DNA from: Hesseltinella vesiculosa
Lineage: Eukaryota; Mucoromycota; Mucoromycetes; Mucorales; Cunninghamellaceae
DNA length: 64,000 bases
Reading direction: 5' to 3'
Assembly (NCBI GenBank): GCA_002104935.1
Contig: MCGT01000025.1
Location: 124,001-188,000, forward strand
The notes under the pieces are model-generated. The model was not told the origin of the DNA. It did not search any database and saw nothing but the letters and a program-made list of their open reading frames with translations. The translations under genes were made by a program, and so were the position numbers. Below are positions 1-64,000 of this stretch, in pieces. How positions within the stretch are numbered: the first letter of the stretch is position 1; each line of letters starts with the position of its first letter.

Positions 1-453
1 CATCGCCTCCCAAATCCTCGGCGCCTGCATCCAAACGAAAAACCGAAGCCGACGAGAATGACAAGAGTCGAAAGAAACCAGCCAAGAAGCGAGTCGTTGA
101 CAAATCAACTTTGGAAAAGAACCCATTCACAAAGACCTGGAAGCTCAGTGACACCCTAGCCTCCATTGTTGGGGAATCCGAGGTAAAGGATTTAGCTCTA
201 TTTTTGTAGGGTCCTCACTCTTTTTTTTTTTTTTTTTCTTTTTGCTTGCAATTGACGACAGCTGTCAAGGCCGGGTGTAGTGAAGATGATTTGGAAGTAT
301 ATCAAGGAAAACGACTTGCAGGATCCAAACAAAAAGACCGACGTGCTTTGTGACGACAAACTTCGAACTCTCTTTGAAGGTGCCGAGCGAATGAATTGCT
401 TTACAATGAACAAATATATCAGCAAGCATCTCTCAAGCTTGCCCACTGAATGA
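1..453 (+). CDS. SWIB/MDM2-domain protein (3' part only)
   Basis: Two exons are visible, 3-182 and 262-453, joined by an 80-base intron with a long T run before the acceptor; the gene begins left of the window. The first exon gives a basic Lys/Arg/Ser-rich linker. The second gives a SWIB fold: LSRPGVVKMIWKYIKENDLQ, then a DDKLRTLF strand/helix and a C-terminal helix ending ISKHLSSLPTE. Proteins of this type (yeast UAF30, TRI1) are small nuclear factors tied to RNA polymerase I activation or chromatin. The basic linker followed by SWIB at the extreme C-terminus fits that pattern, where a DEK-type domain often comes first, but the N-terminus is not visible. The domain is clear; the exact orthologue is not. 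Confidence 0.85.
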
Positions 454-779
454 TAAAAAAAAAAAAAAAGGTTCACCCCACATGGTCAAAAAGCGACCCT
501 TTTTCATTGTGTTTGTGCCTAACAAAAAAACAGAGATCTACATTTGGCAGTGTAGCGAGAGAAAAAAAAAAAAAAAAGGCAAATGACATTCCCAAGTTTG
601 TGTATGTTTTTTTTCTGTAACCTTTGAGTTTCTCCTCTTTCTTTTTTGTTGCAAGAGGAGGCTGTGACTTTCCCGCAAAGTGTCATTCCCCCCCTTTTTT
701 TTTCTTTACCCTGCACTTTTTCGCTTCCGATTTTTTTTTCTTCTCCTTCTTTCTCGTCTATTTTTTTTTTTTATCAACG
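454..779. other. intergenic
   Basis: 3' side of the SWIB gene and T-rich leader of the next gene; A run at 561-577, T runs at 609-620 and 760-772. Nothing coding. Confidence 0.5.
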
Positions 780-1660
780 ATGGCCACACGTCCAAGGTCG
801 ACCAGCATAACACGCAAACCATACTATGTCCCGCCTTCGGGCATGATGAGCCCACCCACACCTATGGCCAGCCGCCGTTATGCGTCACATCGCCTGAGCA
901 ACGCCTCGATGACGTCCACGTCCTCTTACAGCAGCTACCACTCGACAGGAACACACGCCTCGGCCCATTATCCACCCACTTCACATCCATCATTGATGCA
1001 GCGCATCCTGAACACGGTCGAACTCATCTTCACCAACCTCATCGATACGTTGATTTTCACCTCCGCTATCTTCCTGACGGCTTATCGCTACTGGGCTGGC
1101 AAGCAGATCGATAGCCATGACTCGCCGTTTTCTTCGTCACCTCTATCATCACCCCGTCCCTCTCACAGTTTTCATCCCACCTATCCTTCTCCTCCCTCAC
1201 AACATGCATATGCACCACACAACCAGCTTTCTTCACATGGTGTCTACGAGGCCCATTCGCATGGAAACGCCGACATGAAACGTCAGGACCCACCCATTGG
1301 CTCTTTTCGCCCTGAATTATCACTGGTTGTGACACCACCCACCACTCCCAAATGGAGAACTTCCGATCCAGCGTGGTCAGATTTGAAACACCCAGCCATG
1401 GATATACCTCAAACGCAATCCAATCCTGCATGCAAGAAAAAGGTAAAAAAAAAAAGTTGAACACAAGAAGCATGTGCTAATTAACTCATCTTTTTTTATT
1501 TTTGTCAAACAAGGAGAAACCCCAGGCTCCGGATCAAAGCGACCAAGACGACGAAGAAGATGACGACCGAGTCAACCGAATAGAAGAAACTCTTCAAGCT
1601 TTGATTCGTCAAGGTCAAGAAGCACTTTCATCCACCATTGATTGGGAAGGATCGTTGTAA
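780..1660 (+). CDS. single-pass membrane protein of unknown function
   Basis: Exons 780-1442 and 1514-1660 join in phase 0 to give 269 residues. I chose the ATG at 780, after the T-rich leader, because the upstream reading is low-complexity poly-T. Residues 1-75 are Ser/Thr/Tyr-rich. About residues 80-105 hold one hydrophobic helix (VELIFTNLIDTLIFTSAIFL) followed by AYRYWAGK. The rest is His/Pro/Ser-rich with a TTPKW motif, ending in an acidic, helical tail (EETLQALIRQGQEALSS) encoded by exon 2. I recognise no family. Tail-anchored or type II insertion is possible. The intron starts GTAAAAAAAA, typical of this genome. Confidence 0.7.
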
Positions 1661-2002
1661 TAAAAAAACAGTCTCTTTTTTGTTATTGTCATCCGCCCTT
1701 TTCATCACGTTAGACTTTACAATTTTCCCATGTTTGAACCCTTCATCGGTCGAACAAGCTTTTTTTTTTTTTTTCAATCTTTCACTCGCTGAACATTTTT
1801 CAGACGGCACCCCTCCTCTTTTATGCTCCATTTGTCCAAATGGTTGCATTTCCAGCCATTTCTTCATGCACAACCATCCTTTTTTTTTTTTTACTCCTTG
1901 ACTCTTTTGCACTCCCCACTGCTTCATTTGCCCAATGACCAGCATCATGCTTGGTCCAGGCCACATGATGTTGTTTCGAATTAAAAATATCATTTATTTG
2001 CT

Positions 2003-3246
2003 TCAGGGCTCGCCGGCCAGTCTATCTTGCTGAGCCTGTCTTAATTTCATCATTGTCAGCGCTTCATAATCTTCATGCGACAGGTTGGCTGTGTTGGTGG
2101 CCTGACCCTACCCAAAAAAAAAAAAACCATCAGTATCAGGAGGTCCAGAACTCTTTTGCTGTTACCATTGGGGGTATCTTGATGTTTTTGAAAAAGGAGG
2201 ATTGGCTCGATGATTTGAATAGAGGTTTCTTGGCAGACGAGGTTGAAGAGCGCAAATCGCTGGAGGCTGCCAAAGCCTGCTGGGCTTCCTTTTTGCGTTG
2301 TTGGTCTAGTTTCATTTTGCTGATGATGGCTGGCTCTTGGCCTGTTGCCCAGTCGATCGATTCAAATACAGCAAGTGCTGGGTTGGTATCCTTGCTTGTC
2401 ATGACAGCATGCTACACACAGAGTGTTAGCGAATCTGGTTACGGCCAACAGCCCCTTTTCTTCTACCGACTTACGGCTTCCACCACAGTGTTAAAGACAG
2501 CAATTGTTCTGTTTTTCCGATCATCCGTCAACGGGGCTACATCCACCGCGCCAAGAGGCGTTAGCAAGGTGTCCAAATCTTCGGTTGTCAAATGCTTCTT
2601 TTTCTTCCATTTGAATTTCAGCGCCAGGTCTGCCTCCTTGGTTTCTGGCAGCTGATCTACAAGCAACAATAAAAACAGCAAGGTCAGTTGATGTGGTGCG
2701 ATCGTTTGGTTTATGTCACCTTGTTCTTGTCGGCGGCGGCGTTCTCGCTCCAGATGCTCTTCTTCTTCGCGCAGCTTCCTTTCTCGGTTTTCGCGTAGAC
2801 GGGCCATCTCGGCGGCGTATTGCGCCTCGGCTTGCTTCTGCTCAGTCTTGGCTTTCTTTGCTTGCGATTCCATCGCCTCGAGTTCCTCCTGGGCCTTGCG
2901 GCGCTTGCTGTCCATTTCCTGTTGCTTCTTCCGCCGCTCCAGCTTGGCGCGGTACTGTTTGTCGTAATCCACTCGACGAGTATCATCCAGCAGCACATCT
3001 CGCGCCTTTGTCAAACTATCAAAGAGCACAGCTAATCCACATGGGAAAAAAAAAAAAAAAGGAGAGCCAAAATCTTGATGAGTTTCTTCGACATTTCATT
3101 CGCTTAAAATTACCTGCATCGGCGCTTGGGTTTTTATCAGGATGCACAGCCAGAGACTTTTTACGATATGCCTTTTTGATTTGAGCTTGCGTGGCCGTGA
3201 TATCCACACCCAGCAATTCGTAGTAATCTAGATCATCAGCCGCCAT
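2003..3246 (-). CDS. J-domain plus RRM splicing-associated protein, DNAJC17/Cwf23-like
   Basis: Five exons, read 3246-3114, 3031-2720, 2656-2475, 2411-2166 and 2101-2003, keep frame and give 323 residues (human DNAJC17 is 304). The J domain fills residues 1-75: DYYELLGVD, the HPD loop inside [10 protein letters not shown], and [12 protein letters not shown] highly charged coiled coil follows (about 75-150). An RRM-like fold comes next ([18 protein letters not shown], then GAVDVAPL). The C-terminus is [18 protein letters not shown], typical of this family and recovered only by splicing to the last exon. Family members act with the spliceosome, probably recruiting Hsp70. Each intron has an A or T run next to a splice site. 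Confidence 0.85.
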
Positions 3247-6200
3247 TCCAACAATGGAAAAGAAAAAAAAAAGAAAATACGGTAGGTTAAAAAAAAAGGG
3301 ATCTTTTTCCACTGAAATTTGGGCAGTCTGGCGGTTGAAGGAAAGAGGCCGTTGCTGAGTAGTGCAGCCAGTCAAAAAGTCAGCTGTAACTATGCAACTA
3401 AACGCACTAAATTGTCCACTTGGGAAGACAATTCCAGCTGAAGCCTTCTCGATCACCTTGAATATCAGAACAGGTAAAGACACGCACGTGACATATTCAA
3501 CAACAGGATATGGGTCCTCATTTTCCACTCTGGAGTAAATTTTTTTATGGATGCCCGAAGATTCAGGCGTGTGGCCTGCAGCATGGTGTACAACGGCCAG
3601 CAAACGGTGCTTTTAGCCAACGCTTAGCTCAAACCCTGATTGGTAACGGAGTTCTCTTTTTTATTTTTTTTTTGCTACTGTGGACTGCTGGAAAAAAAAA
3701 TTTTTTCAGTGGCGTCTGCCAGCCTTTAAAAAGCAGACTTTTTTTTCTTAAAGGGTGTTTTCTTTTCTTGTTTATACCCTGTAATGATGTCTTGGTAAGT
3801 AATGGATGCATGGCTGTTTGAAAAAACACAATAGGGGCGTGGGTTGCATATGATGCTTTATGTCAAACAAACTAGAGTTTCTGAATGGTATTACATGCTG
3901 TGAACTTTTTTCACTGATGCTACAATGCCTTGAAAAAGATGTGCGATCGGTGGCTGGTCAGATATTTCGTGTCCTCCATACTCATCCATCTTTTTTTTTA
4001 CTACTTGATAGGCAACAAGACTTCATTACCAAATAAAACCAATCACTGGCAACTGGGATGCTTTAAAAGGTAAAGCTTAGTTTAGTTTTGGTGGAGAGAT
4101 CTATCTTTTGGAGGTGGCTGTTACATGATGATTGAAGAACATGTTGGAATTACCGTCTGATCATATATGAGGACGATCTTCGCTGGCTGCATTACTGATA
4201 CAGCAGGAAAAAAGGAATCCATTGGGTGCTCGATTCATTGAACCGATGAACTCATTTTTTCTTTATATTTAGGATGACCAAGGTAATTTACCGTGCTTTA
4301 TTGTCCATACTGGAATTGGGATAGCAGGGCTGGCTTGGCCGTCCAGGGAAAACTTGATTTTATGATGACACCTAGATGACGAGTCAGACGAGTATTTCGA
4401 TGGTGACAAAACTTCTTTTTTACCATTCATGCTTTACCTGAAACAAGTTTTCCTTGGCGGTGCCTTGCTTCCTCCCTCTTCTTTTGGAACATTGCTACTG
4501 CCTCTTGCATGATCTTTGTCAAATGAATTGGTGTTGATCCAGTTTGTTTATTTTAGGGATGTTTTCCTTTGGTCAAAGTAGTGGCTGCATCTTTCCTCCA
4601 TTTTGGATGTACATGGTAAGACATGGGCAGAAGAACGAGCATGTTTGGGGCTGGCCGCCTTTTTGGTGATGACAATATTAAAAAAGTAGACAAGCATATG
4701 TCCTATCTTTCTGTGAGGACAATCTTTTTGTGTCTGAATAGGCTTTTTTTTTATTTTGCACTTTGGCTTTAAGCAAATCGTTGCATGTTGACTCATCTTT
4801 TTTTTTTTTACAATCAGATGCTTCTGCTCTCCTTTTTGCTTTCGCTACTGGTTGCCTTTGTGGTTTTGGTCAATGAACAAGGTATGTCTTGTGCGCTTGA
4901 GCCAAAAAAAAGAAATGGGATGCTGTGTATGATGATTATTTTATCACGACGGTCTTCCGAGTATGCTATGAGGATGACTTGGTGTGACAACCAACCCAGA
5001 ATCTGACATTCTCCCATTCCATTACATCACTGTGTGGTCTTTGGAAAAAAAAAAAGAGAAAATGCTGAAAGCTCACCTTTTTTTTCCTGCTCCAGGTTCT
5101 TTTCCTTTGTTCATTGGTTGGTGTTGGTGTTGTATTATTAAATCAATAAAAGAATAAGAAAAGTGTTGAAATCAAAATGAATGAAGAGAATGCCACCATT
5201 CAACTTCCGCGCAGTTGCTTTCTTTTTTATTTTTATTCTGGGTCTTGTCTTTGCATTGCATGGACACCTAATGTACTGCCTTTTTGTCATTGCCATCTAA
5301 CAACAAGCGACTTCCAATATGAAAGCCTCACTTGCGACCCATATCATTAGTATCCACGAAGCTTCAATGACGCCAGCGCCAAACGCAAAGATGCACGCCA
5401 ACCTTGGATGAAGGCTGGTGTTGACTTTACGCATAATCGCGTCTTCGTTGACACGCTAATGGTCTAACATCCTACTCTCCATCACAAAGATAACAGAGCA
5501 TTGAGCCTGTGCTTATCATTCGAACCCTAAGCCTGCCTTATTTTAACCAGCATGTTGCCTCAAGGAATCTTAATGTGCTCCTGCCATTTTGTTAAAAATC
5601 TATTTTCAAAAATCAATAAGACGCCATGCATTGCTGTAATCGCTAGACCCAGCTCATGAATCAGTGTCGAATGCACTTGGACGGAGACCTTGCAGACCAA
5701 TGTTGAAGGAGATGTGAGAAGAAGAAAAATGAAAAAAAAAATACGGCGCGGGCTATTTAATCGCCGGCTGGTTTTTTTATCATTCTTGAAAAACCTCACG
5801 TCAATGCCACAAGCACATTTGAATCTTGATAAAGTGAAAAATTTACATGGGAGCGCACACTCACGATTGAGGATGCTGATAAATGAAGTTGATGGCGAAA
5901 TTTCCGCCCAGTCAATTTGTGAATACAATCACGCTTCCATACCTTGGGGGAAAAAAAAAAGCCTAATCCTCCAGCTTGGGTGCAGATGCCCGGTTTTGGT
6001 GGCTGTGCTGGCTACGTCGGAACGGATGAATGCTGAATGCCAATGCATGGGGCCGACAAAAAAATGGCCCGATCTTCGACCAAAGATTGCTGATCCATTC
6101 GCTGCATGTAGACCAGCGCGAGGTAGGCGGGGAATACAGTGACAAACACGGTAGGACTAATTTTGGCTGGCGGGTGAAAGCATTTCGAGCTTGTACACTT

Positions 6201-7254
6201 CTCCAGCTGAAAGACAAAGCTATGAAAGCACAGCCAAGTAAGTTTACTTTTTTTTTTTTTTTTTGCCGAGGCAATGGATCACACACACCAAGTCCCATGA
6301 GACTCTCTGCATGGCCATTATACAAGTGCAGGTAACAAACAATTTAGGAGGCGAGTAAAAAAGGAAATCCCAGGGGAAAATCGAGGCTGAATATCGGTTT
6401 TTGCCTTGAAATGGTTTAGGGCATTTGCTCTTATATGCGTGGGGGGGGGGCAGGACGATCGGTCAGCGTTTAGCAGTATTTTTTTTTCTTTCCACGATGA
6501 TGTTTTCAACAATGGATGTGGCTTCGGCTAGTGCCACTTTTAATTAGGTGACAGGCAGGCGGGCGATGAACGAGATCCCATACGCTGCTACTTTTCTCTT
6601 TTTCGATACAGGACAGAAAATAATCTGTGTCCTTGGTGTTTTCTCATCGATCCAAGACAAGCCAGTGACTGAGCTTGTGAAAGGTACATTGCGTAAGCTG
6701 TAAACAAATATAGAAAAGGGGGATGACCCAGCCAGCCAAAATCAAGGTTTGCCGACGTTGGAAAGCATTCATTTTATTTGCGCTAGCACCTTTTTAAGCA
6801 TTCACATACGCAATGGTTTGCCTGGATTCATTGCCATTTTTTTATGAGAATAAAGTCTTTCTATGCTGAAGAACAGGAAAATAGAGACCCCACAGCCACA
6901 TCTTTTGAGAAAAGAAAAAAAAAAAAAAAGAGACATCACGAGCTCAAGTCGATACGACTGAGCTGGAACAACTGAACGTTCTGGCGGGAGCGTGTGCTAC
7001 AATAAGAAAAAGGGTGTCATGTGCAATCTTTCTTTGATCTGGGATCTCACTGGATTGTTTCTGCGCGAACCGACGACATGTGAGATCAAAAAAGGAATTC
7101 GTGACGGCATGTTATGAATTAGAAAAAACAATGCGATTTTGTGATTTCAAACGATGCAGGTTTATTTTGTTAGGCATAAAGTAGGAAAAAAAAAAGAGCT
7201 AAAGGGGAAAAAATCTAGAGAAGGCAGGGACGTAATGTAAGATGATGGCTTGAT
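3247..7254. other. 4-kb gene-poor stretch
   Basis: No gene can be assigned. It contains a dispersed repeat at 5255-5720, many A/T runs, and short reading pieces between splice-like signals at about 4381-4480, 4557-4612 and 4818-4881. The last encodes a very hydrophobic segment (MLLLSFLLSLLVAFVVLVNE) between a good acceptor and a GTATGT donor. These could be exons of a small membrane protein on the + strand, but I could not find a consistent join, and chance is not excluded. Confidence 0.4.
5255..5720 (-). repeat. dispersed repeat family A, copy 1
   Basis: Read on the - strand, this stretch matches 39640-40130 (+) along its whole length with scattered mismatches and small indels, roughly 75-80% identical by eye. 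Shared landmarks are CCAAGTGCATTCGACA, GAGCTGGGTCTAGCGAT, TTTTTGAAAATAGATTTTT, CTCAATGCTCTGTT, AAAGTCGACACCAGCCTTCA-like and TTAGGTGTCCATG. Indels break any long reading frame, so it is probably non-coding. Read on +, the middle (AGAGCATTGAGCC, then ATTCGAACCC) weakly recalls tRNA A and B boxes, so a tRNA-derived SINE is one possibility. Boundaries are approximate. Confidence 0.75.
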
Positions 7255-7581
7255 TTACTTGGCGCCATCTTGAGGTTTGCTTTCAGCTTCAGCCTTGTCG
7301 TCAGACTTGGCGTAGAAGTAGTTGTAACCAATGTAGCCTTCGATAGCAGACACCACAGCCAAGCCTATTAAACAGGGAAGAAGGGGTCAGTGTCGCGTCA
7401 CCTAATTTTCAAGCCATTGCTTACCGGTGTAGAAAGTGGACTTTTCAATCTTGCTTCCAAAGATGGTGATGGTGCTCTTGGGAGCGGCATTGTTGGCGGT
7501 GCTCATGTAGCGTTGACCAAGGCCAGAAGCGGCGCGACGACCAACTGGGGAGAGACGAGTCAAAGTCATTCCAAGAGCCAT
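7255..7581 (-). CDS. small probable mitochondrial inner-membrane protein
   Basis: Exons 7581-7425 and 7364-7255 join in phase 1 to give 88 residues. The N-terminus looks like a mitochondrial presequence: no acidic residues, several Arg (TLTRLSPVGRRAASGLGQRY). A single hydrophobic helix follows at about 50-72 (FYTGLAVVSAIEGYIGYNYF), then a charged tail DKAEAESKPQDGAK. Size and layout suit a small respiratory-chain or ATP-synthase accessory subunit, but no family is recognised. Codon choice (AAG, CTC/TTG, GTC) resembles that of the ribosomal protein genes here, hinting at high expression. Confidence 0.75.
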
Positions 7582-8247
7582 TGTTTTGATTTGTATTGAG
7601 ATTTGAAGAGGTGAGTTGTTGAGTGAAGAAGTAAAAAAAAAAAAAGGTCAAAGCAGGCTGCTTTTATAGCCTTTGGTTCTGGTGGCCGAGGCGCAGTCAG
7701 GGGTCACCAATGCTTGAGGGGGCCAGGGAAGGAAGTTCCACCAGTCAAAAGTTACACAAGTTTGTTCCATGAATGACACACTTTTCCTGCTTCCGTGTGC
7801 CACCCGGTGAGTGTCCCATCAGCACCGGCTCGGAATGGAACGAAAAAAAAAAATCCACTGGCATCATCTTTTGATACGCACTGGGATTCCACTTGTTTTT
7901 TTTTATTTTCAAACAAATCCTCTCCATGGATGCAAACAAACGGCTTTGAGCATGGTCATGCATGGGGTTAACAACAAGGGTGGACTTGCCTGGCAAAAAA
8001 AAAAAAAAAAAAATCCCGAGCCATTCGTTTCCCCCACCCCCTTTGCGCGCTTTCCTTTTCTCTCTCTTTCACATGATGATTCTCATTAGGAACCTGTGAT
8101 TCTTTGGTCGCATTCATCGACATTAACCAATGACATGATCATGAAAGCGATGGCATAGATGCACTGATGAGACCTTTATTGTTGATCCTTGGTGGCCAGA
8201 CATCGTCATCATATCACGTTCCTTTTTTTTTTTTTTAATCGACATTA
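7582..8247. other. intergenic, no gene seen
   Basis: This holds the divergent 5' region of the small mitochondrial-type gene and the 3' region of the 136-residue gene. Only A/T runs stand out, including an A run of about 18 near 7995. Confidence 0.5.
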
Positions 8248-8658
8248 TCATTCCTTTTTTATTACATAGTATATGGCATCACCGTTGTATTCGTAGCCAC
8301 ATGGATCAGATGGGAAGATGTATCGTTCGGTGGCGGATTGTTTATCGCCAAAATAATTCGTCCATTCAAACTGGCCCGCTTCTTTTTTGTAAGTGAAGGA
8401 TGGCTCGTACAGAGGGGGTGGTTCCTTGGGAGACTGGGCTGCTTTGCAGTCGTCTTGGTCATATCCATCCAAGAGCTCTTCCACGCTGGAGAGAGAGAGG
8501 GTGTCATCGGTAAGAACAAAACTGGCGAGGATGTTCATACGCATGCCTGGAGGTTCGCCATAGGCCAGTTCGACTTTGTCGCCTTTGAAGCGGATTTCTG
8601 CAATAAAATCGTCCCATTCTGGATGGGCTCGAAGGACAAGGTTCAGGTTGGTGGCCAT
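8248..8658 (-). CDS. unidentified 136-residue soluble protein
   Basis: This is an uninterrupted reading frame starting at the ATG at 8658, after an A/T-rich leader. It has no signal peptide or membrane helix. It begins with a compact alpha/beta pattern (LNLVLRAHPEWDDFIAEIRF), then an acidic Ser/Leu stretch, Pro-rich PPPLYEPSF, an aromatic segment (FEWTNYFGD), and ends AIYYVIKKE. No family is recognised. No frame break or repeat argues against it being real. Confidence 0.6.
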   Translation of the reverse strand: MATNLNLVLRAHPEWDDFIAEIRFKGDKVELAYGEPPGMRMNILASFVLTDDTLSLSSVEELLDGYDQDDCKAAQSPKEPPPLYEPSFTYKKEAGQFEWTNYFGDKQSATERYIFPSDPCGYEYNGDAIYYVIKKE

Positions 8659-9196
8659 CTTGAAAAAAAAAAAAAAAAAAGCAGAGAAAGAGGAGCGATC
8701 AGCCACGCCCCCTTTTTAATAAAATTGAGGTGATACATGTAGTGTCATCGTCAGTCATGCCTGTCTCAACTTCTCTCATGCTTTCCCTTTTTGCTTCTAG
8801 CAAGATAAAGATACGTTAGCGTTTGCATGCTTTTGGTGACAGGTGGGGCGAAAAGAAAAATGTCCAGGAGGCGGCCCCTGAGCAAGCGGAGATACAATCA
8901 TGGCTGGGAACAAGAAATAGGCGGGCACGGTTGGCCTTTTTTTTTTTTTTTCTTTCTCTTTTTTTTAACTCTTGATCGTAAGTACAAGGCGACCAGCAAG
9001 GAGAAGCGAGAAATGTGAAAAGGAACAACAGAAAAACACATGGAAGGATGGATAAATACACAAACAACGCAAAGGATACCGGTGGATGGATGGATGACGA
9101 TGGATGGATGTTGTTTTTCTTGTGGTGGAAAAAAGATGGCTTTGGCATGGGGTCGACTGACAAAACATTTTTTTTTTTGTGACATTGTAGTGAACC

Positions 9197-9844
9197 ATGG
9201 GTCGTCGTCCTGCTCGTTGTTATCGTTACTGTAAGAACAAGCCTTACCCCAAGTCTCGTTACTGCCGTGGTGTCCCTGATGCCAAGGTCAGAATTTTTGA
9301 TTTGGGTCGCAAGAAGGCTCATGTCGACGACTTCCCCTTGTGTATCCACTTGGTTTCCAACGAATACGAACAATTGTCTGCTGAAGCTCTTGAAGCCGGC
9401 CGTATCTGTTGTAACAAGTACATCACCAAGACCTCTGGTAAGGATTCCTTCCACATGCGTATCCGTGTCCATCCCTTCCACGTGACCCGTATCAACAAGA
9501 TGTTGTCTTGTGCTGGTGCGGATCGTCTGCAAACCGGTATGCGTGGTGCTTTCGGTAAGCCCAACGGCTTGGTTGCCCGTGTCAACATTGGTCAAGTTAT
9601 CTTCTCTGTCCGTACCAAGGACTCCAACAAGGCCACTGTCATTGAAGCTCTCCGTCGCTGCAAGTACAAGTTCCCTGGTCAACAAAAGATCATTATCTCC
9701 AAGAAGTGGGGTTTCACTCCTCTCTCTCGTCAAGAATATGTCGAAGCTCGTGCTGAAGGCAAGCTCCGTCCCGATGGCTGTTACGTCAAGTTTGTTCCCC
9801 AAAAGGGTCCTCTTGAAAAGTACTTTGCTATTGCCTCTTCTTAA
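9197..9844 (+). CDS. RPL10: 60S ribosomal protein L10 (uL16)
   Basis: A single uninterrupted frame gives 215 residues, the usual length for eukaryotic L10. It opens [20 protein letters not shown] and contains [33 protein letters not shown], and GRVNIGQ-like [15 protein letters not shown], all diagnostic of uL16. The protein sits at the peptidyl-transferase side of the 60S subunit and joins late in assembly. Just upstream, a CTGAC branch-like site, a T run and ATTGTAG end 6 bases before the ATG. That suggests a 5'-UTR intron whose acceptor abuts the start codon, as in RPL13 below. Codon use is strongly biased to C-ending codons, as expected for high expression. Confidence 0.97.
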
Positions 9845-10546
9845 ATAAAAAGAAGAAAGAAAAAAAAAAGAAGCCTGTGCTTTTTTTTTTTTTTGTTCAC
9901 TTGTTCATCCTTTTTGCACGTTTGACATTGATAAAAATGGTCCACTTGCCATTTTTTCGTTTTTTCCTCGAGGGGGTCCATCCAAGGTTCCACAATGAGA
10001 AAATGCGGGTGTTGATATTTTTTATGCATGTTCAAGGTTTTTTAAATTGTGCCAAAAAGTAAATGGGATCACTGCATGATGCACTCCTGGCCCAGCCGGG
10101 CATAAAGGCAATTTAGGCTGGGTAAAAATAATGAAATTGAAACAAATAATACAAAAATAAAATTTCCTATCGTAAAGCTAAAAAAAAAAATAAACCAACA
10201 GACACCAACAAGACACTGACAACCAAGGTAAAGGTAAAGTATATGAGAGGATCATAAGATAATAATAAGAACAAAGTTTACCTGCAAGTGGTAGGAAGAA
10301 CGAGGCAAGTTGTCATGAGCAAACGGCTTTGTGTAACCTCCAGAGTATTTATTGGCAACAGCTTATTGTTTTTATTTTTATTTTTATTCTTGTCTCATTT
10401 TTTATTTTTTTCCCCATACTCTTGTCATTCCTTTATTTTGCCGTGCGCATTTTCTTTTTTTTTCCTCCCTCTTCCTATCCATTCCTTTACCCACCTCTAC
10501 TATTCTTCTTTTTTCAACCGACTCTCTTTTCCAAATCCATTGCTAA
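9845..10546. other. intergenic region between RPL10 and the coiled-coil gene
   Basis: RPL10 3' sequence comes first, then an A/T-rich stretch with little structure. From about 10360 to 10545 there is a long pyrimidine-rich leader (repeated TTTTTATTTTTATT, then CTTCCT-type sequence) running to the next ATG. No gene seen. Confidence 0.5.
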
Positions 10547-12391
10547 ATGACCATGGAAAGTGAGATTGCTTTCCAAAACCGGCTTGCTCTTGCCAAGAAA
10601 CGCAATGCCGATCGAGAAAAAGAACTGCAACGATTGAAAAGTCGTGGGGTGGTGTCTGTTCTCAACAAAGCATTCGATGCCCAAGGCAATGTCATCGACC
10701 CCAGTCCTTCGCCCTCGACCAGCCTCAAGTCGTCCTCGGCGCTTCATCGTATGCGCTCCATGGAAGACGATCTTGCTATTGCCACCGACCGTTGGACGGT
10801 TGTGCACTTGCCTCCCGAAGCCCAGTCGCCCACCTCCATCCATGATGACTTCCATGATGCCGTCACCACACCCGTCAACGATAACGACCATGCCAGCTTG
10901 CTGGCCACCATTCAGGAGGCTGTCGAGCCTAGACCATCGGCGGAGCTTCTCTCCAATGGGAATGATAGCAGTCAGCTGGACAAAGCCAGTCAGGACATGC
11001 TGCAGCATTACATTCTGCTCAAAGAAATCGAATCCGCCAAAGTGCACCAGCTGTCCAATCTGGTACGTAAACAAGACCAAGTCATACACGAGCTGGAAAA
11101 CTCGCTGCAGTCTGAATGGGAAAAAACCCACCAACCACCCAGTCCTGACTCGGCCAGCCAGCCTCTACCCAACAGCAACGATGACCATCCGGATCACGAC
11201 CACCCTGATCAACCTGCAGCCCCCGAGAACCCATCACCCGCTTTGCTCCAGCAGCTGGCCGACTTGCAACAAAAGATCGCCGACTTGCAGCAACAACGCC
11301 TGACCTATGAACAATCCATCGGCACCCTGCAGTCCACCTTGCAATCCAGTGAACAGCAGGTCCAGGAACTGACAAAAGAGCTCTCGCAACTGCAATTCCA
11401 GTGTCATGACCAACAGGACCAGATCGATAACAAGATGGACCGCCTCACCAAGCAGATGTACACACATAACCAGCATCATCCGCTACCGGCCCTGCCTCTG
11501 CCAACCCCCACCACACCCAATCCACCCTCCTTCTCTGCCTACCTGCCTGTCCAGCTGCCCCCACCCACCACCGCCCTGCCGCCCGTGCCTCCCTTCCAAC
11601 CTCGGCACGATCCCGCCCGCGACAGCACCATCACTCTCCAAAGCCGCATGTCCATGATGAGTGCGTCCAGCGAAGCCACTTCGCGGTATTCGCGTGTCAC
11701 CCTTCCCCGTACCACCAAGAAGAAACCCTCGGCCCATGTGCTTTCCTGGCCCAACAGCAATGTCTCCCCCAGCTCACCCGTCTTTGGCCCCATCGGCCCA
11801 CCCCCCACCTGCCCTCTGCCACCGTTGCCGCCCCCCGGATCTATCGACCAACAGCCCCACGAGGAACTGTCCTCCAAAGTGCTCGTCGAAGACGGCCAGC
11901 GCATGCCTTCGGACGAAGACGACGAACGTTTGGATCCCTACATGCCCTGGACCACCGAAACCCTCAAGGATGCCGACCACCCTCCCAGCAACCTGCTTAG
12001 CCGACGCAAAGTCTCTTCCACCCTTGAACTGCTGCTAATGGCCACTCCCACCACCGACTCTTTAATTCAAAACGACGTCGACATCCAGCAAGATGAAAGC
12101 TACCTGGCCTTTGCTGAACAGCTCCAGTCCAGCCTGTCTGTGTCCAAGGAAATCGACCAGCTGCACGTTTGGGACAATGAAATTCTTGAGCAGATCCGTC
12201 GCTACCATCCCAAGAGCCCTACCCACTCGTCGGCCTCCTTCACCACCAACCCTTCGTCCGTTCTGGACGACGACCTGGACCGACCGGCCCCTCCTGCCTC
12301 GGTCCACAGCAAGAAAAGCAATAACTCGTCTCATTTCTACACCTCCAACAACACCTTTTGGAAAGGCATGAAGAAGAAGCTGCGTGTGTGA
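10547..12391 (+). CDS. coiled-coil and Pro-rich protein of unknown function
   Basis: One exon gives 614 residues. The N-terminus is a basic helix (FQNRLALAKKRNADREKELQ). Coiled coil is likely at about 130-180 and 225-300, the latter with many Gln/Leu heptads (LQQLADLQQKIADLQQ). Residues 310-450 are Pro/Ser-rich and disordered. The C-terminus is short and basic, WKGMKKKLRV. The overall pattern suggests a scaffold or cytoskeletal adaptor, but that is inference. The start could instead be the second Met (MESEIAF), two residues later. Confidence 0.75.
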   Translation: MTMESEIAFQNRLALAKKRNADREKELQRLKSRGVVSVLNKAFDAQGNVIDPSPSPSTSLKSSSALHRMRSMEDDLAIATDRWTVVHLPPEAQSPTSIHDDFHDAVTTPVNDNDHASLLATIQEAVEPRPSAELLSNGNDSSQLDKASQDMLQHYILLKEIESAKVHQLSNLVRKQDQVIHELENSLQSEWEKTHQPPSPDSASQPLPNSNDDHPDHDHPDQPAAPENPSPALLQQLADLQQKIADLQQQRLTYEQSIGTLQSTLQSSEQQVQELTKELSQLQFQCHDQQDQIDNKMDRLTKQMYTHNQHHPLPALPLPTPTTPNPPSFSAYLPVQLPPPTTALPPVPPFQPRHDPARDSTITLQSRMSMMSASSEATSRYSRVTLPRTTKKKPSAHVLSWPNSNVSPSSPVFGPIGPPPTCPLPPLPPPGSIDQQPHEELSSKVLVEDGQRMPSDEDDERLDPYMPWTTETLKDADHPPSNLLSRRKVSSTLELLLMATPTTDSLIQNDVDIQQDESYLAFAEQLQSSLSVSKEIDQLHVWDNEILEQIRRYHPKSPTHSSASFTTNPSSVLDDDLDRPAPPASVHSKKSNNSSHFYTSNNTFWKGMKKKLRV

Positions 12392-13005
12392 TCCCCCCCT
12401 TGGCACTCTCCTCCCCATTGTTTCATCTTTTTTTATTTCACTACTTTCCTTGAACACCATGCATGATAGTCTCTTTTTCTCTTTTTAGCTGCTGGATCAG
12501 TGATGTTATTTTTTTCCTTCTCCCCTCCTCCCCTCGTGACCCACGGCCTAGCCTTCATTTATTTTGGCCCGACGATCCCTATGTATAGTATCCTGTTCTC
12601 TTGTCTTCGCCTTCCTTCTTTTCTGTATTCTCCCGTTTTTGTAATAAACGTTTATTTTGATTTTTTTTTTTATCAAACAACCAGCGGAAGAGGTCATTCA
12701 AGCGGGGAGGCAGAAAAAAAAAAAAAAAAAAAAAAAGAAAACTCAGGTCTGGCCGGCAACCAAAAAAAAAACCTCCTCTTTCCGTTTAGCAACAGTAAGT
12801 ACCCACTAGTGACATCCATCCATCCATCCCATGGTCTTCTTATCCACCCATTTCTTCCTTTCATCGTGTGATAGAGCTCGTCGAGTTTTGCCGATCAACA
12901 GGTAGGAAGCGATGGGATCGATACCGACCACGTTCCAAGCGAACATCATCCACTCACTTTTTTTTTTTTTTTTCAATTATCAAAAAGACACCTCTTTATA
13001 TCAAC
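12392..13005. other. intergenic, 3' end of the coiled-coil gene and RPS10 promoter side
   Basis: Contains an A run of about 27 at 12713-12736 and short GATCCATCC-type repeats. No gene is supported. A possible RPS10 5'-UTR intron lies near 12794-12975 but cannot be fixed. Confidence 0.4.
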
Positions 13006-13693
13006 ATGCTTATTTCCAAGGAAAACCGAAAGGCTATTTACGAATCTCTTTTCAAGGGTAAGCACAACAGCGAGACCGACTTTCCCATGACAGCCGATGG
13101 ATGACGACCAGACCCACTCAACATTGTTTTCATTAGACGGTGCCCTCGTTGCTGCCAAGGACTTCAACCTTCCCAAGCACCCTGAAATCGATGTGCCCAA
13201 CTTGGAAGTCATCAAGGCTATGCAATCCTTGACCTCCAAGGGTTATGTCAAGACTCAATTCTCTTGGCAATACTACTACTACACCTTGACCGACGAAGGT
13301 ATCAACTACCTCCGTGAATGTAAGCCGCTCTTATTGCTGTCCATCTGTGAAAAGTAGCTGACCATCTTTTTTCTTCAGTCCTTAACTTGCCTGCCGAAAT
13401 TGTGCCTGCCACCATGAAGAAGGCCGCTCGTCCTGCTGCTCCCCGTCGTGCCTGTAAGTTTTACAGACATGTCATCCACTTGTACTGACGCCCCCTTTCA
13501 ATAGTCGGTGACCGTGAAGGCCCCCGTGGTCCCCGTGGCGACCGTGATGATTACCGTCGCAAGGAAGGTGCTTCTGGTGACTTCAAGCCTGAATTCCGTG
13601 GTGGATTCGGTAAAGCTCCCGTCCCATCAAAAGGAAGACCATGCTCACCTTTTTTTTTTTTTCCAATCCTTAGGCCGTGGTCGTCGCGAATAG
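13006..13693 (+). CDS. RPS10: 40S ribosomal protein S10 (eS10)
   Basis: Five exons, 13006-13057, 13137-13319, 13379-13453, 13505-13609 and 13674-13693, are all joined in phase 1 and give 144 residues. Diagnostic sequence includes [17 protein letters not shown] at the N-terminus, [40 protein letters not shown], and the conserved [14 protein letters not shown]. The tail is Gly/Arg-rich ([15 protein letters not shown], ending GRGRRE). eS10 lies at the mRNA entry side of the 40S head. The last coding exon is only 20 bases, preceded by a T run. All four introns are 51-79 bases. Confidence 0.96.
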
Positions 13694-13977
13694 AGTTTTT
13701 TCATTCATCCCCCCCCCCCCTCAACGTCTATTATTTCTAAACACATCCTTTCCTCTTTTTTTTTCTTTCCTCGTTGCTCACCAACCTATCGTACCCATCC
13801 GATTTCTCTCTCGCCACAATGATTATGCCTCGAACACCGTTTTGAAATAAAAAAAAAATGACTGCATGATTTGATCTCCCCAAAGCCAAAGCCCAAAATT
13901 GAACAATGATGTATTTCAAAAATGATACAGATAACAAGCAAGGAATAAAAAAAATGACGACCGTGGAAATGAAAGAG

Positions 13978-15603
13978 TTATGAAGAATGAGGGGGTTGGG
14001 ATGAAGGTACTGGGTCCTGCTGGGAAGGAGGAGAATGGCTGTCATGGACGACAGGGGCATGCATCAAGGGATCGATCTTATGAGCAAGACTGGCCATGTA
14101 CCGGTTCCATTCATGGATATCAACAGACGAAGGCGCTTCCCAAAAGGCAGACGCGTCAGGATCAAAAGGTACAGGCGAATCGGACAAGAAATCGGAGGCA
14201 AGAGGATGCGAGCTGAGCATGCGCTGGATCAGGTCTGGATGAGTGTCGACAGTTTGACTGTCCATGCCGAGCACCGCACCCAGGCCAGCTGGTGGAGACG
14301 GTGTGAGTGTGATGGGAGGATGGCTGCTGGTGGGCGCAGGTGAGGTGGGCCTTTGCGCTGCCGCCGAGGAAGGAGGTGAGCCTTGGTGGCCCAGGTAATA
14401 ATTGGCATACCGTTCGTCCAAAGCCGAGAGCGAAATAGCAACGTCGGCCACATGCTCTTCTTTGACCAAAAGGATCGGTGACATTTCAGCATGGTCCTCA
14501 TGAGCGTCCATGTCCTGCGAGTCGGGTGAATTTGGCACTGCAATGGCCAGAGAGGAGCCGGTGGTTTCGCATTTGACCATGGTCTCAGAGGCCCCATCCT
14601 TGTCGCTTGGCTGGTTCAGTTGTTGCTGTGGTTGGTGCTGAGATGGCCAGGGTTGGCCCAGGCGTTGCTGTGGGTTTGAGCGGGAGTAGCTCTGGTCGAC
14701 ATTGCTGAGGTCAATATCACGGAGGCCAGCCAACGCGCCGAGGATGTTACAGTGACGAGCTGACGTGGCCCAGGTCGATTCCAATTCGTCCATAGCACGC
14801 ATGATCTTATTGACACTGATCTTGGCTTCAAACGCAAACGAGCTGTCCTTGGATCGTGCATTGTGCAAGAAGATAATCCCGGCAGTAAACATAAAGTAGA
14901 GCGTATAGTTGTTGCAGCCCTTGAGCTTGCTTGCGTCTTGCAGAGACAGCACGATATCCAAGATTTTGTTAGCGGCAAACGTGCAGATGGATGCAGATGG
15001 GAAGATCGAAGGGGCTGCCGACGACGACGATCCTGGAATAAAGGGCCGATGGACCAGAATCAGGGTGGTGTAGAACATCATGTGGATCTGGCAAAGCTGC
15101 AATGGCGGGCAGGGCGCGGTTTCGGCCAGGCGGGTGTTGGGTGGGCGGTAGCGCATGGCGGTTGGGAGCTGGGAGGTCCACTTGTTCAGCCGCCTGTCCA
15201 GGTTGGCCACAATACTGTCGGGGCAGGTCATCATCGACAGCTGTTTACGGCCGCGCACCGTATACAAGTCGCGGAGCACGTCGCCTAGGAGACTGCACAG
15301 CTTGATGAGGTTGTGGAATTCATCGAGATGGACATCCGCACCCACATCGTGACGTTGGTCTACATGGCTGGGCAACGGTGAGTCGACATCACGTTCGTCA
15401 ATCAAAGGTGATCGTCCATGCATCGCACTCGATAGTCGGTCGGCCAAAAAGCAGCAATAAAATGCCCGTTTGCGTTCCTCCTTTTCCACGTCAGTCAAGT
15501 GCCAATTTGAGCAATCACGGTGCAACCCGAGATTTTGTGCCATGCGAATGGCCTTTGGGGGTTTGGGGGAAATACGGGAAAGAGAGGGAAAAATGAGACA
15601 GCT

Positions 15604-15637
<34 letters not shown>

Positions 15638-16880
15638 ATGCCACTATACAGCCAGCCACGCTGGGAATTCAGTGAGCCGTTTTGCACAGCGCTCAAGAGG
15701 ATCAGAGCTTGGACGGTATGGACATTGAAGTTGTCCCATTCTTCATCCATCAGCAGTCGTGCCCGTTCTTTGAAGATGTCGCCGGCAGTTTCGGGACGGT
15801 CAGGATCAGAGCGGACGTTGATGTCGGTGGTCAGCAGCGAACCAGCAGCGTAGACGCAGTTGATGAGCAGGAGGGGCGGGCGGTCGGTTTTGGACGCCAT
15901 CCGCTGGAGAAACGAGTCCTTATGGACGGCAGGAAGCCAAGGGTAAAAATTGGAAAAGTAAAGCTGCAACAGGTGGTCAGACAGCTCTTGTGGTGGCAAT
16001 GCATAGGGGTCGACGTTGGTGCCATGGTCCAGGGCCCGGCGTGCTTTGAAGTGGAAGGAGGACAGCGGGGTCTGTTTGTTCCAGAGCACATCAAAGCCAG
16101 ATGATTTGCCGTAGTAGCGCAGCTGCCCAGCATCATCGATGGACATGTTGTCCAGTCGATCGGCTTCTTCTTGCCGTTGGGGTCGGTCGTGGGAATCGTG
16201 ACGGTGGCCAGGCGTGTCATCGACGTCGTACGGCTGATCGTGACGAGGGCTGTTGCTCTCGCTCCCCTCATCAGGTGGGTTGGGGTTTTCCTGGTCGCCG
16301 GCGTCTTGGCGCAAATGTTGCATCGAGGTCGATTCATCTTGCAAGTCTCGGCTCTGCATAAACAGAGGGCGGGGTCGTACAAGCTCACCATGCACCGTTT
16401 CGAGTGGGCTGTTGAGTTCGGCCAACAGGGCCTGTGACCGAGGATCGTCTTCTTGGACATACTTTCCGATCAGAGCTTCTAGTCGCTGCAGCCGGCCTTC
16501 AATGGCTTCCATGTACCCTTTGGGAGGTCCGCGCTAGCCATCATGACTAATCGTATGAGCATCTAAAACATGGATGTTTCTTGGTTTGTTGTTTTTACCT
16601 TTTTCTTTGATTCCAAGTAATGGCAGGTTAATCCCAGGGTATTGCAATTGCCACAAGCAGGGGGTGAGCCTATACACTTGATTTTCTTACGACGGCATTG
16701 TTGACTAGCATTGATAGAAGAAGAGCATGGAACGTGAGTCATAAAAATAAAAGAGGACACGCTTTCTCAGGAACTAGTGAATCACATTTCAAAAAGAACA
16801 TTGCATGAAGAAGAACAAGAAGGACATTACCATGCTTTGCTGACGCGCTGTCGTTTCTTTGCAGGCTCTTCGTCTGCCAT
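13978..16880 (-). CDS. Zn(2)-Cys(6) transcription factor with fungal-specific regulatory domain
   Basis: Exons 16880-16831, 16704-16599, 16533-15637 and 15552-13978 join to give 875 residues. The binuclear cluster is built across the first intron: C17-x2-C20-x6-C27-x6-C34-x2-C37-x6-C44. It is followed by the linker RGPPKGYMEAIEGRLQRLEA, a short coiled-coil dimerisation element. The middle-homology (Fungal_trans) domain starts near residue 215 (FYPWLPAVHKDSF), with WLYSGMAIRMAQNLGLHRD spanning the T-rich third intron and RAFYCCFLADRLSSAMHGR. The C-terminal 300 residues are Pro/Ser/Gln-rich and probably activating. The target pathway cannot be read from sequence; the middle region resembles zygomycete relatives of XlnR/Cat8-type activators. 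Confidence 0.9.
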
Positions 16881-18919
16881 GAGAGGATTCAAACAAATGT
16901 GAAGAGGGAAAAAAAAAATAAGAGACAACAGAAAACGGCCAGTGAAAAATAAAGGGGAAAAGAGGGGAAAATGGATCGACTTTTTCCACCAATCAAACCG
17001 GACAAACGAATTGCCGCATTGCTTATGTTTCATATGAGCCATTCCGCCACATGGTTTTGATTTCGTACACACCCAACCTGTTTAGCCTAGTCATCACAAA
17101 AAAAAAAAAAAAAAAAAGGACAGAGAGGTTGAGAGCCCAAACGGAAGGCATCCTCGCGCAGAATGCCTTCAACCAAGACCGTCCAGCAGCAAAACGATCG
17201 CTTTACGCAAATGCGCTCCAGAGCACCAAAGGACCAAGGCTTATACCATCATCTGTAACTTGGTTGTTGGCGACGACACTTACAACGGCTAGTCCAGACA
17301 AGAATCTCTGTCGCTGCCAAGCGAAAGCATGACCAGACCCTGGTTGGTCCAAACCATTGGTCACATCGCCCACCCGCCAAAGTTGTACATGACAGGTCAA
17401 AGAACCTGGGTGCCACTTTATGTCATCCTGTGAATCAGACCAGCTGCAAAAAAAAAAAAAAAAAGGATTTGGTCGACTTCAGTTTTGCTAGTTCGTCTTG
17501 CAGCGTCTTTCTTTTGGAGCTGCGGTTGCCAGGTTTTCGTTTGAGCCACGAGCAACTATTTTTTGGCGGGTGAACCGGTGGGATGAGCCGCAGAACCAAA
17601 AGCGCGCGATAAATTAGGATCATTGTACTGCTTGCCAGCCTCTCATTGTTCCCTCTGCTGCCGCAAAGACTTGCGAATGTACCCAAGGCCATTTCTTATC
17701 GTTTTGTACTGGTGTGTGTGCAAAATTTGGGCTGAATTTAGTTAGAGCAAAGATTGCACTATTTTTGGCGAGGCAGCCTGAGGGTCCCCTGGCGATTTAT
17801 CGATTTTTTTAGCTGGGGAATCGCAAGTGCCAAAACGAAATAGATCAAAAGTAGGCTGGGTGACCTTCACCCATTGACCTGATTTTTTCAGTATCCTCTT
17901 CATTCATGCATCTGCGCCCCCATACAAAGTCTCACATCAGTCCAATCACTCGCAAACGCTGTGCAGCATCTGCTCCTTTTTTTTCAAAAATGAAAGGGGA
18001 AGAGAATTTGGGTGGCGGGATTCCATCTCCGCCCAAGGCCGAAGATGCCTGGCCAGTGCGCGTTGGTAGCTGGTCATCAGCGAATCAAGGTATGGCGTAG
18101 CTCTATGATTCTATCAGGATTCAACTTTGCAAGTACATTCACACGCAGGATCATGGAACAAAGCAGATCAACGTAGGACGGATCGTGTCGAGAGAAACCG
18201 ATACCACCATGCAGAGCCGCCGATTCCCAAAAAAGGAAGCTGCCCACTTCCTTTTCGTTGTGCATCATCGTTTAGCATCTCTCCATTCTCTTTGGGTAAG
18301 AAATTGCAGCTTCGATGTTCTATATACTTCATTGCCAGCCCATTCTTGCATCGAATGGGCCTAAACACTCATATCTCATACCAATCGTCAAGTGTATCGC
18401 ACCACGAAGACTTCGAATAGAATAAAAAAAATGAGCAGATTGTGACAGATGGAGGGCAAGTGTCAAGCGACAGCACTTTTCGTTTGGCCTCCTATCTGGC
18501 TGGTCGACCTTGGCCCATCCGTTACTGCAAAAGACAGTCATGTGATTCTTTTTTTAAGCATCAACTGAGTCACTCAAATAGCATTGTAAAAATTCACTAA
18601 AAACGTGCGCAGCATTTTCTACTTTCTAATTCTACACTACACCGGCATTTTGGACTTTATTTTGCCACGATCACCTGGCGGCTGCCGATTGTTCTAAAAC
18701 TTCACAGAGCTAGATGAAAAATGACCAGGATTCGGTAGCCTAGCCATCCTAGGTAGGCTACTAGAAGTCAATGATCTCTGACGGGGAAGATATAAAAGGA
18801 GAACGGGTAGGGAGGTTTTATTGTTTCGGCATGAATGTACACAAGCTTTTTTTTTTTTAAGAAAAAAAAAGAAAGAAGACCAAAAGACCAAGGGGAGGAG
18901 GAAGGGGGGTTTGACCACT
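16881..18919. other. 2-kb gene-poor interval
   Basis: No gene is supported. The centre holds a copy of dispersed repeat B. Short reading frames on both strands are interrupted, with no family resemblance. The stretch at about 17150-17420 has ordinary composition but no usable splice pattern. Confidence 0.45.
17700..17995 (-). repeat. dispersed repeat family B, copy 1
   Basis: Read on +, this matches the reverse complement of 38930-39270 and 40588-40780. Shared landmarks include GGTCCCCTGG, CGATTTTTTTAGCTGG, GGCTGGGTGACCTTC, CATTCATGCATC/TTTGCGC and CAATCACTC. The match to the 38.9-kb copy continues on both sides of the core. No long reading frame is shared, so it is likely a non-autonomous element or a solo LTR-like remnant. 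Confidence 0.75.
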
Positions 18920-19619
18920 CTATTTCTTCTTGTTGGCTTCTTCTTCAGCCTTGTCGCGGGCACGCTTTTCACGGGCACCAAGGGTACGGGCTTCAGAGCG
19001 AGCATAACGGAGCTTCATGTAGGCAGAGGCAGCCTTTTCTTCAGCGGTGATGGCACGGGCTTCAGGGGCGGCGTAGACTTGTTCAACAGGGAAGAGACCA
19101 CCCTTGTGTTGGACAGCAGCGGCCAATTCAGCAGCTTCGGAGTCACCCTTCTTGGGCTTACCAGCCTTGACAGGGAAGACGATCAACTTGGCTTGGAAGG
19201 CCTTCAAACGTTGAACGTTGAGTTCAAGAGATTCTTGAGACTTGTTGCGACGACGGTGGTCAACGGCAATACCGATGGTACGAGCATACTTGGCGGTAAG
19301 ACCAGCTTCCTATGAATAGTCAACACGAATAAAAGGGTGAGCCTCCTGGTGCTTGGGTAAACGAGGTCATTACCTTGATTTCATCAAGGGTGAAGCCACG
19401 ACCAGCACGCAACTTCATGTTGTAGCGGATGGTGGGGCAACGGACAGCAGGGCGGAGGAGACCGTCAACGGGACGAGGAGCAATACGGGCAGCCTTTTGG
19501 ACACGAGCGGTACGACGAGCCTTCTTACGACCGGCTTGATCGAACCAGGTGCGAACGCGGCGTTGCCATTGCTTACGGAAATGCTGGTTAGGCAATTGGT
19601 TGTTGTGCTTCAAAACCAT
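18920..19619 (-). CDS. RPL13: 60S ribosomal protein L13 (eL13)
   Basis: Exons 19619-19374 and 19309-18920 join in phase 0 to give 211 residues, the same length as human L13. Diagnostic segments are [54 protein letters not shown] (across the intron), [19 protein letters not shown] and the basic tail EEEANKKK. The sequence just 5' of the ATG on the - strand (T run then TGTAG, three bases before ATG) looks like the acceptor of a 5'-UTR intron, the same design as RPL10. It is divergent from the transporter gene, with about 500 bases between starts. Confidence 0.97.
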
Positions 19620-20117
19620 GGTCTACACAGGAAAAAAAAAAAAGGCACAATCAGTCATGGTACAAGAGGAGAATGGTGGAATCGTGGAAAGGAAACCAAA
19701 GGAGTCAGAGGAGTGGAAAGGGTGGGTGTCAGTGCAGGAGAAAGATCATGTTCACCATTTCTGGATCGTCAACATGGATTCTCCATGGTGAAGGAAAAAT
19801 CCTATCCATCCAACCCCCCATCCATCCATCGATCCAATATTGCAATCATCATCTAAAAAAAGATCATCGACTGGTGGTATGTTTCCTATCCACCTTTCCA
19901 TTGTTGCTTTGTTCATGGTTGTTGAGGTTACGTACAAATTGACCAGTTAAGGGAAAGAGGAAGAAAAGAAACTGAGGAAAAAAAAAAAAGCTGGGCCATT
20001 TTTCTTCAATTTTTTTTTTCCTTCGCCCTCGTTCAGCAGCCAATCAAAATAGGTCACTGTGCTTGCGGCGGCACGTCGTTTTCCTTTATTCTCTCTTATG
20101 ATTACGTTTCTTTGTCC

Positions 20118-22365
20118 ATGGATTCGAGTGTAACTACATCTGCCCCATCGCCAGACAAGTATGCTTGGGTGTCCTTGGTGATTTTCTTATTGACCATTGG
20201 CACTGTGATTTACCCCATCAAGATACCTCTGCCCACCTCTCGACTCTACCGCTTTACTGCCCACCATCGATGGATCCCTACCCATCTGCCTCTGAATCTA
20301 GCTGTAACGCCACCCTTGGCTGTGTTTCTTCTGTGGGCGATCGGTGCCACTAACAGCAATACGATCAAGACGGGTCTTGTTGGTGCGATGGGTGTGCAGC
20401 CTTATGCGGTGCTTATCTTGTTTTATTCTCTGGCGTACCTTTGTGTGTCGCTGGATATGACGGGCATCTACCAGTTTTTGGCGTTTGCCATTGCCAAGAA
20501 AGCCAATGGCCGGGGCACCTTGGCCTTCACCCTGTTCTTTGCTCTGACCAGTATCCTCAGCGGCCTAACCAGTAATGATGTCGTCATCCTCACCGGGACC
20601 TCGTTTCTGGCCTACTTTACCCGAGTCTCCGGCGTCCTGCCCACAGCTTTTATGATGAGCGAATTTATTTCGGCCAACATTGGTAAGTGTCAGAGAGAAG
20701 TAGAAAGCAGGTATGAGCCGCCGATCAAAGACAGTCTGATCCCCGCCTCCTTTTTTTTATGTGATGGAATGAAGCGTCCATGGCCTTGTTTATTGGTAAT
20801 CCGACAAATGTGATTGTGTCGACAGCCTTTGATATTACCTTTGCATCGTACTCGGCCTGGATGATGCTGCCGACGATTGGTGGGCTGGTGGTTGCTTATG
20901 TGGTGCTGCGTGTGGTGTACCGCAAAGCGGAATACATTCCTCCGACGATCCTGCGACCGGATGACGACATTGAGCCTGCCTCGTTTTTGGTCGATCGACG
21001 GGGGGCCACTGTCGGTACTCTCCTTCTCCTGACCTGCCTGGGCACGCTTATCGGAACGTCGTTTGTGAAAGGGGTGTCGGTGTGGATGGTCACCCTGCCG
21101 TTTGCCGTCCTGGCTCTCGTGCGGGACATTTGGTATGATTATTGCGCAGCGCACCAACGCCTACCGACAGCGACCGTTGTCGTGACCACTGCCAATACCA
21201 TGGTCACCACGGCTACGATGGGGTCTACTGCGACGACCGTTATGGATGTCGTTGACAAAGGGACGCGTGAAAACGAGTCTCCTGAACCGATACTCCTGGA
21301 AAAAATCGCGGCTGCCACATCCTTGACACCTCTTCCATCACCGGCACCCTCCCCACCGCCGTTCCCACCTTCTCCTAGCACCAGCACCTCTCCGCCTTTG
21401 GTCAGAACGTCTCAAGTGCCACGCTTAATGATGCTTGAGACCAACCAAGACCACGTCCTGTTAGCGGGGTTGCACGAGCTTGAAACGTCGGACGACCGAG
21501 ATAGAAAAAAATCCGACAGCCTCCCTGACGAAGAAGAACTGGATCTTGGTACTCACTCTGACAGCTATCCAAACGAGATCCGTGCGTCCGGCGTGCCACC
21601 CATCACGCCATCCACCGCTGTTGCACAAACAATGGACCCTCATCGTGCCTCCCTGGCTACAAATCTACCCATCCGCACCTACCGTTCCGTGACATTGGCT
21701 GTGTTGCGTCGATTGCCTTGGACGGTCTTGCCGTTCAGCCTTGGCATGTTTGTGTTGGTGGAAGTGTTGACGGATGTCCAGTGGACGCGGATTTTTGCGG
21801 CTGGGCTTGTGGAGTTGACAGCCAATGCCTATGGCGCAGTGTTTGGCTTTATGGCCCTGACAGTGCTGCTTTGCCAGTTCATCAACAACCTCCCAGCCAC
21901 CATTCTTTTGACCCGGATCATTCAAGACGAAGCGTTCCAGTCTCGGCTCCAGCAATCCCCCATCACTCAGCAAGCTGTGCTGCTGGCCATCATTGCTGGA
22001 AGCAACATTGGTGCCTGCTTGACACTGGTTGGTAGCCTGGCTGGGATCATGCAAGTCGGGTGGAGTGTAAAAATAAACACTGTATAAAAAAAAGGATCCC
22101 CCCCCAATTTGGCAATATCGCTGCTCGATTAGGGAACCGGGATGGTTCTGGTGGGCGTTTTGATCCTTTTTGATAGCTAATTTTTTTTTTATTATCTCAC
22201 TCTTTTTTATGTTATCGCTGTAGGTTTGAGCATATCTTGCGTACAAAAGGAATCTATACATTAGGCTATGGTTCATTTTTAAAGTGGAATTTGTTAATTT
22301 TGCCTATGATTTTCATTGGCATAGGATCCATCATTGTTTTAGAATTGTATGTCATTTTCAAATAA
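20118..22365 (+). CDS. ArsB/CitM-superfamily membrane transporter with large cytoplasmic loop
   Basis: Exons 20118-20682, 20775-22066 and about 22231-22365 give roughly 663 residues. Intron 1 is firm (SANIASMALFIGNPTNV across the join). The intron-2 sites are inferred: reading through stops at 22087, but a downstream frame (GYGSFLKWNLLILPMIFIG) supplies the missing last helix. There are about 10-12 hydrophobic segments, with the paired motifs NDVVILTGT/IGNPTNV and NLPATILLT/GSNIGACLTL typical of the family (arsenite, anion, citrate or Na+/H+ carriers). Between the halves, residues about 316-493 form a Thr/Pro/Ser-rich loop. Substrate is unknown. Confidence 0.85.
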
Positions 22366-22559
22366 AAAAAAATTTTTTTTTTTTGGGACAATTGGGGTTT
22401 CCCCAATGCTGAGCTTCTATTTTTGCTGGGCAAGCAGAGCGTTGGCCACTCTCCGCCGTGGAACCCAAACAATTTTTTTTTGGGGGGAATAAAAAAAAAG
22501 GGGATTCTTTTTTTCTATCTTTCGACTTTCTCTTTCCGTTTTACTTTTTGAATGAAATC

Positions 22560-23334
22560 ATGTCAGGCAACATTATGGATATGCAACTGATCTTTACCGG
22601 CCTACATGACAAGACGACGTTTTCATATAATAACCTGGAACAGCTGTCAAGCCTTTGGGCAGGTACGTTTGCATCAGCTGAATCAACGTATGCTGATCAA
22701 CGCTTTATTTTACTTAGCATTTACAAAATACAAACGCAATCTACACCATGGCTTTCGCTTAGAAAACATGTCTTGGCGACTTTGGTATCGTGAAACTCGT
22801 TTACGGAAAACCAGCTTGCCCAACACCAACACGATGGAGCTGCCGTCGGCTCAACTCGATCACAAAGATACCCTGCCACACACCCGCCTTACCCGCTCAC
22901 GCTCTTTACCCTCTCTGTCCTATCCATCGCAAGTGTTAGCCCAACCCACCACCAGTATCGATACCCCCACCTACAGTGCTGTGTCGCCTCCTCAGCCCAA
23001 GTTCTTCGTCGGCCTGGATGACGACGAAAGTGACCTTGACGACGAAGAAGAATGGGTCAACCAACGCTGGTGCATGGATGATGACGAAGAAGACATGGTC
23101 TCTCTTGAAGACAGTGGAGAATTCTCGTCTTGCGGCTCCAGTGTCATTGATGAAGACGACCTTGCGGAGCCCAAGCAGCCTATCTCGCTTCTGACCAGCC
23201 TGCTCCAGAAGCAAGCTGTTGCAGCCGCTGCCTCAATCAAATCTTTGCCTGACGCCTCGCCGTGTCTTCGCCGATCCCATTGCCATGGCCGTCTTGATCA
23301 ATGGTTTTCTCAGCAACAAACCACCCTCTTGTAG
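22560..23334 (+). CDS. AreA GATA-like domain (DUF1752) protein
   Basis: Exons 22560-22662 and 22718-23334 join in phase 1 to give 239 residues. The join builds the family signature: LEQLSSLWAAFTKYKRNL, then GFRLENMSWRLWYRE. This short domain occurs in fungal regulators, including nitrogen regulator AreA/Nit2 N-termini and signalling proteins; here it stands without a GATA zinc finger. The rest is Ser/Pro-rich, with a very acidic patch (DDDESDLDDEEEW and DDDEED) at about 135-160, suggesting a regulatory or scaffold role. Function beyond the domain is inference. Confidence 0.85.
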
Positions 23335-24028
23335 ATACTGGCACGTAAAAAAAGTCCTCGTTGGCCAATGCCCGCCCTTCCCCATCCTTTTTTTTTTTTT
23401 TTTTTTTTAATGCCCTCCGGCTTCCAAACCGACCTTTGTCTCTTTCTCCTGTACTTATTATGTAATAAACTTGCCCACAAAGTCGATACGACACTGCCAT
23501 TCGTTTGACCATCGTTTCATTTTTTATGTGTACGACACCGCGAGCAAAATGGCAGAGGACAAGGATCGACTCCGATCAGCGCAAGGTTTTGGGGAAAAGG
23601 GGCAACGACAACCTAAAAAATGTCGTTTCTACCCAACCCTTTTTTTTTTTTTTGCCAACTTTAACTCATCACGAGCCCCATCCAAAAAAAAAAGAAGAGG
23701 CCGTGGCAAGGAGGTCAGGATGAATCTTGACAACAACAAGAAGCTTTTGTCTCGTTTTTTTTTTTTTATAGTTTTTAGACTTTTTCATTAAAAATCAGCG
23801 ATAAATGAATGCATTAGACCAAAAAGAAGAGAATCAAGGGCGCTTTTTAATCTGACCTTGACGCGCAAAAAAAAAAAAAAAAACCACAAGGGGCTCAAAT
23901 GAAAAAAGGGGGTCCTTCAAAAGCAACAGAAAGAAAAGAAAGGGGGAGGTGGCAGGGCCTGTCTATTTTTTTTTTTTAATAATTTACACAAAAAGGATAC
24001 AGGAGGAAGTACAGAAAAAAAAAAAGGT
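23335..24028. other. intergenic between convergent genes
   Basis: Probable 3' regions of both neighbours. Notable T run of about 20 at 23389-23408 and several A/T runs. No gene seen. Confidence 0.5.
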
Positions 24029-24830
24029 TCAAAGGGGATGCATTGATTTGGCCTCGTGGTTGATGTCTCGTTGGCGGCGCTCTTCATGTTGCTTGGAAGC
24101 ATTGTTGAGCCAGCTGAGGTAAGCATTCCATAGGATGCCGATGCTATTGACAAAGGGGAGACGGAAGGCCAGCGGCACAAAGGCAAAATTGATCCATTGA
24201 ACCAGCGGCCACACTTTATAGTTGGCCACCAGTGCTGTCGCATAAGCATCTTGGAACTTTTCCTTGATGCCTTTCAATGACTTGGTTTCAAGGTAGCCCA
24301 TCACGGAGAAAAACAAAGCCAACCCAGCCGGTGAAAATACCACCTGATCCACCACCTACAGGAAAAAATAAGGAGGGTGTTGGCGCCAGTTTTTTTTTCG
24401 TCGATGGGTATGGTAGGCTAGTTACCATGCGTTTGAATGGAACCCAGTTGATGGCACGGCGGGAGGGGTGAGAAGACACAGATGGAGATGGAAACAGGCG
24501 ATCAAGAAGAATGTACCAAGAGCCAGCAATGGGGGCAACACAGAAATTGTACGAGGCAAAGCGCAGGGTGCGCAGCCAATCATACGAGGTGTCGATCTGC
24601 TGTGGACAGGCTGGCTGCAGATTGGGTGGTAAATGCTCGTGCACAGGATGGTGGAGAGCTGTGTGAGGTTGTTGCTGAAATTGACGAGTATCATAGTACT
24701 GGATACCCTGGGCCAAGCCGTCGCCCATGATCCCTATCACTGCGTTGACACAACACAGCGTCAGCATGGGCCGCCGGTCATAGCTTTTTTTATAAATGGA
24801 AAGGACCCGACCCCATGCCATACTCTTCAT
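24029..24830 (-). CDS. Mpv17/PMP22-family membrane protein
   Basis: Exons 24830-24426 and 24355-24029 join in phase 0 to give 243 residues. It has the family layout of four hydrophobic segments and the C-terminal signature: NYKVWPLVQWINFAFVPLAF and FVNSIGILWNAYLSW, preceded by VVDQVVFSP. The N-terminal half has WGRVLSIYKKSYDRRPMLTL and GDGLAQGIQ. About 40 His/Gln/Pro-rich residues are inserted after the first helix compared with typical members. Relatives (yeast Sym1, mammalian Mpv17, peroxisomal PMP22) sit in the mitochondrial inner or peroxisomal membrane; which applies here cannot be told. Confidence 0.93.
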
Positions 24831-25159
24831 TAAAAAATGGCAGCAAGGCGAGGAAATAGGAATGATAAAGAAAAAGGCTGATTCTCATGTTTTTTCCCCA
24901 AACGGCTGTATGATCGGGTTTCGGAAATTCGACTAGGGCTTGTCAGCTGTCAATTTTTGTTATTTTTTTTCCAGCACGTGCTGACATCATCCGGGTTTCA
25001 AAAGCTTTTTCACCCTCATATCCATTTGAATTTCGCTGCCGAAGAAGAAATCTCGTGGAAGGTTGAAATTTTGGCGTTGCACAGGTCTGGCCAAAATGAA
25101 AAAACAAATTCATGCAGCTAACAATTTAGCCTTTCCCTTTTAAAGCAACACTGCAGGAA
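24831..25159. other. intergenic
   Basis: A/T-rich promoter-side sequence of the Mpv17-family gene; nothing else recognised. Confidence 0.4.
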
Positions 25160-25580
25160 ATGAGGTTGTGTCAAGAGGACAGCACCGGTCTGTCGTTCAA
25201 GGCTGTCATGAAGTCTAAAAGCAGTAGGATCATCGTCAGTCCATTATTCCTTTTTTCAGTGCATCACCCCTGTTCATGCATAAAATTGATAATTCGATTC
25301 TTTATTTCAATAATGCTGACGTGTGAGCACAGTGCAATGAAAAAGTCGTCCATGGCTCATACATATAAAAATAGGTCAAGTCGGACGACACCGATTATTT
25401 TTTTTTACTTCTTTTTCGCAAGCCAAAAGCATCCTATACATCGATCGACCTCAAAGATCTGATCCAAACGATGTGTTTTCGTCCAATCTCACCAACATCA
25501 ACAGCAAACGTACCTGTCGCAACGTAGCCAGACTTTTTTCTCGAGACGCATTGACACAAGAGGATATTCCTCAGCAGTAA
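25160..25580 (+). CDS. possible small two-exon gene
   Basis: The last exon (25423-25580) is a convincing open reading, KSILYIDRPQRSDPNDVFSS continuing NLTNINSKRTCRNVARLFSR and ending TQEDIPQQ, just after a T-rich acceptor. One in-phase model joins it to 25160-25223 (start MRLCQEDSTGLSF) through a GTAGGA donor, giving 73 residues. An extra middle exon near 25331-25372 is also possible. The family is unknown. The reading quality of the last exon is the main support; the 5' structure is a guess. Confidence 0.35.
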
Positions 25581-26062
25581 AGCGTCAAGATCAAGAATGA
25601 AAAAAAAAAAAAAAAAAAAAAAGTCATGCTAGTGACAACACCAAAAAAAAAAAAAGAGGTTCCGGTTTGAAGCTGCGCGTCTCGACCCCTGCTCGAGGCA
25701 GTAGGGAAATGGTGAATTCTGGAGAATAAAAGAAAGCAATGCACAAAAGACTTCTTTTTACCAAGACATAAAAGAATCAACAAGGAAACTTCAAAGCGAA
25801 TTTATTTTCAGAGGATGAAGCAGAGGAGAAATAAAGACGATGAAGCAAGGCAAGTGGACAAAACGAGGGTAAACGGGGGGGTAAAATAAATACTTATATC
25901 GAACAATTAAAAAAAAAAATAAAAAAAAAGAAGAGCAGGGGGATGACGAATAAATAGACAATAAATAAATAAATCTATCAACGAAAAAAAATCGAGGAGT
26001 GACAAGAAAAGACAAAGGGGGGCAAGACGGGAAGCGAAGAAAAAGGAGAGGAGCAAGGTCGA
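25581..26062. other. intergenic, A-rich
   Basis: 3' side of the Kre9-like gene. Long A runs at 25600-25622 and 25643-25655; no gene supported. Confidence 0.4.
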
Positions 26063-27537
26063 TCACTGTAGGATACGTTTGGCAAAACGAGCTCGGTTCC
26101 TAAAGACATGACGATAGGCATCACGTTTTTCTTTGAGAGCATGACGTTGTGGTTTTGCAGAGGCAGCTTTGTTGGCCGTGGCGGCGCTTTGGATTTGCTT
26201 GGCCTTGTGCAGCAGTTCAGAGGAGGCATGGTCTTGTTGGTGGACAGGGACATCCTGCTGACCAGCGCTGAGGTGCTGTCGTTGGGCTTGCTCTAACCGC
26301 TCTTCGAGGGCTTCTTGTTCTTGGAGGCTCATCTGTTGGCGCTGATGCTCGGTTTTTTCGGGGTCTTGGTTGTGATGTTTCCCGTCTGTCTTGGGTTCCT
26401 TGAGAAGTTTCTTGGGGCTGACGGTTTTGACGTTGGGTGGATCGTTGATGTCTTGTTGTTGCACCGAGTGACCAGCGCCAGCACGGGGCGAATCATCATC
26501 ATGGCTGGCTTTGCCATGTTGCTTGGAAAGCCAGGCTTTTTCTTGGGCAATGGCGAGTTTGTCGGCAGCCATGAGTTTCTTCATGCTGTCGGCGGGGTTG
26601 GTATCGGGCATGAGGGGCTGTGAGTCTTCATTCAGGTGAGAGGCAAGGTTGTTGGTGGTGGATTTGAGTTGATCGGTGACACCTTTCAAGGGTTTTGCGT
26701 GGGTGGTCTTTTTCAAGCTGTTGGTCAGACCAGGCAGCTCGGCGGCCAGAAGGGAACCATGGTGTTCTGGCGGCTGGACGGGATCAATGTCATTGTGGGA
26801 GGAGATGTGGGCCACGCGGTTGTGGGTGTTGTGCAGACTGAGCTTTTTAGAGGTGGGTCGGTCATTCTCGATCTCTTCAGGCTCTTCGGGCTCTTCTTGG
26901 TGGTGATGTGGACTTGATTCCTCCGGCATGGTGGCATCCATGCTGGAGTCTGGGGTAGACGTGTGCGAATTTGAAGGTAGGCTGTCTTGTTCATCTTCGG
27001 GTGACGCAGATGTGTCAGCTTCGATGGTGAATGTGTAACTTCGACTGGCATCCTCTCGACTGTTGCCCACCGCCACTTCAACGTAATAGGCACCGCCTTG
27101 ATCCACATCCACAGGCCAGTTATATGGGTATTCTTCACCACTTTCATCAATGTTTTCCACCGTCCACGACTTTAATACCTTAACAAAGCTAGGAAGGAAA
27201 AAAAAAAAAAAAAAGTCAACCCTTTTTTGTCCTGATTTCCTGGCCTCCTATTTTCGGAGTTTTGACTTACGTGCCGTCGGACTTGTGTAGATTGGCATTG
27301 ACTGTTTGGTCTTCTTCATCAGGTAGGTCATCAATGATAAAGGGAATGGTGTCGCCCACTTTGTAAACACGGTTAGGTCCTGGTGAACTAAAGTATTCGA
27401 TTTCTCGAGCGAGGATGCATTGTGTGAATAAAAAAAATCCAAAAACACCGATATGATTGAACTAAGGGACATCGAAAAAAAAGGAGGGTGAGGTCGCTTA
27501 TTTGAGAGCATCGTCTCATGTTGGCGCTTACCTTCAT
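26063..27537 (-). CDS. secreted protein with Kre9/Knh1-like N-terminal domain
   Basis: Exons 27537-27532 (only ATGAAG), 27461-27271 and 27188-26063 give 440 residues. Splicing the 6-base first exon yields a signal peptide, MKFNHIGVFGFFLFTQCILA. A beta-rich domain follows: IEYFSSPGPNRVYKVGDTIP, then FVKVLKSWTVENIDE, YNWPVDVDQGGAYYVEV and SRSYTFTIEAD. That matches the Kre9/Knh1-type N-terminal pattern of fungal cell-wall and surface proteins. Residues 115-440 are hydrophilic, rich in His, Gln, Pro, Ser and Lys, with a charged helix (LQEQEALEERLEQAQRQ). No GPI signal is seen at the C-terminus. The cell-surface role is inferred from family resemblance. Confidence 0.75.
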
Positions 27538-28823
27538 GATGTATGATTTTTTTTTGTATGTGTGAGGAAATATAAAAACAAAAAGGGAGAGTAATGGGCG
27601 TAGAATGAAAGGAAGGTAATGGGTGGGTGACAAAGAGTGTCAAAGAAAAAAAAAAAAAGAAAGGAAGGGGGGGTTATTTCACAAGAGAAAAAAGAGACTC
27701 GTTTGAGGTCAAACAAAGTTTTGTGTTTTGAGAAAAAAAAATAAATAAAAGAGTAGTAAGAGAGAGAAAGAAAAAAAAAGAAAAAGATTTTTTTTTTTGA
27801 AATAAGAAGAGGATTGAAAGGAGGGAGGATTTCTTGATATGGCATAACAAATTGATTTTTTTTACAGTTCAAAAAGGTCCCCAGCAAGTCTAAAAAAACT
27901 GATCTTTTTTTGGCTATCAGGCAATACCCTATCTTATTACTGCCTTAAATTCCATAAAAAGGGGAACGAGGTTTAAAAACAAGGAGACGGAACTGAGGAG
28001 AAAGAGCCCAACTCCTTTTTTTCTTTAGCATGATTTTTTTCAAGGAGCAAAGAAAAACCAAACTAAACCCAACCAGGCACTTCTTTTTTAGCATTTTACT
28101 CACCCAAATAACAAAGGAAATCTTGCAATAGTCTGTTTTGAGGGAGCCTTTTTTTTTTTTTTTTTTTTTTCGTTGCTTAGGAGCCAAGCTCCTGAAAAAG
28201 TGAGCTGTTGAGATTTTTTTTCGCAATCGTTGGTGCAGAGTGACACATGGAACACGCGAAGCTCATTTTAGACTTTGAGATCAATGGTAAGAAAAATAGT
28301 AATAAAACTTGATCCTCCTCCGAGGACAATCCAAGATCAAAATTGAAGTTCCACTCACCCACCCAAAAAAAGAAATAAAGCCAAAGCCGCCTAACCCTTC
28401 ATTTCCTTTCATTTTTTTTTTTTTTCGCATCAGTGGGGTTTAGTTTCATTCATTTTTCCTACACGTTTCATACCATGTACCATGTCATTTGATCCAGTAA
28501 GATGGGTTAAGCAAAGCAAAGGGATGGAAGAGCCATTGGTCTGGGTCACAAGTAATAAATGACCCCAGCGCACGGATGCAATAAATAAAAATCCAGCAAA
28601 GTAGAGTTTTCAATGATTTGTTAAACGCGTTGGAATGTTTAATAGGATCCTCTTGTATAGATATATTGTTTTTTTTTTTTTTTTTTTTTTTTTTGCTTGA
28701 AAAAAGCGGGGAATGGTCAGTGAGCGGGAAAGGATTTGATTGAAATAGAAAGGGGGCAGAGGGGAAATCAGGGGGTGATTTGGGAAACATTTGTATTGGC
28801 TATTTTTTTGTTGACTGATTGAT
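27538..28823. other. 1.3-kb interval, no gene resolved
   Basis: Very rich in A and T runs, including T22 at about 28149-28170 and T25 at about 28671-28694. A short - strand reading at 28300-28362 (EWNFNFDLGLSSEEDQ) may be an exon, but I could not connect it. Confidence 0.35.
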
Positions 28824-29232
28824 TTATTTCAATATTCTGTTTTCACGCAGAAAATACTTGCACATTTCCTTTTATGCCAAAAAAAAAAAAAAAAAAAAGC
28901 CAGGCTTGTGATGATCGCTCATCTCATCAAACTTGTTGATCAGAAAATGACTTTCTACCCCGTTTTCATACTCCGCCTCCGGCTCGGCGGGCATGTCAAC
29001 CAGGCGATTTTTTCTGTCTTTAAGATCTCCTTCCTTCCATTCGTGTTGTAACCAGATGTCCAGCGGGCGCTTCCTTCCTGTGAAGCAGCTCTCCTTCTTG
29101 AAGGCCTACCAAGACCAAGTGTTTCTCTCATGCCTCCTTTATCTCCTTGTTTACTCCAACATCCACGAGCCTCCTGCACACGGTTTTCTCCTTTGTGTGA
29201 CGCAACAAATCTCGAGGAAGATCCCGACACGG
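28824..29232 (-). CDS. possible small spliced gene, 5' end unresolved
   Basis: Three - strand segments join in phase 0: about 29232-29155 (RDLPRDLLRHTKEKTVCRRL), 29105-28959 (AFKKESCFTGRKRPLDIWLQ, then HEWKEGDLKDRKNRLVDMP), and 28856-28824 (YFLRENRILK then stop). Donors are GTAAAC and GTAGAA, and acceptors TAG and AAG. The second intron carries an A/T run. The co-linear reading across three exons is good evidence for a gene, but no ATG is found and no family is recognised. Confidence 0.4.
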
Positions 29233-29506
29233 TTTTTTTTTTCCATGTTGAATGAGGGTTTTTTATTAAGTTTTTTGTTTGGATGCAAAACGATGCCAAG
29301 AAATGGAAAAAAAAAGCAAGACACAAGAACATGTTGAAAGTTCCAAAGGATTTCAAAACAAAAAGAATAAACCAAAGGTAGTGGTCATCCTTTTTTTCCA
29401 CTCTTGAACCATGGGGACCAGGAGTTTTTTTTTAAAAAAGAGGGGGATGAGGAGAGACTATGATACAAAGTGGACATGATTTAAAGAGATGGAGGGGAGC
29501 GATTGT

Positions 29507-30982
<1,476 letters not shown>

Positions 30983-31547
30983 GATGTGGATTGGTTTTTT
31001 TTCTTCAAAAAAAAAAGATGAGAAAGAAAGAGAAGCGAAAAGAATCAATGTCAAAAAAGTTTTTTTTTTAGGGGACCGCGTTCTCCCAAATTGAATTTGG
31101 GAGCCACCGAATAGCTTGGGCCAAGCTGATTGGCCAGCAAAATTTTTTTCATCAGTCCATCTGCTTTTGGTTTCCGACTCCGACGCCCGTCGTCAGCATG
31201 CATTTGAAGATTGAACCTTCTTTTTCTCTCCCTTTTTGCAATGCCATTGGAGCAATCTCGGACGACCTGACAGCCCTTCATCTTCAACACATGGTTGGGG
31301 CAACCGCAAAACACTGGGTACCACAAAATGATTTTTTTTAAAAGGGCATCCTCTTTCAAATCCTCGCCAGCAACACCTGAAAACCAGTGGTCCTCGGTAT
31401 GTTCCTGCTCCTGCACCATGCATGCCAGTCCTTTTGTTTAAAGAACGCTGCAACGCAGTTGAAAAAGGTCATATGAAAAAAAATAGTAGGACGCGTGATT
31501 TTTAATGACGAAATCATGGAGTTGGTATAATAAAAAAAAAGACTGGG
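30983..31547. other. intergenic, SAH1 promoter side and KEI1 3' side
   Basis: Apart from the palindrome, nothing coding is supported. Confidence 0.45.
31083..31103. promoter_or_regulatory. perfect 10-bp inverted repeat upstream of SAH1
   Basis: CTCCCAAATT, one base, then AATTTGGGAG, about 100 bases upstream of the SAH1 start codon. A 10-bp perfect palindrome with a 1-base centre is unlikely by chance here and could be a dimeric factor site. Function is inferred from position only. Confidence 0.45.
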
Positions 31548-32436
31548 TCATTCAAATTCGTGGACCATGGAGATCTTGGCATATCGGTGGCCCATATTAC
31601 GATAGTAGCTGGTAATGATCAAGGCAAAATAAATCTACAGAAAATGTTGAGTGCTTTGGACCCTTTTTTTGTGCAAACCACTGACATGGATCAGGCGCAA
31701 CACGGCCAAGAAAAAGATGCTGACCATGCTTTCCATTTGAAACACGTTATCATGTTCATTTTGTTGAATGGGATCTAGGTCAGGCAAGCTATGATCCGTA
31801 AACACATACCATTTGGTGGCAAACCAAATCGTCGAGGCGGTACTAACCAAACAATCCAGCCAATAAAACATCGCATACCATCGTACAATGCTTAGGTTTT
31901 GCTATAAAAAAATAGATGATGCTGAGTTTTTTTGCTTGGGCGCCCACATCCTGGGATTTTTTTTCATCTGACCATTGCTTGGCAACAAAAACGTCTTTCC
32001 CTTTGCCTCGGTCTTTTCCCTCTTCTCACCAATCGCAATGGCACGCCATAGTTGCTTTTTTGATTGGCACAGGCCTTACCTTGTGTAATCCATACAAAGC
32101 ATAGCCAAAAATGAATGCTCCCAGCAACGAATAAACGTACACAGCTGAAGCGACCGGGTCACTAAAATCAAACGATATGATCCCGTAGAAGCCAGACAAT
32201 TTGTTCAACTACAAGGCAACATCAAAACAAATCAGATCCATCTACAATGCAAAACTCTGACTTACAATACCAAAGATTGTAATGAGAAGCACGGCTACGA
32301 TCCGTCGAAAAAGAAAGTGTGAGTAATAAAATATCAATCTTGCCAAATGCAAGAGGTCGGCCGCCTGCTACGGGTACATTCTACCTGTGTTCAAGGGTAT
32401 AAACCCACAACAGATTTGTGGGTGTAGAAAAGTCAT
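31548..32436 (-). CDS. KEI1: inositolphosphorylceramide synthase subunit Kei1
   Basis: Five exons, 32436-32385, 32294-32266, 32208-32080, 31901-31686 and 31634-31548, hold one frame and give 170 residues. Kei1 is the Golgi regulatory subunit of the enzyme that makes inositolphosphorylceramide with Aur1. The family pattern is clear: short N-terminus (CCGFIPLNTAVLLITIFGIL), NKLSGFYGIISF, a helix with YVYSLLGAFIFGYALYGLHK, then MFYWLDCLVSTASTIWFATK and a final helix LAVLRLIHIYFALIITSYYR. Four membrane helices match expectation. The 29-base second exon and the GTCAGT donor of the last intron are less certain. The start codon overlaps the 5' end of a possible + strand gene. Confidence 0.85.
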
Positions 32437-32540
32437 GTCAATTACAAGTGAAGAAGAAGGAAGACGAAAACGAAAAAAAAAAAAAAAAAAAAATGGAAAC
32501 CTGGGAAACCTGGTTTATTATTTTAGCATCGGCCTAGGTT

Positions 32541-32755
32541 TTGCCGAGCAACAGATGTGGATTGAAAAGAATCGACATCGAAGAAAACCAAGGGACTCGA
32601 GTCCTCTTGACCTTTCTGCCTGGGATAGCCATGTTGCTTATGCGCAACTGATTATTGATAAAGGTAAAAAAAAAAAAATAGAGCCAAGCATGCCTTTTTT
32701 GCTCCCCCCTTGCGGCTGCTATGTTTCAGATGAAAGCTCGAGAGCCATGCAATAG
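32541..32755 (+). CDS. possible small gene, 3' exons only
   Basis: Reading 32541-32663 and 32730-32755 joins in phase 1 through a GTAAAAAA donor and TTTCAG acceptor: GLGFAEQQMWIEKNRHRRKP, then SPLDLSAWDSHVAYAQLIID, KDESSRAMQ, stop. The sense reading continues upstream through an A run to an ATG at 32435, inside the KEI1 start, which looks wrong, so a further 5' exon is likely. A real gene is plausible because frame, splice sites and composition agree. No family recognised. Confidence 0.4.
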
Positions 32756-32823
32756 CCTCTCGTTTTTTCTCCATGGGAACGACTATTTTTTTACAAAGAG
32801 GAACAAATAAATAAAATAAAAAG

Positions 32824-33998
32824 CTATACAAAACGAGGTCGCTGTGGGCGTCGATGGGATTCATTGGTGGGTAGCTTGGTTTGACGGAAAGCACAGACTT
32901 GGGCAGGTATGTTTGGGGAATTCACATTGGGAGATTGAATGGGAGGCAACAGAGAATACTGTGGGCTAGGTTCATTGCCTAAAGGAGGCACCATCGACGC
33001 CAACCGAGGTAATGACTTTTGAGGGTCCAGGGCAAACATGCTGATGCCTTGCAAAGCTTCATATTCATCCGTTGTCACATTGACGGTGGGTAATGGCTGC
33101 TTGGCGGGTGATTTCTTGTCATGGAGTGGGTGGTCCTCTTCCTTGTTCAGGCTCAGACTTTCGATGGGCGCCTGCAGGTCGACAGTGGACAATCGCCGCA
33201 CTCCGACGGCTGGGCGGCTAGCCTGGTAAGGTTCTGGTGGTGGCGAATAGTGGAATTGATCCAAGTCATGCAAGTAGGACGATCGACGGCTGTCAGGAGG
33301 CGATTCGGGAGGAGACCGGGTCAGGCTTGGTGTGGGCATGAATGTGGTGGACAGCCGACGGATAGGCGGAGGCAGGGTGCGTTGGGCCATGATGGATGGC
33401 TGGTGGCTGTGAGACCGCTGCATTTTGACTGGACCATCGTGGGCAAAGAATTCGGCCTGGTTGGGTGATGTGGGGTGGACGGCATAGTGTGGAGACACGG
33501 GTGGCACAAGGTAGTAAGGAGGTCTTGCCATTGGTGGCGGAGGCATGTAGCCATGGTGGTCATAGCCATCCAAGGGGTGATGGCCCACCATGATCCTCAT
33601 GTCAGGATGGCCCGCAGCAATGGTATTTCGTCGGTAATGTTTGACCTTGTTCTTGGGTGACTTGATAGGCATCGGTACTTCTTCATCCTCCCTCTTTTTA
33701 GGGTTATGTGTCCTTGTATGCTGGATCATGTTATCAAAGCGACTGAACTTGCGATCACAGCCTGGTACAATGCATTTAAATGGTTTCTAATAACCAGATG
33801 AAAAGAAAAAAGTGGAGTTAAAATCGGAGACCGGGATGGGGCGAAAAGGCTTTGGATTACCTCGCCAGTGTGCTTTCGTTCGTGGCGAGCAAGATGCTCA
33901 CTTCGAGTAAAGACCATATTGCAATCACCAAAGCCTGTACATCGAAATACTTTGGGACCTGATCGCCGATGGCTGTTTGCTTTTTTTTGAGAGGGCAT
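32824..33998 (-). CDS. two-finger C2H2 zinc-finger transcription factor
   Basis: Exons 33998-33861 and 33786-32824 join in phase 0, giving 366 residues. The intron falls exactly in the inter-finger linker HTGE|KPF. Finger 1 is C-x5-C-x12-H-x3-H ([20 protein letters not shown]), with [12 protein letters not shown] contact helix. Finger 2 is C-x4-C-x12-H-x3-H with [12 protein letters not shown]. This pair is the type found in fungal stress and carbon regulators (Msn/Adr1/Azf-like). The remainder is Pro/Ser/His-rich with several RRLST and RSPPESPP sites that look like phosphorylation targets. The pathway controlled is unknown. Confidence 0.92.
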
Positions 33999-35430
33999 AA
34001 TTTACAAAAAAAAAAAAAAAGAGAGAGAGAGAGATTGAGAAACAACGGCCTTGGCTCTTTTCTTTTGTGTATTTTTGTGGGACGGTTTAAATGAGACAAA
34101 AAAGAAAATGAAGAAAAAAAGTTTCGTAGCGCAATGATCCTTCTTGCATACTGGGAAAAAAAAAAGTGAGACATCAGGGCCAGCCTCCAGTCCTTTGAAA
34201 GGGCAAAAATTCCTCCCCCTTGGATTTGCCCTGTGACACCGCACCCACACGACTACTCGCTTTGTCTCAGTTCCTTGCGTGAGCAAAACGGAAGGGGTTA
34301 TCACAGCATATCTATCACGAACAAATGGCAATAGTATATACACATCACAGCACGGCTTGCCTTGCCAATTTCTCAACGTCTTTTTTTTTTAATATAACAT
34401 AATGCTTCATTGCGCAGTGCTACTTGGTAGCTCCTTGACCCTGATCCCCCACCCAAACCGCTCCATGCATAAAGCGGAGTTTAACTGCCACAGGTCCAAT
34501 CGCCTGTCATCCATCCATCCTCCCAAAAAAAAACGTTTTTCTCTTTGCCCTTTTTCCCATGCTGCGTGGATGTCATCTGGTCTCCACGCCTTGTTTCTCC
34601 AGGAGAAAATGCAGAAAAAAAAGAGTGGCGCTTACCGTCAAGGACAAAGGATAGGCTTTCCTGTATCCTTCAGGAAGCATCCTATGAACGAAGGCAGGCG
34701 CTGGCAGCCGAGTCTGTTGTCGGCATTTGAAAGCCAGAGGATGGACTCAACTCGGGAGCCGTCCTTTCTGTCATCGTCCGACCTTGTAAAAAAATGTCCA
34801 GTTTGGTCAGTCAGATTTTTTTTTTCTCGTGGGCAAATGAATCTTGCAAAAAAAAAAATAGTGCTTCTTAGTAACTCATTACGTCAATCTCATTTTCATT
34901 TTACTCAATCTCAAGTTTGAAACAGCCACCAATCGTGGTCGTTCTGGCTATTAAACATGGTATAATCACTGATTACTTTAAGAGAAATCCGGTCCAGGTC
35001 TTTGCCCTTTTTGAAAGCCTGGTCACCATTTTCTTTTGTTCGGAAAAGACAAAGACAAGTTTGTTTCATGCCGCTGGTGCATGTGTCCAGTGGCTGCTGT
35101 ATTTCTGTTTGACCTCAGGAATGGTCTTTCATTTTTTACTTTCATGAAATGCATGAAATGAATAGATATCGATAATACAAGGACGGCAGATTTTCGCGGG
35201 AAATCCTTTGGAACCAAATTCTAGAGCAGGGACATGCCGGGATTTGAACTGTGGGGGCCATAGCTGGCGTGCGATGAAAATGAAAAAAAAAAAAATGACA
35301 AAGTCTCTCTCAAGTTCGAGGGAAAGGAAATTTAGGAAGGAGGCTTTAAGCTATTTTAAAAAGCCCATTCTATGTTTGTTTGCAGATGGGACCAGTATCA
35401 TCAGGTTGACGGACATTCACGCCCGCCCGT

Positions 35431-35483
35431 GATGATTTAAAAAGAAGAAACTGCCGAGATGATTTAAAAAGAAGAAACTGCCG
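35431..35483 (+). repeat. 27-bp tandem duplication
   Basis: GATGATTTAAAAAGAAGAAA plus CTGCCGA, then the same unit again without the final A, perfect over 26 bases. It is probably a recent slip or template-switch event within decayed element sequence. Confidence 0.8.
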
Positions 35484-36749
35484 CCCTTAATCTCTACCGA
35501 CCTCCCCTGGCGCCACTGTTCGCCAGGTCTTGTCCCGGAGTAGTCGCAAATTATTTTATTGGCCATGATGTAGGTGTTATAAAGCGCTCTGAGCCTACGT
35601 GTGAAAAAGCTGGAAGGAGCGAAAATCCGGGGACAAGTTTTCATGATGGAAAAAAAAAAATACCTTGACCAACATCAAAACTGTGTAAGCCTAGACATCA
35701 CCTGCTCCATACTCCCAGTACCACACGCCATCGCTGTACAGTAAGTTACGACCAGGCTGATTTCGCGTCAGCCCGTAGTACGGCCGGCCTGCAAAACTCG
35801 CAGCCAGTCGGGACGCTGAGAATTTTTGGGGTTAGGATAATGGTTTTAGCCCTGCAAAGACTGGGCCAGGAGATGAAGCCAGCAGGTGCGTTATTGGAGG
35901 CAGACAGAGAGTCGGTGAGAGGATAGAAAACGTGCTGCTAATAAGCGAGGCTTTACGAGAATTCCCGGAGGACCCGATGATTATCTCAGGGTTTGAAGTT
36001 CTCCTATAAAATATATTCTCTGTTTTTGACATTCTTCCCAAACGCCACCTTGGATGCAAAAAAAAAAAAGAGGGGATGTCACCTTCAGATATGTAATCAT
36101 TTTCAAATGCGCAGAAAAAGTAAGAAATGGATGTCAGTCAGCCTTGTAGCGCTTCCCTCCGCTGGCTCTGAGTGTTGGCATTTTAATCAAGGTCATTTCA
36201 GTATGCAAAATTTGGCGTGGATTGATTTGGAGTAATGCTCAAATATTAAGCGTCGCATTTACTTACTGTCACTTTTTATTTCGATTTATGTGACAAAGGA
36301 AAATAAAACCGTAGTCACTGACATATGGCACTTGCCATCACGCAGACGAGGCGTTGAATTCTTGATTCCAGGTTTAGACGAGCCACAGATGTGAGCGAAA
36401 AGCATGTCAAAATGAGCCACAAGTAAAACTGAGCCGTACGTGAGCCAAGGCCTACGAAAAAAAAAATGAGAGACAGGGTTGTCAACTTTCGGCCCAAGAT
36501 TGGTTGCCCAGACGTGACCACGAGGAGGTAGTTGACGTCCACGTCCGTCCCCCCTTTCTCCCTTAATAAATAAAAAACTAACAACTAAAAAAAAAAAAAA
36601 AAAAAACTAAAGAGCAGTAGTTCTATCCTATTCATTTCTACCCTAACTTGACGACGACCAGGCCGACACGGACGCTGTATAACAAGTGATACACAAGTTA
36701 TACCACACGCACTGTTAGCCTTTTATTCACGGCAGCCACCAACTTATCA

Positions 36750-37850
36750 ACGATCACCACTGAGCTAAATGGAGTTTCTTTTCACCTTTTAGTGACCGAG
36801 AGAAACCACAGCCACCCCATGACCGGTCTGAGCAGGACACAGCTAGGATGGCCACCTCACCAGGTGTTGAGTCTTCCACAGTACTCCAGTGTGGGTCTGT
36901 TAATTCAGATAAAAAAAACTTGGTCGATGGAAGCAAGAAGCGTAGCCCAATAAAGTCCAGAAAATAGCGGGGGGGACCCAGACGTAGAGTTTGTCAAAAA
37001 TACATCTGGTGGAACACCATCATTGCTGCCCTGGGGCACAGCTCCGGCGGGCACAACACAAGCCAAAGACCAGGGAGAAACGGACACACTTTTCTTGCTT
37101 TGCTTCCATGTCATCCTGAAAATGGATTCCCAAAGATCTTGCATAACCCTTCTTGGTGGGGTCTCTTGGCACAGATCTTGCTGACCAGGGGGGAAACCAT
37201 CCAAGGTCGGTTTGGCTTGAATGCACTGCACGTCCAGTTGCAAAAACCTCGGCCCCATTGAAAATCCATGGTAACTGTTAGCTCACCAGCGTCGCATGGC
37301 ATCAAAGGAGGTAGTCCAAGGCAGCAAAAGGACAAACTTGGGCTAGCAGCGATATCTTTGAAAGCTAAATGGGAGTGACCCCATTGTCGCATTGCAAAGA
37401 TCAAGTCGGCCATAATATTCTCAAACGGCAAGAAACCACAGTTGATCCAAACTTGTCAAAACCAAACGCTCCATCAGCCCTGAAAGGGAAGAATCTGAGC
37501 ACCAAAGACTTCTACGATGGCCCATTTGCTTTGGTAGGAATGGGAAATAGCCCGAACAAACTTGAATCAATGACAGTAAACTACCATTGGAGGAAGAACT
37601 TGACCGTAACACGCCGAGGCAAAAGGCGACTTTTACCAAGAGACGACCAAAGCTTGGCCGAGAACTTGAAACCAATGGACTTGCTCCAAGTGCGCAATCA
37701 AGAGGTGCGGTTTTGGTACGATGCTCTTATTTATCTTGGTGTCATCAGGCATTCCGCAAAATGCCCATCATCATTGTTTGCTAGTCGGATGCACCTCAAG
37801 AGGGTTGAAAATACCTGCAGCACCCCCCAACATACAGGGACAGTATAGCC
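36750..37850 (+). pseudogene. decayed coding sequence, probably element-derived
   Basis: Consecutive + strand pieces in shifting frames read like protein rather than noise: SSTVLQCGSVNSDKKNLVDG, KRSPIKSRK, ILLTRGETIQGRFGLNALHV, then KGKNLSTKDFYDGPFALVGM, MTVNYHWRKNLTVTRRGKRR and MDLLQVRNQEVRFWYDALIY. Frameshifts and stops separate them. I do not recognise the family; position among gypsy and repeat remnants suggests an old retroelement or DNA element. A host pseudogene cannot be excluded. Confidence 0.35.
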
Positions 37851-38351
37851 CGTAGGCAACTTCGGATCTTTTTTTATGTGTGGATCGAGGGTTCCAAAAG
37901 TCGGGAGAATCCTAGTAGCACACAAGTGACCGTTGACGTTTAAGTGGTGATATGATCAGACGATGATGAAAAAAAAAGAGGGTTGTTTACCAAGGTCGCT
38001 TTTTTTATTAAAAAAATTATGACGATGAAGGAGTGTGACCAATCAGAAGCTTCCATTCAGGGCAAAGGTCAAAAGCTAGTTTCTTCAACGATACTTTCAG
38101 AAAGACAAGCAATCCTTGAAGAATGAAAGAAGGAACGTAAAGATTTGATCCGGAGACTATTGTTACTGTCATGCAGATGTGACTATGCTGTCCAATTCGG
38201 CTGTCTCACAGCTGTCGTGCGACCAGCAGAAAAAAAACGAGCCCTTGCGCTGGGTCAATCCAGACCACTGCCCACTTTGCATGTACTGCAGTTAGTCAAC
38301 CATCATTAGGAAGCCCGAGTGTTTGTTTTCATTGATTGTCACTTGATTTAT

Positions 38352-38470
38352 GTACAGCATACGCGATTCCAAGAGCCTGGAGCAGCTCCTACGGCCGTTG
38401 AGTTCAAAGCGGCAATCAAGCGGGCATTCGGTGACTGAACATATTGCTCAAGAAGCCAAGAGATTCGATG
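38352..38470 (+). pseudogene. possible gag-like fragment
   Basis: A short reading, HTRFQEPGAAPTAVEFKAAI then KRAFGD and stop, recalls the end of a retrotransposon capsid domain. It is very short, so this is a weak call supported mostly by its setting. Confidence 0.2.
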
Positions 38471-38929
38471 TTGCATTTTGAAACTGTGTAAAAATTAAAA
38501 TTGGCTGGACAGTCGCTACTAATCAACATGGATTTTCCAGCATCAGATCAACTAGTGAGTTCCTGCATTCCTGCAAAATGGCGCATTGATTCTTTTCGTC
38601 AAGCATGATTTATACCAACCTCTTTTTTTTTTTATTCAAAAGACAGAGGTGGCCCCTTACGATTACGGTAAAAAATCTGAAAGTCAATGATTTACCTGCG
38701 ATGAGTATATACGTCTAGCGTTTGATGCGCTATGTTAGACTTTTTGAGGAAAAGGTCCAAAGACGTCGTGGCAATGAGCTAGAGTCATTCAAATTGAGCC
38801 ATCAGCGACAGCGCATGTGCCTAAGCCCATTGCGCAGAAGCTGCACAGGTTATTTTGTTATCAAAACGACAAAAAAAAAAATAGACCGTGCAATGCACGA
38901 GGGCAATTCGAAAGCGGCGGTGCGCGGAG

Positions 38930-39270
38930 GCTGAATGTAGCGATCCGATTTTTTTGTCGTTTTGAAAAAAAAAAAGAATAAACGCTGCGCGACATATTTG
39001 AGTGATTGGATCGATGTGAAATGTTGCGCGAGAGCGCAAATGCATGAATGATGATGATGCTGAGAAAATCAAGTCCATTGGCGAAGGTCACCCAGCCAAT
39101 TTTTGACAGGTTTCGGTTTTGACACCTCCAAATCGCCAGCTAAAAAAAGGAAAAATCGGTCATTTTCCCCAGGGGACCCCCAGGCTGCCCCATTAAAAAC
39201 CACAGTGCAAACTTACACTAAATAATTTCGTTCCAAACTTTGCATACGATGGTGTGAAATGACCTTGATG
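38930..39270 (+). repeat. dispersed repeat family B, copy 2
   Basis: This is the longest visible copy. It matches 17700-17995 in reverse complement and 40588-40780 in direct orientation. Core order: AATAAACGCTGCGCG, GTGATTGGATCGATGTGAAA, GAAGGTCACCCAGCCAA, CCAGCTAAAAAAAGG, ATCGGTCATTTTC, GGGGACCCCCAGGCTGCC. An A run precedes the core in this copy and in copy 3. Confidence 0.75.
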
Positions 39271-39639
39271 AATGACTTCATACGCATTTGATTTTACTGC
39301 ACTCTAGCACTTGAAAATGATGTAGCAGCTCGTCCCACAGGTACGCGTACAAAAAAAAAATTGAGCCACCAACCTTTTTTTTTTTTTTTACCAATTACCA
39401 ATTAAGCGATGCTATGCCACGGAATCATAGTAAGCACAGACAACAAGCATCACTAGCCCATAGCCTTTCCTCATTGTACAACCCTAGTAAAACTATGTCG
39501 TCCCTCATTCATCTACCACCCATTCACTATTTTTTACTTCTTGTCATTCGCTCACTCTGCCATTTTTTCTGTGGATCTTTTCTTCCAAATCGGGAGATGC
39601 ACCTTTCACCCACCCAGCAATTTTCTTTTCGCTTCTTCT

Positions 39640-40130
39640 TTTCTCACATCCTCTTCAGCATTGGGCTCCAACGTTTCATTCCAAGTGCATTCGACAGGGA
39701 TTCAAGAGCTGGGTCTAGCGATGACAACAATGCATGGCATCATGTTGATTTTTGAAAATAGATTTTTTAATAAGCTAGCAGGAGCACATCAAGATTCCGT
39801 GAATCAACTTGCTGGTTAAAAGAAGGTAGGCTTGGGGTTTGAATTGTAAGCGCCAGCTCAATGCTCTGTTTTCTAAGTGATGGAGATTAGGTGGTTAGAC
39901 CATTGCCTTGTCATCGAAGACGCAATCATGCATAAAGTCGACACCAGCCTTCAGCCAAGGCTGGACTGCATCGCTGCGTTTGGTGCTGGTGTCGCTGCGG
40001 CTTCGTGGATAGTAATGGTATGGGTTATAAGTGATGCTTTTCATGTACCTTTTCAAAGATCGCTGGGAGTCCCTGGTGGTTGGATCACAATGACAAAAAG
40101 CAGTTGATTAGGTGTCCATGGAAAAAATTC
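39640..40130 (+). repeat. dispersed repeat family A, copy 2
   Basis: This is the direct-orientation partner of the copy at 5255-5720. It carries GAGCTGGGTCTAGCGATGAC, TTTTTGAAAATAGATTTTTT, CTCAATGCTCTGTTTTCTAA, TTCGTGGATAGTAATGGTAT and TTAGGTGTCCATGG at its end. The frame is broken between its two longest readings, as in copy 1. It lies immediately upstream of the integrase fragment. Confidence 0.75.
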
Positions 40131-40213
40131 ACCCTTCCGATTAGCCCCTGTAGTTTGCTTAGCCGCCAGAGACTATCCCCTAAGTGGCCCAAGTCAACCT
40201 GCAAGCAAATTAG

Positions 40214-40561
40214 GACGACTTCGAAGTAGAAGAAACCGAGGTATATAAAATAACCGGAGAAAAGAAACTCAAGGTTGTCGCCTACGTGAGCCGAGCAGAC
40301 TTGTTGGAACGACGCCACCACATGTTGGGACACTTAGGATTAGAGGCCATGCTGCACTCGATGGAATCACGCTACTGGTGGCCTGACATGCGGCAAGAAA
40401 TTAAAGAATGGCTCACAACATGCCTCGATTGCCAATTGGCTGGACGACCCCAATGCGGTCAACACAAAGCCCCAATGCATCCTTTGCCTGTGCCCGAGGC
40501 ATTTGGACGAGGGCACTTGGACTTCATTGGACGGCTACCAATGACCAAGCAGGGAAATTGA
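40214..40561 (+). pseudogene. Ty3/gypsy integrase N-terminal fragment
   Basis: This reads for 115 residues to a stop. The zinc-binding HHCC domain is intact: H-H (RRHHMLGHLGLEAMLHSMES, using HxxxH), RYWWPDMRQEIKEW, and C-x2-C in TTCLDCQLAGRP. It is followed by the start of the catalytic core, AFGRGHLDFIGRLPMT, where the first catalytic Asp is D in HLDFIG. The frame then stops and the rest of the core is absent. A stop also closes the frame just upstream, so this is a fragment of pol, not a gene. Confidence 0.85.
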
Positions 40562-40587
40562 ACATGACACTCTTCGTTTCGTAAAAA

Positions 40588-40780
40588 AAAAAAAAAAAAA
40601 TTACAAACACTGCACAGCACTTTTGGCTGATCAGACCAATGTGAAATGATGCACATGTGCCCAAACCAATGAATGATGCTGATCCCGAAAAACTCATGTC
40701 GATTGCTGAAGATCGCTCAGCCAACTTTTGATGGCTTTGATCAACCAGCTAAAAAAAATGAAAAAATCGGCCATTTTCAT
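40588..40780 (+). repeat. dispersed repeat family B, copy 3
   Basis: Shorter copy, in direct orientation with copy 2, preceded by an A run. Landmarks: CACTGCACAGCACTTTTGG, CCAATGTGAAATGATGCACA, CAATGAATGATGCTGA, GCTCAGCCAACTTTTGATGG, CCAGCTAAAAAAAATG, ATCGGCCATTTTC. It diverges from copy 2 after that point. Confidence 0.7.
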
Positions 40781-41113
40781 CAGAGAGAAATGACCTTCCT
40801 TCTCGCACACTTGGTTTTCCGTGTCCGTGAATTCTCCAAGGGCCATGCTTTTTCATTTTGTTCGGGCATTGACGTAAAATTGGAGGTGGTTGATGCGAAC
40901 AGTAAATGTACTACGCTGAAAAAAGCTGGCCAATGAGTTGCCCAGTCAGCGATTCTTCCGGCTGAGAAACCAGACAGCCCGCCCTGGCGGATGAGCCTCC
41001 TGATTGGCTAGCGCAGCGGCTAGCGAAGAATTAAGGGTGCGTTCTGTGTTGTCCTTTTTCTTCCTCTTTTTTTTTTTTTTTTCCCTTCTCTTTAACAGTT
41101 CCAAATCGACATC

Positions 41114-41877
41114 ATGGTATGTTTAAACTGCACAAACAGAACGCCAACCAACAAAAGAGAGTGTCAGCAGACAGCATAGAGAGATGAAAAAGAACGATTG
41201 GAAGGATGGATGGATGGATGGACAGGAGTTTCTTGGCTGGCGACATGCAATGTTTACAATGGGTCACTCACGTCCTTCTTTTTTTCTTTTTCTTTTTTTG
41301 TTACATAGTCTCTCGTTGTCCCCGAAAGGAACCAAGTAAGTATATGTTTACCAGTGCATGGGTGAATGGAAAGCCAATGGTTGATGTACCCGTCATGTCT
41401 CACCTTTTTTTTTCTCGCTTGTTTTGGGCTTTGTTCGTGTAGTTCCAACACATTATCCGTTTGCTCAACACCAACGTTGACGGCAAGGACAAGATCACCA
41501 TTGCTTTGACCTCTGTCAAGGGTGTGGGTCGCCGTTTCGCCAACATTGCTTGCAAGAAGGCCGATGTCGACTTGAACAAGCGTGCCGGTGAACTGTCCAA
41601 CGAAGAATTGGAACGTATTGTCACCATCTTGCAAAACCCTGCCCAATACAAGATCCCCAACTGGTTCCTTAACAGACAAAAGGATATCGTTGACGGCAAG
41701 TACTCCCAAGTCATCTCCAACATCTTGGACACCAAGATGCGTGAAGATTTGGAACGTATGAAGAAGATCCGTCTCCACCGTGGTCTCCGTCACTACTGGG
41801 GTCTCCGTGTCCGTGGTCAACATACCAAGACCACCGGTCGCCGTGGTCGTACCGTCGGTGTGTCCAAGAAGAAATAA
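41114..41877 (+). CDS. RPS18: 40S ribosomal protein S18 (uS13)
   Basis: Three exons, 41114-41116 (the ATG alone), 41309-41335 and 41443-41877, give 154 residues (human 152). Diagnostic sequence: [86 protein letters not shown]. uS13 sits in the 40S head and contacts the P-site tRNA. The start codon is followed at once by GTATGT, so the first coding exon is just three bases. Introns are 192 and 107 bases, both with T-rich ends. Codon bias is very strong. Confidence 0.97.
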
Positions 41878-42347
41878 GTGTCAGGTAATGCATCGTCGAG
41901 ACAGTAGCGGAGCGGGGCACATTGATACGGTGATGAGATACAAAAATCAACAATACCTTACCTACATTATCTGAAATAATGAGGATATTGATTTTTAAAA
42001 CCTGCTGAGCATTGATGTGCGCTTTGGAAAAGAAGTGGATGAAGACTGATCCCTTTTTCTTTATTACAGATCTCATTCATTCTTTCTTTCTCTCTTTTTT
42101 TCTTTGTCGTATCGTCTCAATGTAATAAACCGAAAAAAATGCGCTTCTCATTTCATCGAAATGTGCACAAAAAGGATTGGCGAGCCTGCCATTGATAGTT
42201 GGTTTGGGCAGTGACACCAGATTTCAAAAAAAAAAAAAAAAAAAATGACAAGCGGAGAACGTTCAGCCTTAAAATAAGTCTGGCATTTTTTTTTCTCCCT
42301 CTTTTTTTTTCTTTTTTTTTTTCCTTCCCTGTACGGTTAACGGCAAG
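41878..42347. other. intergenic
   Basis: RPS18 3' region with AATAAA-like sequence, an A run of about 19 at 42227-42245, and a pyrimidine-rich leader before the next gene. No gene seen. Confidence 0.5.
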
Positions 42348-42977
42348 ATGAGTGATGGACCCTCGATTAGGGACTATCTAGGTATGTTACTTGCAAGTGA
42401 CAGAATAGGCAAACACTTAATCCGGTTCTTTTTGTGCGGTAGAGCAACGGAAAAAGATGGGCATGACTTGGTAAGGCCACCACGATGTTACGATTGGGTC
42501 GGTCTCATTTAATCTTCATATCTAGGGAGGATTTCCGCAAGATCAAAGAAGAGAAGGAAGGCCCAGGTGTATCTGAAGCAGCCATGAAAAAATACCGTCA
42601 ACAGCTCGATGCTGAACGAGAAGCAAAGTTGAAGAAACACAAGAAGAAGTCGAAGCACAAAAAACGACGCCACGAATCCTCCAGTGATGATGATTCCGAC
42701 AGCGATGGCGAATCGGTAAAGGCGGCAAAGACTCGTCAAGGACAAGAGGGATCTTACCATTGCCTGTTTTAGAAACGTCGACGAAAACGCAAACACAAGG
42801 AAAGAAAGAAAGAGGACCGATCTCGATCGAGGTCACCAAGGGTAAAGCGTGAATGGGAGATGTTGGACGGGACGCTGACCGCGTTTTCTAATTCTCTCGC
42901 AGCATCGTCAGGAAAGCAGCAAACGAAGCTCAGAACGTCAATCTCCAGTAGAGCAGAAAGAACAGAAAGAGCAATAA
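42348..42977 (+). CDS. Lys/Arg/Ser-rich nuclear protein, FAM133-like
   Basis: Exons 42348-42381, 42443-42470, 42526-42715, 42773-42841 and 42903-42977 give 131 residues. The N-terminus, PSIRDYLEQRKKMGMTWEDF, resembles the start of FAM133 proteins (TIQDYL, then TWEEVK), followed by KYRQQLDAEREAKLKKHKKK, an acidic Ser stretch (SSSDDDSDSDGES) and an RSRSRSPR motif. Such proteins associate with spliceosomes. The match is by general pattern, so the function is inference. Five exons in 630 bases, one of 28 bases, is dense even for this genome. Confidence 0.7.
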
Positions 42978-43295
42978 AACTGTACCGATAGCAGAACAGG
43001 TGATGGGTCATGTTTCTTGCGCGGAAGGTTGGTAGGCCGTGGCAGTCAAACAGGTCTGCGAATCCCTCGGGGCCGGTGGCATTTTTGTCAGACAGAGTGG
43101 TACTTTCAGTTGCCCGAGCCATTTGAATGAAAACGGCCAAAGCCCACGATCAACTCCACACAGGAACTTCAGCAGGGAGTCAAAAAAAGGGGGATTGAGT
43201 TTTTTAATTTTTTATTTTTTGCGCACGACAGGGCTGTTTTTTCCTTTCTTTCCACACCACTCTGTTTTCATTGTGAATTTGGATAGCATTTGTCA

Positions 43296-45859
43296 ATGGG
43301 GGATGAAGAAAAAGTAAAAGAAGAACAAGAGAATGAACTTGGTCTTCAAACCGTCCTGGGCACGCCTGTTGTTTGGGGGCTGACACTCGTGATATACATC
43401 TTTTCCTTGACGGCCCATCGGCTCATCTTTGCTTTTGGTATGGCCACTGCGTTTGTATTTGGTGCATTGTACTTTGGCCGTCGCCATCCTCCAGCCGTCT
43501 ATATGCCATCCACCCTAACCACGTCTGTGGATGAACCATTGATGGTAAAGGCACCATGAGCGTACCTCCTCCAGCCGAACTCTAATCATTCTTTTATTGT
43601 TTCCATAGGATGAAAGCGATGCTCAGTACACGAAGCTGCAGCTCTTCTATCCTCCTCTGTCGAAAAAGGTAGCCCAACTGCTGGGGTATTTTTACCGAGA
43701 CTTTGTGGGAAACTGGTGGGATCCTCTGCACTCGCCCTATGACGATGAAGTGGAAACGCTCGTCAAGACACGGCTGAATATGGCTGTCTCAAGTCTGGAA
43801 AAAACCTTGCTCAATCAGGAAAGAAACGACATTGTTATGGCCACAATGTATGGTCTGGCCAACACATTGATCATTCATATGGTGTGTAACCTTCCGAATC
43901 ATCCTCTTCCGCAAAACGATTGGACTGACTGATATTTTTTTTTTTTTTTTTTTTTTGAAGCGTGAATGCCGGACGTTGGAGGATTCACAGCTGGCGATGG
44001 ATGTCTACATTGAAGAAAACCCACAGTCGCCCTTTGCTCAGCTTTTGGCAAGAAAGGAGCAACATCAACAATTACGAGGGCTGAGCCAGTCTTTGCTGAA
44101 GCGGATCTTGCCTGCGAGCGATCGTCAGTCCAAGGTGTTACACAGCATGTTCAAGGAACTTCTGGCCTCGCACTTGTTTGGCAGTGTGCTGAATACCTGT
44201 AGCGACCCAGACTTTATTAATGGGTGGCTCGTCCATTACCTCCAACCGACCAATGCGGCCCAGCAACAAGCTTCGGCCGACACCGACGGCATTCGCAGCC
44301 TTGTAGAAAAAGCGACCGAGGACGCCATGGCGGCCGAGCAGGAAGATGCCTTGAGCAGCCACCCATTGTCCCCCACGCCCTCCACTCAGTCCGTGTCGCT
44401 GGAGGAAGTGCAGCCGAAAAAAACAAGCATCGACCTGCCCTCACCCACCGACTCCCCCGCTTCTCGTAAGGGCAGCGTGCGGAAAGCCTCCAGCTCTGGA
44501 CCGCCCACGCCTCCTCTTCAACGCCCCACCCTGATGATCTATCCTCCTGGCACAGTCGGGTTCAGCATCATGGACATCTCGGCGCCTTATCAAGATCCTC
44601 ACACCACCGACCCAGCCGACCTGATGTTTCTGATCCAAATCGAACGGCCATCGTTTTCTCGCACCAGCGACCAACAGCATGGCTCGGAAGGCGGCGGGTA
44701 TGTGATCACGCGTACCTACAAGGACTTTGATGTGTTCCAGTCCCTGCTCCGGTTCAAACATCCTCGGCGGGTGGCCAAAGTGGTGGCCAAATTGCCGCTG
44801 GAAGTGACAAGGACCTGGCTTGGCAAAAAAACCACGGCTATCCAACAACAGCAGCAGACCGACCCCTTCAGCACCGATGCTGTTGTCGAAGAAAGCAGCC
44901 TGGCCCAGTCGCTGGAGCGGTACCTGATCAAGGTCGTGCGGGACCCTGAGCTTGGCACCGAGCCTTTGATTCAGTCGTTTCTGCGCAAGGAACGGCCCAC
45001 CGACCAAGGATCAACCCAGAATGAGATGTCGTTTGCCGATGAATACCAAGACCAAGTGGCGTCCTATCAGCAGCAGCAGCCCAAGTCGTTTTTTTCCCGG
45101 CCCTTCTCCACCTCCACTTCCACATCGTCCGCCAACGATGTTTTGTCGCCCATCTCCAACAACGGCAGCATCGCCGCCACGCGTTGGCTTCGGGCCGGGT
45201 CCCTGGGTGGCAGCTTCAGCAGCGTAGCCAACAGCGACACAACCAATAGCGACGAGGACGATCTCGTGCAGGACGATCGCTCAGACCTGACCGGGCCGGC
45301 CCCCACGGCCGATGAGATCGACGGCGATGAAAGTCATGCCGAGGAAGAAAAAGCCAAGATCAAGTCTCTGTCGGCCATGGACACCGAGCTGCTGATCGAG
45401 ACAACCTATGCTCTCATTGTCGAGATCTTTGAGCTTGGCACCACCACCACCAACAAGGCTTGGATGCGACGGTCGATGCTGAATTTGCTAAGGGAAATTG
45501 TGCGACGGTCGTACACGGAATGGGTAGGCAAACAATACGAACATTATATCCAAGCCTACCTCTCCCCTGATGCCTTGGTGGCCTGGATGGCCATGGTACA
45601 AGAAAAATTCTGGCCTGACGGCAAGTACAACACAAACTATACGGCAAGAACCCCCGAAGAAAAGGAACAAACAAAGGAACAAGCGAGACTTTTGCTGGCT
45701 CAGCAGGCCGTGCCTAGTGGCGTCCGTCAATTGCTTGGTGATCAAAATACCACCTTGGCCATGCATAGGATTTGGTGCCGTTTACAGGATGAAAATCTTA
45801 ATCGGGTCCTTGTTCTTCAGGTCATGGAACGCGTCATCAAGTCCATCATCGCTGGTTGA
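43296..45859 (+). CDS. PXA-PX-nexin C membrane protein, Mdm1/SNX-type
   Basis: Exons 43296-43544, 43609-43881 and 43961-45859 give 806 residues. Residues about 27-60 form two close hydrophobic segments (TPVVWGLTLVIYIFSL; FGMATAFVFGALYF), an N-terminal membrane hairpin. The PXA domain spans about 100-265 (LLGYFYRDFVGNWWDPLHS; LLKRILPASDRQSKVLHSMF). A PX domain follows at about 367-520 with a long insertion (VITRTYKDFDVFQSLLRFKH, LERYLIKVVRDPELGTEPL), and a nexin C domain at about 647-790 (YSLIVEIFEL-type, WVGKQYEHYIQAYLSPD). No RGS domain is present between PXA and PX. Relatives tether the ER to vacuoles, endosomes or lipid droplets. The A/T-rich second intron ends with a T run of about 22. 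Confidence 0.9.
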
Positions 45860-46909
45860 TCCTGGTCCCTCTCCTTTTTTTTTTTTTTTTGCCCTCTTTT
45901 GTATCATAGTCAAATAAAGAAACCCCTATTTTTTTATACGCATAGGATGAAACAGAACCTGGGTTGGATTGACAGCATCATGGCAAAAAAAAAAAATAAT
46001 AATAATAATAATCCTACTCATCATGAATGCATGTCAGTCTTGTGCATTGTCATTGCGCATGCCCAAAAGAGAGCGAGAAACGGAGATTCAAGGCGAATGC
46101 ACAAGCCAAGTTTTTTTCTAGCCCCGCTAACATTAATCGGGAGGATCTCCGTCGTGTGTTTTTGTTATGCTACATCCCATTACCTCTGTCTCTCTCTTTT
46201 CTTTTTGATAGGGTGCATGTAATGATACCGCAGGTGATGGTGCATGGGGAGCAAAAAAAAAAAAAAAAAACAGAAATGGTGATCAAAAACAATTGGCTAG
46301 CGCTTGTTGGTGGCACTGAGGAAAGCTTGTTTTTTTTTCTGTGGTTGCACGATACCATCAGCTGGTTTCGTTCTTTGGCAGCTCTTTCTTATTGAGAATG
46401 TTCATTTTTCTCACCCAAAATAGAGAATAACAAAAGAACAACGGTTTTTTACTTCCTCACTTCTCCTATTTTTTAAAAAAAAGTCATGCACGGTGGTGCA
46501 TAAGTGAGCCACCTTTTTTATTTGCCCTTTCGGAGTGCGTATCCGCCCTTTTTTTTTTTTCCCCAGGTTTTTATTTTTTTTGATGGTCCTCGCTTTAGTG
46601 TGTCACCAGCCGTATTTAGGTTAGTCATCCTTTTGTCTGTGGGTAGGCTAGAAGGGAAGATCTTTAGCAAGGTTTTGATGGTAAAAAGAGATGAAACGAA
46701 TGTTCCATGTTTGGGCTTTCCGAAGAATTCAACCGTTTTTTTTTGAAGCGTGATCACGGGCCCCCTTTCATCTTTTGGCTTTTTTTGACAAGGTCCCCGC
46801 TGCCACTTCTTCTTCTTCTTCTTCTTCTTCTTTCCTTCTGTGCTTTTGTATATATTTATTCTTCTTGTATTTTTTTCTACTTTACTTTGTATATTATTAT
46901 TATTTAACA
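45860..46909. other. 1-kb intergenic interval
   Basis: No gene is supported. Contains (AAT)6 at 46001-46013 region, (TTC)8 at about 46807-46830 and several A/T runs; the TTC-rich tract is part of the kinesin leader. Confidence 0.5.
46000..46014 (+). repeat. AAT microsatellite
   Basis: Six AAT repeats after an A run, in the interval between the PXA-PX and kinesin genes. Confidence 0.85.
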
Positions 46910-49900
46910 ATGGCAACCACAGCTGTAAGGTAATCTTTAAAAGCATCCCTTCTCAAACGGCGACTGTAACCCAGCTCTTTCTTTTTTTTTTTTTTTTTTT
47001 TTTGTATATCTCTGTCTGCAGGGTGGCCTTGCGCGTACGACCACTCACCGAAAACGAAAAATACGCCAACGCAACGGAATGCATCTCATTCATTCCAAAC
47101 GAACCGCAAATCCTCATCGGCAAAGATCATTCCTTTACCTATGACCACGTCTTTGACCCTCAATGCACCCAGCAAACCATTTACACTTCTTCCGTCCTGC
47201 CTCTCCTTGACAAGTTTGTCGACGGGTACACAAACAGAAAACTCTTTTTTTTTTTTTTCGCTTCTCACACTTTTTCTTTTGCAGCTTCAATGCCACCATT
47301 CTGGCTTACGGGTAACCTTGTTGACCAGTGACGTAACCATTTTAACCTCCCGTCCCTTTTTTTCTTACGCTAGCCAAACAGGTTCTGGTAAGACCTATAG
47401 CATGGGCACTGCTTTGGATGAACACCTTCATTCTGAACAGCAAGGTAATGTCACGTTTAAAAGAGAGAAACATGTCTCATTCTCCTTAAAAAAAAACCTC
47501 TGACTTAGGGATTGTCCCCCGTTTCATCCTTGATCTGTTCCAACGGTTACAAGCCAAACAGGTGCTTGACTACCAAGTCCATGCTTCCTTTTTGGAATTG
47601 TACAACGAAGACTTTATTGATCTGCTTAACACCCAAACCGACCGCCGACGTCTCAACCCCTGCGACATCAACATCCGTGAAAATGTCTCCGGCAACATCT
47701 ATTGGACCGGTGTCCGTGAAGAACTTTGTACCAGTCCACAAGACCTCCTGTCCATCCTCACCAAAGGCTCCCTCTGTCGAACCACCGGAGCCACCGACAT
47801 GAATGCCGTCTCCTCCCGCTCCCATGCCATCTTCACTGTCACCCTCAAGCAAACCGTACCTGATCATGGAGACCCCCATGACCCCCCATTGGCTGACAAC
47901 ACCCTGTCTGATCACGTTGCACCTGTTATTGACACGACTACCTCTAAAAAGACCTTGACCAGCAAATTTCATTTTGTTGATCTGGCTGGCTCCGAAAGGG
48001 TAACACCAAAAAAAAAAAAAAAAATGAAACAATGTAAACCTCACTCTTCCCCCCCTTTTTTTTTTCCTGTTTACTATTTTGATAGCTGAAACGGACCAAT
48101 GCTCAGGGTGACAGAGCACGTGAAGGAATTGCTATCAACTCTGGTCTCCTGGCCCTTGGCAATGTCATCAGTGCCTTGGGTGACGAATCACGAAAAGCCA
48201 GCCACGTGCCCTATCGAGATTCAAAATTGACCCGCCTGCTGCAAGACTCCTTGGGTGGCAACTCACAGACTTTAATGATGGCCTGTGTGTCACCTGCCGA
48301 AGCCAACTTTGCCGAAACCCTCAGCACCTTGAAATACGCAAACCGTGCAAAGAACATCAGAAACAAAGTCTCCATCAACCAAGAATTCGCCGGCTCCTCT
48401 ATGCAAGCCAACCAGCTCCGTGCTCAACTCTCTCGTCTCCGTATGGAACTCCAGTCCCTCAAGGCTTCCCAGACCAACACCTTACCTCTTCAACAAGAGA
48501 TCCTCCGTCTCCGCCAGCGTCTGTCTCTCTTCTCCGACCAGCTCTATCAAGCCCATGCCCAACGTGACACGCTCTTGATGGAACGAGACCTGGCCAACCA
48601 AATGGATGCCCCCAAACTATGGGAACAACTCAATTGGCTGATGAACCACGACGACGACAACGACAACTCCCCCCTTGTGCCTGACCAAGACAACCCCTCC
48701 TCCTATACGCCTGCTGTCCAGCGCATCCTCGACTACCAACACACCATTCAACAGTTACGCGACGAACTGGCCGACACCAAAGACCGCCTGGCCTTTATGG
48801 AGACCGCTGCCCAAACATCTCTCTCCAATTCCGCCTCGGCCTTGATCCTACCTGGCTTCCAGCCTCTACACCCACACAACAGCAGCACCACCTCCAGCAT
48901 CCGCAGCAACAAACCTCTTCCTCGCCGCCTTGCCTCCACTGCTGCCAACAAGAAAAAACGAGTCCGCTTCAACCCAAGCTCCAGTGTGCGCACCACCTCC
49001 AGCGTCACTGCCACCGCTACCCTTCGCTCATCAGCCCCTGTCACCCAATCCGTCTCCACCCTACCACCTATCCAGCCTTCGGCCCTGTCCACAAACGATT
49101 ACCATGACATCCACCAATGGCTCAAGGACACCGTCACTCCCATGGATAGCAAATCTTCCAATGTCTCCGACCTCCGCAACCAAGTCCGTCATTCCATCAG
49201 CAAAGCTCGGTCTGAAATTGAACGAGGTCTCCAGGTCTTACAAGACATCAAGGTAAAAAAAAAAAAAAAAAAAAGGAACCCACTGTTTTTAAAGACATCC
49301 TCCTTCTTTATTTATTTTTAGCCTGAGCAAGAAACCGCTGACAACTATGATTTGCTGAATGATGATGAGCTGTTCAAACAATTGCAATCTGAAGAGAGCA
49401 ACTTGTACCTTGGCGACCTGGACGACGTAATACCTCCTTTGCATCTGTCAGCCTCCATCGCTGACCTCCCCCCTTCTTTTTTTTTTTTTAGTGGCATGAT
49501 AGCTGCCAGCGCTCCGAGTCTTCCTCCTCCTCCTCCATTCTCCATGGCCAATCCTTCGTCACTTCTTGTGAACACCGTCGCACATTCTCCAACGACACCA
49601 CAGTCTCGGCCCAGACCAACCTGTCGGCTCTGGACCAACATCCCCAATGGTCTCGCATGATCCAGCAAATCCAGTCCGACATCCAAGTCAAGGAAGAACT
49701 GGTCAGCCAGCTGGAACGCAGCGAAGCCGAATATCTGAACCTTCGCAAACAGTATGAAGATAAGCTGTCGACCCTCTGCCACGAGATCTTGCAGCTCAAG
49801 CAAAAATGCGACGCCGCCTCCCAACAGCAATCCCAGGGCATGCAACGCCGCCCAAGCCAAGACCGCGACGTCCGCGCCATGTACGACGGCAAGCTCAAAC

Positions 49901-52206
49901 ACCTCTTGAATCAGCTGTCCGAAGTGCGCCGCAAATATGCCCAGACCACACATGCCATCCAGGCCACGCGCAACCAGAACGAAAGCACCCTGCGTGCCCT
50001 GCGTGTCAATGTCGCCAGCCTGAATGAAGAAAGGCGACGCATGATCAAACGTATGCGAGACGAAGCCAACCGCGTCCGAGAACAAACCATGAACCATGAA
50101 CGCGAGCTCCAACAAATGCGGCGCAAACACTCCCGCCACATCGAGGCCAAACGCCAGCTCGAGCGTGAAGCCCGCCAGCTGCACCGCCAGCTGCAAAAGC
50201 GCACCGATGACAACACCATGGCGAGACAACAGCTCAAACAAGTCACCAGCCTGGTCCGAAAGGCCGTGTCCAACGGCGGTGTGCTGGATGAACGTCTCCT
50301 GGCACGCTCCGATACCGTCCTGCGCCTCGGTCCCATCCGCTCCTCCTCCACTGCCCCCGCCCGCTCGGCCTTACCCCACCAGCGCCGCCATCCCCAGCGC
50401 CATCCAAAAACCGGCGACCCCACCCTGCCCTTGGCCATGCGGATCACCAAGAAAAAGCAGTTGCTCGACCAGGCCTTGATCCATCACCTGCACGGCAAAC
50501 AAGTCCTCATGGAGCTGCAAGCCCTGGTGGCCAAGCGCGACAGTCTTGTCCGGGAAAAAGTCGACTTGATCGCTCAAAAGGAAGAATACCAGCAGCAGCA
50601 AGACCATGCCTCGACGGTGGCGCTGGACGCGGCGGTGCAGCAGTGCATGGACGAGCGCCTGGATACCTTGGTTGCCGAAATCAACTACCTGGACGCCCGT
50701 ATGTACGACGTTCAGCAGCAACAAGTCCTGGACGCCTCCACCTTCACCGACGATGCCATCCAGCCCCACCACGAACCGTCCTCGTCCACACGCCACGAAA
50801 AGCGCGTGTCTTTTGCCGACCAAGTCCTGGCCGAGAAAAAAACGATGGCCTGGGCCGACACCCTGAATGACCAGTTCGGCGTGCGTCCCGGCACCGATCC
50901 CGACATGGCCCATGCCGTGGCCCTGCGCCTGCTGGCCTCCTGTGAGCCCGACGAAGGCTACAAGATGATGGAGTCGCTGGTCACCGACATGATCGGCCTG
51001 CGCATGAATGACTACCACCAGCACCACACCATCGTCCAGCTGAAGCAGACCGTCGACGAGCTTCAGGCCAACCTTCTGGCCATGAAGCAAGCTGCCATTG
51101 CCACCTCGACTCAGCACGAACGCAAAATCCGCGCGCTGGAGCAGCACCAGCAGCACCTCCTCCTTGGCGCTCGCAACCCGCACCTGCAGCCTCACAATCA
51201 TCAACGCCGCCTGTCCATCAGCTCTGTCCATTCCACCGCCTCTACCTACTCCACCCTGTCGTCGTCCGCCGCCTCCATCGTTTCCTCCATTGCTTCCTCC
51301 AACGTGTCCAGCAGCATGATGGCTCCGCCCTTGCCTCCTCCTCGCCGCATCAGCCTGGCCGCAGCCGAAGATGACGAAGTTGACTCGGCCATCGACCTCC
51401 ACGGTGACCTCGCCCATGACCAGCCAAACGACATGGTTATCTTTGACAAGATCTATGAACAAGGCATGCGCGCCGCGTCCAATGCCGCCGCCTGTGTCCA
51501 GGCCACCACGTCGATGGACCAACGCTTCTCGTCTGCTGCACCCACGTCTGACCAGCTCAAACGCCATTCGCTACCACCCATCCTTGACGGCCCCTCCAAA
51601 CCATCCGTGTCGCCGTTGTCCAGACAACGCGATCAAGTCACCTCGCCCGAGGAATTTTTGCACCGCATGCTCCACCAGCCTCTCCACCCCTCCCCTTGCG
51701 ATGAGCCCTGGCCGTCCACCCAGCCGTCCCGCCGGTCCTCCTGGGCGCCCTCCTCGCAGCACCTGCACGTCCCTGCCTCGTCCTCCACCTTGCTCCGGGC
51801 CCACCTGCAACGCGAAGACCGTGTGCGCCAGCGCGATTCACCAACCCCCACCCCCACCTCCACGTCCCAACAGCAGCCTCGAAAACGACCGACGTCGCTG
51901 GTGCTTGCCCCTTTGGCGAAAAATTGGTATGGCCCTGGTGCTTCCACCTTGCCGAGCGACCCCGGCCCATTGCCATCCCCTCGCGCCTCCCTTCAGCATC
52001 CTTCCCGAGCCGCCTCCATGTCGCTGCGCCCCGGCAAATCGCCTGTCACCCCGCCCACCACCCCTGCCATCTTCAACCGCCTGTCCAATGCCCATACCCA
52101 AGCGTCTCATGCCAAACGCTCCGAATCGGCTCTGGGCTTCCATCGCCACTCTGTCACCAGCCTCGAAGATCTCCAACAGCGCTGGCCTGCTGCCCCTTCC
52201 TCCTGA
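46910..52206 (+). CDS. kinesin-4 family motor protein with long coiled-coil tail
   Basis: Eight exons, 46910-46929, 47022-47225, 47285-47311, 47374-47444, 47509-47999, 48086-49252, 49322-49426 and 49492-52206, keep frame and give 1599 residues. The N-terminal motor domain (about 7-365) has [16 protein letters not shown]-loop GQTGSGKT at 84-91, [13 protein letters not shown] (switch I) and DLAGSER at 265-271 (switch II), then [20 protein letters not shown] and [16 protein letters not shown], close to KIF4/KIF21. Coiled coils follow at about 390-480, 730-900 and 960-1100. The last 350 residues are Pro/Ser-rich and disordered. Kinesin-4 motors regulate plus-end microtubule growth and move on spindles or cortical arrays. 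Exon 8 alone encodes 904 residues. Confidence 0.93.
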
Positions 52207-52370
52207 CCTTTACAAATAAAAATAAAATAAAAAAAGGTTGTTGTGCTTGTATCCAAGCGTGGCAAAGCTGTGGGTGGGCTTGTCGCTTGCCCTGCCACGC
52301 TTTGACCGTCGACTCCTCGCATGAGATATAATATCTATGACCTCTGGTATCACATACATTCTCTACCTTT

Positions 52371-53172
52371 CTTGAGAGGCATCCGTAAGGGGGCATCACT
52401 AGCGCTGAAATTTTTTGTGCCGGCTCCTTGATTGTCGCCACCAAGATCATCGTCCGGAGAGTTTTCCTCAGCGACAAAGATAAATGCTACTTGTTTCACT
52501 CCAGATTTTTTATTTTTATCTTTTACTTTTGAGGCTGGCGAGATGCTTGTGCTCCAGGATGTTGATTTCATCTGGGAGAGTATCGTCAGCATGATATGGA
52601 AGTCGAATTTGAACTGGTACTTCAACGTTTGATGTTGACCAAACGACAGGGGGACAATCTTGAGAGGGGAGGGGAGATCATGGTGGTGGAGCGGGATGAC
52701 AAGGGCAGAGGCTCACAAAGAGAGTCTTTGTTTCTTGGGTCCATGCTGCTTGGATTTTGGTGGGGCTTCGTAGAGGTACAGTGATTGTTGGCTGGTAGGA
52801 ATGTTGGGGAAAAACGTGCCGCGAGTCCATGACTTGAAATTTTCTACGGCGGCTTGGCTGGCATCGGTTGTTTTGCGATCAAAGTGGGTGCCAAATGACG
52901 ATCGGCGGTCAACAATCATCGTTTTTGCACAGTCTTCCAGTTTCATGCAATGTGCCTATTTTTTGTGAGAGTGTGAGTCGAGGAGTCCCTGGGGAAAAAA
53001 ATATGAATACCTTAAACTCCAGCAATGATTGGATACAGGTCTTTGCAAAGCGGGTGAAAGCCATGGCAGTTGTAGGGAGCGACAGTCGAGCAAAAGCGGT
53101 TGCGGTGTAGAGGCTATTGTCTTCAAGAGCAACGCAGATGACATTTAGCATGATGTCTTGAAACTTGCACAG
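52371..53172 (-). CDS. multi-exon gene of unknown function, structure incomplete
   Basis: Two segments join cleanly in phase 0: 53172-53011 (LCKFQDIMLNVICVALEDNS then TRFAKTCIQSLLEFK) and 52955-52713 (AHCMKLEDCAKTMIVDRRSS, then WTRGTFFPNIPTSQQSLYLY, ending QRLSL and stop). Further on, two more coding-like segments are linked by a GTAAAA donor: 52652-52519 (SNVEVPVQIRLPYHADDTLP, then EINILEHKHLASLK) and 52475-52371 (FIFVAEENSPDDDLGGDN, then DAPLRMPLKKG). I could not find a legal join between the two halves, nor the 5' start, which should lie above 53172. It may be a gene with an unusual splice, a recent frameshift, or two genes. No family recognised. Confidence 0.45.
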
Positions 53173-53389
53173 CTAGCACTTGCATGCATTTCACTCCCAG
53201 GAACAGTGCTTCGGCAGCAAACACATCGAGTGTGATTTTGCTTCATCGATAAAACAAAAGTGAGAGGTGCTACTTTTCGTGCATTTTTTTTTTTTTTTTT
53301 TTTGCATTACCATGCTAGCGGTGTTACAGTGCCGAAGAGATCTCCGCTGTGACAGCGGGATCGCCCACACCATCCTTCATTGGGTTCCC

Positions 53390-53560
53390 AAGCTCAGGAT
53401 CTTTGTGGTTCCCAAGCCATGGTGGTGGTGGTGCCAGGCTGCAGGATTTTCTGCGGGAATCACATCTCTCGCTTCTTGTATGGTCGTGCAATGGTCACCT
53501 TGGTTTGAGCACGAACGGAGTCATTATCTTGCTGGAACATGTTGGGGTCCAGCTCTTACC
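53390..53560 (-). pseudogene. decayed Tc1/mariner transposase fragment
   Basis: On the - strand, ELDPNMFQQDNDSVRAQTKV resembles the second catalytic block of Tc1/mariner transposases (QQDN followed by A/HTA). After a frame change, WLGNHKDPELGNPMKD resembles the W-P-xx-SPDLNPIE block, with the catalytic Glu position reading Lys. Two frame breaks and a stop lie between. It is short and decayed but co-linear with the family, and unrelated in sequence to the intact DDE gene at 56.3 kb. Confidence 0.5.
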
Positions 53561-53599
53561 AGTCCTCGTGAACCAAGGAATCTCATTGACATTGCCTAA

Positions 53600-54041
53600 G
53601 GATACATGAATACATGCTCATTGTACATTTGTTCTGGACAACCATACCCGGATCATCCCACTCTTGGGATGGTTTAGACCAGATGAGAAACAAGACAGCA
53701 AAAAAAAAAAAAAAAAAAAAAAATAGCGTGTCAGGATGTGCATTTAATCACTTTTTTTTAAGACAGAGAATCGAGATGCAAATGCTAAATCGATTGCAAA
53801 TCGTCTAGAATTTTACCAGCCTCATCATTTATGATCTATAGCACCCATGGAATATCTTTTCTCTGTTCGTTAGCTCAAAAGAGCTGGTCGGCACTCTTTT
53901 TTTAAAAAAAAAATCCAGTGTAGTGTATTCTCTGAAAACATGTTACTTTTCCGTGGTATGAAACAGTCGCAGGTATCCCCTGTTTTATTAAAATTTATAA
54001 TCATTTAATCATTTGTGGGAATCAAGAGGGAAGGCTGCTGC
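53600..54041. other. intergenic
   Basis: A/T-rich with an A run of about 23 at 53701-53723. No gene seen. Confidence 0.5.
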
Positions 54042-56169
54042 TCAATAGCTATGGTTGGGCGGGGCTGGAGGAACACGACGGCGCCAGGGAACCTGGGCAC
54101 TGGCAGCCGGACGTTTCAGACTGCTTGGCCGTACAGGTTTCCTTTTCATGCTGCTCACTGGCTTTCGAGGACGATCTTTTGTGGGCTATGATAAAAAACA
54201 ATGAGCTGCAACCATGCACTTTTCCCTTCCGGTCATTGAGCTTACATGGCCTAGGGGCTGGGGTGGGACCGGCTTGTCTTGCATAGAAAGGCAGGTGGGG
54301 GTCGAGGTAGGCTGGGTAGGTGGGACAAACTTCATGGATGGCTGATATTTCTCGACCATCTCGGACGAGAAAGAGTGCCAGAAACTTTGAGGATCGGGAT
54401 TAGCCATGTGGACGGGCTGGGCTGGTGGTGGGGTGGACAGTTTTTGGATGACAGGAGGGTGGTGATGATCGTACCGGTAGTCGAAATAAGGCTTCGTTTG
54501 GCTGTCGCGTTGATGTTTTTTCCTTTGGTCGTAGGTGAAAGGGCGAGCGGTCGGTTGCTGGCGGCTCTGTGAGCTGGGAGGTGGAGTGGGTGGGGATGAG
54601 GAGGGTTGTTCTTGTTGCCGAGGAACAGCAGGAGGCTGATGAGGTGGCAGAGGAGGAGACACTTGTAGGGCAGAGTGGCGCGTGGAAGAAGAAGAGGAGG
54701 GTGAGGCAGGCGAGAAGGAGCCGTGGAATTGATGGGAGTGATCATCCAAGGCTGGTACAAGCTGAGGCACGTACATGCGCTTTGACACAGGCGAGCCAGA
54801 AGGATCAGGGCGCGGTGGATGATGGATGATCTTTGGCGACACCAATTGCCATCCACTGGATGGCTGGGAGGATTTCTTGAGACTGGAGGAGGCTGTCTTG
54901 GGTTTATGCCTGGCAGGAGAGGCATGACGCCTGTTTGGAGGGGTGACAATGACAGGCTGGGTTTCCTTGACGGGGCTTGTAGGCAATTGATAGGTCGCCA
55001 GGCGGCCAGGGGTCGGGCGGCCGGATTTCTGGCGAAGTAGAGGGCTGGATTTGTTGGTGGTGGGCGTGACGGGTGAAGACAATTCTAAAGCTTGGATGGC
55101 TGTGGACTGCATTAAAAAAAGGAGGAGACGTCAGCGTCACGTTGCCTGCGATGTATCTTGACTTTACCACTTTTCCAGTTTTGAGCTTGGACAAGGACGA
55201 GGGGTGTTTCACCTTTTTTTTCAGGGACAGGGTCTTTTTCTTGAGAGCGACAGGCTTTGGGAGGGGTTGCTTGATGACAGGCTCCTTGGTATTAGATTTT
55301 CTTATGCTGGCTGGTTTGCTGGTATCGCTTGGCAAGCGGAAGGCGATCAATGGGCTGGTGGATGCTTTTGTCTTTGGTTTACGAGGCACCGAGTTCTGGT
55401 TTAGGTTTTTGAACGCCGTGGCCAGCAACCGGGTCGTTGGATCTTCCTGCATGAAAAAAAAAAAAAAGGTTACCATGGGCGTGGTCTTGGCAGCTGTTCT
55501 ATGGCCACTTACAGCGACAGTTATTTCGTTGGTGACACGACCCTGGAATGGAAATCATGTTGTTATGCGCATGAAGAGAAGAAAGAGACGGCTTTACCTT
55601 TCCAGATCGGTACGCTTTTTTTGAGAGTTTGAGTTCAGACAGGCGCTGGATTTGAAGATTGAGTTGGTGATCTTCTTTTGGAGGAGAGGGGGGCGGGAGG
55701 ATCTTGGCAACTGGAGGGCGAGCAAAGGTGAGGGTGGAAGGGCCGAAGGCGTCCAGCTGGGGGGAGGAGGGTGGCGTGGCTAGCCGGCTAGCAGGCTGGG
55801 CAGGTGGTGTCTTTTTCGCAGGTGTCTGGGGTGACGCTTTCTTTAGTCCATTCCGGATCTTGTGCAGATCTGGGACGTGGCTGCTAGTGGGAGGAGCTGT
55901 GCTTTTGGAGGTGCAGGGCTGGGGAGTGGTAATGTTGAGAGTGACGCTGGGCTGGTAATGGTGCGAGAGAGAGCTTGTGGGTATGATGTTGGAAGAGGAA
56001 GGTTCTGTTATTTGCGAACGACGTCGAGCTTGTCTCTTTTCCCGCAACAAGTCCAGCTCCTGTAATTAAGGTCAGTCATGGGCATCTCGGGCCGTTTGGC
56101 ATGACTTACCTTTTGTAGCGCAGTCAAATCTTGGGATGTTTGATACTGATCTCCATGACGAGGATGCAT
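54042..56169 (-). CDS. Pro/Ser/Lys-rich disordered protein of unknown function
   Basis: Six exons, 56169-56110, 56059-55598, 55542-55513, 55446-55168, 55106-54246 and 54185-54042, all phase 0, give 611 residues. Exons 3 (10 codons) and 6 (48 codons) are short. A coiled-coil start (DLTALQKELDLLREKRQARR) is followed by long Pro/Ser/Thr and Lys stretches (LKKKTLSLKKKVK; SPSSSSSTRHS). A conserved-looking patch is FWHSFSSEMVEKYQPS near residue 520. The C-terminus is basic (KRKPVRPSSLKRP). Such composition fits microtubule- or chromatin-associated scaffolds, but nothing specific is recognised. The all-phase-0 structure and clean splice sites make the gene model good. Confidence 0.75.
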
Positions 56170-56326
56170 TCCTGAAGGGCAGCTTAAAAAAATGGAAAAT
56201 GAAAGAAAGTCAAAAAAAAGGAGAAAAAAAAAAAAAAAAAAGACGTGAGCTTTTTCAAGCTTGAGAGCAAAAATGGAACCAAAAACATTTTCCTAATTTG
56301 GTCAAAGAAGTGAGTGCAATCTTTCT

Positions 56327-57025
56327 TTGAAGAAAGCTGACTTCCATTCTATCGAAAGAAACAGCCCAGCAAAGATCGAAGAGAGGCATGATTGGGTTCG
56401 TAAATGGGAAAATACTGACATGAATTTTTTGACGAATTGCGTGTTTCTTGACGAGTCAGCTTTTGATATCAATATGAAACGCTCAAGAGCTTGGTCCAAA
56501 AAAGGTACGCGTGCCATTGTCACCCGACCTACTACGAGAGCAAACACAACATCGATATTGGGAGCTATCTCTGCATCAGGTTTAATTACAGTTGGCGTGA
56601 AAAAACCGAGACCTACTAAGAAGAGAAAAGCTGATGGGTATATTAGTTCAGGAACTGTGACGGGTCACTACATTAGTTTTTTAAAAATGACTCTCGATGA
56701 AATGGACAAGCATCCACATATGAAAGGTCACTATATAGTCATGGATAATGCGCCCATTCACACCCATGAAAACATAAAGAAGTACATTGAGTATCGAAGA
56801 TATAAATGTGTGTATCTTCCTACTTACTCCCCTGAGCTTAACCCAATAGAGCAATTCTGGGCAGTGGCGAAAAGTAAGGTGAAGCGCCATAGGTTTTTGC
56901 AGGAAGACACTTTATCAAAAAGAATTACGGAGGCTTGCAAAAGTATAGAAAAAGGTCACTTCAAAGGCTTCGTTTCGCATTCTTACAGGTGTTGGGATAA
57001 ATGTCGAAACAGAGAGCCCATGTAA
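56327..57025 (+). CDS. DDE transposase, Tc1/IS630-like, N-terminally truncated
   Basis: The open frame reads 232 residues to a stop at 57023; coding similarity starts a little upstream near 56310 (NLSLKKADFHSIERNSP). The catalytic triad is intact: first Asp in VFLDESAFDINMKRSRAW, second in YIVMDNAPIHTHENIKK, and Glu in YSPELNPIEQFW. There are 34 residues between the second Asp and the Glu (DD34E). RPTTRANTTSILGAISASGL is also typical. The N-terminal helix-turn-helix part is missing: frames before 56310 are closed by stops, so the copy is 5'-truncated or has an unseen upstream exon. Only about 90 bases separate its stop from the minisatellite. Confidence 0.85.
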   Translation: MKKADFHSIERNSPAKIEERHDWVRKWENTDMNFLTNCVFLDESAFDINMKRSRAWSKKGTRAIVTRPTTRANTTSILGAISASGLITVGVKKPRPTKKRKADGYISSGTVTGHYISFLKMTLDEMDKHPHMKGHYIVMDNAPIHTHENIKKYIEYRRYKCVYLPTYSPELNPIEQFWAVAKSKVKRHRFLQEDTLSKRITEACKSIEKGHFKGFVSHSYRCWDKCRNREPM

Positions 57026-57112
57026 TAGCCGCTAATGGCTTTATCTAATGCTAATAATGTGGCGATTAACATAAATTCCACATTTGACATGACCCAAACA
57101 AAATTTTCTATA

Positions 57113-59672
57113 AAATGCATGCCTCGACACACCACAGCACACTTCGACACACTTCGACACACCACGACACACTACGGCACACTTCAACACACCACGACAC
57201 ATCGTTCGACACACCACGACACACCTCGGCACACCTCGGCACACCACGACACACCACGACACACCACGGCACATCGCTCGACACACCACGGCACACCACG
57301 GCACATCGCTCGACACACCACGGCACACCACGGCACACCACGGCACACTTCAACACACCACGACACATCGTTCGACACACCACGGCACACCACGACACAC
57401 CACGACACACCACGGCACACCACGGCACATCGCTCGACACACCACGGCACACCACGGCACACCACGGCACACTTCAACACACCACGACACATCGTTCGAC
57501 ACACCACGGCACACCACGGCACACTTCAACACACCACGGCACACTTCGACACACCACGGCACACTTCGACACACCACGGCACACCACGGCACACTTCAAC
57601 ACACCAAGACACACTTCAACACACCACGGCACATCGTTCGACACACCACGACACACCACGACACACCACGGCACACCACGACACACCACGGCACACCACG
57701 GCACACCAAGACACACCACAGCACACCACGGCACATCGCTCGACACACCACGGCACACCACGGCACACCACGGCACACTTCAACACACCACGACACATCG
57801 TTCGACACACCACGGCACACCACGGCACACTTCAACACACCACGGCACACTTCGACACACCACGGCACACTTCGACACACCACGGCACACCACGGCACAC
57901 TTCAACACACCAAGACACACTTCAACACACCACGGCACATCGTTCGACACACCACGGCACACCACGACACACCACGGCACACCACGACACACCACGGCAC
58001 ACCACGGCACACCAAGACACACCACGGCACACCACGGCACACTTCAACACACCACGACACATCGTTCGACACACCACGGCACACTTCAACACACCTCAGC
58101 ACACCACGACACATCGTTCGACACACCACGGCACACCACGGCACACTTCAACACACCAAGACACACTTCAACACACCACGGCACATCGTTCGACACACCA
58201 CGGCACACCACGACACACCACGGCACACCACGGCACACCAAGACACACCACGGCACACCACGGCACACTTCAACACACCACGGCACACCACGACACACCA
58301 CGACACACCACGACACACCACGGCACACGCTCGACACACCACGGCACATCGCTCGACACACCACGGCACACCACGGCACACCACGGCACACCACGGCACA
58401 CTTCAACACACCAAGACACACTTCAACACACCACGGCACATCGTTCGACACACCACGGCACACCACGACACACCACGGCACACCACGGCACACCACGGCA
58501 CACCACGGCACACCACGGCACATCGCTCGACACACCACGGCACACCACGGCACATCGCTCGACACACCACGGCACACCACGGCACACCACGGCACACTTC
58601 AACACACCACGACACATCGTTCGACACACCACGGCACACCACGACACACCACGACACACCACGCACACCACGGCACATCGCTCGACACACCACGGCACAC
58701 CACGGCACACCACGGCACACTTCAACACACCACGACACATCGTTCGACACACCACGGCACACCACGGCACACTTCAACACACCACGGCACACTTCGACAC
58801 ACCACGGCACACTTCGACACACCACGGCACACCACGGCACACTTCAACACACCAAGACACACTTCAACACACCACGGCACATCGTTCGACACACCACGGC
58901 ACACCACGACACACCACGGCACACCACGACACACCACGGCACACCACGGCACACCAAGACACACCACGGCACACCACGGCACACTTCAACACACCACGAC
59001 ACATCGTTCGACACACCACGGCACACTTCAACACACCTCAGCACACCACGACACACCACGGCACATCGCTCGACACACCACGGCACATCGCTCGGCACAC
59101 CAAGACACACCACGGCACACCACGACACACCACGACACACCACGGCACATCGCTCGACACACCACGGCACACCACGGCACACTTCAACACACCACGGCAC
59201 ACCAAGACACACCACGGCACACCACGGCACACTTCAACACACCAAGACACACTTCAACACACCACGGCACATCGTTCGACACACCACGACACACCACGAC
59301 ACACCACGGCACACCACGGCACACCACGGCACACCACGGCACACCACGGCACACCAAGACACACCACGGCACACCACGGCACACTTCAACACACCACGGC
59401 ACATCGCTCGACACACCACGGCACATCGCTCGACACACCACGGCACACCACGGCACACTTCAACACACCACGGCACACTTCGACACACCACGGCACACTT
59501 CGACACACCACGGCACACCACGGCACACTTCAACACACCAAGACACACTTCAACACACCACGGCACATCGTTCGACACACCACAGCACACCACGACACAC
59601 CACGGCACATCGCTCGACACACCACGGCACACCACGGCACACCACGGCACACTTCGACACATCGCTCGACAA
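57113..59672 (+). repeat. minisatellite array, left arm (10-bp unit)
   Basis: About 2.56 kb of near-perfect units of 10 bases, ACACCACGGC and variants (ACACCACGAC, ACACTTCAAC, ACACTTCGAC, ACACCAAGAC), broken at intervals by a 12-base form ACATCGCTCGAC or ACATCGTTCGAC. The variants are ordered, not random. The string CTTCAACACACCAAGAC recurs seven times, about 250-440 bases apart, marking higher-order blocks. The + strand is C/A-rich. Because 10 is not a multiple of 3 and units lack stops, several frames on both strands stay open; none is likely to be a gene. Confidence 0.97.
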
Positions 59673-59868
59673 TTCTCATGATCCATGGTTTGTTTGCAAA
59701 TGTCGCAGGAAAAGAGATCCAACTCTTTTTTTTTGCAACTGAAGTGACAAGCCTAATGCAGCTAATGGTCTGTATAAGTTCATTTCCTTTGTATTGCGTG
59801 ATTATTTTTACAGAACTAAATGACCTTATCTTTGTTATCTTTTCTTTTCTTTTGTTGTGTGCTAGAAA
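59673..59868 (+). repeat. inner unique flank of left inverted arm
   Basis: About 195 bases from GACAATTCTCATGATCCATG to the TTGTGTGCTAG region. It is matched in reverse complement by 61853-62051 with only about half a dozen differences, the identity falling at the core side in an A/T-rich stretch. Together with the array it makes one very long terminal-type inverted repeat. Confidence 0.93.
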
Positions 59869-59955
59869 ATCAACATAAAGCAAACAAAAAAAACTTTGCC
59901 CAAAAATTTTTTTGAAGTTGCCCTTTCTCTTTTTTGAATATTTTTTTTTTCCTTC

Positions 59956-60177
59956 ATGGAAGCAATAACCCGTGAACAAGCAATATGTATGTTCTATGGT
60001 GTCGAATTCAACAAAAGAAATGCAATTCGGTTATTGAAAACTATTGATGACCTTGGGGAACTGGACATATGCTTTCAAATTGACCCTGAGAAGCCTGTGT
60101 TGGTAACTCGGAAGAAAATCTTGGCAGAACCTCATCATTTTAAAAGCTATTCCTCGTCGCATGCAACAACAAAATAG
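59956..60177 (+). CDS. 73-residue stand-alone copy of the recombinase N-terminal domain
   Basis: A short frame starts just after a T run. It aligns with the N-terminus of the convergent gene at 60287-61584. Both have QAICMFYG, then (N)IDICWQI/LDICFQI, PE-x-PVL, and a FK(S/R)Y end. Here the reading stops right after that domain, so it lacks the middle and catalytic parts. It could be an inhibitor or DNA-binding decoy, a remnant of a second recombinase, or an alternative first exon. Sequence alone cannot separate these. The two genes converge with about 110 bases between their stops. Confidence 0.65.
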   Translation: MEAITREQAICMFYGVEFNKRNAIRLLKTIDDLGELDICFQIDPEKPVLVTRKKILAEPHHFKSYSSSHATTK

Positions 60178-60286
60178 AACATCTTTTGAATTCGAATTCT
60201 TACTCTTTGTAAGAATGAATTTTTTTTTTGTATTTATTTTTTATTTGATGCACTAGAACCTTCGCTTGAATAAAAGGATGCTGTTC

Positions 60287-61584
60287 CTATTTTGACCGTT
60301 GCAAGCATTTTTTTCTGCAGTCGAATACTGACAACACGGACGGATTCTCAATGATTTCATGTCGACGCAATGTAATCACCCGGTTGCTCTCCATGAGCTG
60401 ATCAATAATGATAATTTCCAAATTCTCGTGGTCCCTTTGTTGTAAAATTCGTAATTGTGTTAGCTACTTATTCTTCGATGTTTACAACTTACTTCACAAA
60501 GTCTTCGAGATCCTTCGGGTTTGTCGTGAGCCCGGCAAAGTCAATTGCCACAAGGCAAATTTTCTTTTCACAAGAAGAAATGTATCCGATCATATCTACA
60601 AAAAAAAATATTACCACATCTCCATGGCTGCACACGCACTGAAATTCTTACCCTGTGTATTTCCGTTGGTGGAAGAGCCAATATTGTTGTGTTTTTTTGT
60701 ATCTCTTGCTGATAATCGTTCCGAAGCCGAAGAGACAAACGATACGAAGCATTTGTCAACCAAGGATCTGATTTTCAGATTTCGCACCATTGCCTCAAGA
60801 TTGGCCTCACGGTTTAATTCAATACCAAGCGACTTGCGAGCGTATCCTATGATCTCGTAGCCATCGTCCTTGAACATCTTGATTTCAGTTTGGTATCGCG
60901 GAATGTAACTTGTAATGTTTATAACCAGATCGTCTATCATTAGAAAAGAAAAAAAATGAGCATATTGGTGAAATACCTGGTATTCATTTTATGGCTACCC
61001 CTGTATTCTTTTTTGAGGACATGTAACTGCCGTGATCGTTTCTGCTTGCCTCCTTGTTTTCGTTTTCGCGAGAATGGGGCATTGAGAAAATTCACCTTTG
61101 CGCGCGTGCACCACTGGGTAAATGCTCTCGGCGACATGTCTTCTAGCTTTTCCGAATACGGCATGATTATTCGGTAAATCATAGTTGGCGACACTTCAAT
61201 CAGGTCGTAGCAGCTTAGCATGGGTTCATCGTTCAAAAACACGGCGTTCAGGAACTGCAGTAATTGCGTATCAGATTCTACACGGTGGCAACCAAGGTAA
61301 GTATACAAAATTTACTAAAGTGCAAGTTGCTTACTCAGTGACGGCTTCTCTTCAATGTGCTCTTCGTCAGGCTTTGCATCAAGGTACCGTTTAAAGGTGA
61401 GCGGCATGGAGTTGATCATCGTCGTCCTGGCAAGAACAGGAAGCTCTGGCGATATTTGCCAGCAAATGTCGATATTTACCATCTCGTTCAACTTGTCACG
61501 AAGCCGACGTTCATTTTCCTGCGAATGTACTTCACCATAGAACATGCATATAGCCTGTCCTTTTGTGAATTGTGTGCTTGTCAT
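60287..61584 (-). CDS. resolvase-like (serine recombinase-type) protein of a zygomycete mobile element
   Basis: Five exons, 61584-61335, 61277-60999, 60933-60652, 60595-60493 and 60434-60287, keep frame through all joins, giving 353 residues. Residues 1-80 form a small domain (QAICMFYGEVHSQENERRL; IDICWQISPELPVLA). Residues 85-175 are a basic, probably DNA-binding region (VSPTMIYRIIMPYSEKLEDM; FSRKRKQGGKQKRSRQ). Residues 177-353 resemble a resolvase catalytic domain: YEIIGYARKS (placing a Ser where serine recombinases have GYARVS), RSLVDKCFVS, LSARDTKK, then CLVAIDFAGLTTNPKDLEDF, which fits the LDRLGR-type strand-helix. The recombinase assignment is by pattern and memory of related repeated genes in zygomycetes; catalysis is unproven. 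Confidence 0.6.
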
Positions 61585-61657
61585 TTTTAAGAAGATAACG
61601 AAATGAGAAAAGGAGCTTTTTTTTTTTTTTTTGATTTCACGAACCTCCCCGCTCAAA

Positions 61658-61852
61658 GCGTCTCACGTGATTTGTTGCACCATCAATGAAGCTATCTTTC
61701 CACCAAAATATGCCACAAATCGGAACTTGTCATAGGAAATTGAGCCTTAGAATGGGTAGGTTGAATAAATGTGGCCCAAAACGTGATCTTGTGTTAACAG
61801 ACTAACTGACAAAAAGTGCAACTTTTTCAACTGCAGATAGTTTACCAGCACA
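61658..61852. other. core sequence between recombinase promoter and right arm
   Basis: Presumed promoter of the recombinase-like gene lies just before this (T run at 61618-61632). No other reading frame or repeat is seen here. Confidence 0.4.
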
Positions 61853-62051
61853 TACTAAAATGAAAAGAAAATGAAAGGGATAACAAAGATAAGGTCATTT
61901 AGTTCTGTAAAAATAATCGCCCAATACAAAGGAAATGAACTTATACAGACAATTAGCTCCATTAGGCTTGTGACTTCAGTTGCAAAAAAAAAGAGTTGGA
62001 TCTCTTTTCCTGCGACATTTGCAAACAAACCATGGATCATGAGAATTGTCG
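61853..62051 (-). repeat. inner unique flank of right inverted arm
   Basis: This is the reverse complement of 59673-59868, with the same AAAAGAGATCCAACTC and GGTTTGTTTGCAAATGTCGC landmarks. Differences cluster as single bases around AAGCCTAATG(C/G)AGCTAAT and TATTG(C/G)G(T/C)GATT. Confidence 0.93.
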
Positions 62052-64000
62052 AGCGATGTGTCGAAGTGTGCCATGGTGTGCCGTGGTGTGCCGTGATGTG
62101 CCGTGGTGTGTCGAGCGATGTGCCGTGGTGTGTCGTGGTGTGTCGTGGTGTGCCGTGGTGTGTTGAAGTGTGCCGTGGTGTGTCGTGGTGTGCCGTGGTG
62201 TGTCGAGCGATGTGCCGTGGTGTGTCGTGGTGTGTCGTGGTGTGCCGTGGTGTGTTGAAGTGTGCCGTGGTGTGCCGTGGTGTGTCTTGGTGTGCCGTGG
62301 TGTGCCGTGGTGTGTCGAAGTGTGCCGTGGTGTGTCGAAGTGTGCCGTGGTGTGTTGAAGTGTGCCGTGGTGTGCCGTGGTGTGTCGAGCGATGTGCCGT
62401 GGTGTGTCGAGCGATGTGCCGTGGTGTGTCGTGGTGTGTCGTGGTGTGTCGTGGTGTGCCGTGGTGTGTCGTGGTGTGCCGTGGTGTGTTGAAGTGTGCC
62501 GTGGTGTGCCGTGGTGTGTCGAGCGATGTGCCGTGGTGTGTCGTGCGTGTGTCGTGGTGTGTTGAAGTGTGCCGTGGTGTGCCGTGGTGTGTCTTGGTGT
62601 GCCGTGGTGTGCCGTGGTGTGCCGTGGTGTGCCGTGGTGTGTCGAAGTGTGCCGTGGTGTGTCGAAGTGTGCCGTGGTGTGTTGAAGTGTGCCGTGGTGT
62701 GCCGTGGTGTGTCGAGCGATGTGCCGTGGTGTGTCGAGCGATGTGCCGTGGTGTGTTGAAGTGTGCCGTGGTGTGCCGTGGTGTGTCTTGGTGTGCCGTG
62801 GTGTGCCGTGGTGTGCCGTGGTGTTGTCGTGGTGTGTCGTGGTGTGTCGAACGATGTGCCGTGGTGTGTTGAAGTGTGTCTTGGTGTGTTGAAGTGTGCC
62901 GTGGTGTGCCGTGGTGTGTCGAAGTGTGCCGTGGTGTGTCGAAGTGTGCCGTGGTGTGTTGAAGTGTGCCGTGGTGTGCCGTGGTGTGTCGAGCGATGTG
63001 CCGTGGTGTGTCGAGCGATGTGCCGTGGTGTGTTGAAGTGTGCCGTGGTGTGCCGTGGTGTGTCTTGGTGTGCCGTGGTGTGCCGTGGTGTGCCGTGGTG
63101 TGCCGTGGTGTGTCGAAGTGTGCCGTGGTGTGTCGAAGTGTGCCGTGGTGTGTTGAAGTGTGCCGTGGTGTGCCGTGGTGTGTCGAGCGATGTGCCGTGG
63201 TGTGTCGAGCGATGTGCCGTGGTGTGTTGAAGTGTGCCGTGGTGTGCCGTGGTGTGTCTTGGTGTGCCGTGGTGTGCCGTGGTGTGCCGTGGTGTTGTCG
63301 TGGTGTGTCGTGGTGTGTCGAACGATGTGCCGTGGTGTGTTGAAGTGTGTCTTGGTGTGTTGAAGTGTGCCGTGGTGTGCCGTGGTGTGTCGAAGTGTGC
63401 CGTGGTGTGTCGAAGTGTGCCGTGGTGTGTTGAAGTGTGCCGTGGTGTGCCGTGGTGTGTCGAGCGATGTGCCGTGGTGTGTCGAGCGATGTGCCGTGGT
63501 GTGTTGAAGTGTGCCGTGGTGTGCCGTGGTGTGTCTTGGTGTGCCGTGGTGTGCCGTGGTGTGTCGTGGTGTGCCGTGGTGTGTCGTGGTGTGCCGTGGT
63601 GTGTCGAACGATGTGTCGTGGTGTGTTGAAGTGTGCCGTGGTGTGCCGTGGTGTGCCGTGGTGTGCCGTGGTGTGCCGTGGTGTGTCGAGCGATGTGCCG
63701 TGGTGTGTCGTGGTGTGTCGTGGTGTGTCGAGCGATGTGTCGTGGTGTGTTGAAGTGTGCCGTGGTGTGCCGTGGTGTGTCGAGCGATGTGCCGTGGTGT
63801 GTCGAACGATGTGCCGTGGTGTGTCGTGGTGTGCCGTGGTGTGTCGAAGTGTGCCGTGGTGTGTCGAAGTGTGCCGTGGTGTGTCGAAGTGTGTCGAAGT
63901 GTGCCGTGGTGTGCCGTGGTGTGTCGAGCGATGTGCCGTGGTGTGTCGAGCGATGTGCCGTGGTGTGTTGAAGTGTGCCGTGGTGTGCCGTGGTGTGCCG
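62052..64000 (-). repeat. minisatellite array, right arm, running off the window
   Basis: This has the same units as the left arm in reverse complement (GTGTGCCGTGG, GTGTGTTGAAG, GTCGAGCGATGT), G/T-rich on +. Two consecutive blocks, 62589-63060 and 63061-63531, are near-copies, sharing even a one-base-short unit (GTGTTGTCG at 62821 and 63292, exactly 471 apart). The outer end is not in the window. Confidence 0.97.

Follow-up and report, generated by a model that had tools for sequence, protein, structure and literature searches.

Inverted arms around a 2.0-kb core

The window, the whole 64,000-nucleotide stretch of Hesseltinella vesiculosa DNA analysed here (locus C18), contains two minisatellite arrays of 2.5 kb (left) and 2.2 kb (right) that are inverted about a 2.0-kb core. 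The following features were located.

56306..57025, + strand: 3' part of a Tc1-type (DDE_3) transposase gene, left arm, truncated at 56306
57026..57127, + strand: spacer from the transposase stop to the array, left arm, within a 913-bp near-identical stretch
57128..59652, + strand: left-arm 10-bp minisatellite, unit CACACCACGG, 246.5 copies (TRF)
59670..59853, + strand: left-arm inner flank, inverted partner 61863-62048, 95% identity
59956..60177, + strand: short 73-aa ORF (translation), the N-domain alone of the core gene family
60287..61584, - strand: core gene, about five exons as read (open exon frames, predicted splicing)
61863..62048, - strand: right-arm inner flank, partner of 59670-59853
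62066..64000, on to C18:188241, - strand: right-arm 10-bp minisatellite, unit GTGTGCCGTG (TRF)
C18:188347-189042, outside the window, inverted: right-arm transposase copy, 411-aa open frame

The TRF unit of the right array, GTGTGCCGTG, is the reverse complement of the left unit, CACACCACGG. The right array overruns the window edge by 241 bp and comprises 212.5 copies overall (TRF). The two arrays score 2366 and 1977, whereas the single array of period 6 or more that reaches a score of 100 in window positions 1-55000 scores 107 (TRF), which argues that the arrays did not arise by chance. An array 24-mer searched against the whole genome with up to 2 mismatches gave 97 forward and 79 reverse matches, all of which (97/97 and 79/79) lie within the two arrays; the reversed 24-mer gave 0 genome matches. 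The unit is thus private to the locus. The flank at 59670-59853 has its inverted partner as its sole other genome match. These observations confirm the inverted 10-bp minisatellite with unique flank around a 2-kb core that was reported in the preliminary description, the flank measuring about 185 bp (95%), together with its two convergent core genes, the 73-aa + strand ORF facing the - strand gene that runs from 61584 to 60287.

The inversion is larger than that description had it, extending outward past both arrays into two Tc1-type transposase copies. The left copy matches PF13358 (E 1.2e-30, 56327-57025), and the 913 bp from 56306 inward differ between the arms at one base only (56984). Homology stops at 56306 on the left and at about C18:189561 on the right. 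The suggestion of a mobile element bounded by the arrays therefore holds for the transposon origin, but the arrays as element ends were rejected because the arms continue outward and true TA-CAGTG ends are present in the relatives C1 and C27 described below. A search that allowed 3 mismatches found no Tc1 end pattern on C18. Both ends of the C18 copy are missing, and for this reason it is classed as no more than a decayed relative.

Assembly is difficult for long inverted arrays, and an assembly artefact was considered. We regard it as exceedingly improbable: the arms differ in length, in unit order (about 246-250 versus 212 units), in flank identity (5%), at one transposase base and in their cut-off points, and the same plan was found at other loci. 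An assembly mirror was rejected on the differences in array, flank, transposase base and cut-off points.

Two relatives with both ends

C1 (6.8 kb) has arms of 1,648 bp that are 100% identical to each other, and C27 (6.9 kb) has arms of about 2.1 kb that are 98% identical to each other, differing by 40 bp of array length and by a single substitution located away from the inner edge. In each element, TACAGTG/CACTGTA marks the two outer arm edges exactly; only the TA is shared there, and an 8-10-bp target duplication of the Tm1/Tetris type is absent. The boundary signature to which the preliminary description had looked thus exists at C1 and C27 and is lacking at C18. From outside to inside, each arm comprises the TA-CAGTG end, subterminal repeats of 23 bp and the full DD34E transposase gene, with a complete frame in every arm. 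The C1 transposase matches PF13358 (E 8.3e-30) and has 34 residues between the second D and the E. Past the transposase, the two C27 arms have a minisatellite in common, as well as a zinc-finger-like ORF. C18 and C27 carry arrays in both arms; the C1 minisatellite is one-sided and outside the 1,648-bp arm. The C1 locus is crowded with other Tc1 copies and ends.

With as many as 3 mismatches allowed, the end pattern gave 23 matches genome-wide against 3 for the reversed control, and inverted pairs no more than 10 kb apart occur only at C1 and C27. Arm identity is 98-100% within these elements compared with 81-87% between them, which indicates that the arms evolve together. Along the inner side of its arms, neither C1 nor C27 shows an exact Tc1 end; with 2 of 12 positions allowed to mismatch, the sole match sits inside the C27 transposase stop region. 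This bears on a composite origin, in which two complete inverted Tc1 copies trapped cargo as bacterial IS copies do. Such an origin is consistent with a transposase in both arms and with variable cargo. We consider it very improbable, because inner Tc1 ends are not found in C1 or C27 and the arms of C27 and C18 pass the transposase into shared non-Tc1 sequence; a composite of two Tc1s was rejected since the flanking copies lack their own inner ends.

The C18 feature is probably the interior of a palindromic Tc1/mariner-type transposon that has decayed and whose giant inverted repeats each carry the transposase. This reading draws on what was observed directly: the anatomy of C18, C1 and C27, the TA that flanks C1 and C27 on each side, the near-identical arms and the absence of inner ends. 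Several points count against it. Elements with both ends number only two, both from the same genome; neither movement nor an empty site was seen; the C18 copy itself lacks the ends; and C1 combines a one-sided array with core genes that form a divergent rather than a convergent pair. The ancestral form, with a single transposase and both ends, was not found in the genome; C54 has one Tc1 end and a transposase, followed by 1.5 kb without a second end.

The core gene family

The core gene is composed of an N-domain, a middle part and a serine-recombinase-like domain (GYARKS, IDFAGLT). The 73-aa ORF matches the N-domain (C18:183965-184156, + strand), and no catalytic motif was found on the + strand. 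A model of the C1 relative of the gene is predicted to have a serine-recombinase-like catalytic-domain fold, by which the window gene is judged resolvase-like. The resolvase-like gene of the preliminary description is supported by this predicted fold, with no match to Pfam or NCBIfam reaching the curated cut-off. PADLOC gave no relevant match, and PF00239 (Resolvase) gave no genome match at E 10, whereas a control model matched in 10 of 14 genomes. A plain Foldseek search returned nothing at E ≤0.001, with the first serine recombinase at rank 14, and the best PDB match by sequence was a forkhead domain (E 0.083). The catalytic Ser and Arg set of gamma-delta resolvase comprises R8, S10, R68 and R71. 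The R8 and S10 equivalents are kept, the serine in seven of eight sequences with a cysteine in P0004, while the R68/R71 equivalents (the DRLGR arginines) are F/Y and L/F in all 7 rows that cover them.

The N-domain has 49 genome matches at E ≤0.01, and relatives of the gene occur in several Mucorales. The gene belongs to a multi-copy fungal family that is unnamed in the Pfam, NCBIfam and PADLOC searched. A convergent arrangement was observed in 10 of 13 multi-hit clusters, and pairs carry inverted 5' ends (173 bp, 94%, at C9b; 134 bp, 87%, at C11). The genome check for core copies proposed earlier thus yielded relatives, but no target duplication was seen by eye at the C9b and C11 pairs.

These features would fit a core that is a separate mobile element nested in Tc1 DNA and driven by the serine-recombinase-like protein. 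The copy number, the convergent clusters, the inverted 5' ends, the spread in Mucorales and the predicted fold speak for it. The missing target duplications, the replaced DRLGR arginines in 7/7 relatives covering the position and the divergent C1 pair speak against it, and we hold it to be unlikely. The palindromic-transposon reading has its own difficulty here, as 28 of 36 core-gene clusters lie more than 5 kb from any Tc1 match among the matches listed, which counts against it. Proximity was nevertheless above expectation with at least 136 Tc1 places among the matches listed: 8/36 clusters were near Tc1 against 1.5 expected (P 9e-5), and 6/34 were near listed Tc1 without C1 and C18 (P 0.0024). 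This excess could reflect transposon-rich regions.

Zinc-finger/nuclease-like cargo

The serine-recombinase-like gene is the cargo at C18 and C1, and a zinc-finger/nuclease-like gene takes this place at C27 and C85b (E 1e-5 and 9e-5 between the two cargoes, searched against the C85b locus alone). Its presence at two paired loci speaks for the palindromic-transposon reading. The C27 nuclease-like part has no Pfam match and is read from a VEIKPP motif as a putative PD-(D/E)XK nuclease-like protein. The zinc-finger-like piece of C27 has Pfam zinc-finger matches that are all below cut-off. A lone 95-aa zinc-finger-like piece faces the full cargo gene at C27. The two pieces occur together on the same strand at C37 and C24, and 7 kb apart on opposite strands at C23. 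Among the matches listed, the zinc-finger-like piece occurs without a nearby nuclease piece at C12, C45 and others.

Minisatellites between paired transposase copies

A minisatellite with a 9-11-bp unit lies between inverted transposase copies at 5/5 paired loci and near 0/9 unpaired ones (1 in 2002, hypergeometric by hand, calculated after the grouping was made), which speaks for the palindromic-transposon reading. The five loci have five different units, one per locus. The related arrays elsewhere that the preliminary description had considered therefore exist as minisatellites of other units at the other paired loci, and not as copies of the C18 unit. Since the unit differs at each locus, a common binding role lacks support, which counts against the palindromic-transposon reading, as does C85c, where only one side has the array and the transposase on the left is reduced to 73 bp that end before the gene does. 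Of 11 other Tc1 fragments, one (L075) has 35-bp arrays more than 1 kb away, which goes against a strict paired/unpaired rule. The Tc1 copy C54 has a 23-bp array under the score-100 line.

All five paired loci share one orientation, with the transposase 3' ends pointing inward. This orientation counts against an origin in which a Tc1, a minisatellite and a gene were duplicated head-on by break repair in the host, giving a palindrome that was never mobile as a unit. So do TACAGTG at both arm edges of two loci, which is unexpected from random duplication, and the recurrence of the same two kinds of cargo at different loci. Large palindromes can arise through repair, C18 lacks ends, and an empty site was not seen: in the C1 comparison, the flank on the left turned out to be an end of a different repeated Tc1 family that shares the same TA, and the crowding of that locus by other Tc1 copies and ends also favours a host-made duplication. 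On balance this origin appears quite improbable.

Comparison with known elements

Canonical Tc1/mariner elements normally have a single transposase gene between two inverted repeats. C1 and C27 resemble these IS630-Tc1 elements in DDE_3, DD34E spacing and CAGTG ends at TA, but hold the whole gene in each repeat with cargo between. The Tc1 family itself is well known; the unusual point is the position of the transposase inside each arm. Drosophila FB is a foldback-type element, and the long, internally repetitive inverted repeats of this type are found at C18 and C27, with the C1 array outside the arm. According to the available excerpts, inverted arms consisting partly of tandem repeats, with copy numbers unequal between arms, are known in the foldback-type Tm1 (PMC3169594), Galileo (PMC3573991) and Tetris (PMC4079207). 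Tm1 is described there as Mutator-like with 9-bp target duplications (PMC3169594), Galileo as a P relative (PMC3573991) and Tetris as having 8-10-bp duplications (PMC4079207). In these excerpts the foldback transposase, where known, lies between the repeats, whereas the elements described here are of Tc1 type, associated with TA, and have the transposase outside the array. The structure was earlier called possibly undescribed; on these sources this does not apply to array-built arms, and the transposase within each arm is what stands out.

Sardine and Thon (Paramecium) and Tec (Euplotes) also belong to the Tc1 type. They carry additional ORFs, and their second gene of the recombinase class is a tyrosine recombinase in these ciliate hosts, as the excerpt states (PMC3464196). 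The palindromic TIRs of Sardine and Thon are long, at 425 and about 700 bp (PMC3464196); they would be too short for a transposase. The elements of PMC3627910 have a mariner transposase part in common and nuclease-type cargo that varies; transposase-bearing inverted arms are not part of their description in the excerpt. IS607-type serine transposases differ from the core protein, which has no PF00239 match, lacks two expected arginines and has a longer N-terminal part (~200 aa). Among the titles and abstract openings listed by literature searches on this layout, none describes transposase-bearing Tc1 inverted repeats, and a search on Hesseltinella transposons listed no paper.

Proposed mechanism

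In a palindromic transposon of this kind, transposase made in the arms would cut the outer ends and move the palindrome as a single unit. Gene conversion from arm to arm, during break or fold-back repair, would keep the arms alike, and a minisatellite may arise anew on the inward-facing side through slippage in the same repair. The inverted part reaches the 5' end of the cargo gene in C27 and presumably did so in C18; an inverted repeat extending into the cargo gene would leave a lone 5' copy, such as 59956-60177 at C18 and the 95-aa piece at C27. If this is correct, a Tc1/mariner element can hold its transposase twice, within its own inverted repeats and around swappable cargo, with a built-in backup that keeps the enzyme gene intact through arm-to-arm conversion.

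A further, speculative proposal, which we think has a small chance of being right, is a two-recombinase Tc1 lineage in Mucorales. The DDE transposase of each arm would be repairable from the other, and the cargo protein, serine-recombinase-like or nuclease-like, might help in resolving the palindrome, in its conversion or in its inversion. Such processing would have left the minisatellites as scars, and the arm itself would produce a regulator in the form of the lone N-domain ORF. Five 9-11-bp units in one Tc1 subfamily would offer a concrete case for minisatellite birth. Array copy numbers are about 10 versus 6 in C27, a young element, and about 246 versus 212 in the older-looking C18.

Structure of the inverted feature on C18

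The inverted feature on contig C18 is real. The reading that fits it best is a structurally new variant of Tc1/mariner transposons, present here as a decayed copy; this reading is based on structure in the one genome sampled (27.05 Mb in 85 contigs searched; window, C18:124001-188000), in which no empty site was seen. The preliminary description of an inverted 10-bp minisatellite and a unique flank around a 2-kb core is accurate. The inverted ~185-bp flank copies are 95% identical, and the ~2.0-kb core between them holds a larger gene faced by a 73-aa ORF.

Arrays in the window (TRF)
57128-59652, left 10-bp array
62066 to 241 bp past the window edge, right array, inverse of the left

The array is private to this locus: all genome matches of a 24-mer (97/97 forward, 79/79 reverse) fall in the two arrays. 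The earlier reading was right in spirit, but it took the arrays for the element ends, which is wrong, and the inversion is larger than it reported. On its outer side, each array is flanked by a copy of a Tc1-type transposase gene, the two copies being inverted relative to each other, and two relatives, C1 and C27, show the real ends. Counted from 56306 inward, the C18 arms differ by one mismatch over 913 bp, which cover the transposase end and a spacer and reach 100 bp into the array. The left transposase copy is truncated at 56306; the right copy retains an open frame of 411 aa, and homology of its arm to the relatives stops near C18:189561. A search of C18 allowing up to 3 mismatches found no Tc1 end of this subfamily. 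Both outer ends are therefore missing, and the arms are cut at different points.

Relatives with both ends

The C18 plan is repeated complete at two other loci in the genome, and two more remnants, C85b and C85c, carry transposase pieces in the same inverted pairing.

Complete elements
C1:937916-944684, C1 element, arms 1648 bp, 100% identical
C27:123067-129958, C27 element, arms ~2.1 kb, 98% identical

Both start with TACAGTG and finish with CACTGTA; CAGTG ends at TA are the signature of Tc1/mariner. Just internal to these ends lie 23-bp subterminal repeats with a common GCCAATCA. Every arm contains a whole transposase frame (498 aa twice in C1; open frames of 446 and 513 aa in C27), and the C1 protein matches DDE_3 above the cut-off, with sub-threshold matches to several HTH families. 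At the inner side of the arms, no exact match to a Tc1 end was found, and allowing up to 2 mismatches in 12 gave a single match, within the C27 transposase stop region. The C27 arms extend beyond the transposase through a minisatellite and a zinc-finger-like ORF of 95 aa, whose Pfam matches fall below their cut-offs, and differ from each other by one base change away from the inner edge and a 40-bp array difference. Arm likeness is 98-100% within C1 and C27 and 81-87% between elements. Over 354 aa, the C1 core protein shows no difference from DM01DRAFT_1330986, which identifies the genome as that of Hesseltinella vesiculosa.

The C1 palindrome adjoins the end of another, seemingly ordinary Tc1 family, which accounts for 47 of the 48 matches in the test for an empty C1 site. 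Judged from coordinates, ends of that family lie partly back to back with one common TA at C1:934822-937917, C34:725744-728663 and C4:430392-432264; several Tc1 copies thus seem inserted end to end.

Inverted arms of tandem repeats are described for foldback-type elements (PMC3169594, PMC3573991, PMC4079207), and the ciliate elements Sardine and Thon, of Tc1 type, combine long palindromic TIRs with a second recombinase gene (PMC3464196). In the literature listings searched, which lack most subscription papers, no Tc1 element is described whose inverted repeats each enclose an entire transposase gene.

Minisatellites between the transposase copies

A 9-11-bp array lies between the transposase copies in all five paired loci.

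Array units at paired loci
C18, CACACCACGG
C27, GGGTGAAGGT
C1, TCCAAGTGTGG, left side only
C85b, GCATAGGTAA
C85c, TAGCACGGG, one side only

The nine unpaired loci, each read ~1.5 kb to either side, have no array scoring at least 100; of 11 further fragments, a single one (L075) carries 35-bp arrays, which lie more than 1 kb away. As background, window positions 1-55000 contain one array scoring at least 100 (score 107), and the 16 kb past the element contain one, by eye within a coding repeat. A 30-bp repeat just right of the element (L006:4662-5058) looks coding, with GGFG-like residues, and is nucleoporin-like by eye. Core-gene loci outside Tc1 palindromes have arrays nearby in 5/14 cases, or 6/15 with C37.

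Tandem arrays beside core-gene copies with no Tc1 palindrome in view
C10:350297-351561, 10 bp
C37:97310-97487, 9 bp
C5:423114-423860, 65 bp
C1:1699869-1700923, 42-208 bp

In both C18 arrays (250 and 212 units) the same unit variants are commonest and longer blocks recur, but in a reshuffled order, which fits a presumed array expansion after arm formation.

Cargo genes

As cargo, C27 carries a 301-aa protein that contains a VEIKPP motif, has no Pfam match and is, by our own reading of its sequence, nuclease-like. In algal viruses, mariner elements are known that carry nuclease cargo (PMC3627910). On C37 and C24, relatives of the C27 cargo are each preceded on the same strand by a zinc-finger-like piece.

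Zinc-finger/nuclease-like gene family
C27:126237-127139, cargo of the C27 palindrome
C37:200850-202631
C24:114197-116411

On C23, 7 kb separates the zinc-finger-like and nuclease-like pieces, which are on opposite strands; some other zinc-finger-like relatives have no nuclease-like piece listed nearby. Between the C85b arms, both pieces have weak matches (E 1e-5 and 9e-5, in a search against that one locus).

Since the C27 zinc-finger piece is within the inverted repeat, a lone inverted copy of it occurs on the other arm. The same geometry at C18, with the 5´ piece of the cargo within the repeat, would account for the 73-aa ORF that faces the full gene. The short and full copies in C1 are divergent and located between the arms, so this explanation is not valid for all cases. 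At C11:344160-345543 (locus L025), one frame of a 225-bp tandem unit (~6 copies) reads like the beginning of the core recombinase-like gene, so the 5´ end of this gene occurs in tandem copies as well as in inverted ones.

Coordinates also place what is seemingly the same core-gene pair with the same 352-aa-frame Tc1 transposase at C6:563765-568230 and C26:56026-60555. Among the matches listed, the other side of the block has different Tc1 matches at the two sites; by its coordinates, the block would be duplicated or mobile.
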